Positions 1 to 64,000 of a stretch of 64,000 nt of DNA are shown here, in pieces (position 1 is the stretch's first letter; every line of letters starts with the position of its first letter). The notes below the pieces were generated by a model. The model searched no databases, had not been told where the DNA came from, and saw only the letters and a program-made list of their open reading frames with translations. Source of the stretch: Xiphophorus maculatus (Eukaryota > Chordata > Actinopteri > Cyprinodontiformes > Poeciliidae); NCBI RefSeq assembly GCF_002775205.1, contig NC_036459.1, forward strand, positions 6,641,466-6,705,465. The letters are read 5' to 3'. The position numbers and the translations under genes were made by a program.

Positions 1-664
1 AAGGGGTGATTCAGCTTTGTCTTTGAAGTGAGCTCATCCAGGGAAAAGTATGCCCTATGCAAAATGAGTTCCAGACAAACATGGAGCGCATCAAGAATTT
101 AAACAAGCAACAGATGGCAGCTGAGACAAATCAAGCGAAAGTTTAAAGGGGAGGACTGACAGGAGCCAACAAGACCTCCACTAGACCTTGTTGACCAAAA
201 TGTTTGCTTTTAATGCTTCTTTATTAGCATGTTTACAGTCAGTCACTGAACTCTAATTACTACAAATTGCACATTTCTTTTGTTGTATGTCTCAATACAT
301 CAGCTAAAAAAAACTGTGCAGTGAGCTTTGTAGTAAGGTTTTTTCCAGTTACAGCTGAACAAGCAGCATCTCTCTACTGAGAGGACAAATATTTGACTTG
401 TCTAAAGCAATTAATGTTGATCCAGTCTTTTAACCTCTGCTTTTAAAAGATAAATCAATAACAGGATGATGACACTTTAAGAAACAGATCGCTGTCTTTA
501 ACATTTAGCTGTTGCTGCATCTGATGCTGGTAAATTCCTCTCATCAGCAAAGTCCCTACAGACGATTTGATTACTCAAAAGCAACTAAACTGATGAAATT
601 TTGGTTTCCTATTTGACTTTAATTGACTACAGTAAATGTGTTATATTTTCTCTTTCAAACATAG
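1..664. other. Upstream flank / 5' intron of keratocan
   Basis: No coding exon is visible. The stretch is AT-rich and ends in a splice acceptor (AG at 663-664) six bases before the keratocan start codon, so at least its right part is an intron joining an untranslated first exon that lies further left or outside the window. Lumican, the expected left neighbour in the cluster, is not in the window. Confidence 0.5.
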
Positions 665-670
665 GTCGAC

Positions 671-1800
671 ATGGCTGGTCTCCAGAAGATTTTGGTTGTT
701 TTGTGCCTGGTAACACAAGCCATCAGCCAGGACATGCCTTACGAGGATCTCCTTGCCCAATTACAAGCCTGCCCTAAGGAGTGCAACTGCCCCCAAAACT
801 TCCCTCGAGCGGTCTACTGTGACAACAAAGGGCTGAAGAGCATCCCTACGATCCCCCCTTACACGTGGTATCTCTATCTGCAGAACAATCTGATTGAAAC
901 GATGCCATTAGATGCACTGCAGAATGCAACACAGCTGCGCTGGATAAACCTAAACCGCAACAAAATCACAAGTGACAAAGTAGGCGAAGGTGTCCTAGGT
1001 GGGATGAAACATCTGGCCCACTTGTACATGGATGATAACCTCCTGTCTACTGTTCCTTCACCACTGCCAGTCAGCCTGGAGCATCTACGCCTCTCTCGCA
1101 ATCGCATCTCCAAGATTCCCGCCGGTGTGTTTGTTGGCCTGGACAAGTTACACTTGCTGGATCTCCAGGGGAACAAGCTGATGGACGATGCTGTCACTGA
1201 AGTGAGCCTAAAGGGCCTCACCAGCCTGGTCCAGATCAATTTAGCCAAGAACCAGCTCAGTAGCATGCCCCTTGGACTGCCGCCTACCACCATCCAGCTT
1301 TTCCTCGATGGTAACAACATTGAAAAGATTCCTGCTGACTACTTCAAAAGTTTGCCCAAAATTACATTTCTGAGGCTCAACCACAACAAGCTCGGCAGTG
1401 CTGGTGTTCCAAAAGATATTTTTAATATCTCCAGCATGCTGGACTTGCAGTTGTCTCACAATCAGCTGACAGAGGTTCCAGTCATTCCCTCAGGCCTTGA
1501 ACACCTCTACCTTGACCACAACAAGATTGCAAGTAAGTGTTAGCTGGGGAAAAAAAAGTGTTTTGGGGAGTCTTGTTTTGTAGAACATGAATCTAAATGT
1601 CTTGTTGCACTTCTACTTGCTCTTTTCCAGGTGTGAATGGCTCTAGTGTGTGTCCCGTTTCTGTTGATTCTCTGGATGACTCGACGAACGACAGCGTGCC
1701 AAGACTTCGCTACCTCAGACTGGATGGCAATGAGATCAGTCCACCGATTCCCAGGGATGTCGTCATGTGTTTTCGTCTCCTTAGGTCTATTGTTATCTAA
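671..1800 (+). CDS. kera: Keratocan (small leucine-rich proteoglycan, class II)
   Basis: Secreted keratan sulfate proteoglycan core protein of the cornea that binds collagen fibrils and sets their spacing. Coding exons 671-1532 and 1631-1800 join in phase 1 to give 343 residues (human keratocan 352). A signal peptide of about 20 residues is followed by the class II N-terminal cysteine cluster Cx3CxCx9C (CPKECNC...YC), then leucine-rich repeats of the LxxLxLxxNxL type. Stretches such as WYLYLQNNLIET and RYLRLDGNEI match keratocan rather than lumican. The last exon holds the C-terminal ear-repeat cysteines (VCPVS, MCFRLL). NAT and NIS sequons offer N-linked sites for keratan sulfate. An untranslated exon is spliced in at 665. 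Epiphycan follows on the same strand, as in the tetrapod DCN-LUM-KERA-EPYC cluster. Confidence 0.95.
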
Positions 1801-1955
1801 ACAGAAAACCAATAATGTGCTGTAAACTAAATGACATTCTGCACAACTGTTGAAATGACGTGGATGTTGTTCCAGTCAATGAAACTTGAGAAGTCATCCA
1901 CTGACATTAAGCTTTCCATTGTTTCATCTTGGAAAGTCTTTCAAGTGAAAAAAGG

Positions 1956-2437
1956 AATAAAATCTGAAAAAAGCACACTGATCAATAGATGTTTTTGATA
2001 TAATATTTGCTGACCACTAGCTGTGCCTTATGTCAGTGAAGATACCCGTCTGTAGACCCCTGAACTTGTGTGTAAATAAATACAGAGTGGGATATGGTGA
2101 GATTTGGGACTGAATTTCAAAAAGTTGCAAAATATCCATATTCTCTGTTTTTATTTTTATTTTTTGGTGTTTTTTTTGACACTTTATATTTGTAGATTTT
2201 GTGTTTTTATTTGTTTTTAAAAGACAATCTGTCAAGTATGCAGAAAATATGTACTGTTGGTAATTTATTTTTATTTAATACTGGGAAAGAATTTGAATCC
2301 TGTGACTACTCATGGCCAACATTACTCCTTGTTTTGTACACAAAAATGTGAATATTTGCCAACTTATTTTTAACATTCTGGTCATTTTTTCTGAATACAT
2401 TGTGTGAGGGATTTCATCTTAAATTATCTTCAATAAA
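1956..2437 (+). terminator. Keratocan polyadenylation signals
   Basis: Two canonical AATAAA hexamers lie downstream of the keratocan stop, at 1956-1961 and 2432-2437. Both sit in AT-rich 3' UTR-like sequence, so short and long 3' UTRs are possible. Which is used is inferred, not seen. Confidence 0.55.
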
Positions 2438-2449
2438 ACTTAGAATGAA

Positions 2450-5400
2450 CATGTGATCGTGTAATTGTGTAATTTTTTCATTTTTTATTTTTTACTGTAG
2501 CATGAAGTAAAAAACTTCCATGAAGATCAAATGTCTACCATAACTTGCCATTTGTGGCGTGTCATAGGTTTCATTGCAGTATATCACATAATATGACTAG
2601 CATACCTTTATATACTTATCTATGTTATTGTTCTGTCCAATTGTCTGTCAGTTTCACCAGTACTACAAAAAAATCATTGCATAATTTTGTATACAAAGTC
2701 CATACACAATACTGAAATAGATTTTGAGCAATAGCAGTAGCATGCCAGTGTTAGCATAACACTTGAAGCACTGACAGCAGCAACAGGGGAATTCATTAAA
2801 GGCTGTCACTGATTGTGTCACATCAGGACTATGGGTGTTTTAGGTGAAGTAAATATATATAAATGTAGAATGAACACCAAATAAAGTCAGTAGTAGCTTT
2901 TAAGAGTTTACTACCCAATACAACCACACTAGCTGGCTAACTAGTCAGGCTATCTGCAAATATCATCTGCTTGTGGTCAGCAGCTTAACACAGATACAGC
3001 TAGAGTTTTTCTAGCCAGAAATATTACTAAACTGAATGTTTTACTGTGGCAACCAAAGACAAGTTGTTTTACACACCATAATAATTTAGTTCTTCCACTG
3101 CTTGAACCTCAAACTGTACAATAACTGTTTGCAGTGGAAAACTTCAAAAACCCTTAGCTGTTTTGCTTTTAACCTGAAAATCTCAAGAGATTTTGCCAGG
3201 ATTAGGCATCATAAGCCATTTGAGTCAGGCTAGCAGTATACTTTTACTGCCGGGCAACTAAAATTAAACAGAGCCATCATGAACACTTTAACAAAGGAGA
3301 TCAACTTAGAGCATTTTATGTGGCATACAAGTTACTCTGTCATGCAATCTAGCCATCGCCCTCTCAAGAGATGGTACTTTGAAGATTTAATTTGATCCTC
3401 TTCCTCATTTAGAAACGTCAAATGGGGGAAAAAAAAGCTTCTGGATAGAAATCTTAGCTCATATAGCAGGTGCAGACAGACTTCAGCTTTCCCTCTCTGT
3501 CCTTTTGTCTCTCACTCATCAGAAGGTCTAGAGTCACTGTGGGATGAGTGGAACAGGTAGCATGTTGAGACAAAACTCTGGGAAAATGTGTGTGTGTGTT
3601 CTCTTTATACTTTAAAAAAACAACTAAAGAAAATCGTGACAGCATTAAAAAAAAACCTACTTCACTTACATCAATGTGAGTAATGCAAACCAATCTTGTA
3701 ATCTTTGAAAACTATCAAAAATTGTAATTATTTTACTTCTCCACTGAATTATCATTTAATAGCAGAAGGGCTTATTTCTCCTTTTTTCCCACAACTGGAG
3801 AAAAATGGAGTATTACTTTGAGGAATGAGGACTGAAACAAGAGAGGGCCAAATTTTGGAGGCTTCAGGGCATTTCATATCAAAAAACACCACATATGATA
3901 CAAGGTGTCAGTCTTTTGTCCAACTAGATCTGTTGTTCACTTCTCTTATTGGGAGTGGATTGGTTTTTCGTTGCATACTGTTACATGTGATGGCGTCTGT
4001 CTCCATCAGTCAATGATCCAGAGGCAATAGATCCTGGGAAATCTCCAGTCCATCACGGTGGAACACAGATACCCAGAAAAAAACGAGGCACAACAGTTTA
4101 ACATGGATGTTTGGTCAGGATGAACATTAAAAATTCATGCAGAAAGGCCCAAGCTGGGATTTAAACAGAGGATCTTCTTGATGAAAGGCAACTGGGCCCC
4201 ACCTTGCAACCTTAAACACACATGTGAGAACTGTTTGCAGATCAATTTACCATTGAGTATTATGCTGACGAAAACAATTACTTCCACTGAATCACTACAG
4301 AGTGATCAGTCCTGGCTTTGGGCTGTGCATGGTTTCTCACTGGGTTCTCTTGTTGTGTCTGTTTCAGTGCAGCACAGCTTTGAGTAAAGTGTCGCCACAA
4401 GGTACCAAGAAGCCAACCAGAAATGGATTTTGGTGCAACTATAGAAAGAAGTTAATAATGAAAAATTTATTATATTTTCAAATATGAGCTTAAAGAAATT
4501 TTGTGCAGAAGCAGATTATTAACAGTGACCTAAGTAACAACATAAATAACATAGTACAATAAACATATCATAGAACAATTACTATGTTGAAAGAGTTAAA
4601 TTAATGGTTTACTATGACTGAATTAAAGAGTCCGGCTCTAGGTCTGCTGAAGTGAACAGGTGGACAAAGTGTCTGATAACCGTTTGAAGCTAAGAGGCGA
4701 TTGCTGCTACACCTTCTTGCTGGAAAAGGAAAATAAAAAGAATTTATCTTGGGTTTCCGTTGATCTGAGCAAGAGACGACGCAAAGAGAAATCTGCTTCA
4801 CCTATAAACGAGGTAGGGCAGAGACCGTCCTCTGAGCTGGGACTTCCTCTCAGCACCATGCTAACAGGAGCTCCTCACAGAGGTCCCATTGTGCAGAAGG
4901 GCCTCATGGATCCCTCGCACATGAAAGCAACGCATGCCAGAGTTTCACCTCAGGAAAAGAAGGACAAATATTTCAGTTTGATTCAACAAAAAAAAATAGA
5001 AGGTACGCTTGTAAGGGATAAGCCACCACTTCCTGGTTGCTCTCCATTTCCCTTTGTGTCTGAAGTGTGTGTGTCCTGTTTGAGGCGATTGTGCAAGCGG
5101 GTGTACGGCACGAGGGGGGTGACGGGGGTGAAGGGGGTGGCTGCACTCAGAGTGACCAAAAGCAATCGCTCCTGTCCAATCAGTCTCAGTGCCTACCTTC
5201 ACACATAAGCGGCAGGGCACTCGGGTCCACACAGACCTACACATACACACACACACACACTTACACTTAGACACTTGTCACATCTGCACCCATCTTTCCC
5301 CACACCCCCACCATCACCTACGCTCCCTCTTCTTCAAGGCTACCTGTGTGACCTCTCACCATTGGCCAAATTTCGGAGCCCTCAGCATCTCCATCACGGC

Positions 5401-6090
5401 TGAAGGGACCATTCGGGAAAGCAGGAGACAGAGGTAAGCATTCTTAGTACTGTGTTCATGCTGGTAGCGGGGATTAGGCAGGCTGAAGTGCATGGTTAAC
5501 CCTTTTAAAAACAGTGGCATTCAGATTTTAAACAGGTGTTCAAGACAGTTACTGCACTGTCTTGAGTGCAGTAACACCAACCGGTTTGGGTTAGATGCCT
5601 CGCTTTTACGTCACCCCAGTAGTTTTCTTTCATTATCTTTTTACTACTGGTAATTTCATTCACTTACGTAAACTTCAAGAATGGGTTGTAGAGAGATTGG
5701 GGCTCATAATGTTTAAAATTGCATGTTTAAGGACTTGTCTTGCTCAAACGTGAAGCTGCTAAATTGCACTTCTTCAATGCAGAAGTCCTCCCAGGCACAG
5801 GTGCTTCTGCAGCAAAGATCTTTGGAATGTTGCAAATTATTTGCACAAATGATTTTTCGTGCTTTTAACTAAAAATCTTGACGCTCACAAAAATATGATG
5901 TTAGTGTGAATGTGGCAGTTTATGCTATAGTCTCCAGCAGAGGGAATATCATTGGGTCTGCTTGAGGCTTCTGAGGGAGAAAAGGTAGAATCGCTGGATA
6001 TCAGGCATGCTCAACATGTAGCCAAACATAACAAGGAGGCAGTCTAGAGGAAAGACACAAACACAGCTTCCACACACTGTACGCTGTGAT
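2450..6090. other. Intergenic region keratocan-epiphycan, no coding gene seen
   Basis: Mostly AT-rich unique sequence with no exon chain. A short CA microsatellite lies at 5245-5260. About 3930-4220 resembles a decayed common teleost interspersed repeat (words close to 'tccatcacggtggaacacag' and 'ggatttaaacagagg'). An open frame across about 4660-5208 begins with GTG and shows no family motif or splice context, so it is not called. A splice-donor-like site at about 5432 ends a pyrimidine-rich stretch and could belong to an untranslated epiphycan exon. Confidence 0.4.
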
Positions 6091-6096
6091 GGCCTG

Positions 6097-6104
6097 TATA
6101 AAAG
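6097..6104 (+). promoter_or_regulatory. TATA box, candidate epiphycan promoter
   Basis: A clean TATAAAAG on the plus strand about 3 kb upstream of the epiphycan start codon, in the right orientation and with no other gene between. The untranslated first exon it would serve has not been traced to a definite donor site, so the link to epyc is inferred. Confidence 0.35.
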
Positions 6105-7471
6105 CAAAGCTCTGTGCTGTCTTTAGAAAAGTCCTTCTTTCAGACAAGCTGTGCCTGGATTTCTCCTGATCGGTCTATTTCTGTAGCAATGCCAACCAGT
6201 CAATTCCCTCAGCAAAGTGCATCAAGTTCATGCTGAAGTCAGAGAAGGGACTGATATTATAATTCGTATTTTGTGGTCATGTGCAAAAAATAAATTGGAT
6301 GAGCATTTCATGATTGGTTTTATTTGTGCCCTCGTTCCAAAATAGCAGCTGATGTTTCTTGGTTTTCTGCCAGTGACAGATAGATGTGTGAGGGTTACAT
6401 CTTGTAACTGCAGGGGTGAATAAGTGTGTGTGCATCTGTGTGGGTGTGTGTGCCTAAGCCCCGTCTCTGCTGAATGAAGTTATTCCTCGTGAGCTGCAGC
6501 AGGTTGCTGCCATCCTGTCCACAAACCTCGGTGGAATTTGGAGTTTGAGTGCTGAGACGAGCTGCGAGCGGGCCTCATAAAGGCTCTCTGTGAAGGCCGA
6601 GGGGTCGGGTTAGCGCAGAAACCTCTCTCACCTCTCCTTTTTCTCACTTACTCGCCCGGACTCAAGTTTTTTTTTTTCTGCACTTTCTCCATCTAACCCT
6701 GAGGGCCAACATCTTGTCTGTGTCTCCCTCTCCATGACGCTCCTCTTTTCTTCTTCTCTCTCTCCTTGCTCACCGTTTCTCTGCCCTGGCCTGGAGGACT
6801 CTCTCTCTGCTCCCATAGTGCCATCACTCGGTCTTGAGTGCCGACACATTGAAATGTTTTCAGTCATTTAATCCTAAATCCCAGGTCTGTAAGGAGTTAA
6901 CCTCATTAAGCAGTAATTAACATATGCTAATCTTATTAGTGCTTTCCGCTTTGGAGTAATTCATGAACTTAACGGCCTGTACTCCAGAGGAGATAACAGG
7001 ATCATGAGCAGTTGCTCTCTAGGTCAGGACAGTGCAAAGGGCACAGTCATGCTGAAAATGATTCATGTTTATTTTAAAGTTTTAAAGATGTCTCTGTTGA
7101 GATTTTCGTAGCTTTAGGCAAAATATTTTTGTCTGATTGGGAAAAATCCTTAAAAACTTTATGGCAAAATTCCCAGACGTTACAAAACTGTATGCTTATT
7201 TTATTCTGCCATTACAACTGAATGTCCTCTATATGGGACAACAAAGGCCATTTCTATTCTACTGCACAAATGCTTAAATAATTTAGGACAGTCCAAATAT
7301 TTTTAATGCCAGTGTTATGAAAGCCATTTTCTAGGTTGCCTGTGTTTTCACCATTGTTTATGCAGAGTGGAAATACACTTCCACTCTAAAACGTTTTTCT
7401 TGAAACTTTATTCACATAACTGCACAGAATCAGTTTACCATTCCCTCACCAAATTTGGAATAAACATTTTA

Positions 7472-8300
7472 CAGAGCCTTCCAAACACTTTACACCACAA
7501 ACTCCAATATTTTTATTAGGATTTCATGCAATACCAATCACAAAGTGTGGCATGCATTGGTATTCAACCCACTTTCCTCTGGTAAACATAAACTGCAATT
7601 TTAAGAAATCCCTCATATCGTAATATGAAGCCATCCAAGTAAGACGATGAGCATATCAATCAGAGAAGCAGTTAGAAGCAGAAGACTCTGACATTTTGGA
7701 GAATATGAAGTGATGCTTGGGGGAATGTGCCGACGAGACTGAAATAAATGCTGCACTTTGTAAATCTGAAATTTTGTCAGCCATCTTTGTAACTACCAGC
7801 CATGTATGGAATACAGCAACCATTAGGAAGAAGGTCTGATGGTAAGAAGAAGCAAAAACGGAAACTTTTGACTGTTGTGTGAAAATGTTAAACCACTCAT
7901 CACTCTTAAACTATCACACTGTGACACATAGTAGTGGCGGTATCAGGCTGTGGGATGTTTTTCTTCAAGAAATTGAGAATAAATAGGACTGTATAAAAGG
8001 TAACAGTAAAGAAGAGGCTGCAAAAGACTCTTCACACCTGAGGGAAACCTTTAAATGAGTTCAAATGTCCACATGTAGCTACGCAGAAGGCAAAGACAAG
8101 CAGCATAAAAGATACTTTACAAAGTATCGGGCTGAACACAAATGTCCGCCCTACTTTACAGGTTTTTATTTGTAAGAATTAAAAAAGAAACATGTGAATC
8201 ACTTCCTTCTACTTTACAATTATGTAGTACTTTCTTTGCTTAAAAGTTGTAGTTATTAGACGTTTGTTGTTAAAATATAAAAACATTTATAGTGCCAAAG
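7472..8300. mobile_element. Decayed Tc1/mariner-like element
   Basis: The left end (TA at 7470-7471, then CAGAGCCTTCCAAACAC) resembles the common fish Tc1 terminal repeat beginning CAGTGCCTTGC. It is followed by the subterminal words 'tgtggcatgcattggtattc' near 7545-7565. The right part (about 8130-8235, 'aggtttttatttgta' and 'ttctactttacaattatgta') reads as the inverted subterminal repeat. Internal words (GGCTGTGGGATGTTTTTCTTC near 7950) match the degenerate transposase zone. It is heavily decayed with no open transposase frame; the right edge is approximate. Confidence 0.6.
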
Positions 8301-9127
8301 ACATAATGCTAGAAGTATAAAATTCAAGATTTACATTGATGAGAAATAAATACACTGATTGTTTCAACCCATACTAAAGCAGTGTTGGCATAAATATTTA
8401 CTGTGTCTGAGTCTAACCAGAAAATTGTGCAAAACAATTACAATAACTTAATCTGTCACATATTAAATGGTCTGCCTTTTGAGTACAGACAACTATCATC
8501 TCCTCTGATCACAAATGGATCATTATATGTGCCATCATGAAAACAATTCCTTACGTTTCTGTTGCCATGGTTTCAGCTATGGTCAAGTAATTACCATTTA
8601 GTAAAACATGAAACCATCAGGGTTGATTCATTTAAGAACAACAGGTACATTTCCAGAAAATAGTGGATATAGGTTGCTTTTTTATTTTTTATTATTTTTT
8701 TTTGTGAAATATATTATAAATGTCCTAGTTGTCAATGATACGACAAAAATGTGCTTTGGTTTAGGAGAAAGAACCTGGTTAGTCAAACAGTGACCCATAA
8801 AAAGGAGAGGTGAACTGAGGCGTATGAGCTCCTCAATGAAATTATAAAACTGGTTTAACCAGAAATAGAATCTCTTGCGCTTCGATCCTGTACCTGTCTG
8901 CACCTCCATAATAAGATCAGCGACCTTAGTGGTCAGGGAACGAGGTCAGACCTCAGTCTTTGGCACCATTACTGGCTTCCAATTCCAGTTTTATTCACTT
9001 TATATTCACGTAAAAATTTACACCACAAAACACTCACATACAACATAAAAACTGTACTTGTTAAGCAACCAATAAACTAAAGAAACCTCAGTTTAATTCT
9101 GCTGCTCTGTTATTTTACAGGTAGACC

Positions 9128-12100
9128 ATGAGGATCTTTTTGTGGCTCTTGTTCGGACTCTTCGTCCTCAAAGTGGTGGCGGCCAGTCCCAGATTTTCCC
9201 GGCAGGTGGACTTTGACTCATACAATACTGTTGACTATGATGAAAGAGAAGACAATTTTGAAGATAACTATGACTATGGGGAAATGACAGTTGAAGATCC
9301 TGAGGTAAGAGGTTTTAACTGTGCTCAAGCTTTCACAATCTGCATAAACACCTTAGCTTTTATTTAATGTTTGAAAATTAAAGTATTTTATTACTTTACC
9401 ATCAGTATGCATTTGATGAATTGGGGCATGATATGCTTCATTTTTGGACATCTCATTTGTTACAACAGAGATTGTAACAAAACCAACAAATGATGGTAAT
9501 TTTTTAATTAAAGCAGTGTTTTTGTTGAACGCGTGGTTTTGGGCTGAGGTCACGGGGTTCTTTGAGCAGACTGGAATGCTGCGGATGGCAACTGGAGTGA
9601 TTTGGAACATTGACAGATTTATTTCTTAGTGTTCAGTACAATTGAGCCAAACATTCCTCAGTTTATACTTTGGCCAGCCACTGTTATAGGGTCAATGCCC
9701 CAGAATCCTGCATGCACCTGGAGCCGTTTCAGCTGGAAAATAAATGAGTTGGCCCCGATAAGAGCCTCATTCTTCTTTGCCCTAGACTTGAGTTTTTGTT
9801 GAAGGCTGGGATTTTAGATACTCTTGTAAGTAAGCACACTTCTAATTTAAAATACATGAGAGTAAATGTAAAGTAGAAAGGTACAACTAAGACAAAAGAA
9901 GCATCCCTTGCATCCAATGGTTATAATATAAGCTTACTTAAATCGCTTATGAACACAAATATCAAATCAGCTATTCACAATGCATCTTGGCATGTAGACA
10001 TGGGGACTAGCTAAAGTTCATAATGAGCATCGGAATCGGAAAGAGAGTGAATATAAGTGACTTTGAAGGTGACATGGTTGTTGTTGCCAGACAGGCTCTT
10101 CTGACTATTTCAGAAAATACCCATTTTTAAGAAAAAACATTGAGTTTGCCGAGAATGACCCAAAAAAGAGAGAGAAAGCACCCAGTGAGTAGCCATTTGG
10201 TGTAAATGACTTATTAGAATGGTAAATCCAATTATTGAATATTGTTTAAATACCACGAACTAACTCTAACTATTGTTCCTGACCATGTCTATCCTGTTAT
10301 GATCATAGTTCATCCATTTTGTAACAGAGAAGTGCACCAAATGGCAAAGCTCAATTAATCCCAAACTACTTTCTTGAACATTTCAGTGAGTTCATTATTC
10401 CACAATGGAATACAAAGGTGATGGATTACATTTCACTATGATAGATCACCTGTAGTGATCTATCATAGTGAAACATCATGGATGTACACCTGACAAATGT
10501 TCTCACTGTGGAATAAAACCTGAGGAATCATTCAAACAACTTGTTGGAACTGTACTGATAAGAATGAGGGTCATCCTGAAGGGAAAAGGAAGTCCTACTT
10601 GGCACTAGTGCTCGACAAAAGTAGTCAGAGAGTGAATACTCTCTTCAAAAGGCTTTAACAGAGCCACGTCGTTGATATAAAATACAAGGAGTGATCAGAA
10701 AACAACAATCAGGTAAAATAAACCAATCTCAAAGCAATTACAATTGTGAGGCAGTACAATGGCTTGTACTTTTCCATTTCTAAATGGAAAAGTAAAAAAA
10801 GCTATTTTAAGCTGTGACCATTCTAATATTGCTGCAGCAACATGTTAGTACAGTATATTGACCTTAAAAAATACAACGTGCTTTAGTGCTGCTTTTGTAG
10901 ATTCACTGTTAAGTTGCTAGGCCTATCGTTACCACAAGAATGGGTTGCAGTTGAGGTGTGCTAATGACAAGAGCAAATTAAAAATGGCTCCCAGCAGCTT
11001 AAGCTAAATCATGTTTAAATTGATTTTGATGTGGCAACGCTGAGTTTAACCAGCATTACCAACCAAGGAAATTGGCCTGGCTTCCTCAATAAAACAAACC
11101 CTCTACATAAACTTTTCACGTGGCTCGCCATCCAACCAGCTTAAGCCAAGCATAATCTAAACCAATTTTAGTTGTTTTGTAAGGCATATTTACTGTGACT
11201 TTATGCCTTTTCTAGCCAAAACCACTGTATTTCTCCCCAAACAATGACTAAGAAATGTAATCACAGTCATTTTAAAGCTCTAATCAGCATGACTCCGTGG
11301 TGTAGTGTGAAATTGCACAGCTGAATTACTTCACAATTACTGAGCGTTGGGAAACTGCTGTTTTGCTTGGAAATCATTTGATAACAATTAGCAAAACAGA
11401 ATAATGTAGGATGTTGCTTCAGGCTTTGTGGCGTTTATTGTTCTTTTACTTTTCCTGGCTTCCTACACAAAGGCTACATAAATTTTTATGCTTTCCACAT
11501 ACCATAAACTCAAAGGTTTGACACATAATTGTAGTGCGGGGAAATCACCAGGGATCTGGAAAGTTTAGCTTTCTTGATAACACAGAGAAATGTGAAGGGG
11601 AGACTTTCAGAGGGTTGAAGAACAAATGTCTTTCATATACAAACATAGAATCTCAGGGGAGAAATGAGGCGGTGATGAGCTCCATCCCTGGAATGCTGAG
11701 TCTTTGCTTTTCATGGCCAACTCTACTTTGGCATTAACCTTCTTTCCCTCTGGGTTTTGTCTCTCTCAGTTGAAAATAAGCCTCATCTACATTGTTATTC
11801 AAGCAAATCATCCTCAGTCTGCTGAATTCAAATGCTTTAATCACCATCTTTGGACTCATTCATGCATTTTTTGTTTGCCCATGTCCTTTACTTTCACAAC
11901 TGAAGCAGCAAGTAACTTCAGATTTCTATATTTTTGCACTGTAGCAACATTTCTCTAACATGGGTGCATTTAGTCCTGATCTAAAACATTCAAAGAGTTT
12001 CCATGTGCATCTGTTTGGAAAGTTGCATAACAACTTACCCTACGTTCTGTTTCCGCTGAGAACATTGAAGTCATTGATCAAGTTTTTTGTGTAACATGTC

Positions 12101-15100
12101 TAAGATCAATATTCAGATGTTAATATGATCACAAAATGGATGATTATATTGTGAAATGATTTGATTTGAAGAATTGACGGGTTTGATCTAGGAACAGTTG
12201 CATTAACTTATGGACAATCTAGAAACAGTACAATGGCATTTCAAAACAAATACATCAATTTTTGCTTTCTGAGAGAAGACTTGACTGAATAAATTTAATA
12301 AAAGGAAGATAATTATCCCACAAATTAGGGACGTGTATCTAACAACTTTAAAAATCCTATGTTCATAACCTAAGATTTATGTTTATGGAGTGTGGGAGGA
12401 AGCTGAAGTACCTGGAGTTTGCATGTTTACAGGACAAGACACAAAGCCAGGGTTCAAACCCAGGACATTTTTAAAACTCCACTACATTATTCTGTTTAGT
12501 TCATACAAAACAATTAAAATCAAAACATTTTAAATATTATCCATTCCAGAAAACACATGACAAAATAATCCAGTCATTAGCCAACAACTAATCCCAGTTC
12601 AACACCAGTTTAAAATCTTCTTTGGCTACGGGATTTGTAATAATCTCGTAATGTAACAATGTTTTCTAGCTGGCCAACATTAACAAAAAGGGATTGTAAA
12701 ATCTTCTTGGGATGGTGTGTATGATCCGTCTAACAAAGTCAAAACATATCAAGGTATACAGAAATTGCAAAATGCAGGTAAGGCTTTAAAACTGCAAACA
12801 TTTGGTGTCGTACTCTTTCTGCAATACAAAGTGTTGGATGAACCAGTGTTTTTTTGTTGTTTGAAATGTAGAGTAAAAAAGGATGATACTCCATCCCCAC
12901 CTGTTGCTGAATATTGCTAGTTAGCTGGGGCTGTAGCCGAGGGTTACGTTTCATGGCGGTTTTACATACTTTTGCGATTTTGGTTTTTAGATGATGCACA
13001 CCTTTAAGTTGCGCTAAACTGTTTCATCTTGACAAGGAATTTCTCTTTACTACACGTTTTTAAATGATAGTCCTGAAATGTGGAAAGTTTCATTAAACTT
13101 TTTCAAAAGCGAGAGAAAGAATACCCCCCCAAACATGGATTTTTAATTATTTTTCTTTTGTTAGTCAACACTCATGGATAGTGATGATTAATGGATTAAA
13201 TTTTTTGGTTTTAACATTATGTATGGTGTGAATGATGATGCATGACAGGAAGAGTGAGGTTCTTGTTAGACACCTACAGTCTCATATCAGTTCCTCTGCA
13301 AGCTGAAATGTTTCAGAAAAGCTCTGCAGTCTTCTGGTTCCTGCTTTCACATTCTGAACACCTTAATGCAAGTTTATATTTTATTTTCCCATGCTGCTTT
13401 CAGAGCTCTTCTTTTATTTATCTGTTTATTTTTTGGTCGCTAGCCTTTAACCTCTTCTTTTCCCATAGGTATGTATGTTTGCTTTGGAGAAAGGGGAAAT
13501 GAAGGGGAGTAGTGCAGTGAACCAACACTGTACATGACTTTTCAAAGACTTACCTTGTTGTATGCCAATCTGTGTGTACGCTAACTTTAGAACATGACAT
13601 TCAGAGCTGAATATCGCTATTCTAGAATTTCTCCTGCTTGCTTTCTGGGTACTACATGTTCTACTAAGAATCTATTCCCTGGACTCGTTTCCAATGACAA
13701 ATCTTGGCTCATTGATATCTAAAGACATTCGGGTTGACTCACTTCCACAGATTCAAATTTTTGCAGCTACCATGTGTGTCTTGGTTCCACAAGGACCATT
13801 AGGGATTTTAGTGGGTTGAGTCATCTGGAGCGTCAGGTACTACCTGTGTGTGGGAGTTCATTACCCTCATCTGGAAAAATGATAGAACTGCAGGTTCCAT
13901 CAAACACTAGGATATCAGAGGGCAACTGCAAAGAAAAGAAATGCAGCTACAACACCACATGGATGTGCTCAAAGCTTTTAAGTCTCAAAAACTGCAATTT
14001 ATAAAGTTTTGCATGGTTTCCTATTTGTTTCCAACATTAAACTTAATACTGGTTGGCTTTGTAAACATAAGTGCAGAGAATTTTACTTATGATGGAATTT
14101 GTAATGTTAAGAATAGCAGAGACATTTTGGTTATCATCTTAAATGTTTACTTTTTTGTCTCAAAAAATATAAATTTAATGGCTACTCACTTGCTGTTGGT
14201 TTGCATAAAGCTGGAAACATTTAAAATTTGGGTATTTAACCAGTAATGTAGTAAACAGCAAGGTATTTTGTTTTTGGGGGGAGGGGATGTCGTTTTTTTT
14301 TTTGTTTGTTTTGTACAATAAATTGCTTTGCTAGAGAACATCTTTGTACATTTATACAATCAGAATATATGCATTTTCAAGGGAAAGCATCAATTACTAA
14401 CAGTTTAGGCCTTTTTTTTCTTCACATATAAATTCATCTGATCTGAGGCCATTTTTGACAGTTTGCTTCCATCTAGTGGTGAAAGATTTAAGACATTTAT
14501 CTTGGATTCCTGACCTTTGTGCAGGTGATAAAAGTTCTGTATAATGGTTGTTAAAATTTGTAAAGGTCTGAGTAACCTGTGCTAAGATTTTTGTTTGTGC
14601 CCAGTTTTATTAGATTAAATGTTTAATGTGCAAACTGGTCAGGCTTCTATAATAAATTCTATAAAGAATTCAGTTCATTTTACACCACAATTACATCTAA
14701 AATTAGATGTAGCTGATTGAATGTCACCCAGAAAACAACCACAAATTAAGGAAACGGTACATGCTTTTGTTTTTAAGTGATTAAAAAAGCAGGTTTTCAT
14801 ATGCAATTCACAATCTGGGGCAGTTGGGGGAAGAAAATCGCTTTAAAGTTTCTAACTTTCTTAAAATATAAAGTAAAAAAAAATAAAAAATTGGGTTGGC
14901 AAGAAAACAGAACCCATCCATCAAGAGACTATATATACTCTGAGGGAGTAAACAACATGAAACAAGACAGGTGTGATGATTAACAAATAAGGAGCAGGTG
15001 TGAAGAAAGCAGCAGGAAGCACCTTAAAAGGGAACAAACATTAACCATAGAGACAAAACAGCTTTGAAGACCAAAAAGGAACCTAATAATGTTTATGTAA

Positions 15101-18100
15101 ATTCATGACTTAAAATTATTCAATAATAACTGGATGGCAACAATGGTAATAGGCGTTTGTCCTGTTCATTATAATAGTTTACCAGCACCAGCGTATGAAT
15201 GGCGCTCAAACATAAGTAACAATTTTCCCCACAATGACTCTTTCTCAAAAATATATTTGGGCTCTCAGAATGTATTCTTCTTATGCAAATATTGTTTATT
15301 AGAATATTCTCTGTTAGAAAAACAGTTTAAAATGCCCTTTAATGAGCGAACAAAAATAATCCATGAGCACAAACCAGAATATGTTGGTAAAATGTAAGAG
15401 ATGTTGAGTGCTAGGGATAGGATTGAAACAGAGATACTTTATGTCTTGCCTCACTGCTAGTGTTTTTCTTTCAGCCAGAGATTGAGGAGCCGGATCGATC
15501 TGATTATAACTATCCTGAACCAGAAGTAGAAGCAGAAGAAAAGGAGGAGGAAGAGGAAGAAGAATTGCCTCTAAAACCTCAAGCTGTCCCTCAGGGTTCT
15601 GGTGGATCTGGTGTCCTCATGGGTCCAGACACAGAGAAAGGTCTGAAGAATATATAACTACTTGACGTATGAGTGCACGCAATTCAATAGAGGGCTCTAG
15701 AATTTCCCTTTCTTATTATGTAGTGAAAGTAGCTTTATTGGAATAACTGGGTATCCCACTCATCCTTCATCTCAACCCATCCTGGAAATTCTGTTTTCCA
15801 TTTGCATGTTATCCATTTAACTGGCAGTCAGTGGTTAAATGTGTTGTGTTGACTGTGTCTGTTTCTCATGTTCTTAACCCAATCATCATTGTTCTCCAAA
15901 TCTGATCAATGATCTGTTTCAGTCCTGTCTGTCTGTTTATCAGTACCTCGTTTTGTCTCTAACAAGAGGTGGAGCTGCGTCAGGCAACGGTCGATACTCT
16001 TCATGTTTCCGGGGATTTTGGAGGCTCTATAGGGTCCGGAGAAACTTCAGCAGCTTCCGGGGTCTCTGGGTCTGCCGTCTCAGGAGACATCCTGGTCTCC
16101 AGTGGCTCCGGGGATTTTTCTGGTGACATTATTCTGATACCTGGGGATCCAGAAGAGTTCATTATAATCAATGGATCTGGGGAGTTCTTGACAGGTGGGG
16201 ATCTCTTGATATCTGGGGACATCTCAGGATCTGGAGACGTCACTGGGTCTGCTTTTTCTGGAGCCTCGGGAGACTCTCTCCCTGAAGATTTGAAAATGGT
16301 CACTGAACTCCCTTTTGAAACCGGAGTATCTGGGGACCAGTCTGGCTCTGTGTTCTCTGGAGATCTTTTGAGCTCTGGGGCCTCTGGAACCTCTGGGGAT
16401 TCTGGGGACTCTATTGAGTCAGGATATTCAGAGATAACTTGGATATCTGGAGGTTAGTACCTTGAATGAACGTGTGATTCATGCTAATTAACTATTGTTC
16501 CATTTAACTGCTCTCTTCAATAATGTAGTTAAATGTTGACCTTAATTATTTGTGCAACACATTATGATTGTATTCAACTTTTTCACCACAATCATCAGTT
16601 TCTAACATATTGTTTCATTCTAAATGTGAGTGTGATTGATTGTCCCTCTTAACCTCCAACTCCTAACACCAACCCTCGGCTCTAACAAGAGGAGGAGCTT
16701 CTCCCTTCTGTAGATAAAATCCCAGAGGAGGCACTGAGTGCTTCTGGGACGCCCTCGGGAGACATTGACGCCTCTGTAGACATTGAAGCCTCTGTAGATT
16801 CAGAGGTCTCTGGAACCTCTGGACTTCCTAGTGTCTCTGGGTCAGGAGACATTGAGGTCCTTGTGACAATTCGACCCAGAGTACCAGAAGAAGGTCAGTA
16901 TCTAAGATAGAATTGTGTGTTGAAGACAAAGGAAAATGGAAGATTGGATCTTAGACACCCTCCTAACTTGTTTTATGTGGGTTTTTGTCTCAAGTACATT
17001 TTCTCTAACCTTGTTGGCAATTACATTTTATGTCATTAACCGAAAAAAGTGAGGTTCACGTAATCCTAATCCAGAAAAATGCATAACCACTTGTTTAACA
17101 CTGCTAAACTGCTTTGCTGCTTCCTGTCCCGTGTCCAGCTCAATCTAACCTTTTTTTAACACCTAATCTTGTCTCTAAACAAGAGGAGGAGCCGTTTCCA
17201 ACCACAACTGAATCCCCTCAGGAGGGGAAAACAAGTATAGAAGAAGATACAGGGCCCTCTGGCCTCCCATTGCCAGAGGAGCCAGGGGAGACCGAGGTTA
17301 TTGATGAAGGTCAGTACTGTTCAGGGCCTAATCCAGACTGGGAGTTTTAAAAGATCAAAGTCATAACAGGCAGTTGAACCAATGAAGCATAAAGGAAAAA
17401 GTGGAAAACCTCAAATATACTGTGACTAGAGATATTCAACACATGAAGTATGGTTTTACTGTAGTATTTGTAAATGCTTATGTTTGCATAAATGTTGGGC
17501 TTCTGGTCGTTTCAGTTTAAGAGGTGAGGGTTTAAACCATTCTGAACATCCTTAATCCTGCAAGAGGGCTTTTGGGATACATAAAGAAACATCTCCAGCC
17601 CTCTATGATTTATATTTGAATTCTGTTTCTATTCTTCTGTCCCTTTTCCCTCTCAATGTTTTCCAGAATTGCCTGTTTGCTTGCTGTGCATATGCCTCGG
17701 TGGCTCGGTCTACTGTGACGACTTGAAGCTGAACAGTGTTCCACCTCTGCCCAAAGACACCACTCACTTCTACGCCCGCTACAACAGAATCACAAAGATC
17801 AGCAAGTCTGACTTCGCCAACATGAGTATGCATCCCGTTTGAATGAAAATGTATGGTTAGTAGAGCAGAAATGTTCAGAAGCAAAGTTAACCTTTTCAGT
17901 GTTTACAACTCCAAAGTAGGTGTGAGCGGCCAGTGAACACACAGCATGAGTATCTGAGGATGATGTTTTATTGCCTTCTAGACAAGCTGAAGAAGATCGA
18001 CCTGACTGCTAATAGAATAACCTCCATTGAGGATAGAACGTTTATGGGCCTACCTGAGCTGGAGGAGGTGATAATCAGAGAAAATCACATCTCACAGCTG

Positions 18101-19448
18101 CCAGCCCTTCCCGAGACCATGACCCTGATTGATGTCAGCCACAACAACATTGGCTCAAAGGGTATTCATAAAGAGGCATTTAAAGTACGTACACCTTCTT
18201 CAGTAAATTTCTTTCAATGAGTACTTGTGTATGGTGGCAAAGTTGACAGAAAATTTGAGGAAGACTCATCCATTTTGCATTGAATGCTCTCATTTTAAGC
18301 CAGATTCCAAATACTGATTCTAACCAAACGGGGAAGCTATCATCAAAAGGTTTTAAAAGTGAACAGAATGACTTTCTATTGGATAGAAACAGATCAGACA
18401 AGTTAATGGCAACCACTTTGTCCAAAAAGACAGAGTTAATTGTATTTTATATAGGGAAGAAAAACAAAGCATATGCAAAGGTAATGGCAGCAACAACTTT
18501 GTAAATAACTCAGTCTAGAACAGGGGTGGAAAAGACCAGTTAGACAGCTACTATCCTGTAAATTTTAGATACATCCCTTCTCCATCAAACCTGAATCAAA
18601 CGAATGGCTTGGCTACCTCTGATCTCGAAAATAGACCTTTCTGTCAGAAAGGAAAACAAAAGAAGAGTTAATTATTTCCATTGGTAAAAACACACAGCCA
18701 AATGCAGAATCATAGAACCATGAGTACTTTCTTTGAAAGACAAACAAAGAGGACACAAAGTTCAAGGCAGCAATAGTTCCGCCCTGAAATTAGACAAATG
18801 CAGAACCAATGAGCATTACATATTATCCTGTAAACAATATACGGATAGTTACAATAGAAACTAAAAAAGTTTTGTTGTGCAAATGAAATTTTAAATCAAG
18901 TACTATCTTTGCTCTTCTCTGGATTACAGGACATGACTGGCCTGCTGTACCTTTACCTCACCGATAACAACGTTGATTATATTCCAGTGCCTCTACCAGA
19001 CAGCCTACGCTCGCTACACTTACAGGTGCACAAAATCTGGCTTCATATCTTGTTGTTGACTGCACACTAATGGAGGGGTATATATTTTTCAGTACAGGGT
19101 GATGCATTCTTTGAATTAAAAGTCTTTTCAAACAGAACAACCATCACAAAATAGCACAGCTCTCTTCTTGTAAATTGCCAAACTTCAAGATGAACGGGTT
19201 AGACTTCAGAACTAAATCAACTAGAATTTTCAAGAGACTAAATGACTAAAAAACCTTCTTTTCCTGTTCTGTTGCAGCGTAACAACATTCAGATGATGCA
19301 CGAGGACACGTTCTGCAACCTGAACGACTTCAACTACATCCGAAACGCGTTGGAGGACATCCGTCTGGACGGAAACCCCATCAACCTCAGCAAGACCCCG
19401 CAGGCTTACATCTGCCTGCCCCGTATACCCATCGGGAATCTCATTTAA
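9128..19448 (+). CDS. epyc: Epiphycan with enlarged Ser-Gly-rich domain (class III SLRP)
   Basis: Secreted chondroitin/dermatan sulfate proteoglycan core protein, known from growth-plate cartilage. Nine coding exons keep frame: 9128-9304, 15475-15640, 15967-16452, 16690-16893, 17184-17309, 17667-17825, 17982-18184, 18930-19025 and 19278-19448, giving 595 residues against 322 in human. A signal peptide of about 19 residues precedes an acidic Tyr-rich stretch suited to tyrosine sulfation (YNTVDYDERED, NYDYGE). Exon 2 has a Glu-rich run and GVLMGPDTEK, matching human GVLGPHTNE. Exons 3-5 add 272 residues with no human counterpart; exon 3 is dense in Ser-Gly pairs. The class III cluster Cx2CxCx6C (CLLCICLGGSVYC), about seven LRRs and the ending ALEDIRLDGNPINLSKTPQA identify epiphycan firmly. 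The untranslated leader is spliced in at 9121. Confidence 0.95.
10395..10520. repeat. Inverted repeat / fold-back MITE candidate
   Basis: Two perfect 19-bp arms, 10431-10449 and 10455-10473, are separated by five bases and could form a strong hairpin. The symmetry continues imperfectly outward (ATTCCACA near 10397 against TGTGGAAT near 10510). This is the shape of a small fold-back or MITE-like element, but no family was recognised. Confidence 0.5.
12380..12475. repeat. Decayed teleost interspersed repeat
   Basis: The words 'gagtgtgggaggaagctgaa' and 'agggttcaaacccaggac' echo the very common fish repeat with GTGGGAGGAAGCCGGAGTAC and a terminal GAACCCGGGACC-type box, thought to be LINE- or SINE-derived. 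The copy is diverged and its ends are uncertain. Confidence 0.4.
15967..17309 (+). repeat. epyc: Three tandemly duplicated epiphycan exons
   Basis: Exons 15967-16452, 16690-16893 and 17184-17309 are all phase 1-1 and divisible by three (486, 204 and 126 bases). Each follows a near-identical acceptor, TCTAA(A)CAAG, and each starts AGGTGGAGC or AGGAGGAGC, encoding E(V/E)E. Exons 3 and 4 are rich in SGD, SG and ASV(D/S) units; exon 5 is Glu/Pro-rich. The shared edges and symmetrical phase point to duplication of one ancestral exon, with the first copy then expanding internally. Confidence 0.75.
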
Positions 19449-20174
19449 CTCAGACTCCTGCAAACTTCTTTGTACATACTGACATGCAGAGTTAAGCTAT
19501 ATTCATTGTTCAAATTACCAGTCATTTCCGAAGGTGTGTTTCCTACATGCTGCTGACAGATGGAACCAATCTGTAAAACTGTGTGCAATCTGTGCGGAAG
19601 TGTTCAGCATCGCCCAAAGAGCAAATACGACTGATATTCCAACAATCAAGCACATATACACGACCTTCTTCCTGTTGCTCAGTATTTTCATGCCAACACA
19701 ATATAAATTGTATAAAGCTTTACTCAAATACACATGCAAGTACACAATGTGTGCTTTATTTTGCCAATACTTCAGAAGTACAAATATGTATTATTCAAAG
19801 AGCCTCACCGGATGTTTATGTTTCTGTTCAGTGTCTTTTCCAAAAACCAACCAGTAATGTGTTGTTTAAAGGTTCACTTTGTAATAAAAAAAAATTTATT
19901 AATTTTAAGATAAATGACTAACACTTCTTTGGCAATGTATACAAGCAAAGACTTTAATGAAGCTGGAGCTGGATGAGAATTGATGCAACGTAATAAACCA
20001 AATGCATTTAAACACAACTTCTGGTTGTAAAGTTTGTACTGTAATATAAAATAAATATATTTAGATTTTGTTTCTTTACACAAACTGACATAATTTTTAT
20101 ATTTGATTGAAAAGGTCCTGTTTTAACTGTGCACAATAGTCTAAATCAAGAACTCTAATGTCTAGAGTCGATTA

Positions 20175-20303
20175 AATAAAGACTATTGTTAGGTTATGGA
20201 GGTGGCGGTGGGTGGGTTTGGTTTTTTTTTTTTTTTTGGTTGTGGACCGGGTTTAGAATAATGCCATTGTGTGCCCTGTATGGAATAACCACAAGAGAAT
20301 AAA
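20175..20303 (+). terminator. Epiphycan polyadenylation signals
   Basis: AATAAA occurs at 20175-20180 and again at 20298-20303, about 730 and 850 bases past the stop codon. The second is followed about 45 bases later by a minus-strand AATAAA, which suggests that two genes end tail to tail here. Confidence 0.5.
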
Positions 20304-20347
20304 GTCATTTTAAAGACTTCTCCAATCTAGAGGTGGCTCAATGTTTT

Positions 20348-20353
20348 TTTATT
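20348..20353 (-). terminator. Candidate polyA signal of the Myb/SANT-like gene
   Basis: TTTATT on the plus strand reads AATAAA on the minus strand. It is the first canonical signal I found downstream of the minus-strand stop at 21450. If used, the 3' UTR is about 1.1 kb and contains the nested transposon pair. Confidence 0.35.
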
Positions 20354-20532
20354 GAAAACTTAAAAGATTGTTCGTAGATTTTAACTTCTGTGACAACACA
20401 AAATAGAAAATAAATATATGACCATAAATATATCTGCATTCTTTGCAAAACATCCACATTTGGAAGAACATGCAGGGATCGCAAACATCCATTAGAGGAA
20501 TTGTATACAATCATGTGCGGTGCAATTTTATT

Positions 20533-21395
20533 CAAGTGCTTTGCTGAAGTATTATAACTAGGGATGCTCCGATCAGGTTTTTTTGCTGCCAATTCCAATA
20601 CCGATCATCCATGAGGCCGATCTCTGCCAATCACCTGAATTGGTTGTTGATTTTTCGCGTTAGGTGTAAATGCTGCTATGTGAGCTGGCAAAATTTAAAA
20701 ATTACCTAATTAACGTAAACATGCAACATACTTGCAGGCACAATGCAGCAGCTACTCAGTCAAAAGGACAACTGAAAAACCTGCAACCAGTTAAACAATA
20801 TTTAACAGTAAGGTTCTCTGTACCCTACATTATACATGAGTCAAATATGATTAAGGTTGCATCAAAATAAACAATCCCAAGTTACTAAATCCAAACATCC
20901 TAAGAGCACGGTTCCACACGACAGGATTTGTTGCCGTGCGCTTTGCGCAGTGTGAAGGAAAGAGGAGATCAGCTGCAGCCGCAGGCTGAGAAGTGAGATA
21001 AATGTGATCGGTTTTGGTGATCGGCAACAAGAGACCGTGATCGGCAATCACCAATCGTACACTTTTTCACCGATTATGATCGGTGGCCGATTGATCGGCA
21101 CACCTCTAATTATAACCCCTTGAATTTTACATTCTAAAACCCAAATTCAACATGTTTCACTGGGATTTTATGTGACAAACCAACACAAAGTACTATGGTA
21201 AATGATACATAGTTTTCTAAATGTTTTACAAATAAAAATCTGAAAAAACTTTCTCAACTGGGAGAGAGACTTATCCACTATTTTGTGTTGGTCTATTACA
21301 TAAAGTTACCATCGAAATGCTATGAAGTTTTTAGTTTTAAATTGACAAAAATAAAAATAATGCAACAGGTATAAACGCTTTTGCAAGGCACTGTA
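20533..21395. mobile_element. Old Tc1/mariner-like MITE, split by an hAT element
   Basis: The right end reads CTTTTGCAAGGCACTGTA (ending 21395), the typical fish Tc1 terminus. The left end is recognisable as AAGTGCTTTGCTGAAGTATTATAAC (20534 on), which continues after the inserted hAT element as CCCTTGAATTTTACATT. Both arms then share the subterminal motif TTTATGTGACAAACCAACAC, inverted near 21290. The element has no coding capacity left. Confidence 0.75.
20559..21108. mobile_element. hAT-type non-autonomous element with 8-bp target duplication
   Basis: The terminal inverted repeats TAGGGATGCTCCGATCA (left) and TAGAGGTGTGCCGATCA (right, read inward) bound a 550-bp element with several GATCGG subterminal words. 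A perfect 8-bp direct repeat, ATTATAAC, flanks it at 20551-20558 and 21109-21116, the diagnostic hAT target-site duplication. It carries no transposase. Confidence 0.9.
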
Positions 21396-21449
21396 ATTTT
21401 TCCTCCATAGGTTAAGGTAGTGCAAACTGTCATTGTACTGATTTTTTTT

Positions 21450-23517
21450 TTAAATGTTCTCTGCCAATTTTTCCAACAAAGAAAGAACTCTCTCTCTTTT
21501 ATCCACTGCATCAGAGTTCATCACCTTGCTGTCTTCTTCCGTGATCTCCTCCGTTCTTTCTTTTTGCACCAGAAGTCTCTGCCACTTTGCTTTTTCCTTT
21601 TCCAGAACCAGCCTCTCGCTTCGCAGAGCGTCTCTGTCCTTCTCCAGCATCAGCTGCTCCCTCTCCATCACGGCCCGTTCCCTCTCCATCACTGCTCTCT
21701 CTCTTTCCATCACAGCCCTTTCCCTCTCCGTTACCGCCCTCTCCCTCTCCAGCAGCGCCCGCTCTCGGTCCAGAGCGGCTACGTCCTGATGCGGTTTCTC
21801 TCTTTGCATAAGCAGCTGTTCGCTCTTTCTCTCTCGTGGCTCGCAGTTCGTGCTGATATCCACCTCCGGAATGGAACCGTTTACCTCCTCACTTTCTGCA
21901 GGCTCTGCCGCAGCAGCCTCAACCTCATCTCCATACACCTGAACCTCAATCTCTGCAATACCTGCTGCCTCGTCTACAGCAGAAGACACCCCCATGTTGG
22001 AAACCTTTCTCCTTTTGCGTGTGGGTGCTATTAAGAAATCACTAACGTTGCTGTTATTAGGAAGGGCTTTCAGGATAGGAGCTGAACTCTGCAGTCGACC
22101 CTCCATGGCATCATCCATCAGGGAGAAGAAAGGCCATGATTGAGGCACCACTTTGACTCCTGCTGGAGGATTCTTTAACTCCTGAGGAGGAGTGAAAGAA
22201 ACAAATGGTCAAATGGTCAAACTTTTAACTCAACTAAGGCAACCAAATCTGTACCTTGTATCTCTTCTTCAAGTTTTCAAATTTTTTAGAGGCTTGACGA
22301 TGAGTCATCCTGTGATGCAAACCCATATGTTTCAGAATGGCCCTGAAAATGATATTATTTCACTGGATTAGCAACAGATATCAGTCTAGTTGTTTTAATA
22401 AGTGTACTAAAAAGAAGCAGTTGAAAAGTTAGTTGATCAAGTTAGTTACTGTTTCAAAAGACAGTTCAAAACGATACTGAATGTTGGGGGGTACTTAGTT
22501 TTTCAAATATTGCCTTTCCATGTTTATTTTATTTTCATTTAATAATTTGTAACAGTGTGGAGTCTGTAGTTTGTTTTGTGAACAGGAGATAAGACTAATT
22601 ACTTTTGGAAACTTTTAAGGACTAGAGTGGACTTTAATTGTAGTTTCATCTAACATTTTCTAAAATACCTTTGATGAAAGTAAATTATATGTATTGATTG
22701 TAGAACTGGGTGTTATGGATTGTTTTGAAACGTTGTTTTTGCTCAAATTGTATGTCATACATACCTCCATGCCCACTTGGAACTATTTCTCAATCCAGAG
22801 AACAGGTAACTGTTTGAGATCCGCAACTTCACAAAGTTTTCTATTTCTTTGTTGCTCACTGAAAAAATAAAAACAGGACAACAAGGGTTAAACACTGACA
22901 GGGTTCCTACACGTTTTCCAGTGCAAAATACAAAAATTAAAGTTGAATTTGAATTTAAGATGGATGGATGAATGAGTAAATAGATTGAAAAACAAACAGA
23001 AGACTGACTGATCACGTGGGTGGGTGGATACAACTTTTAATCTGTGTAAGAAAGCATGGAAAGAGAAATATATTTACAAAATCAATTTTCTCTTCATCAA
23101 TCGGGCCGTTAAATTACTTTAATCAAATTCCAGACTTCCCTCTACGTAGGAAGCCTATACTGATGATGACTATTGATGACACGAATCTTCGCCTTGCTAT
23201 TTACAACTTACTATCTTAAGTTATCATAAATTATTTTAATGTTACTTTAGTTCATAAAGACTTTGCTCATCCGCGGGCATATGGCTAAAGACCAGACTAT
23301 AATGAAATAAGTTGCAGTCGCTTTAATAAACACTCAAGTCTGATGTTAATACGTCACTATGTAGTAGCCTTGCTAGGTTGCTCCTAAGCTAACTCTGCCC
23401 AGTATATATAGCTTCGTTAAACCGCCATCACTTACTTTTATAAGTGAACTCCGTCGGGATAATCCCATCACACATGGTGTTGGTGTAGGCGTGATCTGGC
23501 TGTGCAGTTATGTCCAT
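21450..23517 (-). CDS. Myb/SANT-like DNA-binding protein with C-terminal coiled coil
   Basis: Unnamed, probably nuclear DNA-binding protein of the Myb/SANT-like (Harbinger-derived MSANTD-like) group. Exons in reading order are 23517-23436, 22858-22765, 22342-22255 and 22181-21450; phases fit and give 331 residues. Residues about 27-115 (NKEIENFVKLRISN, SSKWAWRAILKHMG, QASKKFENLKKRYKEL) form a trihelical Myb-like domain with the usual spaced tryptophans. A basic patch TRKRRKV follows (likely nuclear signal), then an acidic linker, then about 80 residues of coiled coil built on repeated seven-residue RERAVME units. A second methionine straddles the first exon junction (EFTYK-MSNKE) and could be an alternative start. 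I know no precise orthologue name. DNA target and role are unknown. Confidence 0.8.
21655..21765 (-). repeat. 21-bp coding minisatellite (RERAVME units)
   Basis: On the minus strand this encodes ERERALLERERAVTERERAV and then near-identical copies of ERERAVM, a tandem 21-bp, seven-codon unit. The period equals a coiled-coil heptad, so gain or loss of units lengthens the helix without breaking frame. Confidence 0.8.
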
Positions 23518-24583
23518 TCTGCTTTCTATAAACATTTACCACCAAAGCGTCCTTGGTAGTGGTTAACAGTCGTTCCTACTTCTGAAGGTCCCTACTTTCT
23601 TCTTCTTGAGTTTAAAAAGCCAGAAGAACCATATCTCTGTCGCCATCTATCGTCGAGGGTGTTACACAGGTGACAAAAATCATTGTTATTTCATTTAATG
23701 CCATTTGAGGTATCAAAAAGATATCTAATATAGTAGCAAACATTGGCAAAATAAATTTGACATGAAACTCAAACATGTTAAATAATATAATTAGTCAACA
23801 ATGCATTTTATACCTTATTTAACTCAATTCAGTGCTTTTAAATAGCAGCAACAGCACTTTGTGAAAAAGCTATGTTATATCTGCTGAGCATTCTGTGTAA
23901 TTTGCAGGTCAAATGAATATTCAGTAAAGAGTATACTGTCAATGGAATAACATTTCACTGTTCTAATGAGATGATCTACTGTAATTGTTTCAAAGGCTAT
24001 ATGTAGTGAGCAAATTTGATTTTAAAATGCCTTAAATGTGTTATTTGGCCACGAAGTTATTTATTGATACTAATTTTTATTTTGTTCTTAAAAATGCCAG
24101 AAGTAATATTTTGAACTGTACCCTAACTGTCTTAGGGTACACGTTGACAAATTAAATCGTATGTTATGATTAATTACTTGAGACTCCACTACTTTTTAGT
24201 CTAACTATCTACACTGCTCAAAAAAATAAAGGGAACACTTAAACAGGTGTTTCACACTTAAAGTGTTCCCTTCATTTTTTTGAGCAGTGTACTTCTACTT
24301 GAGTCAAACATACTGCAGCTATTCTTACTTGAGTACAAGTATGGACTACTCTGATTGTTACTCACATACCAACCCCCCTGATCCCCCCATATTTTCTTAT
24401 TTTCTTATTAACAAAATTAAAATTGTTATCGTTTTTAATTGGAATAACTTGTAAAGTCTTTATAACTTGGATTGTCTGCCAAGTAAGTTCAATGCCAGTC
24501 CTGGGAGTGGTATTTGTTTACTGCAGTGTAGGCCCAACATAGCGCTTATGAGTAAAACGAAAGTAGTTTATTATAACCCGGCA
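23518..24583. other. Divergent promoter region between SANT-like and WWE genes
   Basis: The minus-strand SANT-like gene and the plus-strand CCCH/WWE gene start about 1.07 kb apart, head to head. No TATA box was clear. The only element recognised is a short palindromic MITE at 24212-24289. No coding exon is seen. Confidence 0.5.
24212..24289. mobile_element. Short palindromic Tc1/mariner MITE
   Basis: Flanked by TA on both sides, the element is almost only its two terminal repeats: left CACTGCTCAAAAAAATAAAG, right the near-perfect inverse ending TTTTTTTGAGCAGTG. These ends match a widespread fish Tc1/mariner family. It lies about 290 bp upstream of the CCCH/WWE start codon. Confidence 0.9.
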
Positions 24584-27500
24584 ATGGCGTCTGCTTATGG
24601 TAAGTTGGCTTTCGCTCCGACCTCTATTGACATTGACGTATTCATGATTTAAAAAATAAATAAAGTGCTATACTGTCTGTTATGTATTGTATTTTTATAT
24701 TCCGTTTTTGTCTTTATTTATTTAGCGCCGATAGTTGTATATAGTGAAATAATGTAATTTTAAAAAATATATATACGCTCAAATAAAAACAACAAAATTG
24801 TGTTAGATGTGATGAATAAGTAAGTATTAGATACAAAATGCATTTAAAATCTCAGTAACGTGTTATACTACAGTCAGATACTGACGTTCTTGCTGTTTGA
24901 CAAGTTGCAGTTTCAAGTTTCGTTTCTTGTTCAGTCAACATACAGAACATCTATGAAGTTCTTGTACTTACAGTTTCACTAATGGTTGTGAAATTTGCGC
25001 TTGCCTGATTTAATATACATTATTAAAGCTAAATAAATCTTGACTTGGGTTTGCTACCGAGCAGGGAAGTGAAACTAAAAGGATTCCACGAGTTCACCAG
25101 CAGGGGGCAGACGGCTTCGACGAGATCACGTGCTCTTATGACAAACTATATTTATGCTTTGTTTGTTTACTTATCAAATGACCACAAAATAAACTATAGA
25201 GGTTCAGTTACTAGGGAGACCTCTAAAGGAAACTGATAGCATTAGATTTTATTTTTGGTGCATCAGAGTGAAGAAGATGGAATACAATGCATGTAACACT
25301 TTAATTTGTATGTAATTTTGACAAAAACTTTGTTTTCTTTTGCTTCACAGCTCTGCCCTACTTTTTGTTGTGACGTAAATATCCAATAACATTTATTGTT
25401 TGTAATGTGACAAATTGTGAGATCTCATATTGATTAGACTGTTTAACAAACACAGGACAACTACAATGTTTTTGAAATGCTTGATTCCCAAAGTTATCCA
25501 TATGATGATGACTATGATTATAAAAAGGATGGCTTATCCTGCCTTAATACTTAAGTGAAATATTTTTCAGAGTCTGATGAGGAAACTTTTTCTGGAAGCG
25601 AATCAGAAGTCAGCGATGAGTCAGACTTTGAGTCGGAGAGTGAGCAGGAGTCGGATTCAGAGGATGACAGTCAGGTTAGTTTATAAAACACAACCACACA
25701 TAAACTTAGGAAATAACTAATTGAAACCAAAACTACTCTCTTTTTCTTAAATCATTCTTTTCCTTTTTCAGGTTTGCACAAAGCAACCCTGCAAATATTA
25801 CAACCGTGGCGGTTGTAAGGGTGGGGCCAGCTGCTCTTACCTGCATGTGTGCAAGTATTTCCTAACAGGAAACTGCCGCTACGGATCAAGCTGTAAACTC
25901 AGTCACAGTTTGGGTGGAAGGAGATCATCTGGGGAGTGTGCCAGCTCCGAAGACCAATCAGCAGCAAGCAGTAAGAAGCTATTAACTTTGATTTATTATT
26001 GTTATTAAATCATGTTGTTCAAGTAGCTCCAGTGGTCTACGTCACCAATTTTCTTTAAGTAAATGTTATTTATTTTGTTTGACATTAGTTGCTTACCGCA
26101 TTCAAATTAAATTTATGTTTGTTTTTCAACCAGACCCCCAACTTACTGATGGTCGACCCTACCAGTGGCAGATAAATGATGGAAAGGGCTGGAGGGATGT
26201 TGAAAATGATCATATTATTGAGGCCCAGTATTCTCTGCCCCACACTAAAAGCATCAAAATATACAACACATCATATGGGTAAACGTTTAATCATATATAT
26301 GATTATTTAAATCTTAAATTGTTACAAAGTGAAACTAAATATCAACAAGGTGAGAGTGAGGTTACTGTCCTGCAGGGCGGTGTGTATAGATTTCAACAAA
26401 ATACGAATCTATGAAAAGAAGAACTTGAAGGTGAGGCGCCTGGATGATGGCAACACTGTGTGGGACTGGTACTGCACCTTAAGTCGGAAGTGGAGGAAGT
26501 ATGGAGACAAGGTAGATGGCTTCTGCATCTTTATTCTTGTTTAAACCTCATACAGTAGGTTTGAGTGATGACTTATTTGTCATGTTTGCTATGTTGTGGG
26601 CAGAACTCGAAAGGCAATCCAGGTCCAGTAAAAAGCTCCGACATAGAGAGGAAGTTTCAGAGCAACCCGAAAAGCTCTTTTACTTTCACAGCTGGTGGGG
26701 AAAGTTTTCAAATTAAGTTTCCAGGTGACTTACACTCACACCGATTCATATAATGGATTCTGTAAGCACACAACTCCAACTAGATGCAGCACATTCATTA
26801 CGATTTACTTAACTTCACTGACTCGTTTCTGACTTTTGATAGAAATGCGACAGGTGGGAAAAAAGAAAAATAGGAAGGTCACACGGCGACCTGTGTTCAG
26901 ACAACAACAAGGAATAGCAGGGTAAGTTTGGATCTGGTTCACTGAGAGAATGTAAATGAAGCACTTCATCTTCTCTAAAGTAAACAACGTGTAATTTGTT
27001 TACAAGTTTTTGAGTTTTTCCCAGGTGGCATGCTCAAAATCTATAAAACTTCACAGTCCACAGCACAGCACTTCATTATGCATTAAAGTGAACATCACCT
27101 CTGCATAAACATTAGCATATCTTTCTGGTTATAGATAGATTTACTTTAACACCAATCGGAGCAAAAATCTTTCTGTCTAAAAGCCTCAGGCAGAAAATGT
27201 TAGATGTTTAAACAGGGAAACGCTCTTTAAAAATGCAGAAGAATGTTGTCGTTATGATGTGCACATCATATAAAATACCAATGTGTAATTTTAGACATTG
27301 TTATTTAGGTGTCCCAATTATAACTCACCAATTTATTTTGAAACAATATTTTATTGAATTTTTTTTGTATTACTTGAGAAATTCATGTTCAAATATGCAC
27401 AGAATGTTTTAGGTTGTCCTAATTTCTTTTACGCCAAGCTAAGGTAGCTATTTTGCCTTTATGCTCCACTAACACTATGCTAGCACTAACAGCCATAAAC

Positions 27501-28032
27501 ATGTCTTTTAAATGCTGTAAGTCCAAAATTTGATTTTATTATTTCAGAGCCGCTCATGTAGCCACATCGTTCAAGAAGCTTTCTGTGGGCACCAAACCAC
27601 AGTGGCAATTTGAAGGAAACAGTGGAAACTGGCATAACTTCAAAGGCAGGGTCAGCAGAGTATGTGGTTCAATTTGATCTCAGAGACTTTGTTTTCCAGT
27701 TTAACTGCAACATGTCAGTTTGTTTCAACAGTCAGGCACTTCGTCTGAGTGCTCCATAACCAGTGATGACATCGAGAGCAAGTACCAGCTAAACTCCACA
27801 GACAGCATGAAGTTCAAAATAAACGGACAACCCTACAAGCTGGATTTTGGAGGTTAGGATTGTTGACAATTCAGCATAATAAGACAATTGCCATAATTAG
27901 AGGATAATTTCATTTTGTCTATCAAAGCAATTAAATAATACCTTTCAACATATATATTTTTTCATTCCAGCGATGATTCAGATCAACCAGACAAACAACC
28001 GCAAACGCAAGATCAGACGAGTGCTGGTGTGA
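24584..28032 (+). CDS. CCCH zinc-finger protein with three WWE domains (PARP12/ZC3HAV1-like, no PARP domain)
   Basis: Probable RNA- and ADP-ribose-binding protein related to the ZC3HAV1/PARP12 group. Exons: 24584-24599, 25571-25674, 25772-25970, 26134-26278, 26376-26511, 26604-26724, 26843-26921, 27548-27659, 27732-27852 and 27971-28032; all phases fit, 364 residues. An acidic Ser/Glu-rich start is followed by two CX7CX5CX3H zinc fingers (about residues 47-65 and 67-85). Three WWE domains follow, beginning at YQWQINDGKGW, VWDWYCTLSRKW and PQWQFEGNSGNW. The chain ends at a WWE tail (AMIQINQTNNRKRKIRRVLV) with no PARP catalytic domain. The ATG at 24584 has the better Kozak context (G at -3 and +4); an in-frame ATG at 24548 would add 12 residues. 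It sits directly before a second WWE gene with matching exon sizes. Confidence 0.88.
24910..24926 (-). promoter_or_regulatory. IRF-like motif in intron 1 of the CCCH/WWE gene
   Basis: Read on the minus strand, GAAACGAAACTTGAAAC contains the IRF core AANNGAAA. Spacing does not match a full ISRE. It lies about 310 bp inside the first intron. Regulatory use is a guess. Confidence 0.25.
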
Positions 28033-28138
28033 GGAATAAAGATGGAGCTGCTTTTCAGAAACCAGACAATTGTGCAATACTGTCCTAGTGCATTCATTTA
28101 GGGTGTTTGTTTGCCAATTACACCAGGGATAGCTCTCC

Positions 28139-28144
28139 AATAAA
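28139..28144 (+). terminator. PolyA signal of the CCCH/WWE gene
   Basis: AATAAA about 110 bases past the TGA stop at 28030-28032. This supports the first WWE gene ending here rather than continuing into the next. Confidence 0.65.
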
Positions 28145-29549
28145 ACATTTAATGATGTTTACATAAATTATGGCCTGATACTGTGAAATATCAGTGAGGT
28201 TTACAAGTGAATACATGAATCCTGCCTGAGAATCATGCACTTAGACAATCCAAGTTGTAATTTGCAGTTGATGTTTGAATTTTTCATCTTAGAGTCTCAG
28301 AGGCTCTTGTCTATTTTTTGCAGAGTACCGAAACCAACCATAGGTTTTTCAGAAAAGCAAAAAATCTTGGTTAAATTAGAGGACATGGAATGTGATTTTA
28401 GAATCTGTCTATGGAAGATACGCAGTCAGATTCCCTTGATGCAATAAAAATATGAATATTAAAGTAAATCAATTCTGTTCTACACTTATATGCACATATG
28501 TTGCTCAATTGTGCCATATGCATTATATTCAATCTTTGTCATTTACACCTCTTTGCCTTCTTTTTGTGTCTTCTTCTTCATATTATGTTATGTTTTCAAT
28601 CTGGTGCTGATCTGAGAAAAGCCTCTGGTGAAGATCATAATCTCTTTTAGCAGAAACTGAAATAAATAAAAGCTTCAAATTTCTGTCGACTTTTGTGTAT
28701 TTTAAGAATGAGGAATTTTTCCACCAATTTTTGTAAATCCTCTATTGACTAAATGAGACACCGTCAGAGTCCTAGTTAAAGTCTGATTACTCATGTAATT
28801 TAATGACCTTATTTTTAAAAGAAATCGTTGTTGTTGGTCACATTTGGGTTGTTTGCTTAAAAATATAACTTTTGATCACATTTCAACAGATTTTGTTAAT
28901 ATAACATTGAAAAGAAAACACCAAATATGGCGGCATCATATCCTCAGTGACATGAGTGTAAGCTTTGTAAGATACAATCAGAATGGCCTGAATGATCCAA
29001 AGAACATTTGATTTATTTGTAGTTATGGGCTGCATTTGATCTGTGATTTACAAAACCTTTATTCTACATGTGAAAAACACACAACATAAATTTTCTAAGC
29101 TTCTTTTTGCATTTGGGTCACCTGTAGTTGATTTAAGCAGAAAAACAGAGGAGTTTTATTCAATAAATTAAAATGTTATTGAAAACTTCATTAATTCCAG
29201 TAACTCCATGACTAAGTAAAACACATTACATATTTAAATCACAAACAAACCCATGTTTTGAAGCCTTTCTTTCTATTAATTATTATGGTTTGACGCTTAC
29301 AGCTACTGTGAACTTAATAAAAGTATGCTAGTTATCTGCTTAATGGTTGTTATTTTCAAAAGTTACTTCTAATCTGACAAATCTAATTAGAACATTTACT
29401 CTAACTTATTTCTAAAGTTAGCATACTTTACTTATTATAGTTGACAGTTGTCTTTGAACCATATATTAGCACATGTGGCTACACTCATATGGCTGAAGAC
29501 CAAAGAGTCCATAGTCACTATTGACAGAGTTAACTTGTAAACAGCGACT
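28145..29549. other. Intergenic region between the two WWE genes
   Basis: About 1.4 kb of AT-rich sequence with no coding exon. A second AATAAA-rich stretch near 28660-28670 (GAAATAAATAAAAGC) could be a distal polyA signal of the first WWE gene. The right end holds the promoter elements of the second. Confidence 0.5.
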
Positions 29550-29559
29550 GGAGTTTCCC
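29550..29559 (+). promoter_or_regulatory. NF-kappaB-like site
   Basis: GGAGTTTCCC resembles the kappaB consensus GGGRNNYYCC with one mismatch. It lies 19 bases before an ISRE at the presumed start of the second WWE gene. kappaB plus ISRE pairing is typical of innate immune promoters. Confidence 0.4.
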
Positions 29560-29573
29560 CTTCCTCTCTCAAA

Positions 29574-29590
29574 GAAATGAAAGTGAAACT
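29574..29590 (+). promoter_or_regulatory. Interferon-stimulated response element (ISRE)
   Basis: GAAATGAAAGTGAAACT contains GAAAGTGAAACT (29579-29590), an exact fit to the ISRE consensus GAAANNGAAACT. It lies just upstream of, or at the edge of, the first exon of the four-WWE gene (donor at 29637). Binding by IRF/ISGF3 factors is the inferred function. Confidence 0.7.
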
Positions 29591-29635
29591 ATTTATGTCT
29601 GTGTAATGACAGCGTAGCAGAAGGATTTTAGCACA

Positions 29636-32302
29636 AGTAAGTGGGTCGATTCATGTTGTGTTAATTTTGAAAATGTCATGTTAAGTCACTTTTGTGCGTA
29701 AACTTTCCAAATCCTGCCTTTTCGGTGTATTTTATTTGTCTCAGCTTATGTTGAGTCTGAATCAGTCTGAGCATTAGGAAGTTGGCATTTGGCTGTTATG
29801 ATTTACAGGACCTATACCAGAAGTTCAGTGTTATAGATTAAAATCTCCTAAAATTGTACAAAGCAGGAGGATTTCAGTTCTTTCACTATAGCTGGGTTTA
29901 GCAAGATTACAGTGAGATGTAATAAAGTCACAATTTCTGTGTTTGTCAGTGAGTGACAATCATTATCAGTGGCAACTGTTGAACGGCAATCAGTGGCTGA
30001 ATATTGACAACGATCATGTGATCGAGACTCACTACTGCCAACCTGGAGCAAAGGGGATCAGCATCAACACAAGCCTAGGGTTTGTATTTTTACGCTCTGT
30101 GTAAAATGGGTTTGGTCATGTATCTACAGAAACCACATGAAATATACCATAGTGCATTTTTTGTCAATCCACAGGAAAGTTTTTATAGACTTTGATGAAC
30201 TGAAGACTAATAACCCAGCACTGAGGGTGCAGAGACTGAGCCTTGTCCCTCAGGGTCAAGAAGAGGACATCGGATGGTACTTCAGAGATGACAGCCTGTG
30301 GTGTGAATATGGATCACAGGTAAAGAAATGTGTTCTCTCTCTCAGGGTCCTGACACTTTGTCTGGGCTAATGTCTTTCTAGTATCATGCGTGGTGACTAT
30401 TATAAACGAATGCAGCAGTATGAGACTGTCCAGTAACTGTGATCTTGAGTTCTTGTGGAGTATGAAATTTTATGTCCAGAAAGAATTTTGTTTTTGTTCC
30501 TGCCACCTTGCGGAGAAAAAGCTAACTTCTGTGTTATTGTGAACAAAGCTGAACATTTTTCATCTTCCTCACCCCCTCAGAGCTCCAACATGTCATCATC
30601 ATCCATCAACAGCAAAGACATCGAGACTCATTTCACTCAGAATCCTCAGGGAGTCATTCAGTTCAGCGTTGGCTCGACTGGATACTCACTGGATTTTTCC
30701 AGTATGTGGCTTTGACGAGTTTCTGAGAGCTATTTTTACAATCGGGTGAACATTGTATGTATGCAGCTAGATGTAACTGAAGGTGTTTAAATTTGCAGCC
30801 ATGACCCAAACCAACGTCACTACAGGCTTACGCAGAAACTTGCGCAGGCGACCGAAATTCACCTCAAGCCCCGCAAAGTAAGATTTTTCAACCTTAGTTC
30901 AGTCATGCTTATGTAAATGAAGTGAAACATTCTAGCCTCTCTCAGAATAATAATTTTACAAAATACTTCACTTTATGTCCCTGCAGCATTATTTCTGCTT
31001 CATTCCTGCCTCTGGCTTCACAATCCCAGTTATACAATCCCAGCTTCAAGTGGGAGTTTATGGGAGATGAAGGACAATGGACAGAATACCAAGCACATGT
31101 AAGTACAAACTTTATTCTCCAACTTTCAAAATTGTAATCTTTTAACATGCATTCATTTCATCCTTGAGCTTGGCTTTTTCCACAACATGATGCTGCCACC
31201 ACCATAGGTTCAGAGTAATTAACAGTGGTTCTATGATAAATGCTTTCCTTTTGTTGCCTTGTCTACATTGTCTTAATTGCTTTGAAGTTGTGCCACAAAC
31301 TTTTTACTTGCAGTTTATGAAATAAGAAGTACCATGAGATTATCCAAGCTAAATGTAGCGACATTTATTTATTATGATTTATAACTTTTTGCAGATATGT
31401 TCACTTGATAGCGCTGCCATTGAGAAGCAATACCAGCTGAACCCACAGGGCCAGATCCTCTTCAGTATCAGAAACTTTTCATACAAACTGGATTTTGCCA
31501 GTAATATACACAATTCGTTCTCAATGAATAATCTCAATAATCCACTGTTTAATTCAAGAAGCCTCTGAAAACCATTATTATTTACAGGAATGTGCCAAAT
31601 TAATAATAATATTGGGACAAGAAGAAGCGTGAGGCGGAGTCCGGACAACGGAGCTCAGAAAAACAACAGGTAAAGCAGTGCACCTTTTAGACATGTCTTT
31701 TATTTTTGAAAAGTTTATGACCAACTTCCTTTGGAGTAACTTAGTCCTTACATGAATGAATATAACAGATTCTATATGATGTTTCTACTTATGCTCTATT
31801 ATTCCCCTTAATCTATTTCTATCTTATCTTCTTCAGCTCAGGTACAAATGTCCGTTGGCAGTTCCAAGATATCGATGGGATTTGGAAAGATTATTCCAAA
31901 GTAAGACTGAGTATTTCTTTTTATTAATATGAGAACAGCGCTGTTAGAAGACAAACAATTGCTAATAAGTTAAACTGTCCCTTATTTATGGTGTCATGCA
32001 GAGTTATTGTCAATGCAGCGTTTCCAGTCCAGACATTGAACTCCAGTACCAGCAGAACCAGTCAGGCATTATGACATTTGCCACCCGCAGGTTCAGCTAC
32101 GAGCTCAACTTCTCAGGTGAGCAGCAGAAAAAGTTGACAAATATGTATTTCAGGCAATGCAAATACAGCTGTACTTGTACCTTATGCAGATATTAAGGTT
32201 TTAGATGTGGAAAAAGTTAATGTACTCCGTCTGCTTGCAGCCATGACTCAGAGGAACCTGTCCACAAATGCCACCAGGTCAGTGAGACGACTTCTCCAGT
32301 GA
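29636..32302 (+). CDS. Four-WWE-domain protein (tandem paralogue of the CCCH/WWE gene)
   Basis: Protein made almost wholly of WWE domains, the fold that binds iso-ADP-ribose or ADP-ribosylated partners. Coding parts: 29636, 29950-30079, 30175-30319, 30581-30701, 30799-30877, 30987-31098, 31395-31500, 31588-31669, 31837-31900, 32002-32116 and 32241-32302, total 338 residues. The start codon appears split: A at the end of exon 1, TG at the start of exon 2, giving MSDNHYQWQLLNGNQW. WWE domains begin near residues 5 (YQWQ), 85 (IGWYFRDDSLW), 180 (FKWEFMGDEGQW) and 264 (VRWQFQDIDGIW). No zinc finger and no PARP catalytic domain. Exon sizes 121-79-112 and a final 62 repeat those of the upstream gene, so the two are tandem duplicates. 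An ISRE precedes exon 1. No human orthologue is known to me. Confidence 0.85.
31140..31300 (-). mobile_element. Tc1-like transposase fragment in intron
   Basis: The words 'aacatgatgctgccaccacc' and the region after it match, on the minus strand, the GGTGGCAGCATCATG zone of fish Tc1-like elements. It is a short decayed piece inside an intron of the four-WWE gene. Confidence 0.5.
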
Positions 32303-32971
32303 TTGGGACGGATTGTTCAGAGGGAGGAGAGATACTTGCACGTTTTACTCATAAGCTGTCTTGTTTCTATCTTGGTTGGTGTTTACAATACTGTTAACAT
32401 AGGATGGAGCAGAGATGCTCATAGGTTTTCAGTCCACTTTAGAATTAAAATTTGGGTTTACTTTCTGACTAGATATAGTATATCTCTTATCAAAAGTATG
32501 TTCTCATACATCATTCTGGGCTCCTACAACTTTCAGGTCAAAATCCCAAAATTGTCTGTACTTCCCAACCTGCTGTTTAAGTATAAATACAAGTGAAGTT
32601 ATGGCAGGTAGTGATGTCAAGCTTTAAGTCTAGAAGCTTTACAAATATCTGAATGTGAATGTAAGAAAGTCTGCAGATGGAAAATGCTTAAAAATGTGTG
32701 AGGGAACTCTGCTTAGTGTTTCTTCACAGAACGTTTCAAGAACTGTACTGCATGTGCTGAACCCGTTTGTAAAATGGTTTACATCAATTAGCACTATGTA
32801 ATGAAACTAAGTGGTATTTCTGATTAAACATTTAACGTCACGGTGGTTTAGGATGTAATAAATGCAGAGACATTTAGATTCTAGGTTTTTTGCAATATTT
32901 TGGGCCATAACGCATCTTTAAATGTTCATGGAATCTGCCACAACCAAAGAACTTCATTTTTGCTTTTCACT

Positions 32972-33043
32972 TTTATTAAGATGTCTTAAGCGTTTCTAAT
33001 TTATCTAGAAATGGTTAATACAATTGTTTCCCCTTCAAATAAA
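32972..33043. terminator. Facing polyA signals: four-WWE gene (+) and scyl2 (-)
   Basis: AATAAA on the plus strand at 33038-33043 lies about 740 bases past the WWE stop. AATAAA on the minus strand at 32972-32977 could end a long scyl2 3' UTR; another minus-strand AATAAA at 34141-34146 would give a shorter one. If both inner signals are used, the two transcripts overlap by about 100 bases at their tails. Confidence 0.4.
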
Positions 33044-35452
33044 AGTGATCACAAAAAAAATCAAACAAACAGTGACCATCATTTGAGAATATTAGATTGT
33101 ATGCTTTTATATATGTACAGATCTTCATGGAACCACTTCAGAAACCAGCACCTGGACACAAACGAGGCTCACACTTCACACACAGAACAGCAGTAGTTTA
33201 CAAACGGCCTAATCAAAGACCTAGTTTCAGTTAGCTTTGGGGTTCTGCTACAATATGTGAAATAACACTCCAATAAACCAATCGAGTTAATCAGAGCAAA
33301 GCGTTAACAGTGTGGAAATGAACAGAACCTGAAGAGCGAAGTTCATCTTAAAACATTAAATAAAATGACAATCAGCAGAATCAATGCGAATCTAAAAGAC
33401 CCAAAATGTTAAATTCAGAGTGAATTTACATTAATATCTAGTCATTAATAAAATCCGACAGAACAGTGAAGTTACTGCAGGTCACACACAACGAGAGCTG
33501 GTTCCGACAAACTTTTCACCCTCAAGAACCGAAAAGGATTATTGCACTCGACTCATCTAAGGCCTCTTAACCCAGAATCACGAAAACAAAAAAGATGCCA
33601 GGGACCTCATGGAGCATTCTATAATAAAATAACTACACAGTTACATTTCATATTAATGCACATGAAGTATGGGGATTGTGATATGTTTGGTCACTAGAAA
33701 CAAAAATCTCCGATATTAGTTGATAAAAAGAAAAACAGTTTTTAAATTGATGTGGTCAGTGAAATGCAACCAAGCAAGTCACATCCATTGGAACAATTGT
33801 GTGTAGGCATGGGCCAGTTACTCTTATCAAGGTATGTAAAAACTTCAATAACTGCAAAAGTTTTCCAGTGTATCGTTCCCAAATCTGTCTTAGTTTTTCC
33901 CACGTGGAAATATTTCCATCCACAGCTGTCTTCACTTTAAAACTGGAAACTAAAGGAGCGCCATCCACCCCTATCTTTAAGGCAAAACATGTTTTAAAAC
34001 CACAGTATAAAAACTTGAGAATCTGATGCAGCTACTTGAGCAGTTAAGCCTGACTAACATTAGCTAGTTTTAGTTACTTTATGCAGAATGTAAAAAGAAT
34101 AGAAAAGTTGTGACAAAGCTACAACTAAATTTAGCAGGTGTTTATTTAATATTTTTGCTTAAGCCTATGTATTAAAATTCAAACAATAAATAAATGTTAC
34201 AGAAATTCACTGAAAAATCAGCTGTTGAGAGGAAATCCTGATCTGTGACTAGAAATTCATCTCACTGCTTCCAGGCTCAAGCAATAGCTAATAATTTTGA
34301 GGAAGAACAAAGAATTGTATTTTTACCGCATTTTAGTGATTCTTATAGGTTATGTGAACTAGATGGAGCAGAACTTGGAGGATGGAGAATTGGAAATGTT
34401 GGCAACTTTTTTGAAATCTCAGATATAAAAAGGTAATATTATAACTAATAACTTACTTTTGCAGCATTAGGACTCATTAGTTTTCCTGTTTTAATAAGTG
34501 GTAACATACTTATTAAAGTATGTTATGTTTGTTTTTTGTGTTAACAGTATAACACCATGATATGATCCTCAATATAATAATGTTTTATCCTGACCCATGC
34601 CTACTTGTGTAACAATTGAGTGCTGCTTAGTTTTAGACATGTGCCCTTGTAAGGCACAAGAACAAAAGTGCATACTTTCCACATCGCCTTTAACATTGAG
34701 ATTCCTTAGAAGAACATAGCAGTAACAGCCACTCCGCTATAACCAGAACCAGAAAGGAGAAAGACTCTGCAACAATAGAAACCAGGTTATTCACCTGCGA
34801 AGCTGATGAAAGCAAATGGAGGCCAATGTACAAGCAATGGAGATCATTTTGGTCATGTTACAACAGAATGAAGCCCAGAAGGATTGTCCAGTTTATCTTT
34901 AGAGAAACATATATAACGTGAAACTGCAAATAAGTGGTTTTTAAAACCATGCTTACCTCCCAATGAAATCACACACCATTCTTTAACCTGAACCTCAAAA
35001 TCCCAAAATATTCTGGAAAGGCAGAGGAAGTACAGAAGCCTGAAAGTGAGCAAATGTGAAGTGAGCACAGCAAGTTTTCTACATTTCCTAGGTATGAAAA
35101 TGAAAAAATTGTGTTCTTTTAAGTAAAATACTCTCCCTCCATTTAGGAAGTCAACAATGAACCAAACTCAAATTCAACTTGACCCAATCGATATATTTGC
35201 CTGGGAAAGTACAAAAACAGTAGGAAACCCCCATCATTGAAAGGCCGAAGCGTAAAAGAATGAAACCCACATCTGACCGTTGGCGCGGGTTTCATTTTCA
35301 GCAGACCGTCAGCACGAGACGTTAAATTAGACGAGATTAAAAGTACAAAAACACCTGTGAAAGTGCTCCACAATCATCTGTGAAATTCAAAGCTCTCATC
35401 TCTACAGTCTTTAAAAGAATATACTTCATCAGGGGTTCGTTTTCATTTTGTT
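33044..35452 (-). other. Presumed 3' UTR and flank of scyl2
   Basis: About 2.4 kb without a coding exon between the two convergent genes. Short open frames (for example 34245-34436) have no splice or family support. A small hairpin, AACATACTT/AAGTATGTT, lies near 34505-34527. Best read as scyl2 3' UTR plus spacer. Confidence 0.45.
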
Positions 35453-38400
35453 TCAGCCGAATAAGTCCTGCAGGTCATTGTTCGCAGACGCGCTCGGTTT
35501 CACTCCGCCTGGGTTCATGCTTGGGGCAGAACCCGGCTGAGAAAAGTTCTGTGGGCTGAAAAAAGGGTTTGCCTGCATCCCAAACCCGCTGGGCATCCCT
35601 CCCATCCCTACCGCCATCGGAGTCTGAGTGTTCTGGGCCGACCCGAACTGACTTGCCCAGGGGGAACCGCCTCCAGGTGCGGTCTGGGGACCTATTTGGT
35701 TGAGAGAGACTTTGGGTTTGTTGGGTGTAAACAGGTTGTCCAAGGCCGACATGTTGGCCGGTCTGTTCGTCAGCCCAGACGGTCCTTGATTCTGCGTCAG
35801 AGCCCCGAAATTGGGGGTGCTGGTGGTGGAGGCCATTCCTCCATAGAGGCCGGGGCCCGAGGGCCGCATGCCCATCCCAATGCCCCCAGACTGGAAACCC
35901 ATGTTGGGGTTGAAACCGTTAGAGACCGGCCCCACCATCGGACCGGAAGAGGGGAAAGCAGACACGGTAGTGCCTTGCACTGGGGGTGGCCGCGCTGAGC
36001 TCGCCATGGACAGGCTATTTAGAGACGTCATGCTGTTGAGCAGGCTGCTGGTCAGATCTTTAGTCTGCAACACAGAGGCGAGTTAAAAACCCAACACATT
36101 TTAGTCAAGTTGTGCGTTTTTGTTTGGGAGAACGTTTCTGGCTTCACCTGTGAGTTGCTGGAGGACGAAGGTTTGATGGCCTGAGGTGCCAACGGCTGCT
36201 GGCTCCTCAGTTTAGCTGCCTGTTCCTGTTCCTTGGCTAACCTTTGTTTCTCCTCCAGAGTCAGAGAAACCTGGAGAGCAGCAAGAAAGCGACTGGATCA
36301 CAGCCAGAACTCTCCATATTTATTATCACCCATTTAAAAAGATGAGTAAAATGCCTTAAAGTTATCCATATTTTATTGCTCTAACATTATCTCACTTTCT
36401 CAAAATTTGAGAAAATTCAACCTTAAGTGACTTAATCCTATAAGAAGCTTTTGTTTAAACATTTCCTATAAAATAGGGCTCAACAGGAAGTTACCAAGGA
36501 AGTGTGGCTATTAAAGGAAGTGAAAGACTTTCTATAAAATCTTACCAATATTGCTTCAGTGTGTGTAATACTACACAAGTTCATATTAAGATGATGATAT
36601 CCAATGTTGCACTACCATGAAACTAAAACTTGAACCAGTTTTAATTAGTGTTAAAGCTGGTTGAAGCTTTAACACTAAGGCCTCAATTAGGCCTAATTGA
36701 GGCCTAGGAACCCTCAATTAGTCATATGCAACATTGGTCTTCCTGAATATATGAATATTAGGAGGACAGAGGTCAAGAGGACATGAGGAGTTAGGTAAAT
36801 AAAAGTATTCAATAAAAGCACAGTTTTGTTTAGGTTTATTTATATTTGATGTCTATAAACGTGAAGGAAGCTGTTATGAGATAATTTGAAAGATGAAAGT
36901 GTGTGTGTTTACCCTGCTAGGCTGCGACGGTGTTGCAGCAGATCCATTTTCTTTCCCATTAACACTTGCGCTGCCAAATATGTCGTCAATCTGAAAACAA
37001 ACAAGCCGCGATCAACAGAAACCCATACATTTGCAATTTCTTTATATTTCACTGTTTTAAATGTAGAGTCAAAATTATTACCTGGTTTCCAGAGTTTGGT
37101 GGGCTTTTAATTTCTTCTGTGGAATTCCCTGGATTTGTGATGTTTAGACTCCTATTATATAGAATAGTAAAATAATATTCACCACCATATCCATTAAATA
37201 TTTTCATTATTATGGTCGCTTTTATGGTAAATAAAACGTGAAAAAACCTCTGCTGCTCTTGCATGATATGCAGCTGCTCCAGTTTGGTTTTGTGTTCAGC
37301 TTCCATGCGGTTCAGCATGTCCCGGATTACCATCATAAAAGAATTAAACTACAAGGAAGCACACATTAGCTCAAGTTATGAGAAAAAAATATACTTTATA
37401 TGAATCACATCCACTAACCAGTGATGTACCTGATTTAGGTTGAGGTTATTGTCGATACTAAGAGAGACGAGGTGGGGCAAACTCTTTGTGGCGAGATGCT
37501 CTTTGGGGATGCCAAGCTTCTTGTGGGTAAAGGTGCATTTATAGATTCCTAAAATAAACATCGACCACTTGAAATAAACATTTAATGTTTTTTAAAGTGT
37601 GAGAACAGTAAGAAAGTTATTTCAGCTGTTGTTTGTTTACCCAAAATGCCCATAAGGACAGCTGGCTCTCTGGAGGGGATCTGCTGAAGGAAGGGAAGGA
37701 TTTCATCGATGACAAACCATTTATCTAGATATTCCAGAATCTTCCCCAGACACACCAGAGAGTTCACTCGCACCTGCACCAGAACACGAGGTGTAGATTA
37801 ATTAACTTAAATAATAAATAAACAAATAAATAAACGAGAGTTGAGCAGGAATGACTGAGACTCACAGCGAGAGAGGACGTCTGGAGGCAGGCTGATTTGA
37901 TGCGCGGGATGAGAGAATTCTTCATGGACGGATAGTCAATCAGGTTGGCAAACGTTGGGATGATGTTCAGGCACAGCTCCTGCTCAGCCAAGAAGAAGAT
38001 GTTACAAAATGTGACAGTTTTATGATGCCAAGTGTGGCATCTGCACTCCCTGTCCTCTGGAGATAAGGAGGTGATTCAGAAATGTAAAGGAAGGCTCCAA
38101 GATTTTGCTGCAGAATGCTTGAAATATGCACAACAATGCTTTAGGGATTGGCAACTAGTCTAGGAAAAATGTATGCACTTCAAGGTGGCAATGTCTAAAG
38201 CAAAAAAAAAAAGCAGCTGAAAGCATTTTTATAACAGTGCCAACATATTTTCATTTTCTGTTTTTTTTTTGTTACTTCTGGATTTCAAAATTAAGAACTG
38301 AAAATCATATTATATAGACTAAATTGTTTATCTGTTAACTTGGGTGTGAATGGCTTACAGCTTATGAAAACCCAGAATTATGTTTCCAAGTGCAATAAAA

Positions 38401-41400
38401 TATTATATAAGGACAATACAAAAAATATTATTTTCTAAAACAGAAATGTATTGGTACAGAAGGGAAAAATGATGACACACAGTCACTTACAACCTAAGCA
38501 AGAAAGATAAGCCACAACATGTCACTGCAGAAGAAGCTGGCTGTTTACTAAATACTGCAGTCATGCATCTTAATAGAAAATTTTGTGGAAGGAAGATGTT
38601 TGGAAACATATTTCTTAGCTATAAGACATATTGCAACAAAATGTACAAATATCCAGTGAATCTACATTCTTGTTTTTGAATTTAATTACTGAAATAAATA
38701 AAAATTATCAATGATATTCTTACTGAGATCCATCTGTAAAAATAAACAGAGTGAACAGTTTTCCATCTGTACCTGGATCTGAACTGAGGAAGCCTCTACA
38801 GCCCTGTAGACCATGGGAAGCACGCTGTTCTTAATGTCATCTGGCGGTGTCTTCGTCAGCAGCAGGTCCATCTTTTGCAGGAAGATTAGCAGGATCTGAA
38901 CAGCAAACACTCAGTTAGGAAACCAAGACTGAAAATCAGCAGCATGGCAGCCTGTCTCTAAACAGTATTATGGAAGTTAGATGTGATCAGTGAGTATGAT
39001 TTGAGTGAGTTTAGTGCAGATGTTTTTGCTAGGCACAACACAAATCTAGCCTATAGCCGAAGTGTGACAAGTACACCACAAGAAGACAACTCACCATATT
39101 ACTAGCCTGAAGAGGCATGGAGAGAAAAATACAGAGAAAAGACTTCAAACGGATGCAGTAAACCCAAAGCAGCAAGCTCTTTAGTCAGGTTAAATTTATA
39201 GTTTTAAACATGCATGTCATCTTGAGCTTCTTGAGACAAATCATTTTACAAATTAAAATTTTTTTATGTCAAACTTTCAGAATTTTCCAAACTCAAAACG
39301 TCACCTTAAAATCTTGGTAGAAAGAGCGGTAAGAGATTCAAAAGGTTTTCCATGGATGGACGGATATTTTAGACAACAGGATAGTGAATAATGTATGGAA
39401 AAAGTGAAGGATTTTTTCCATTCTTTATCTTCTTTTCCCATACTTATCCACACCTGGACAATAATTTCATCAGATTCTTCAAGACAGTGTAGGAACTCTG
39501 TTTAAATATCTTAAAACAATCAGGTGTCTCCAGCACAAGTCCATCCCTTGGTTCTACCTGAAGAGGCTCCTGCTGTTTGAAAACAGGCGTGAGGTCAGGC
39601 AGGATGAGGCGAACGTACTCCTCCTTGGTGCACTCTTCGGCAATAAGCAGCACATTTGGCAGCACAAACGGAACCATGTCTGGGTTGACAAACTCTGAGG
39701 TCAATGCCGGCAATATGCGGTACACCACAACTCTCTAGGCGGAAAAAGAATAAGGTATTCAAGAATGGGCTCAAGGGAAGCAAAAGAATCACACTTTGAA
39801 TTGTAAAAGTATCGTTTATCACTGGTTTTAGGTTTGTACACGTATTAAAAACCAGTTCCACGCCACTACTTTACCTTTGGTAGCTTTGGCAGCACTTTTG
39901 GTAAACCTTTGTAGAACTGAGATTTCTGCAGGTTGTCCCGTTGAAAGAGTGTATCAAAGTACTGCAACGTTACTGCTCCAACATCATCGAAAAATGGAAT
40001 CTACATTTGACATAGAGATGCGTAATATGTCAGACACGAACATCATAATTGGTCCGTTTCTTTTGTATGTTTACTGACAGACTAGAAGAGCAAACCTTAG
40101 TCATCTGGTCTGCATCCGGTCGGACTGTCGGCGAGACGCTGAGTAACATCTTGACGTGCTCTCGCACTTCCTCTGGGATCTTACTCAGCAGTGCTGGATT
40201 CATGCTGCTCAGCTACAAATTTAATAGAAATGTTAAAAGAAAATGAATGAATAACTGAATAAAAATCGACACCCTACTTTGTATGCGTTTAAGTTTGGAT
40301 CTGGACTCACCTGATCCAGCTGCCTGCTGAAACTCTTAAAAATATCGTGCTTGTTGACTTGGATTACAGGTTTGCCTTCATTGAAAACGGCGTGCATTAC
40401 GACTCCGAGAGAGTACATGTCGGAGGTCGAGTCACAGCTGACGGACAGGATGTATTCAGGGGCCAAGTACTCCGGGTTGGGGAGGCAGAGAGGTGGAAGG
40501 TTGGGCTCCCACTCTTTACATGTGTACTTCAGCTGAATTCAAGAGAAAACAGGGATGGGAATATGAACAAGGAGAAAAATAAAAAGACGCTCGATGAAAC
40601 TTCTGATCAGTACTGTAACTACCTCAGCGTCCGAAGGGTTAATTGAGGATATGCTGAAGTCAAAGCCCATGATCTTCCAGGCTCCGCTCTTATTGAGGAT
40701 GATATTATCTGGACACAAGTTGCCGTGGACCATCTTAACCCCACTGTGAAGAAACGACAAACCCTCCGAGATCTGAAGGGACAGAACAAACAAAAACAAA
40801 CACAAACAATTAAATTAAAAGCAAATGAGTTTCAACAACACATTACAATAGCTTAATATCCACTCTTAACTGGGTATTAAATCCAGAAATGCACACACAA
40901 AAAATGATTTCAGAAAGGCACCTTGTTTTTGTCCAATGGAAAAACATCAGGTACTCTTTCTGTGTATATCCCTAACCCCTAAAGAAATACAATAGCAAGG
41001 CTGCATTGAATAATATAAGTTAAATAGATGAAGGAAGAGGATAGTAATTTTAATGAAATAAAGCAAAAATGCAAGTTAAACTGAGAGGATAACTTGCGAG
41101 GAAATGAGCTGGCATTCCAGCCAGCCAGACATCATCACAGTATTGACAGAAAAAAGGCGAGGCTTGCAATTGATCTGGTTTTACTGGCTTTTAGACAAAA
41201 CGGCATTTGAATGCATATCAGGTCCACAGGAGAACAATACAGGGTTCTGAAACCTGCTCAACAGCTGCTTAGAACCCTAAAACAATCCATACGACTGGCT
41301 GGTACATCATCAGAGCTCAGGCGCTTTGTTAGGGTGGAAGAACTGTTGCCAACCTGACATTTTATAGACCAAACAAATGTCTAAAGCAAATGCTAAACTA

Positions 41401-42310
41401 ATCAATCAAGACAACAAATATTACAATCAACTTCAATACATCCAGTCTCACCTGTAGTAAGCCATATTTGGTCTCCACATCATAGAGTTTGTATTCTTTG
41501 ATGTCTTTGGGCACAGGGCTGGGCAGGTTGTCCCACTGGCCCAGCACGTTGGACAGACTGGCGAACACTGGCTCTGTGCAGAATGCCAAGCAGTCCCTGG
41601 AGGCCAGAATAAGAAAAGAACAGCTTCATTTATCATCCTTTGAATATTGATGAGCCTTTGTTCACATACAACAACCACTCAGGCAGACAAAACCGTTTGT
41701 TCTGCATTATTTTCATCCCTGTGACTCATTTTTGTTTGTCCTTGATAACACCGCTGTGTGAACGCATCGACGCTCGTCTCACCGTGACTCTTCCAGAGGA
41801 TGCTGCACGGTCAGGAGGCGCGGGTGACGCAGTCTGGTCAGCTGCTGCACTCCTTTCTTCAGGGAATCGATGATTTGGTCCTTGTCAAACTTCTGATACT
41901 TGTCGATCATCTTCTTATCAAACACAAACACTGCTACTTCCTGAGTGAAACAAAAACAAAGCGTGGACATTAGAAGCGTCCAGCTGTGGAGATCTTTCTC
42001 TTTCAGGATTTCCAAACATTAATTAATCATTGACAAAGAGGAGATCTTTCTCCTTCAGGATTTCCAAACATTAATTAATTATTGACAAAGAGACCGAGCG
42101 CCCAGGAGGGTGTGAACGCACACGCACACTCACCTGTTTGGTAGACTTCTTGGTGCCATTGTAGATCCTCCAGCAAAGGCCAGGACCTCCGCTCGCGATA
42201 TGTCGGCCAACCTCAAATTCTCGCGTCACCGGGTTGCCCATAACGGCACTGGTGACATCTGCTGTCACTTTAGTGACGGTGCTTTTCAGCTTGTTCAACA
42301 TCGACTCCAT
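35453..42310 (-). CDS. scyl2: SCY1-like pseudokinase 2 (CVAK104)
   Basis: Clathrin-coat-associated pseudokinase of the endosome/trans-Golgi system. Coding exons in reading order: 42310-42134, 41940-41783, 41596-41452, 40772-40623, 40532-40311, 40212-40096, 40000-39875, 39734-39558, 38895-38773, 37979-37866, 37773-37641, 37548-37430, 37348-37248, 37151-37082, 36990-36913, 36270-36148 and 36064-35453; 914 residues (human 929). The start MESMLNKLKSTVTKVTADVT is almost identical to human. The kinase-like domain has HGN for HRD and GFD for DFG, as expected of a pseudokinase. HEAT-like helices follow (VVVYRILPALTSEFVNPDMV). A Gly/Met/Asn-rich tail carries an NPF motif and ends NDLQDLFG, like human NDLKDLFG. 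The first, untranslated exon ends at 43322. depdc4 lies upstream on the same strand. Confidence 0.97.
36646..36704. repeat. Two adjacent perfect palindromes in a scyl2 intron
   Basis: A 12-bp stem (36646-36657 with 36666-36677) is followed at once by a 26-bp perfect palindrome at 36679-36704. The two together could form a double hairpin or cruciform. No element family recognised. Confidence 0.7.
41989..42092. repeat. 52-bp tandem duplication in a scyl2 intron
   Basis: Two head-to-tail copies, 41989-42040 and 42041-42092, differ at only two or three positions. Each begins GAGATCTTTCTC and ends TTGACAAAGAG. It looks recent, and is intronic between the first two coding exons. Confidence 0.85.
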
Positions 42311-43321
42311 GTTCAGGCTTGATCCAGCAGCTGAGGCAACACATCAGTGGTGAACACAGAGCACAGATAAGCAGTTTAAACAACGTGCAGACAGAGGGGA
42401 AATAATAGTTTTTGCAATTACTGAAAGAGACAGCTGTACGGCTTTTGTCAGAGAGAAGCTGAAACAGGAATCCTAAAGCACCTGCATGAACATTTGCACA
42501 TCAAAGAGCCCACCAGGCGGTCTCTAAGGAGGTTGCAGTACTATAATTTAAGCAGTAAAGTGCTAAAAAATAACTATTATATTATTCAACATTCACGGTA
42601 TAGATTTATAACAAACCCAAGATGGTTTCTGTAAACCAGGTAAAATGGGCAGTGCACAATAAATCAGCTTTCCCCTAAAATGAAAGCTGAGGTTTAAACT
42701 ATTTGGGGTTTGAAAAGAGTTACAGAGGCCAGAAAACCAGAAAACAATTTTTATCACACGTTTGCTCTGGTAGATGTTAAGTGTAAAGCTGCTACATGGA
42801 CGAGTGATGTCCATTTTAAAGGCAATGACTGGATTCCCTTTTAACCACCTGAAGACATTTCCTTGCAAGACACCTCAAATATTCCTAAAACAGCTTAAAA
42901 CATGGCTTAGCTACACAACTTGTTACTGCTGATAGGCTAAGCAACGTTTAAGTGATTAGTTAAAATCAGTAAGGGTTATTTTATATTTCTCTTCATGAGA
43001 CAGGTCTGATTATGAAATATCTTGGGGTTAGCCAAGTTAGCTGTCTTGTATAGCCTAAACGCAAATGTCCACTCCAGCCCAGCAGTGACATCAAAACTAT
43101 CGTAAATGTGTCATTTGAGAACTTCCTTTGATTTGTGACAAAACCCTTCAACTGACATTAGCCTTACGAAATGCTGTCAACAAATATAAAGTATTTTGCT
43201 AAGATATACCCAAGCTAACAAACTAGCCGCCAGCTATGCGCAAGTAAACAGCGGCGTTATAACCAAGAAACAGACATTTTCACCCAAAATGTGTCACTTT
43301 AAACCCCCCCAAGCTACTTAC

Positions 43322-43490
43322 CGTAATACAAAAGAGACTCTCAGGTTTCAGTCTGGTTCTAAATGGATTTCATGCGGCGCTACTATCAGTAATGGCTGTG
43401 AAACACAGCCCCCATGTCTTCTTCCAGCAGCATACGAAATGAGTTAGCTTAGCATGCTAGGTAAACGACAGAGCTTACTTCCGGGTATTT
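43322..43490 (-). promoter_or_regulatory. scyl2: scyl2 untranslated first exon and core promoter
   Basis: On the minus strand a strong donor (ACG then GTAAGTAGC) ends an untranslated exon at 43322. An ETS-type ACTTCCGG motif on the plus strand near 43478-43485 marks a likely TATA-less promoter. The exon holds an ATG at 43415 opening a nine-codon upstream frame that stops at 43386, before the main start at 42310. Confidence 0.5.
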
Positions 43491-44047
43491 TTCAGTGGCG
43501 TCAGGTGAGCATACGTCACGAGTTTTAAAAAACATCCTCCCCCCCCCCCAAAAAAAGTATCGAATTGTTTCAGAAAATTTTTACTTACGTTTTCACTGGC
43601 ATAAAATGTAACAACTAATTGTTAATAATGTAAATTTTGAACATAACAGTTTTAACAGCAAAAAATATTTCCTCTAATAATTAATTGTCCACAGAATAAC
43701 GATCCAAGACTCTGATAAAATGTAATTTCCATCTGGGTTATATAAAGCATTTTTAAGTTGAATTGAACATGTGAATGAATTTTCAAATGGAGGTTTTCAA
43801 AACAAAAACTGAAAAGTGTGGCATGCACTTGAAGAAAAAGTTATTTTACATACTTTTCATCTTGCTATGTAAAATCACTCAAATTATGGAAGATTCCATA
43901 TAAAATGCAGTGTAGTATGTAGTGACAATGTAACTGAATGTGGTAGAGTTACAAATGGATATGAATAGTTTCGCAAAACATTAACTCACAACTAAACAGA
44001 GGTAAGTAAGTAAAATAAAAAAAACAAACTTATTTAAGAGAACAGCT
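43491..44047. other. Short spacer between depdc4 and scyl2
   Basis: About 560 bases of AT-rich sequence with a C/A homopolymer run near 43541-43556. No gene or repeat recognised. It separates the depdc4 polyA signal from the scyl2 promoter. Confidence 0.5.
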
Positions 44048-44053
44048 TTTATT
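44048..44053 (-). terminator. depdc4 polyA signal
   Basis: On the minus strand the context GCAATAAAAGCTG is a strong canonical polyA signal, about 860 bases past the depdc4 stop. Confidence 0.7.
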
Positions 44054-44911
44054 GCATGTTCTGGTACATGTTTCAACATCATAAAGTGCATTCTGTCCTG
44101 ATTTAAGTGTTAGCAAATGATAAAACTAAAAAACAAGAGTAAATAATGGTTCCATCAATATGGTTTAAAAAAATTACCAACTTCTCACATTTCACCAAAG
44201 TTAAATTAGTATTCAACAATTACACCAAGTCATTACACACAATATCCTTTGTATTAATTCAAGTGTTTAAAAGTTTAAATTAAAAAAATAATTAAGTAGC
44301 ACTTCGTATCCTCATAACACCTACAATTAAAACCTGAAATGTTACCCTGAGCTACAGTAATACTAACAATAATGTACCTTTTCATTTCAGCTCATTTAAA
44401 TATAATGTAAAATGTGATTCATACCATAAACGTCAGTGACATTACTCTTCAGTCCTTTCATCAAAATAAGATAAACTACAGAAGTGTTTTTTTAATCAAC
44501 TGATATGTTGAAATATAAATGTTTTATGAAGATGGGCAATACAGAAGTGCAGAGTAAGAACCTCTAATCAAGACAAAGTTAAGGTTTGTCCAAATCTAAT
44601 TTCAGAAGAAATACTCAGTTGAACGCAAAAACTTCATCACATGTTTTTAGATTAAAGAAAAAAGTCCTACCTGTGTCTGCTTGAGCATCATTAGCTGCTT
44701 TCCTAAAAAGAAAATCTCAAAACCAAAGCAACAAATCTCAACTATAATAACCTGATGCATTTAAAATGACCGTATTAAAATAATTTTCTTTACTTTAACA
44801 ATATTTGAATAAGCTGAAATGTTTAGCTGAAAATGTTTCATTTTCTTTCTACTAGACATTCAATGGTTGCATTCCAGTTATTGCTACTGAACCTCAGACA
44901 CCAGTGTTGTT

Positions 44912-49127
<4,216 letters not shown>

Positions 49128-50950
49128 CATGCGACCATCTTCTCCTTCTTTGGTAAGTGAGCACACTGCTGCCCCCAGCAGGCGAGAAGAAAAACCTACA
49201 CCCTTCGTAGACGCACTGAGGGGAAGTCACATCCGTAAACAAAAACGTCCTACTTGGGGGTATGGCAGGCAATTTTATCACATAAGAGTTAGACCCAATT
49301 TTCCAAACATCTGCGACTCCAGTCTTCCAGGTCAAAAAATATCCTTATTAGAAAACATTTTAAATATCTAAACAGAAAGAAAAAATTGTAATGTAAAAGG
49401 GTTTACTTTTGGTTGCATTCTGAATGAGTTTTTTATTTCTTATTTTGATAAAGTCAATGCAGAGTAAAACATTTCATTTGTGGAAATGAAAAAAATTCTT
49501 CTTCTTAAATAAACATGATAAAATATATATGATGCAAAGAGAAGGACTTACCTAGGGTGTAATGCAGGCTCCCCCTCTGAAACATCTCTCTCTATATAGG
49601 ACGTTTGGTCCTATATAAGAATATTTTCTGAGGTCTTTATGAATATAATTAGTGCCCTGTGCCACTTTTAGAAAAATATACTGAGAGTGATGAGCAATGA
49701 ATCCTAATACAAGGACAACAGTGAAGGACTCAAACATCAGTGATAGAAGGATAAAAGAGGAATTCATCTGATAAAGTCCACTGTTCTATTTCTTAGAACA
49801 AGTTTTAGACAAAAATGGCATTATTATTTAACAACATAGGAAAACAGTAATAAATTTAAGTACATTTGAGGCACTTTTCTCTCACATGTTTACTACATAA
49901 AATGCAAATAAAAAAAAACTCTGTCTAAGCAAAGGCTAAAGTATTTGCCTATCAGGAAATGCAAATATTACAAAACACCACCAAGCAAATGATAAACCAC
50001 TATTGACTAGTTATGACAAAAGATAGCACCGATGTCTTGTGTTGACCATCCATTTAAAGGACTTCAATTGCATAATACACATTTATTACTAATTCTATAG
50101 TAAAGTAAACAGCTTATCCTTTAAGACATCTTTTGCATTTTTATTGGAGAACGTGAATACAAGATTGCAGTAGTCTGTCCTCTTGATGTTTTTTAAAAAA
50201 TGTAATCAAATTAATTTAAAAGAACATTTTTATCTGATTATTATTCTTGTGTCAGGCATTATGGTTGAGAAGTCATTAAACTGGGTTGTTTGATTTGATC
50301 AGGGATCATTCTTTAAAATTCAGATCGCTATTTTTGCTCTCAGTCCCACTAAATAAATATGGTTTACATTCAAATGTTACATGATCGTTTGAAAAAAGAC
50401 AACTTAGTTTTTGATAAACATCTACTACGGGGAAAGTGTTATCACTTTTAAAGAATCAGCATTTATTTTTACTTGTAGGTTTATCAGATAAAGAAAAATA
50501 TACAATCTTTGCAGGATGGATTATGGGACGCTGACATTTTAGGGGGGGTGAGCTAACACACAGTTTTTAACCTGTGACGAAAGAAATAGATTTAAAAAGA
50601 ATTATAAATGTACTGATACCTTTAGTGCCAAATTTCAAGAAGTCCACAGACTACATTATATGCTACAACGGCCTGCCGTATAACCTTGGTCGTAAGGCAG
50701 ACTGGGTCATACCATTTGATTAACTTCGACACCTTGTAGAATATTAGACTTTTTCAACGGTCTTCTGTGCCTCCTAATTATTAATATATATTTTTACAAC
50801 CAATTAAAAGCTAAATGTGTGACTTAAAATAAAAAAGAAAAACAATTTCCATACTAGCATGCTTAGCTCCAGGACAGCCGTTTTGTGTGTGAGATGGTTT
50901 GAACCGTTTGTCCTCAGCGCTTGGGACCTTTAAATACCAAATAGAGTAGA
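49128..50950. other. Divergent spacer between depdc4 and tcp11l2
   Basis: About 1.8 kb between head-to-head genes. AT-rich with a few short open frames that lack splice or family support. No repeat family recognised. Promoters of both genes should lie at its two ends. Confidence 0.5.
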
Positions 50951-51843
50951 TCTCGACGGTGCTGAGACAGTGTCAGTCTTCTTTTCTAGAGACTTCTGCA
51001 AGGTAAATGTCTATCATTATGAAACGTGCTCGGTAATTTGCGATTACATCCGATTAAATCGCTTTTCTCGACGACGTTGACCTTTTAACACCGAGTGTCG
51101 CTTTGTTTTAGAGCGGAAATAAAGTACACATTTCGAGTTAAAGTCGAACCCGTCGACGCTAACAATATAATCAAACTTTAGCCGTTGCACTAACTAAAGC
51201 AAGCAAGGCTCGCATGCTTCACTGCAAGGCGTGTAGTTTGATGTAAACAAGATTGTTGAGTTTGACGAGTCGCTTCGTGTTAATCTTGCCGACTTGAACG
51301 GAATGTCTTCAGTCTGTGCACAATCTGAATATGATGAATTAAAATCGAATAGACTGTCACAAATGTACACAAGGTTCTTGTTTTGGTCAGGAGGATCACG
51401 TGTACTCATTTCTTACGCGTGTATGGATGTTTTTTTTTTTATCCATGTGGAAAACTATGCAACCAAAGGTTTTCCATGGCAGGATGAGTGACGGGCAGCA
51501 GCAGCCAATTGCAGACGTTTCTGTGTAGTTAGCCCAGCCTTCCGTTCCCAAGGCTTTGTTTACATTATACTGCGCTAATATTTAGAGCAAAGGTTGATTT
51601 CTTCTTCTAATTTTTTAATTTTTTTTTTTAAATCGAGGGCTGAAACTGCCGGAATTATGTTTATTTTAAGCTAAATCAAAACAAGTGGGGAATAAAATGT
51701 ATAGTTTAGTGAACAACACGACCTTTTAATATTTAAAATATGCATTTTGTAAATTATTTCAGTAATTCATGTATTTAATAGTCCGATATTGCAGAAAATC
51801 ATTAATTTATTTTTCGGCTGTCAGCTTTAGCCATCAGTCAGTA

Positions 51844-51911
51844 GGCGGGGCTTACACTTTAAGGCACAAAGTGATTGGTCTGCAGACCAGTGGTTGTGCA
51901 CGTTAACCAAT
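51844..51911. promoter_or_regulatory. GC box and two CCAAT boxes inside tcp11l2 intron 1
   Basis: GGCGGGG at 51844-51850 is followed by ATTGG at 51874-51878 (inverted CCAAT) and CCAAT at 51907-51911. This Sp/KLF plus NF-Y grouping is promoter-like and lies downstream of the presumed first exon, so a second promoter is possible. Confidence 0.35.
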
Positions 51912-53089
51912 CAAATGGCGACTTCCATAATAATTATACTTTCGACAATTAAATTCTATGATTTATGATTTTTAACAAATAAAGAATTTAATGATAAATA
52001 GTTATACATTTCTTTGTGTTTTTAATTAATTCTGAATATATATTTAGATCTATAGATGTTTAATATTTGTTTAATGCACTAATTATAGTCTAAGTAATCA
52101 CACATTAATCTGTATTTAGAAACATTTTTTAAAATGTAGTTTATATTTTTATGTTTTTCTACATATGTTTTTCTATATGTTTACCCCATTTGTTAGTTTT
52201 TTTGTCCAAATGTGTCAGTTGTTATAAATTGTTATAACAATTTGTACTTAGCAAGCATTTTCTGTTTTTTTTAAATACACCTCTTCATAAAAAAAATAAT
52301 AATAATTTAGCCTTTTTATGAAGTTTAGTATTGTTATGATCTAATATCTTGCATGACCTCAGACTGCTTACATAAAAAAAAACAGTAGATGACACCTAAT
52401 CCCTAATTCTCTCCACTCAATCCCATTAGATTATCTTTAAAAAACATGTGTTGCTTTATTGGACCCAGCTGTCAATTTTAGCTCATGATCATTTGCAGAA
52501 ATTAGTCTTGCACCCCGGCCCCCTCCCTCCTTCCATCCTCACCCCTTGAGCTATCTTTAAACTGCAAGAGCGGAGCTTGTAGTCAGTTTTGGGTGCAGAT
52601 AACTGAGGCCAGGAAGAGAAGCAGCCCTGCCTTTACAGTCCTGCATGTCTTTGCCAATATTAAAATAATAATTCTTCCTCTTTCAAGTGATAATATTTGC
52701 AAGTTCAGAACAGCTGGTGTACGATCAGGTGTAACGTGATTGCTTCAGTTGGGTCGTTTTGTCAACTTTTTCTTTTTCTTGTCCTAAAAGTATTACCTTA
52801 TTCCTCATTCATAGTTTAATAAGGCGTTCTGTTGAAACACTGCAACTGATATATATCTCTGTAGCTATGGTAACTAGCCTGCCAGCTGTTGTGTAGCTGG
52901 TGTTTTTGTTGCAGTCGTAGCCTTGACAACGAAAACTATGGCCCCCCCTCCGACTGCAGCACACGTATCACTTCCTTCTGGTTGAAAATAATCTGTCGCT
53001 GCCTGTTGTTCTGTCCCATTAAGAAAAGAGTTTGTAGTTGTGCTGAGACAAAATGTGTTTTGTTTTCTCCTTTGCAGCTGGAAGCCAGG

Positions 53090-56000
53090 ATGCCTCTAAA
53101 TAATGAGCAACCCACTTCCACTTCCAGAAGTGAGGACCAAGGAAGTGACGTGGAGTCGTCGCTGGCCAGCGACCTGGACTGCTCCCGGGACAGCTTCAAC
53201 AGCGACAGCTCCAGCAAACACTGCACGCCCTCGTGTAAGTTAACTATCTGAGGTTTCGGTACTTATTTGCAAATGCATCACTGTTTCCTTTGTTTCCCCC
53301 TCAATTCATTTCTTGTACTTCTCTGTTTTGTCCACAAAGTTGAAAGTTTGTGTTGAAAATTCGATTTTACGAGAGATGCGTTTGCTAATGTTGTTTTCTT
53401 TTTGCAATAGTAATAGTTTCAGCGGCTGACCTTTTCCTGATTGTTGTCACACAGCTTTAATAATCCTGTGTTTTCATTCCGGCAGCGAGTCCGCCCAGAA
53501 TACTTCCTCGAGACGAAGTCATGGAGGCCGGGCGAGACCTTTTCAATCTCAAACTCGTACATGAGATTGTCGTTGGAGACGTTCGCGCGGAACTGAGTCA
53601 AGGACCACAGAACAGGTGCTTTACCCACTGAGTCCACCTGTTTCTGGCAAGAACTGATCAAAAGAGGAAAATATGTTTTTTCTTTAGTAGTGAAGAAGAC
53701 ATGAGCAGAAACAGGTGGTCAGGGATTGTTTTGATAAAAATCTCCCCGTTGTGTAGGAAGGTGTACTTCATCATAGGGTGTACTTAGTATTTCATTTGTA
53801 TCCACAGCATTATGTAAGGTAAATTGTTTATTTCTTTACAGTTTATGGAACATAGTAAGACAGAATCTCTACAAGGCCTTTTGGGACAAACTGGAGACTG
53901 AGCTGAATGAAGACCCACCTGAATATCAGCACGCCATTAAACTAGTAGAGGACATCAGAGAGGTTGGTGCAAAACTGGACGTTAACGGTTAAATGAAAAA
54001 AAAAACCCATAACATTTGGTCAGCATAAAATAACACTTGAACTGAATGTTTTGTCTTCTCCGGACAGATCTTGCTGTTGTTCCTCAACCCGGGTGCCAAT
54101 CGGATGCGGACCCAGATCATGGAGGTGCTGGACATGGACCTCATTCGTCAGCAGGCTGAAAACGACGCCTTGGACATCCAGGGACTCGCATCGTACATCA
54201 TTTCCACCATGGGGAAGCTGTGTGCACCAATGAGGGACGAAGAGATCCGGAAGCTACGAGAAAGCACAGATAACATAGTTACACTACTGAAGTAAGTAAA
54301 ACCCTCTGCCTTTATGTGTTTTAATGAGATACATTGTGACCAATTAATTTCAGTTTGCTTCTCCTCGTGCTCATAAGGGAGATATTCCGAGTTCTGGACC
54401 TGATGAAATTAGATAACGTCAACAGTACAATTGAAATCCTGAGGCCTCTTCTGCAGAGGAACAGAGTTGAATACCAGAGGCAACTTTTTCAGAGCATCCT
54501 GGACGATCTACCCAGTGAGTTAAAAAAAACAGAACAAAATAGAATTGATCATTTTGAACTTTGTAAAACAAACGCATCACAAAGTTGTAACCAAAACATG
54601 GCTTGTTTTCCAGCTGCTTTAAACCGCACCACCGCCTGGATCCAGTCAGCCCTGGAGGAGCTGCTGCTGGCCAGCTTCCCTCCAGAAAAACCTGACAATG
54701 CCGGGAAAGGTCAGCCGCCACTTCCTGGTCCCGTCCAAATCCTGAATGCTGCGTGCCTGCGCTTTCTCACATGGGACTTTTCTAAGACACTGGTCCCTGA
54801 GGTAATCTATTCCCTGATATATCTGATTATTTTATTTAGTTCTGCCTAATATCATACAGAAAATATTAGACACAAATTTACATTTAAATCCAAAAATGTT
54901 TGGGGGGTTTTATGTTTCAATCTTTTTTTTTTTTAGACTTGGGTGATGGACGAATACCGTCTAGAGGAAATTCAGCGGCAGCTCCGGCAGTGGGAGACAG
55001 TGAATGAAGTGCTGCTTATTGTGCACAGCAAAATTGGGGGGCCGATCCAGGGGGCCTCCTCGCTCTCCGACCGCCTGAAAAGGATGATCAGTGTTCTGTT
55101 GGAGGGCATGCACAAACCGTCAGTTCATCCTCATTTATTTCGCCACATTCAAACATCAAAGTTTGAACATCAAAGTTTGAATGTGGACACTAATGACCGT
55201 TTTCTTTTACGAAGAGGATCAAATGTGTGCTCTATTTGCAGGGACTTTAACCTGGAAGAAACACTAGAGGGCGTCGGTGCTCAGGTTTGCAGTGAGCTCA
55301 ACAAGTCTCTGACTGAGAGAAGCTGCCCTGCGCTGACCCCAGATCAGCAGGCGACCCTCACAGGACAGATCTGCAGCATCAGCCAGAAGGAGAATCCCAT
55401 TCGCACTCTTGTTGGTATGGAAAGTGACAACAGGAAGTTGTTTTTGTGCCTTTTTTAGTCGGAAGAAAAAGAGTTTTTAGAAAAAAGAATGTTTTGTGTC
55501 AAAAATGTATGAATTTATGGAATTTGATTTAAGAATTTTTCAAATCTGGTAAATTAAGGTCAAACTTCTTCTATTTCTGGACTTTTTTCCTTAATCCATT
55601 CTCTATAGGATGAGTTTTTTAAGAGATATTGTACTTATTTGGAACCACACATCTTTTATTCTTTTAGAAAAAAGAAGACTTGCGCGTTTTGATATATATA
55701 TCTATTAGACGTTTGCCAACATACTGTTTCAATTTCTAGGTTTTAAAAAGAAACCTAATACTTTTGCAGAGGACGGATAGATTTTCTAATATGCTTATTT
55801 GTGGAAAATTATGTTAGAAAAAAGCACATTTTCCGATCTTAAACCAAAAATAAATCTACCAAACATGTTTTTTAGTCATTTTAGTGTCCTGTTGTGGAAA
55901 GTCTGTGCAACAACTCCATGAAAGGTTAAAATCTTAATTTTTAAAAACATATCTATGTTTGAAAACATTAGTTGTTCTTAATGTTTATCTGGAGTGATTG

Positions 56001-56306
56001 CAGATTTGAAAGTCCGTTTGTTGTCATGTCCTTTCTGCAGAGGATCGTGTGCAGCAGTACTTCATGTTGCTCCTGTCTGACCCCAAAAACCAGACCAAAC
56101 TTGAAGAAGTTTCAGCCAGCCTGACTGCCATCAAGCCCGAGCTGGTAGCCATTGGAAAAACATTCATCTCTCTGATCAACTACAACAGGGCTGTCTATGG
56201 ACCTTTCTATATGGACATCATCAGGAAGCTGCTGTTTGGCAGCAGCCCACCAACCCCAATCCCTCATCAGCAACAAGCACCAAACTGTCATGTCTCTCAT
56301 GAATAA
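53090..56306 (+). CDS. tcp11l2: T-complex protein 11-like 2
   Basis: Member of the TCP11 family; the mammalian orthologue has been tied to muscle-cell migration and differentiation, but its biochemistry is unclear. Coding exons: 53090-53234, 53486-53615, 53842-53962, 54068-54291, 54378-54514, 54614-54801, 54937-55118, 55242-55414 and 56041-56306; 521 residues (human 519). The start MPLNNEQ corresponds to human MPFNGEK. A Ser/Asp-rich segment ([20 protein letters not shown]) is followed by the TCP11 domain with conserved blocks [50 protein letters not shown] and [14 protein letters not shown]. An untranslated exon probably ends at 51002, and exon 2 starts at 53078, twelve bases before the ATG. 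It is divergent from depdc4. Confidence 0.95.
55143..55186. repeat. Small hairpin with internal repeat in tcp11l2 intron
   Basis: The perfect arms CCACATTCAAAC (55143-55154) and GTTTGAATGTGG (55175-55186) enclose two copies of the word ATCAAAGTTTGAA. It fills much of a 123-bp intron. Confidence 0.6.
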
Positions 56307-57207
56307 CCGGGAGTTTTTTTGTTTATCTGCCAGGTATAGAGAAATATGGGAATGTGACATGAGAAGACCTTAGACCAACTGTCTAAGGAACAGGAACTAA
56401 AAGGAAATCTTAAATATGAGATCAAAAATGGACAAATGGGTAAATGTTCTTCCTGCACCTGGATTGTCTCCGTTTGTGATATTTATCACAAGATTCTTGC
56501 AGTAATACATTTGTCCACCTCAACTCTGACCTGCCTTTCAGAACCCGAACTCAGTGTTACAGTACTCCGTTTTCTCAGTTATCCTGACATCCTAGTTCAT
56601 TTCTTTCAAGTCTCCCTTTATGCTCAGTCCTGTAAATAAGACCGTAAAGGCAACAGCTTAGTATCTGCAACATATAAAAAGTTATAAAGCAATACAGATG
56701 TACATTTTCAGAAATGTAGCAGAGAAGTTTTACAGATTCCTTCCATATACATGATGTTTATTGCTATATAAATACAAAAAAAAGCATATTTGAGTGAATT
56801 CTGGTAAAATTGTACTGTATAGAGTAAGTGCCACATTCAATGCTCAGATTTAACTGTCAGAACTTGGATTTCTTTGTTACTTTGGAACCAAGTATGAGTT
56901 TGTGTTACTTGTTTGCATTAGCAGCTTGGTGTTGGAGTTCTTTATTGTTGGCCACAGGTTATGTTTTTATCAGTGGAGTGATTATATATAGTTTTGTTCT
57001 TTTTTTTCTGTATACTTAAAATGCAAACTTCTGTGTGTTTTTCAGTATTTGTTAAATTTGTTTGTTTGAACAAGTTGAGAAAAAAGGTGCTGAACTTGCA
57101 AGAGATTTTGATGTTGAAACATTTCCAGCAGACCTTAAAATGCACAAAGAAGAGCAGTTTACAGGGACATGTGGGAAATTGATTTTCTCTGTTACCATAA
57201 TTATTAT

Positions 57208-57213
57208 AATAAA
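57208..57213 (+). terminator. tcp11l2 polyA signal
   Basis: AATAAA about 900 bases past the stop at 56306, in AT-rich 3' UTR-like sequence. Confidence 0.5.
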
Positions 57214-57911
57214 ACTTGAATTGTTGAATCTATGAAACCAAGTGAAACAATTCATTTAAAGTATTGCAAAAAATCTAATGTAAGGTGGAAAACAGTTTTT
57301 ATACATCCAACAAATTTATTCTTTATGTTTCAATGAAACAAATACTGAGACACAGTGACTAAGATGATATTTGGAGGAGCCAAGATAAGATGATCAATCT
57401 AAAAACACTGTACCAAATATCAAACATGACAGGGGCAGCATCATTCTGTGGGTCTGTTTTTCTGCCACTTTCATAAAGTGGATGGAATAATAAAGGATTA
57501 TGCTTTTATATTCTTTAATATTACCTCAGCGAAGTTCCCAAATTGTGATTTAAAACACTCATAACCTTTGCATAAAGCTTACCAATGTCAAGCTTGAAGA
57601 AGCATCCTTACCTGAAACCTAGTAGAAATACAGTATGTGCACAATGTTTTTTTTATATAAAGGTTCAAGTTTACCTCCAATCTATTTTTCCTTGCACATT
57701 TCATTTTGTTTCTCTGTATGTTCACTTTATCTTAATGTTTTTTATTTGCTTATATCACAGTTTAAAAGTTTACCTCGAATCAACATGTTATAAAACATGT
57801 ATTGTGTTCTTTAAGAGGACAATGATCTCACACACACCTCTAAAGTGGTTTTGATATTAATAAATTACATAAGCAACAAGCTCTTAGAGAGCCATGAACA
57901 ATGATACTGAC

Positions 57912-58073
57912 ATTTTTTATTATTTTTTTTACCCCTCCAGGGGGTCTTTTGTGGGCTCTAATGTCTCTTATATGACAGTAGGCTGACAGGAAAGGGGGGA
58001 AGACATGCGGCAAATATCGTCGGGTCCGGGAGTCGAACCCGCGACGGCCGCGTCGAGGACTCAAGGCCTGTTT
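57912..58073 (-). mobile_element. tRNA-derived SINE, 5'-truncated
   Basis: Read on the minus strand: a tRNA-like head with a perfect polymerase III B box (GGTTCGACTCC, complement of 58029-58039), then the body 'GCCGCATGTCTTCCCCCC' and 'CAGCCTACTGTCATATAAG', and the tail 'CCCCTGGAGGGGTAAAAAAA'. The A box part is missing, so this copy is 5'-truncated. The body is of a type common in percomorph fish genomes. Confidence 0.8.
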
Positions 58074-58450
58074 AATATGCCAGTGACGTTTATATTGAAA
58101 TAAAACTATGCTGTCATCTGTACGCGTTACCAGGCAATACAAGTTACCTTCAGGTGTAAGTATGTTTCGTACAGCTGACAAGGCACCTTACAGTCTTGAA
58201 CTGATCGGTTTCCTGTTATTTTTATGACACCGAATTTGAATAAAGTGGTAACATAAAAGTCAAATAAACAGCACAAAATTATAACCACACTACTTCCAAG
58301 ACCAAAATCGAAATGTATATATTTTACGTATTTGTTATATAGACACTGTTACAAATGTAATAGTGTCCCACACAATAAAACAATACACGACACTGCTGTA
58401 CTTTATTCTAATAAAATCATATTTAGGTATAACTGCGTGTTACCAACTTG

Positions 58451-58460
58451 AAACATGTTT
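58451..58460. promoter_or_regulatory. p53 half-site upstream of apaf1
   Basis: AAACATGTTT fits the p53 half-site RRRCWWGYYY exactly. It lies about 320 bp before the presumed apaf1 first-exon donor. No good second half-site adjoins it. Mammalian APAF1 is a p53 target, which is why it is listed. Confidence 0.25.
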
Positions 58461-60720
58461 AAGAAAATGAGCTAAATGACAATTTACGACAGTTATGAAA
58501 TTACTTGAACGCAGCATCAGTTTGCCCAGTTACAGATTCGTTAGTTCGTGAGTTCATTGCTCACGTGGCATAAATATCTTCATGTGATTGGTTGTCTCTA
58601 AACGAAGTCGTTGTTATTGTTGTTTGTCCCGGAAGCTTGAATCTCTTATTGGGCGTGTGTTATGTCGAAAGAGAAATAAATAAGAATTTTGTGGCTTGAG
58701 GATATCTTGAAAACGCGACATAACTTTGAGGACTATCTTTCAACAGATAGCTTAATATTTATTCACAGAAGATAGTAGTGAGTACTTGTTTTCTGCTACT
58801 TTCTTTGTTTCTGTTTACCTCGGAATGTGTGAACTTGTCGAGACATATCTTTAAATGGTCAAAGTGTATCAGATATGCTGTGGCAACACTGGCGTCATAC
58901 TTAAACTGTGGTTTTGTTTACTATATTTAGTCTGATAGTTCAGTTTCTCATTAACCATTTGAATTTAAGGACTTTTAAGAATAAGTTTTAAATGCTACAA
59001 GTTAGTCTTCCTAAAAACGTAACGCCGTTTAAAAACGCCGGATATATTTTTTTATATTTCAGTAACATCTGACGGTATTTATCGATACCTTCTCCTTCCT
59101 CTTTGTCTTCCGGTGTATTTGTCTCATCCTGTGTGAGTTGAAACTTTGTCCACATCATTTTCTGTCCGTCTCACTGTTATACTATTTTTACCATTGATTT
59201 CTCTGACAGTAATTTCTATTTTAATTAACTTATACTTTAATTGTTTAATTGTGACAATTTTCACAATTGAAACCTGGTCACACAGTTTCTTATTTGTAAG
59301 TTTGAAAACCATTTAGAGATTAGCCTATTTCATGAACTCGGTTTCTAAATAGAAGCCGAAGTATGATATAGAATTGTAACACACAATCATGTAGTTCATG
59401 CGAATGTAAAATTCAGATTCCCAGAATTTAAATATTTTTGCAATAATAATTAAAACCAAAAAAAAAAATGAATGCACCAATCATATCCATGCACTTTACA
59501 TTATTTGCACTCAATATCTGGTTGCTGCAACTTTTGTAATAATTATTGCATCAGTTGAGTGTTGCAATACATGTGATCTGTGCAATTCTTTTTCTGCTAA
59601 TAGCAGCGACCTTTTCTGACCTTCTTTCTGAGCTGGGTGTCAACTGCTGGCAAATCAGCAGACTTCTGCATTATTGTGTAGGCCATAAAATTTAAAACAA
59701 AAACAATTCTTATTAGTCTTGTGCGCAATTTCACCAGTTGTTTCCTAACTGGTATAATTTCCCCCCAAAGTTTATTTATGTTTTAAAGTGCATTTAAAGC
59801 ATAAATAAACTAAACTAAATAAAAGTAAAGGCAGTAGAATAATTGACGTATTTAGCAGCGTAACACTAGCTTACAACCAAAGCTGGGTTAGAACAAACCC
59901 AATTGCTCAGACATTCCATACATGGAAGAGATCGAGTAAAAGTAAACATAATCTAGTAAAGGGCAGAAACGGATAAATCAAATAATAAATATAGAGCCTA
60001 AAGGTATGTATTGCTCTCTCCCTCCACCCACACACACGGTAACAAGAATGAACAAAATTTTGCAACTTATTAGCACAAATTTTTAAATTTTATTGCATTT
60101 ACATGAGCGAAGAAGTTGGCTGCAGGTTTATTTTGTTGCTGTTTTTGGGTTTTTTTTGCTGAGGAAGTGGTTTTAATTCCAAAATAGAATTGAAGTAATT
60201 ATATGCTTTTATTATACAAGCCATATGACAAATTATTTAGAGCAGTATTAGTTGCATGTGGTAGTTTAAATCATTCCTTGAATCTGTTCAGCTTAAAAAG
60301 GTGCAGCAAAGTTTGTGTTTGTAAACAAAATAAGGTGAACATTTTGTATAATCATACAAAATAATTTACAAAAATATACTTATTGACAGAGGAAAGCCAT
60401 GTTTTGGTGAGAACTGACAGCTGAGTTAGTGAGAACTTTTCCTTGCAAAATTATAAGTGGGGAGAATAATTAATATTTCCAGCATTTTGAACAAATACAT
60501 ATTTAATTAACTCTATACATCTTTAAGTTAACGAAAGGTTTGGTCAACTTTTGGTGCGACACAAACTATAATTATGTGGGAAATATTCTGCTGAGTGTAA
60601 TTAAGTAGAGTGCAGAATCTATGTTGCTGTTGGCCCGTTTTCTCATCCCTGTTTTTGAATATGAATAAATTTTTTTCTGGGGGGTTTTTAGCATCTGAAT
60701 GGTCTGTGACCTCAGCACTG

Positions 60721-63700
60721 ATGGCGCTGCAGGAGCGGACCCGGAGAAGTCTGCTGCGCTTGCGCCACCAACTGGAGCAGGACATCAAGCCACAGGACCT
60801 CATGGACCACATGATCAGCGATGGTGTGATCACTGTGGATGAGGAGGAGAAGGTCCGGATTAAGGTGAGCCAAGTCAAGCGACGTTGAAAGGCAACTAAA
60901 CTACTTCTGCCCCAACCCTCCATTTGTTTCAGTGTTTGTGATTTCTTTCTGCAGCCCACCAGAAAAGACCAAGCTGCAGCACTGATCGAGCTGCTGCTGA
61001 GGAAAGATGATCGCTCCTTCATTTCTTTCTATAATGCACTGGTTAAAGAAACGTACTACGATCTGGCCAAACCGCTGTATCAAGACTTACCAGGTGTCTC
61101 CTTCAATGGACGAAAGGGCTCCTTTGACAGCTCCGAAACTTCCGGTGAGAAGTGAGAAATTGTGGAGTTTCTGAGTTTCACCCTAATGTTTTCTGCATTC
61201 TAAATCCGGATACTTTATAGCAACTCTTTTCTGTTTTCCTCAACAGTTCAAATTATGCTGAGTGAAGGTGGCGTCCCACAGAGGCCTGTGGTGTTTGTGA
61301 GCAGACCAGAGCTGCTGAATCAGGTCAGGATGAAACTTGATTTGCTTCAGAAAGATGCCGGCGGCTGGGTTACGGTGTTCGGCATGGCCGGGTCAGGAAA
61401 GTCTGTGCTCGCTGCCGAGGCTGTCAGAGACCAGAGACTCATCGAAGGTGGAAAACTAAATAACTCAAAGAAAACATGAACTCTAGGTTTTGGTAAATAG
61501 GGGTTATTGTTCCTTTTTCTCACCTCTTCCCATCTCCTGCCCACAGAGTGTTTCCCCAATGGGATTCATTGGCTGTCCATCGGTCAGCTGGACAAATCAG
61601 ACCTGCTGGTGAAGATTCAGTCATTGTGTTTTCGCCTGGAGCAGAACCTGGATTCCCAATCGCAACAGCGGCCGCCCACCTCTCTGGATGAAGCAAAGGA
61701 GCGCCTGCGCTTCCTGATGCTGCGCAGGTTTCCCAGGTAAGCTGGATGTTCCTCTGGATCGAGTGATCATCTCTGTTAGATAAATATTATTATTTATTTC
61801 CTTATTTTAAAAAATATGTTTTAAACTAGCAGTCATTTTATATGTTATCAAACAGTAGTGGTATAACCAGGTGTAATATAAAGATCTGATTCAGTTTTAT
61901 TTTCTGTCCCTTAAAGAAACGTTCAAACCTTTTGTATTTTATTTTTTCATATTTTTGACATGTTACAACCCCTAACTACGGTATTTTACTCTGATTTTTT
62001 TACTGGGGTTCTTTGTGAGTTACCAGAATAGTAAATTATTTTTGAATTGTGTAGAAAACAATATCTGATTTTTTTTCCCCTCAAAAATCAGAAAACACCT
62101 GGCTTGTATTAAAATTCTCCCCATTTACTGTGATACCCCAAAATAAAATCCAGTGCAGCCAATTTTTTTAAGAAGCCTATTTATGCTGTTTTGGTATTAT
62201 GTCTCCTTTTCCTTAAAATTGCACTACTTTGTGTTGGCCGTGTTGAAATTACAATAAAATACATTGAATGTGACTAAATGTTATGAATTCTTTGGAAGGT
62301 TCTGTAGTTCTGGAATGAAAAGTAAATTACAGTATTGTTCATGTTCATATCTTTAACTATCTTTTTTGTTTTTAGATCTCTATTAATCCTCGATGACATC
62401 TGGGATAGCTCGGTGCTCAAAGTGTTTGATATTCACTGTCGAATTCTTCTGACCACCAGAAACAGAAGCCTCACTGATTCTGTTAGCGGTATGTCGTCTG
62501 CTCTGAATGCATGTCATTTTCTTTGTTACAGTAAGAAAAAAATACAGCAACTCTACCCACACTATGTGTATTATCTGCTCTTGTGCTTTCATATTTTAGG
62601 TGCCAAGTATGAGGTGGAAGTAGAAAGTGGTCTGGATGACAGAAAGGCGCTGGAGATCCTGGCCCTGTACACTAAAATGAATCAAAACGCGCTTCCTGTG
62701 GAGGCTCGCGACATCGTCAAAGAATGTAAAGGTCTGTAAACTGAAAAAAGACAAAAAAAAATTTTAAAACTGGCCTCTGACATTCCAGTAAATTTACACT
62801 TTTAAACTGTGGTTTTACTCCACACATCGTCTGCCTCTCAGGCTCTCCTCTGGTTGTGTCTCTGATCGGCGCTCTGCTCAAAGACAAACCCAACCGGTGG
62901 GATTACTACCTCCGCCAGCTGCGGCAGAAGCAGTTCAAGCGCATAAGGAAGTCTTCGTCCTACGACTACGACGCCTTGGATCAGGCCATGGCTGCAAGCA
63001 TCGAGGTTTTACCTGACGAACATCGGGAACTCTACAAAGACCTGACTGTGCTGCAAAAGGACGTCAAGATCCCCGCTAAGGTTTTTCTATGCAGTACACT
63101 CCTGTCACACTTTTCAATTCATCATGAACACAGAGAACAAACAGCTAAACATTCAAAACTGACAGTTAATTTTCTGCAGTGACTGAATTTTATGACTTTG
63201 ACAAAAATTCATAAGAGAGGCTATAAGTTTCTTTTCCTTCATCTTCCAGTATTGTCCTTTACTTGCTGGTGTCTTGAAAAGTAACTTAACTATTTTATGA
63301 TCTAGATCAAAAATAATAATAAGAAAAACATAAACGACTCCTCTTTCTTTTCTTGTAGATATTGTGTGTTTTGTGGGATTTGGAGCCAGAGGAAGTGGAA
63401 GACATTCTCCAAGAGTTTGTCAACAAATCCCTGCTTTTTGTAGACAACAACAGTAGACTGAACCTGTACTACCTTCACGACCTCCAGTTGGACTTCCTGG
63501 TGGAGCAGAACCGAGATCAGATAGAGGTTTGGCCCCTTTCTTTTGTATCTTAACATGCCAACTCTAAATAACTCTGATTATCAAAAAAACGAGCAGACAT
63601 TGTGTTACCTGATCCTTTGTTATATCTAAAATAAATACAACTGGACAACAATTTCAGGTTTATTGTTAATCAATAATATCCTGCCACATTTCAGAGTCTT

Positions 63701-64000
63701 CACAGTAAGGTGGTGAACCAGTACAACCATCACTACAGAGAGGCTGCTCCCACCTCTGGAGACGAGGGTCGTCTTTATTGGATCAGATTTCTCACCTACC
63801 ACTTGGCCAAAGCTCAGATGTTCCAGGTGAAACTCAACTCCGTTCCACCATATCCATTCAGTTAGACAAGTTCACCTTGTCTTCATCATGTCTTCTTCTG
63901 TTGTCCTTCTGGGTAGGAGTTGTATTCGCTCATGTTCTCGCTGGACTGGGTCAGGATGAAGGCGAAGGTAATGGGTCCAGCGCCCCTCATCAACGACTAC
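60721..64000 (+). CDS. apaf1: Apoptotic peptidase activating factor 1 (5' part)
   Basis: Core of the apoptosome: on cytochrome c and dATP binding it forms a wheel that recruits procaspase-9. The window holds 531 codons of about 1,250; the WD40 half lies beyond the edge. Exons: 60721-60864, 60955-61144, 61247-61447, 61547-61736, 62376-62488, 62600-62731, 62842-63080, 63359-63526, 63695-63826 and 63917 onward, in frame to 64000. The CARD (about 1-90) has MDHMISDGVITVDEEEKVR. The NB-ARC follows: P-loop GMAGSGKS at about 157-164 (human GMAGCGKS), Walker B LLILDDIW, sensor RILLTTR, GSPLVVSLIGALL, and KQFKRIRKSSSYDYDALD. The winged-helix part (LEPEEVEDILQEFVNKSLLF, YYLHDLQLDFL) is also clear. The chosen ATG lies 29 bases inside an exon whose acceptor is at 60691. 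Confidence 0.97.
61905..62313. mobile_element. Decayed Tc1-like MITE in apaf1 intron
   Basis: Contains 'ctgtgataccccaaaataaa' followed by 'atccagtgcagccaatt', and, near the right end, 'ctactttgtgttggccgtgt' and 'ttctttggaaggttctgta', the worn form of the CTTTTGCAAGGCACTGTA terminus. It is a short internally deleted copy of the same family as at 7472 and 20533. Confidence 0.6.

Follow-up and report, generated by a model that had tools for sequence, protein, structure and literature searches.

Epiphycan is a small leucine-rich proteoglycan (SLRP) of class III, whose N-terminal cysteine cluster is defined as Cx2CxCx6C (PMC6293640), and a tyrosine-rich acidic N-terminus is described as a trait of epiphycan (PMC7310474). 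Its gene lies in the dcn-lum-kera-epyc cluster (PMC11917481), and the mammalian protein (PG-Lb, DSPG3), which the platyfish protein studied here resembles in its class III cluster and in its predicted glycan type, belongs to the dermatan sulfate/chondroitin sulfate (DS/CS) type (PMC12730261). PMC7310474, citing Zhou 2006, mentions that epiphycan has long splice variants in ray-finned fish; that study used the short variants and left the long ones out of its alignments. Zebrafish dspg3l goes back to Zhou, Shirabe and Kuwada 2006, through the citations in PMC7310474 and PMC2763122. According to PMC9458601, epiphycan is among the proteins on which the canonical chondroitin-sulfate linkage region was found in wild-type zebrafish, and the primary paper leaves epiphycan unnamed in the main text and places its list in the supplement (PMC7758351). 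This chondroitin sulfate could be attached to the short form's own two Ser-Gly (QGSGGSGV), rather than to the domain described below. As for expression, zebrafish epyc is weak in notochord and strong in parachordal cartilage (PMC10665197), and in midshipman fish an epyc transcript is abundant in the saccule of the three sexual types, with very low levels in females in winter (PMC4641692); PMC6953315, PMC3669298 and PMC2763122 offered expression or citation only. Among the literature matches listed, a Ser-Gly-rich epiphycan domain is named in no title or abstract opening. Here we describe three cassette exons of platyfish epyc, e4-e6, which from their sequence are probably an alternatively spliced chondroitin/dermatan-sulfate attachment domain.

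RESULTS

The window analysed is a 64,000-nucleotide stretch of the Xiphophorus maculatus genome, and positions refer to it unless a contig or locus is named. epyc consists of nine coding exons on the plus strand, from 9128 to 19448, and the introns between them are GT-AG. Exon e2 (9128-9304) contains the start codon, a signal-peptide-like start and a Tyr/acidic N-terminus, and the acidic exon e3 (15475-15640), which ends in GPDTEK, contains both Ser-Gly of the short form. Then follow the cassettes e4 (15967-16452, 162 codons), e5 (16690-16893, 68 codons) and e6 (17184-17309, 42 codons), the last being rich in Glu, Pro and Thr. Exon e7 (17667-17825) encodes the class III cysteine cluster and the first repeat, e8 (17982-18184) and e9 (18930-19025) encode leucine-rich repeats, and e10 (19278-19448) encodes the last repeats, an N-glycosylation motif NLS near the C-terminus and the stop codon. 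The product is 595 aa long with e4-e6 and 323 aa without them, the difference of 272 aa being residues 115-386, and so the initial annotation, which had placed three in-frame exons (15967..17309) between the GPDTEK exon and the cysteine cluster of a 595-residue protein, was right in coordinates and counts. Without its first 19 residues the 595-aa product has a calculated mass of 62 kDa, although acidic proteins often migrate as if larger. Because e4, e5 and e6 are in phase 1 at both ends, any of them could be retained or omitted without a frameshift.

Skipping all three leaves a 323-aa product that still has the class III layout and is close in length to human epiphycan, which has 322 aa; we know of no mammalian counterpart of the three cassettes. 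The cysteine cluster of this short form, CLLCICLGGSVYC, found at residue 119, follows the pattern Cx2CxCx6C, and residues 20-118 hold 6 Tyr and 34 acids, in keeping with the Tyr-rich acidic N-terminus of epiphycan. In a Pfam scan of the 595-aa protein the region after the cluster matched LRR_8 (E = 1.8e-22) and related families; LRR and LRRNT were the only families found, and the link module that would mark an aggrecan or other lectican was absent. Opticin is the closest solved structure to the core (E = 6e-71, residues 116-321 of the short form). At the closest paralogous locus found, on C20 (opticin or osteoglycin), none of the 7 plus-strand frames listed in the 9.7 kb ahead of the cysteine exon exceeded 3 Ser-Gly, the list comprising frames of at least 25 aa with at least 2 Ser-Gly or more than 20% acids.

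The surroundings of epyc are those of the SLRP cluster. A plus-strand frame at 665-1540 has LRR and LRRNT matches and the class II cluster Cx3CxCx9C, and from its position we take it to be keratocan. Upstream, the same strand carries more LRR frames (C17:6632828 and C17:6579203), and we presume, again from position, that these neighbours are members of dcn-lum-kera; the class II frame together with the upstream LRR frames places epyc in the dcn-lum-kera-epyc cluster. Downstream of epyc, at about 20560-21110, GATCGG-like words are repeated near both ends by eye, and this piece may be a dispersed repeat. A 252-aa frame on the minus strand (21453-22208) consists of tandem RERAVME-like repeats without a Pfam match at E up to 0.001, and looks like the last exon of a minus-strand gene just downstream of epyc. 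Farther along, Pfam domains mark a DEP-domain gene (47667-48296, minus strand), a gene with Tcp11 domains (54340-55455, plus strand) and a CARD and NB-ARC gene (60601-61476, plus strand), presumably depdc4, tcp11l2 and apaf1.

The three cassettes share their 3' splice junction. At e4 (15957..15976) intronic CTCTAACAAG meets exonic AGGTGGAGCT, and at e5 (16680..16699) the same CTCTAACAAG meets AGGAGGAGCT, so that both acceptors carry CTCTAACAAG followed by AGGNGGAGCT; at e6 (17157..17192) the same junction has one additional A, and its likeness to e5 extends 27 bases into the intron. An exact search of the 704-Mb genome found the 17-base junction core, CTAACAAGAGGNGGAGC, at only two places, e4 and e5, the e6 version being off the pattern by its extra base. 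In local alignments of the acceptors, the three pairs among e4, e5 and e6 scored above 500/500 shuffles, and among the remaining 12 pairs none beat all shuffles, the best (e6-e7) being equalled by 3/500 and aligned at non-matching positions. The shared junction, the acceptor alignments and the two genomic occurrences thus indicate that the cassettes are local duplicates which carried their splice site along. The duplication is visible at the junctions only, because the protein match between e4 and e5 is weak (best E 0.013). A dispersed-repeat origin of e4-e6 was ruled out, since both genomic copies of the 17-base junction lie at epyc. Searched against the genome at E up to 1, the 272-aa domain found its own three exons only (5/5 candidates scored), in a search of low sensitivity.

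The same junctions bear on how the cassettes are used. The acceptors of e4, e5 and e6 end in AAG, versus CAG or TAG at the five other acceptors of epyc; AAG acceptors are uncommon, and this would fit regulated inclusion of e4-e6. They lead directly into the purine-rich AGGNGGAGC, which we suppose might be a splicing enhancer. The alternative that survives best, although we consider it unlikely, is that inclusion is constant, the 595-aa form being the sole product and no splice switch existing. The donors of e4-e6 (GTTAGT, GTCAGT, GTCAGT) would allow this, being by eye at least equal to the e3 donor (GTCTGA). However, each cassette can be skipped in frame to leave a product that is still class III, the AAG acceptors set the cassettes apart from the other exons, and PMC7310474 mentions variants of either length, short and long, in ray-finned fish.

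The content of the cassettes points to glycosaminoglycan attachment. Together they encode 30 Ser-Gly, 16 of them as SG[DE]: 23 in e4 (13 SG[DE]), 6 in e5 (2 SG[DE]) and 1 in e6. The first exon had been credited with about 23 Ser-Gly in 162 residues, many followed by Asp or Glu, and the count is 23, with 13/23 directly before Asp or Glu. Asp or Glu lies within four residues of 26/30 Ser-Gly, which bears out the expected closeness to acids, and acids near Ser-Gly are the described setting of xylosylated serines (PMC8418075). When the residues of the 272-aa domain were shuffled (n = 2000), the mean was 7.3 Ser-Gly (maximum 15) and 1.5 SG[DE], and 0/2000 shuffles matched either observed count. For e4 alone neither the SG nor the SG[DE] count was attained in 2000 shuffles, and for e5 alone the corresponding figures were 0/2000 and 32/2000. 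Exon e6 is not enriched, as the count of its single Ser-Gly was attained in 526/2000 shuffles, and the Ser-Gly excess is confined to e4 and e5. Pfam found 0 families at E up to 1 in the domain alone, which on a charge-hydropathy plot falls on the boundary, outside the clear disordered range.

The same composition could be read in another way, namely that e4-e6 are translated but glycosaminoglycan is attached to few of the serines, or to none, the domain being a bare acidic spacer or having serines that are phosphorylated or bear short O-glycans. Fam20C-type phosphorylation uses the motif S-x-E, and the domain has 5 S-x-E and 16 S-x-D, with a net charge of -50 over its 272 residues. In addition, none of its 30 Ser-Gly sites fits the nematode attachment motif [DE][GA]SG, and according to PMC8418075 occupancy is not shown by the motif alone. 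We nevertheless consider this reading unlikely, to a slightly greater degree than constant inclusion. Against it, acids lie near most of the Ser-Gly, the same wording recurs in the fish's aggrecan-like exons, and PMC9458601 states that fish epiphycan bears chondroitin sulfate.

To compare the domain with a chondroitin-sulfate region of the same genome, we turned to its aggrecan-like loci. Link-module matches are clustered, on one strand each, at C4:2468513-2473694 and C2:26899012-26903458 (six rows apiece), which, from the layout of aggrecan, we take to be its two module pairs. Past the last link match, by 226 and 1053 bases, there is a long Ser-Gly-rich frame on the minus strand, with 58 Ser-Gly in 500 aa (L048:8189-9688) and 42 in 388 aa (L050:7697-8860), respectively, and the ends of these frames may contain intron. 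Ser-Gly per residue is 0.142 in e4 and 0.110 in e4-e6, compared with 0.116 and 0.108 in the aggrecan-like frames (L048 and L050), and SG[DE] per residue is 0.080 and 0.059, compared with 0.026 and 0.028. The densest 162-residue windows of the aggrecan-like frames hold 30 and 27 Ser-Gly versus 23 in e4, and hence epyc matches the aggrecan-like average and not its peak. When 242 frames of at least 100 aa were ranked by Ser-Gly density in 256,929 bases that had been chosen by searches and are not a genome survey, e4 took six of the top ten rows, its loci overlapping, and the two aggrecan-like exons took the other four; the next had 0.04 per residue. The two aggrecan-like exons differ from each other, and one contains an SGDQSGSGDQ repeat run.

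The domain therefore resembles the aggrecan chondroitin-sulfate exon in Ser-Gly per residue and in wording such as SGSGD. It differs in its higher SG[DE] per residue, in being 272 aa in three exons instead of a single frame of 500 or 388 aa, and in its core, since the aggrecan-like exons adjoin link modules and epyc continues into a leucine-rich-repeat domain. The earlier proposal of an aggrecan-like proteoglycan built on an SLRP core is supported in part, namely for the attachment region, which has CS/DS attachment features and an equal average Ser-Gly density, but the likeness is limited to that region, the link module being absent by Pfam. Genome searches from either domain gave no link to the other that would speak for shared descent. 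Their sensitivity is low: one aggrecan-like exon as query found itself and 10 weak others, missing the second aggrecan-like exon and epyc, and so these searches do not amount to proof of convergence. In silico trypsin digestion placed 29/30 Ser-Gly of the domain in three peptides of 105, 62 and 54 residues, one peptide holding 14/30, and sites in peptides of this length would probably escape trypsin-based glycopeptide surveys.

By frame, phase and codon tests e4-e6 look coding. The used frame stayed open in 4, 40 and 329 of 2000 dinucleotide shuffles of e4, e5 and e6, respectively, which do not preserve internal repeats, and e4 is composed of short imperfect repeats. The minus strand across e4 is open as well, for 150 aa, and hence frame length alone is weak evidence. 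The codons add to it. Nine different codon pairs encode the 23 Ser-Gly of e4, and around the modal pair TCT GGG the in-frame one-step variants in e4-e6 were 13 synonymous and 3 replacing, compared with 6 and 12 possible changes (nominal binomial P = 1e-4); in e4 only, they were 10 and 3 (P = 0.0016), and around TCT GGA in e4-e6 they were 19 and 4 (nominal P = 4e-6). Since the repeat copies are interdependent and the choice of modal pairs came from the same data, this synonymous excess supports selection on Ser-Gly without proving it. That e4-e6 are never used, being a repeat-rich intron stretch open by chance, would suit the repeats of e4 and its open minus strand but is very improbable: three exons in a row are open, agree in their 1-1 phases and are bordered by GT-AG, few shuffles keep the frame open, and the Ser-Gly codon pairs show a synonymous excess.

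DISCUSSION

We therefore return to an alternatively spliced CS/DS attachment domain as the preferred reading of e4-e6. The cassettes would add an attachment region, acidic and probably flexible, that separates the acidic N-terminus from the leucine-rich-repeat core. Alternative splicing is suggested by the short and long variants of ray-finned epiphycan that are in print, and the shared AAG 3' splice sites are a plausible control point for inclusion. Many of the Ser-Gly with acids close by would be expected to receive chains started by xylosyltransferase, and the cassettes would then switch epyc between a form with 2 sites and one with roughly 30. The short form would be an ordinary small leucine-rich proteoglycan, and the long form may be a bottle-brush held on collagen through the repeat domain, adding fixed charge and water to the matrix of cartilage, notochord sheath or ear.

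A more far-reaching version of this model, which we put forward as tentative and rather less than an even prospect, is that splicing makes one gene yield either a 2-site SLRP or a chondroitin-sulfate carrier of about 30 sites and aggrecan-like density, which would tie swelling charge to collagen instead of hyaluronan in the notochord, cartilage or ear of fish; tandem exon duplication within the SLRP gene would have given rise to the domain, and convergence to its likeness to aggrecan.

The long form of platyfish epyc appears to be a genuine variant on a known theme and not a novel type of molecule. Long fish epiphycan is already known: the long ray-finned form and zebrafish dspg3l come from the same gene, for which a longer and a shorter splice form are described in ray-finned fish, and the long form of Zhou 2006 is likely to contain this Ser-Gly-rich domain. 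The claim of the initial annotation that the domain was gained in this fish is weakened accordingly, since PMC7310474 refers to long variants in ray-finned fish as a group. What is added here is the anatomy of the exons, their duplicated junction, a Ser-Gly density on a par with that of aggrecan-like exons elsewhere in this genome, and the tryptic blind spot. The last of these is a practical warning for glycopeptide surveys, and at least one comparative study has put the long epiphycan forms aside (PMC7310474). If the model is true, a few phase 1-1 exons would confer the behaviour of a large proteoglycan on a collagen-binding SLRP, and fish may tune the charge of their matrix through splicing.
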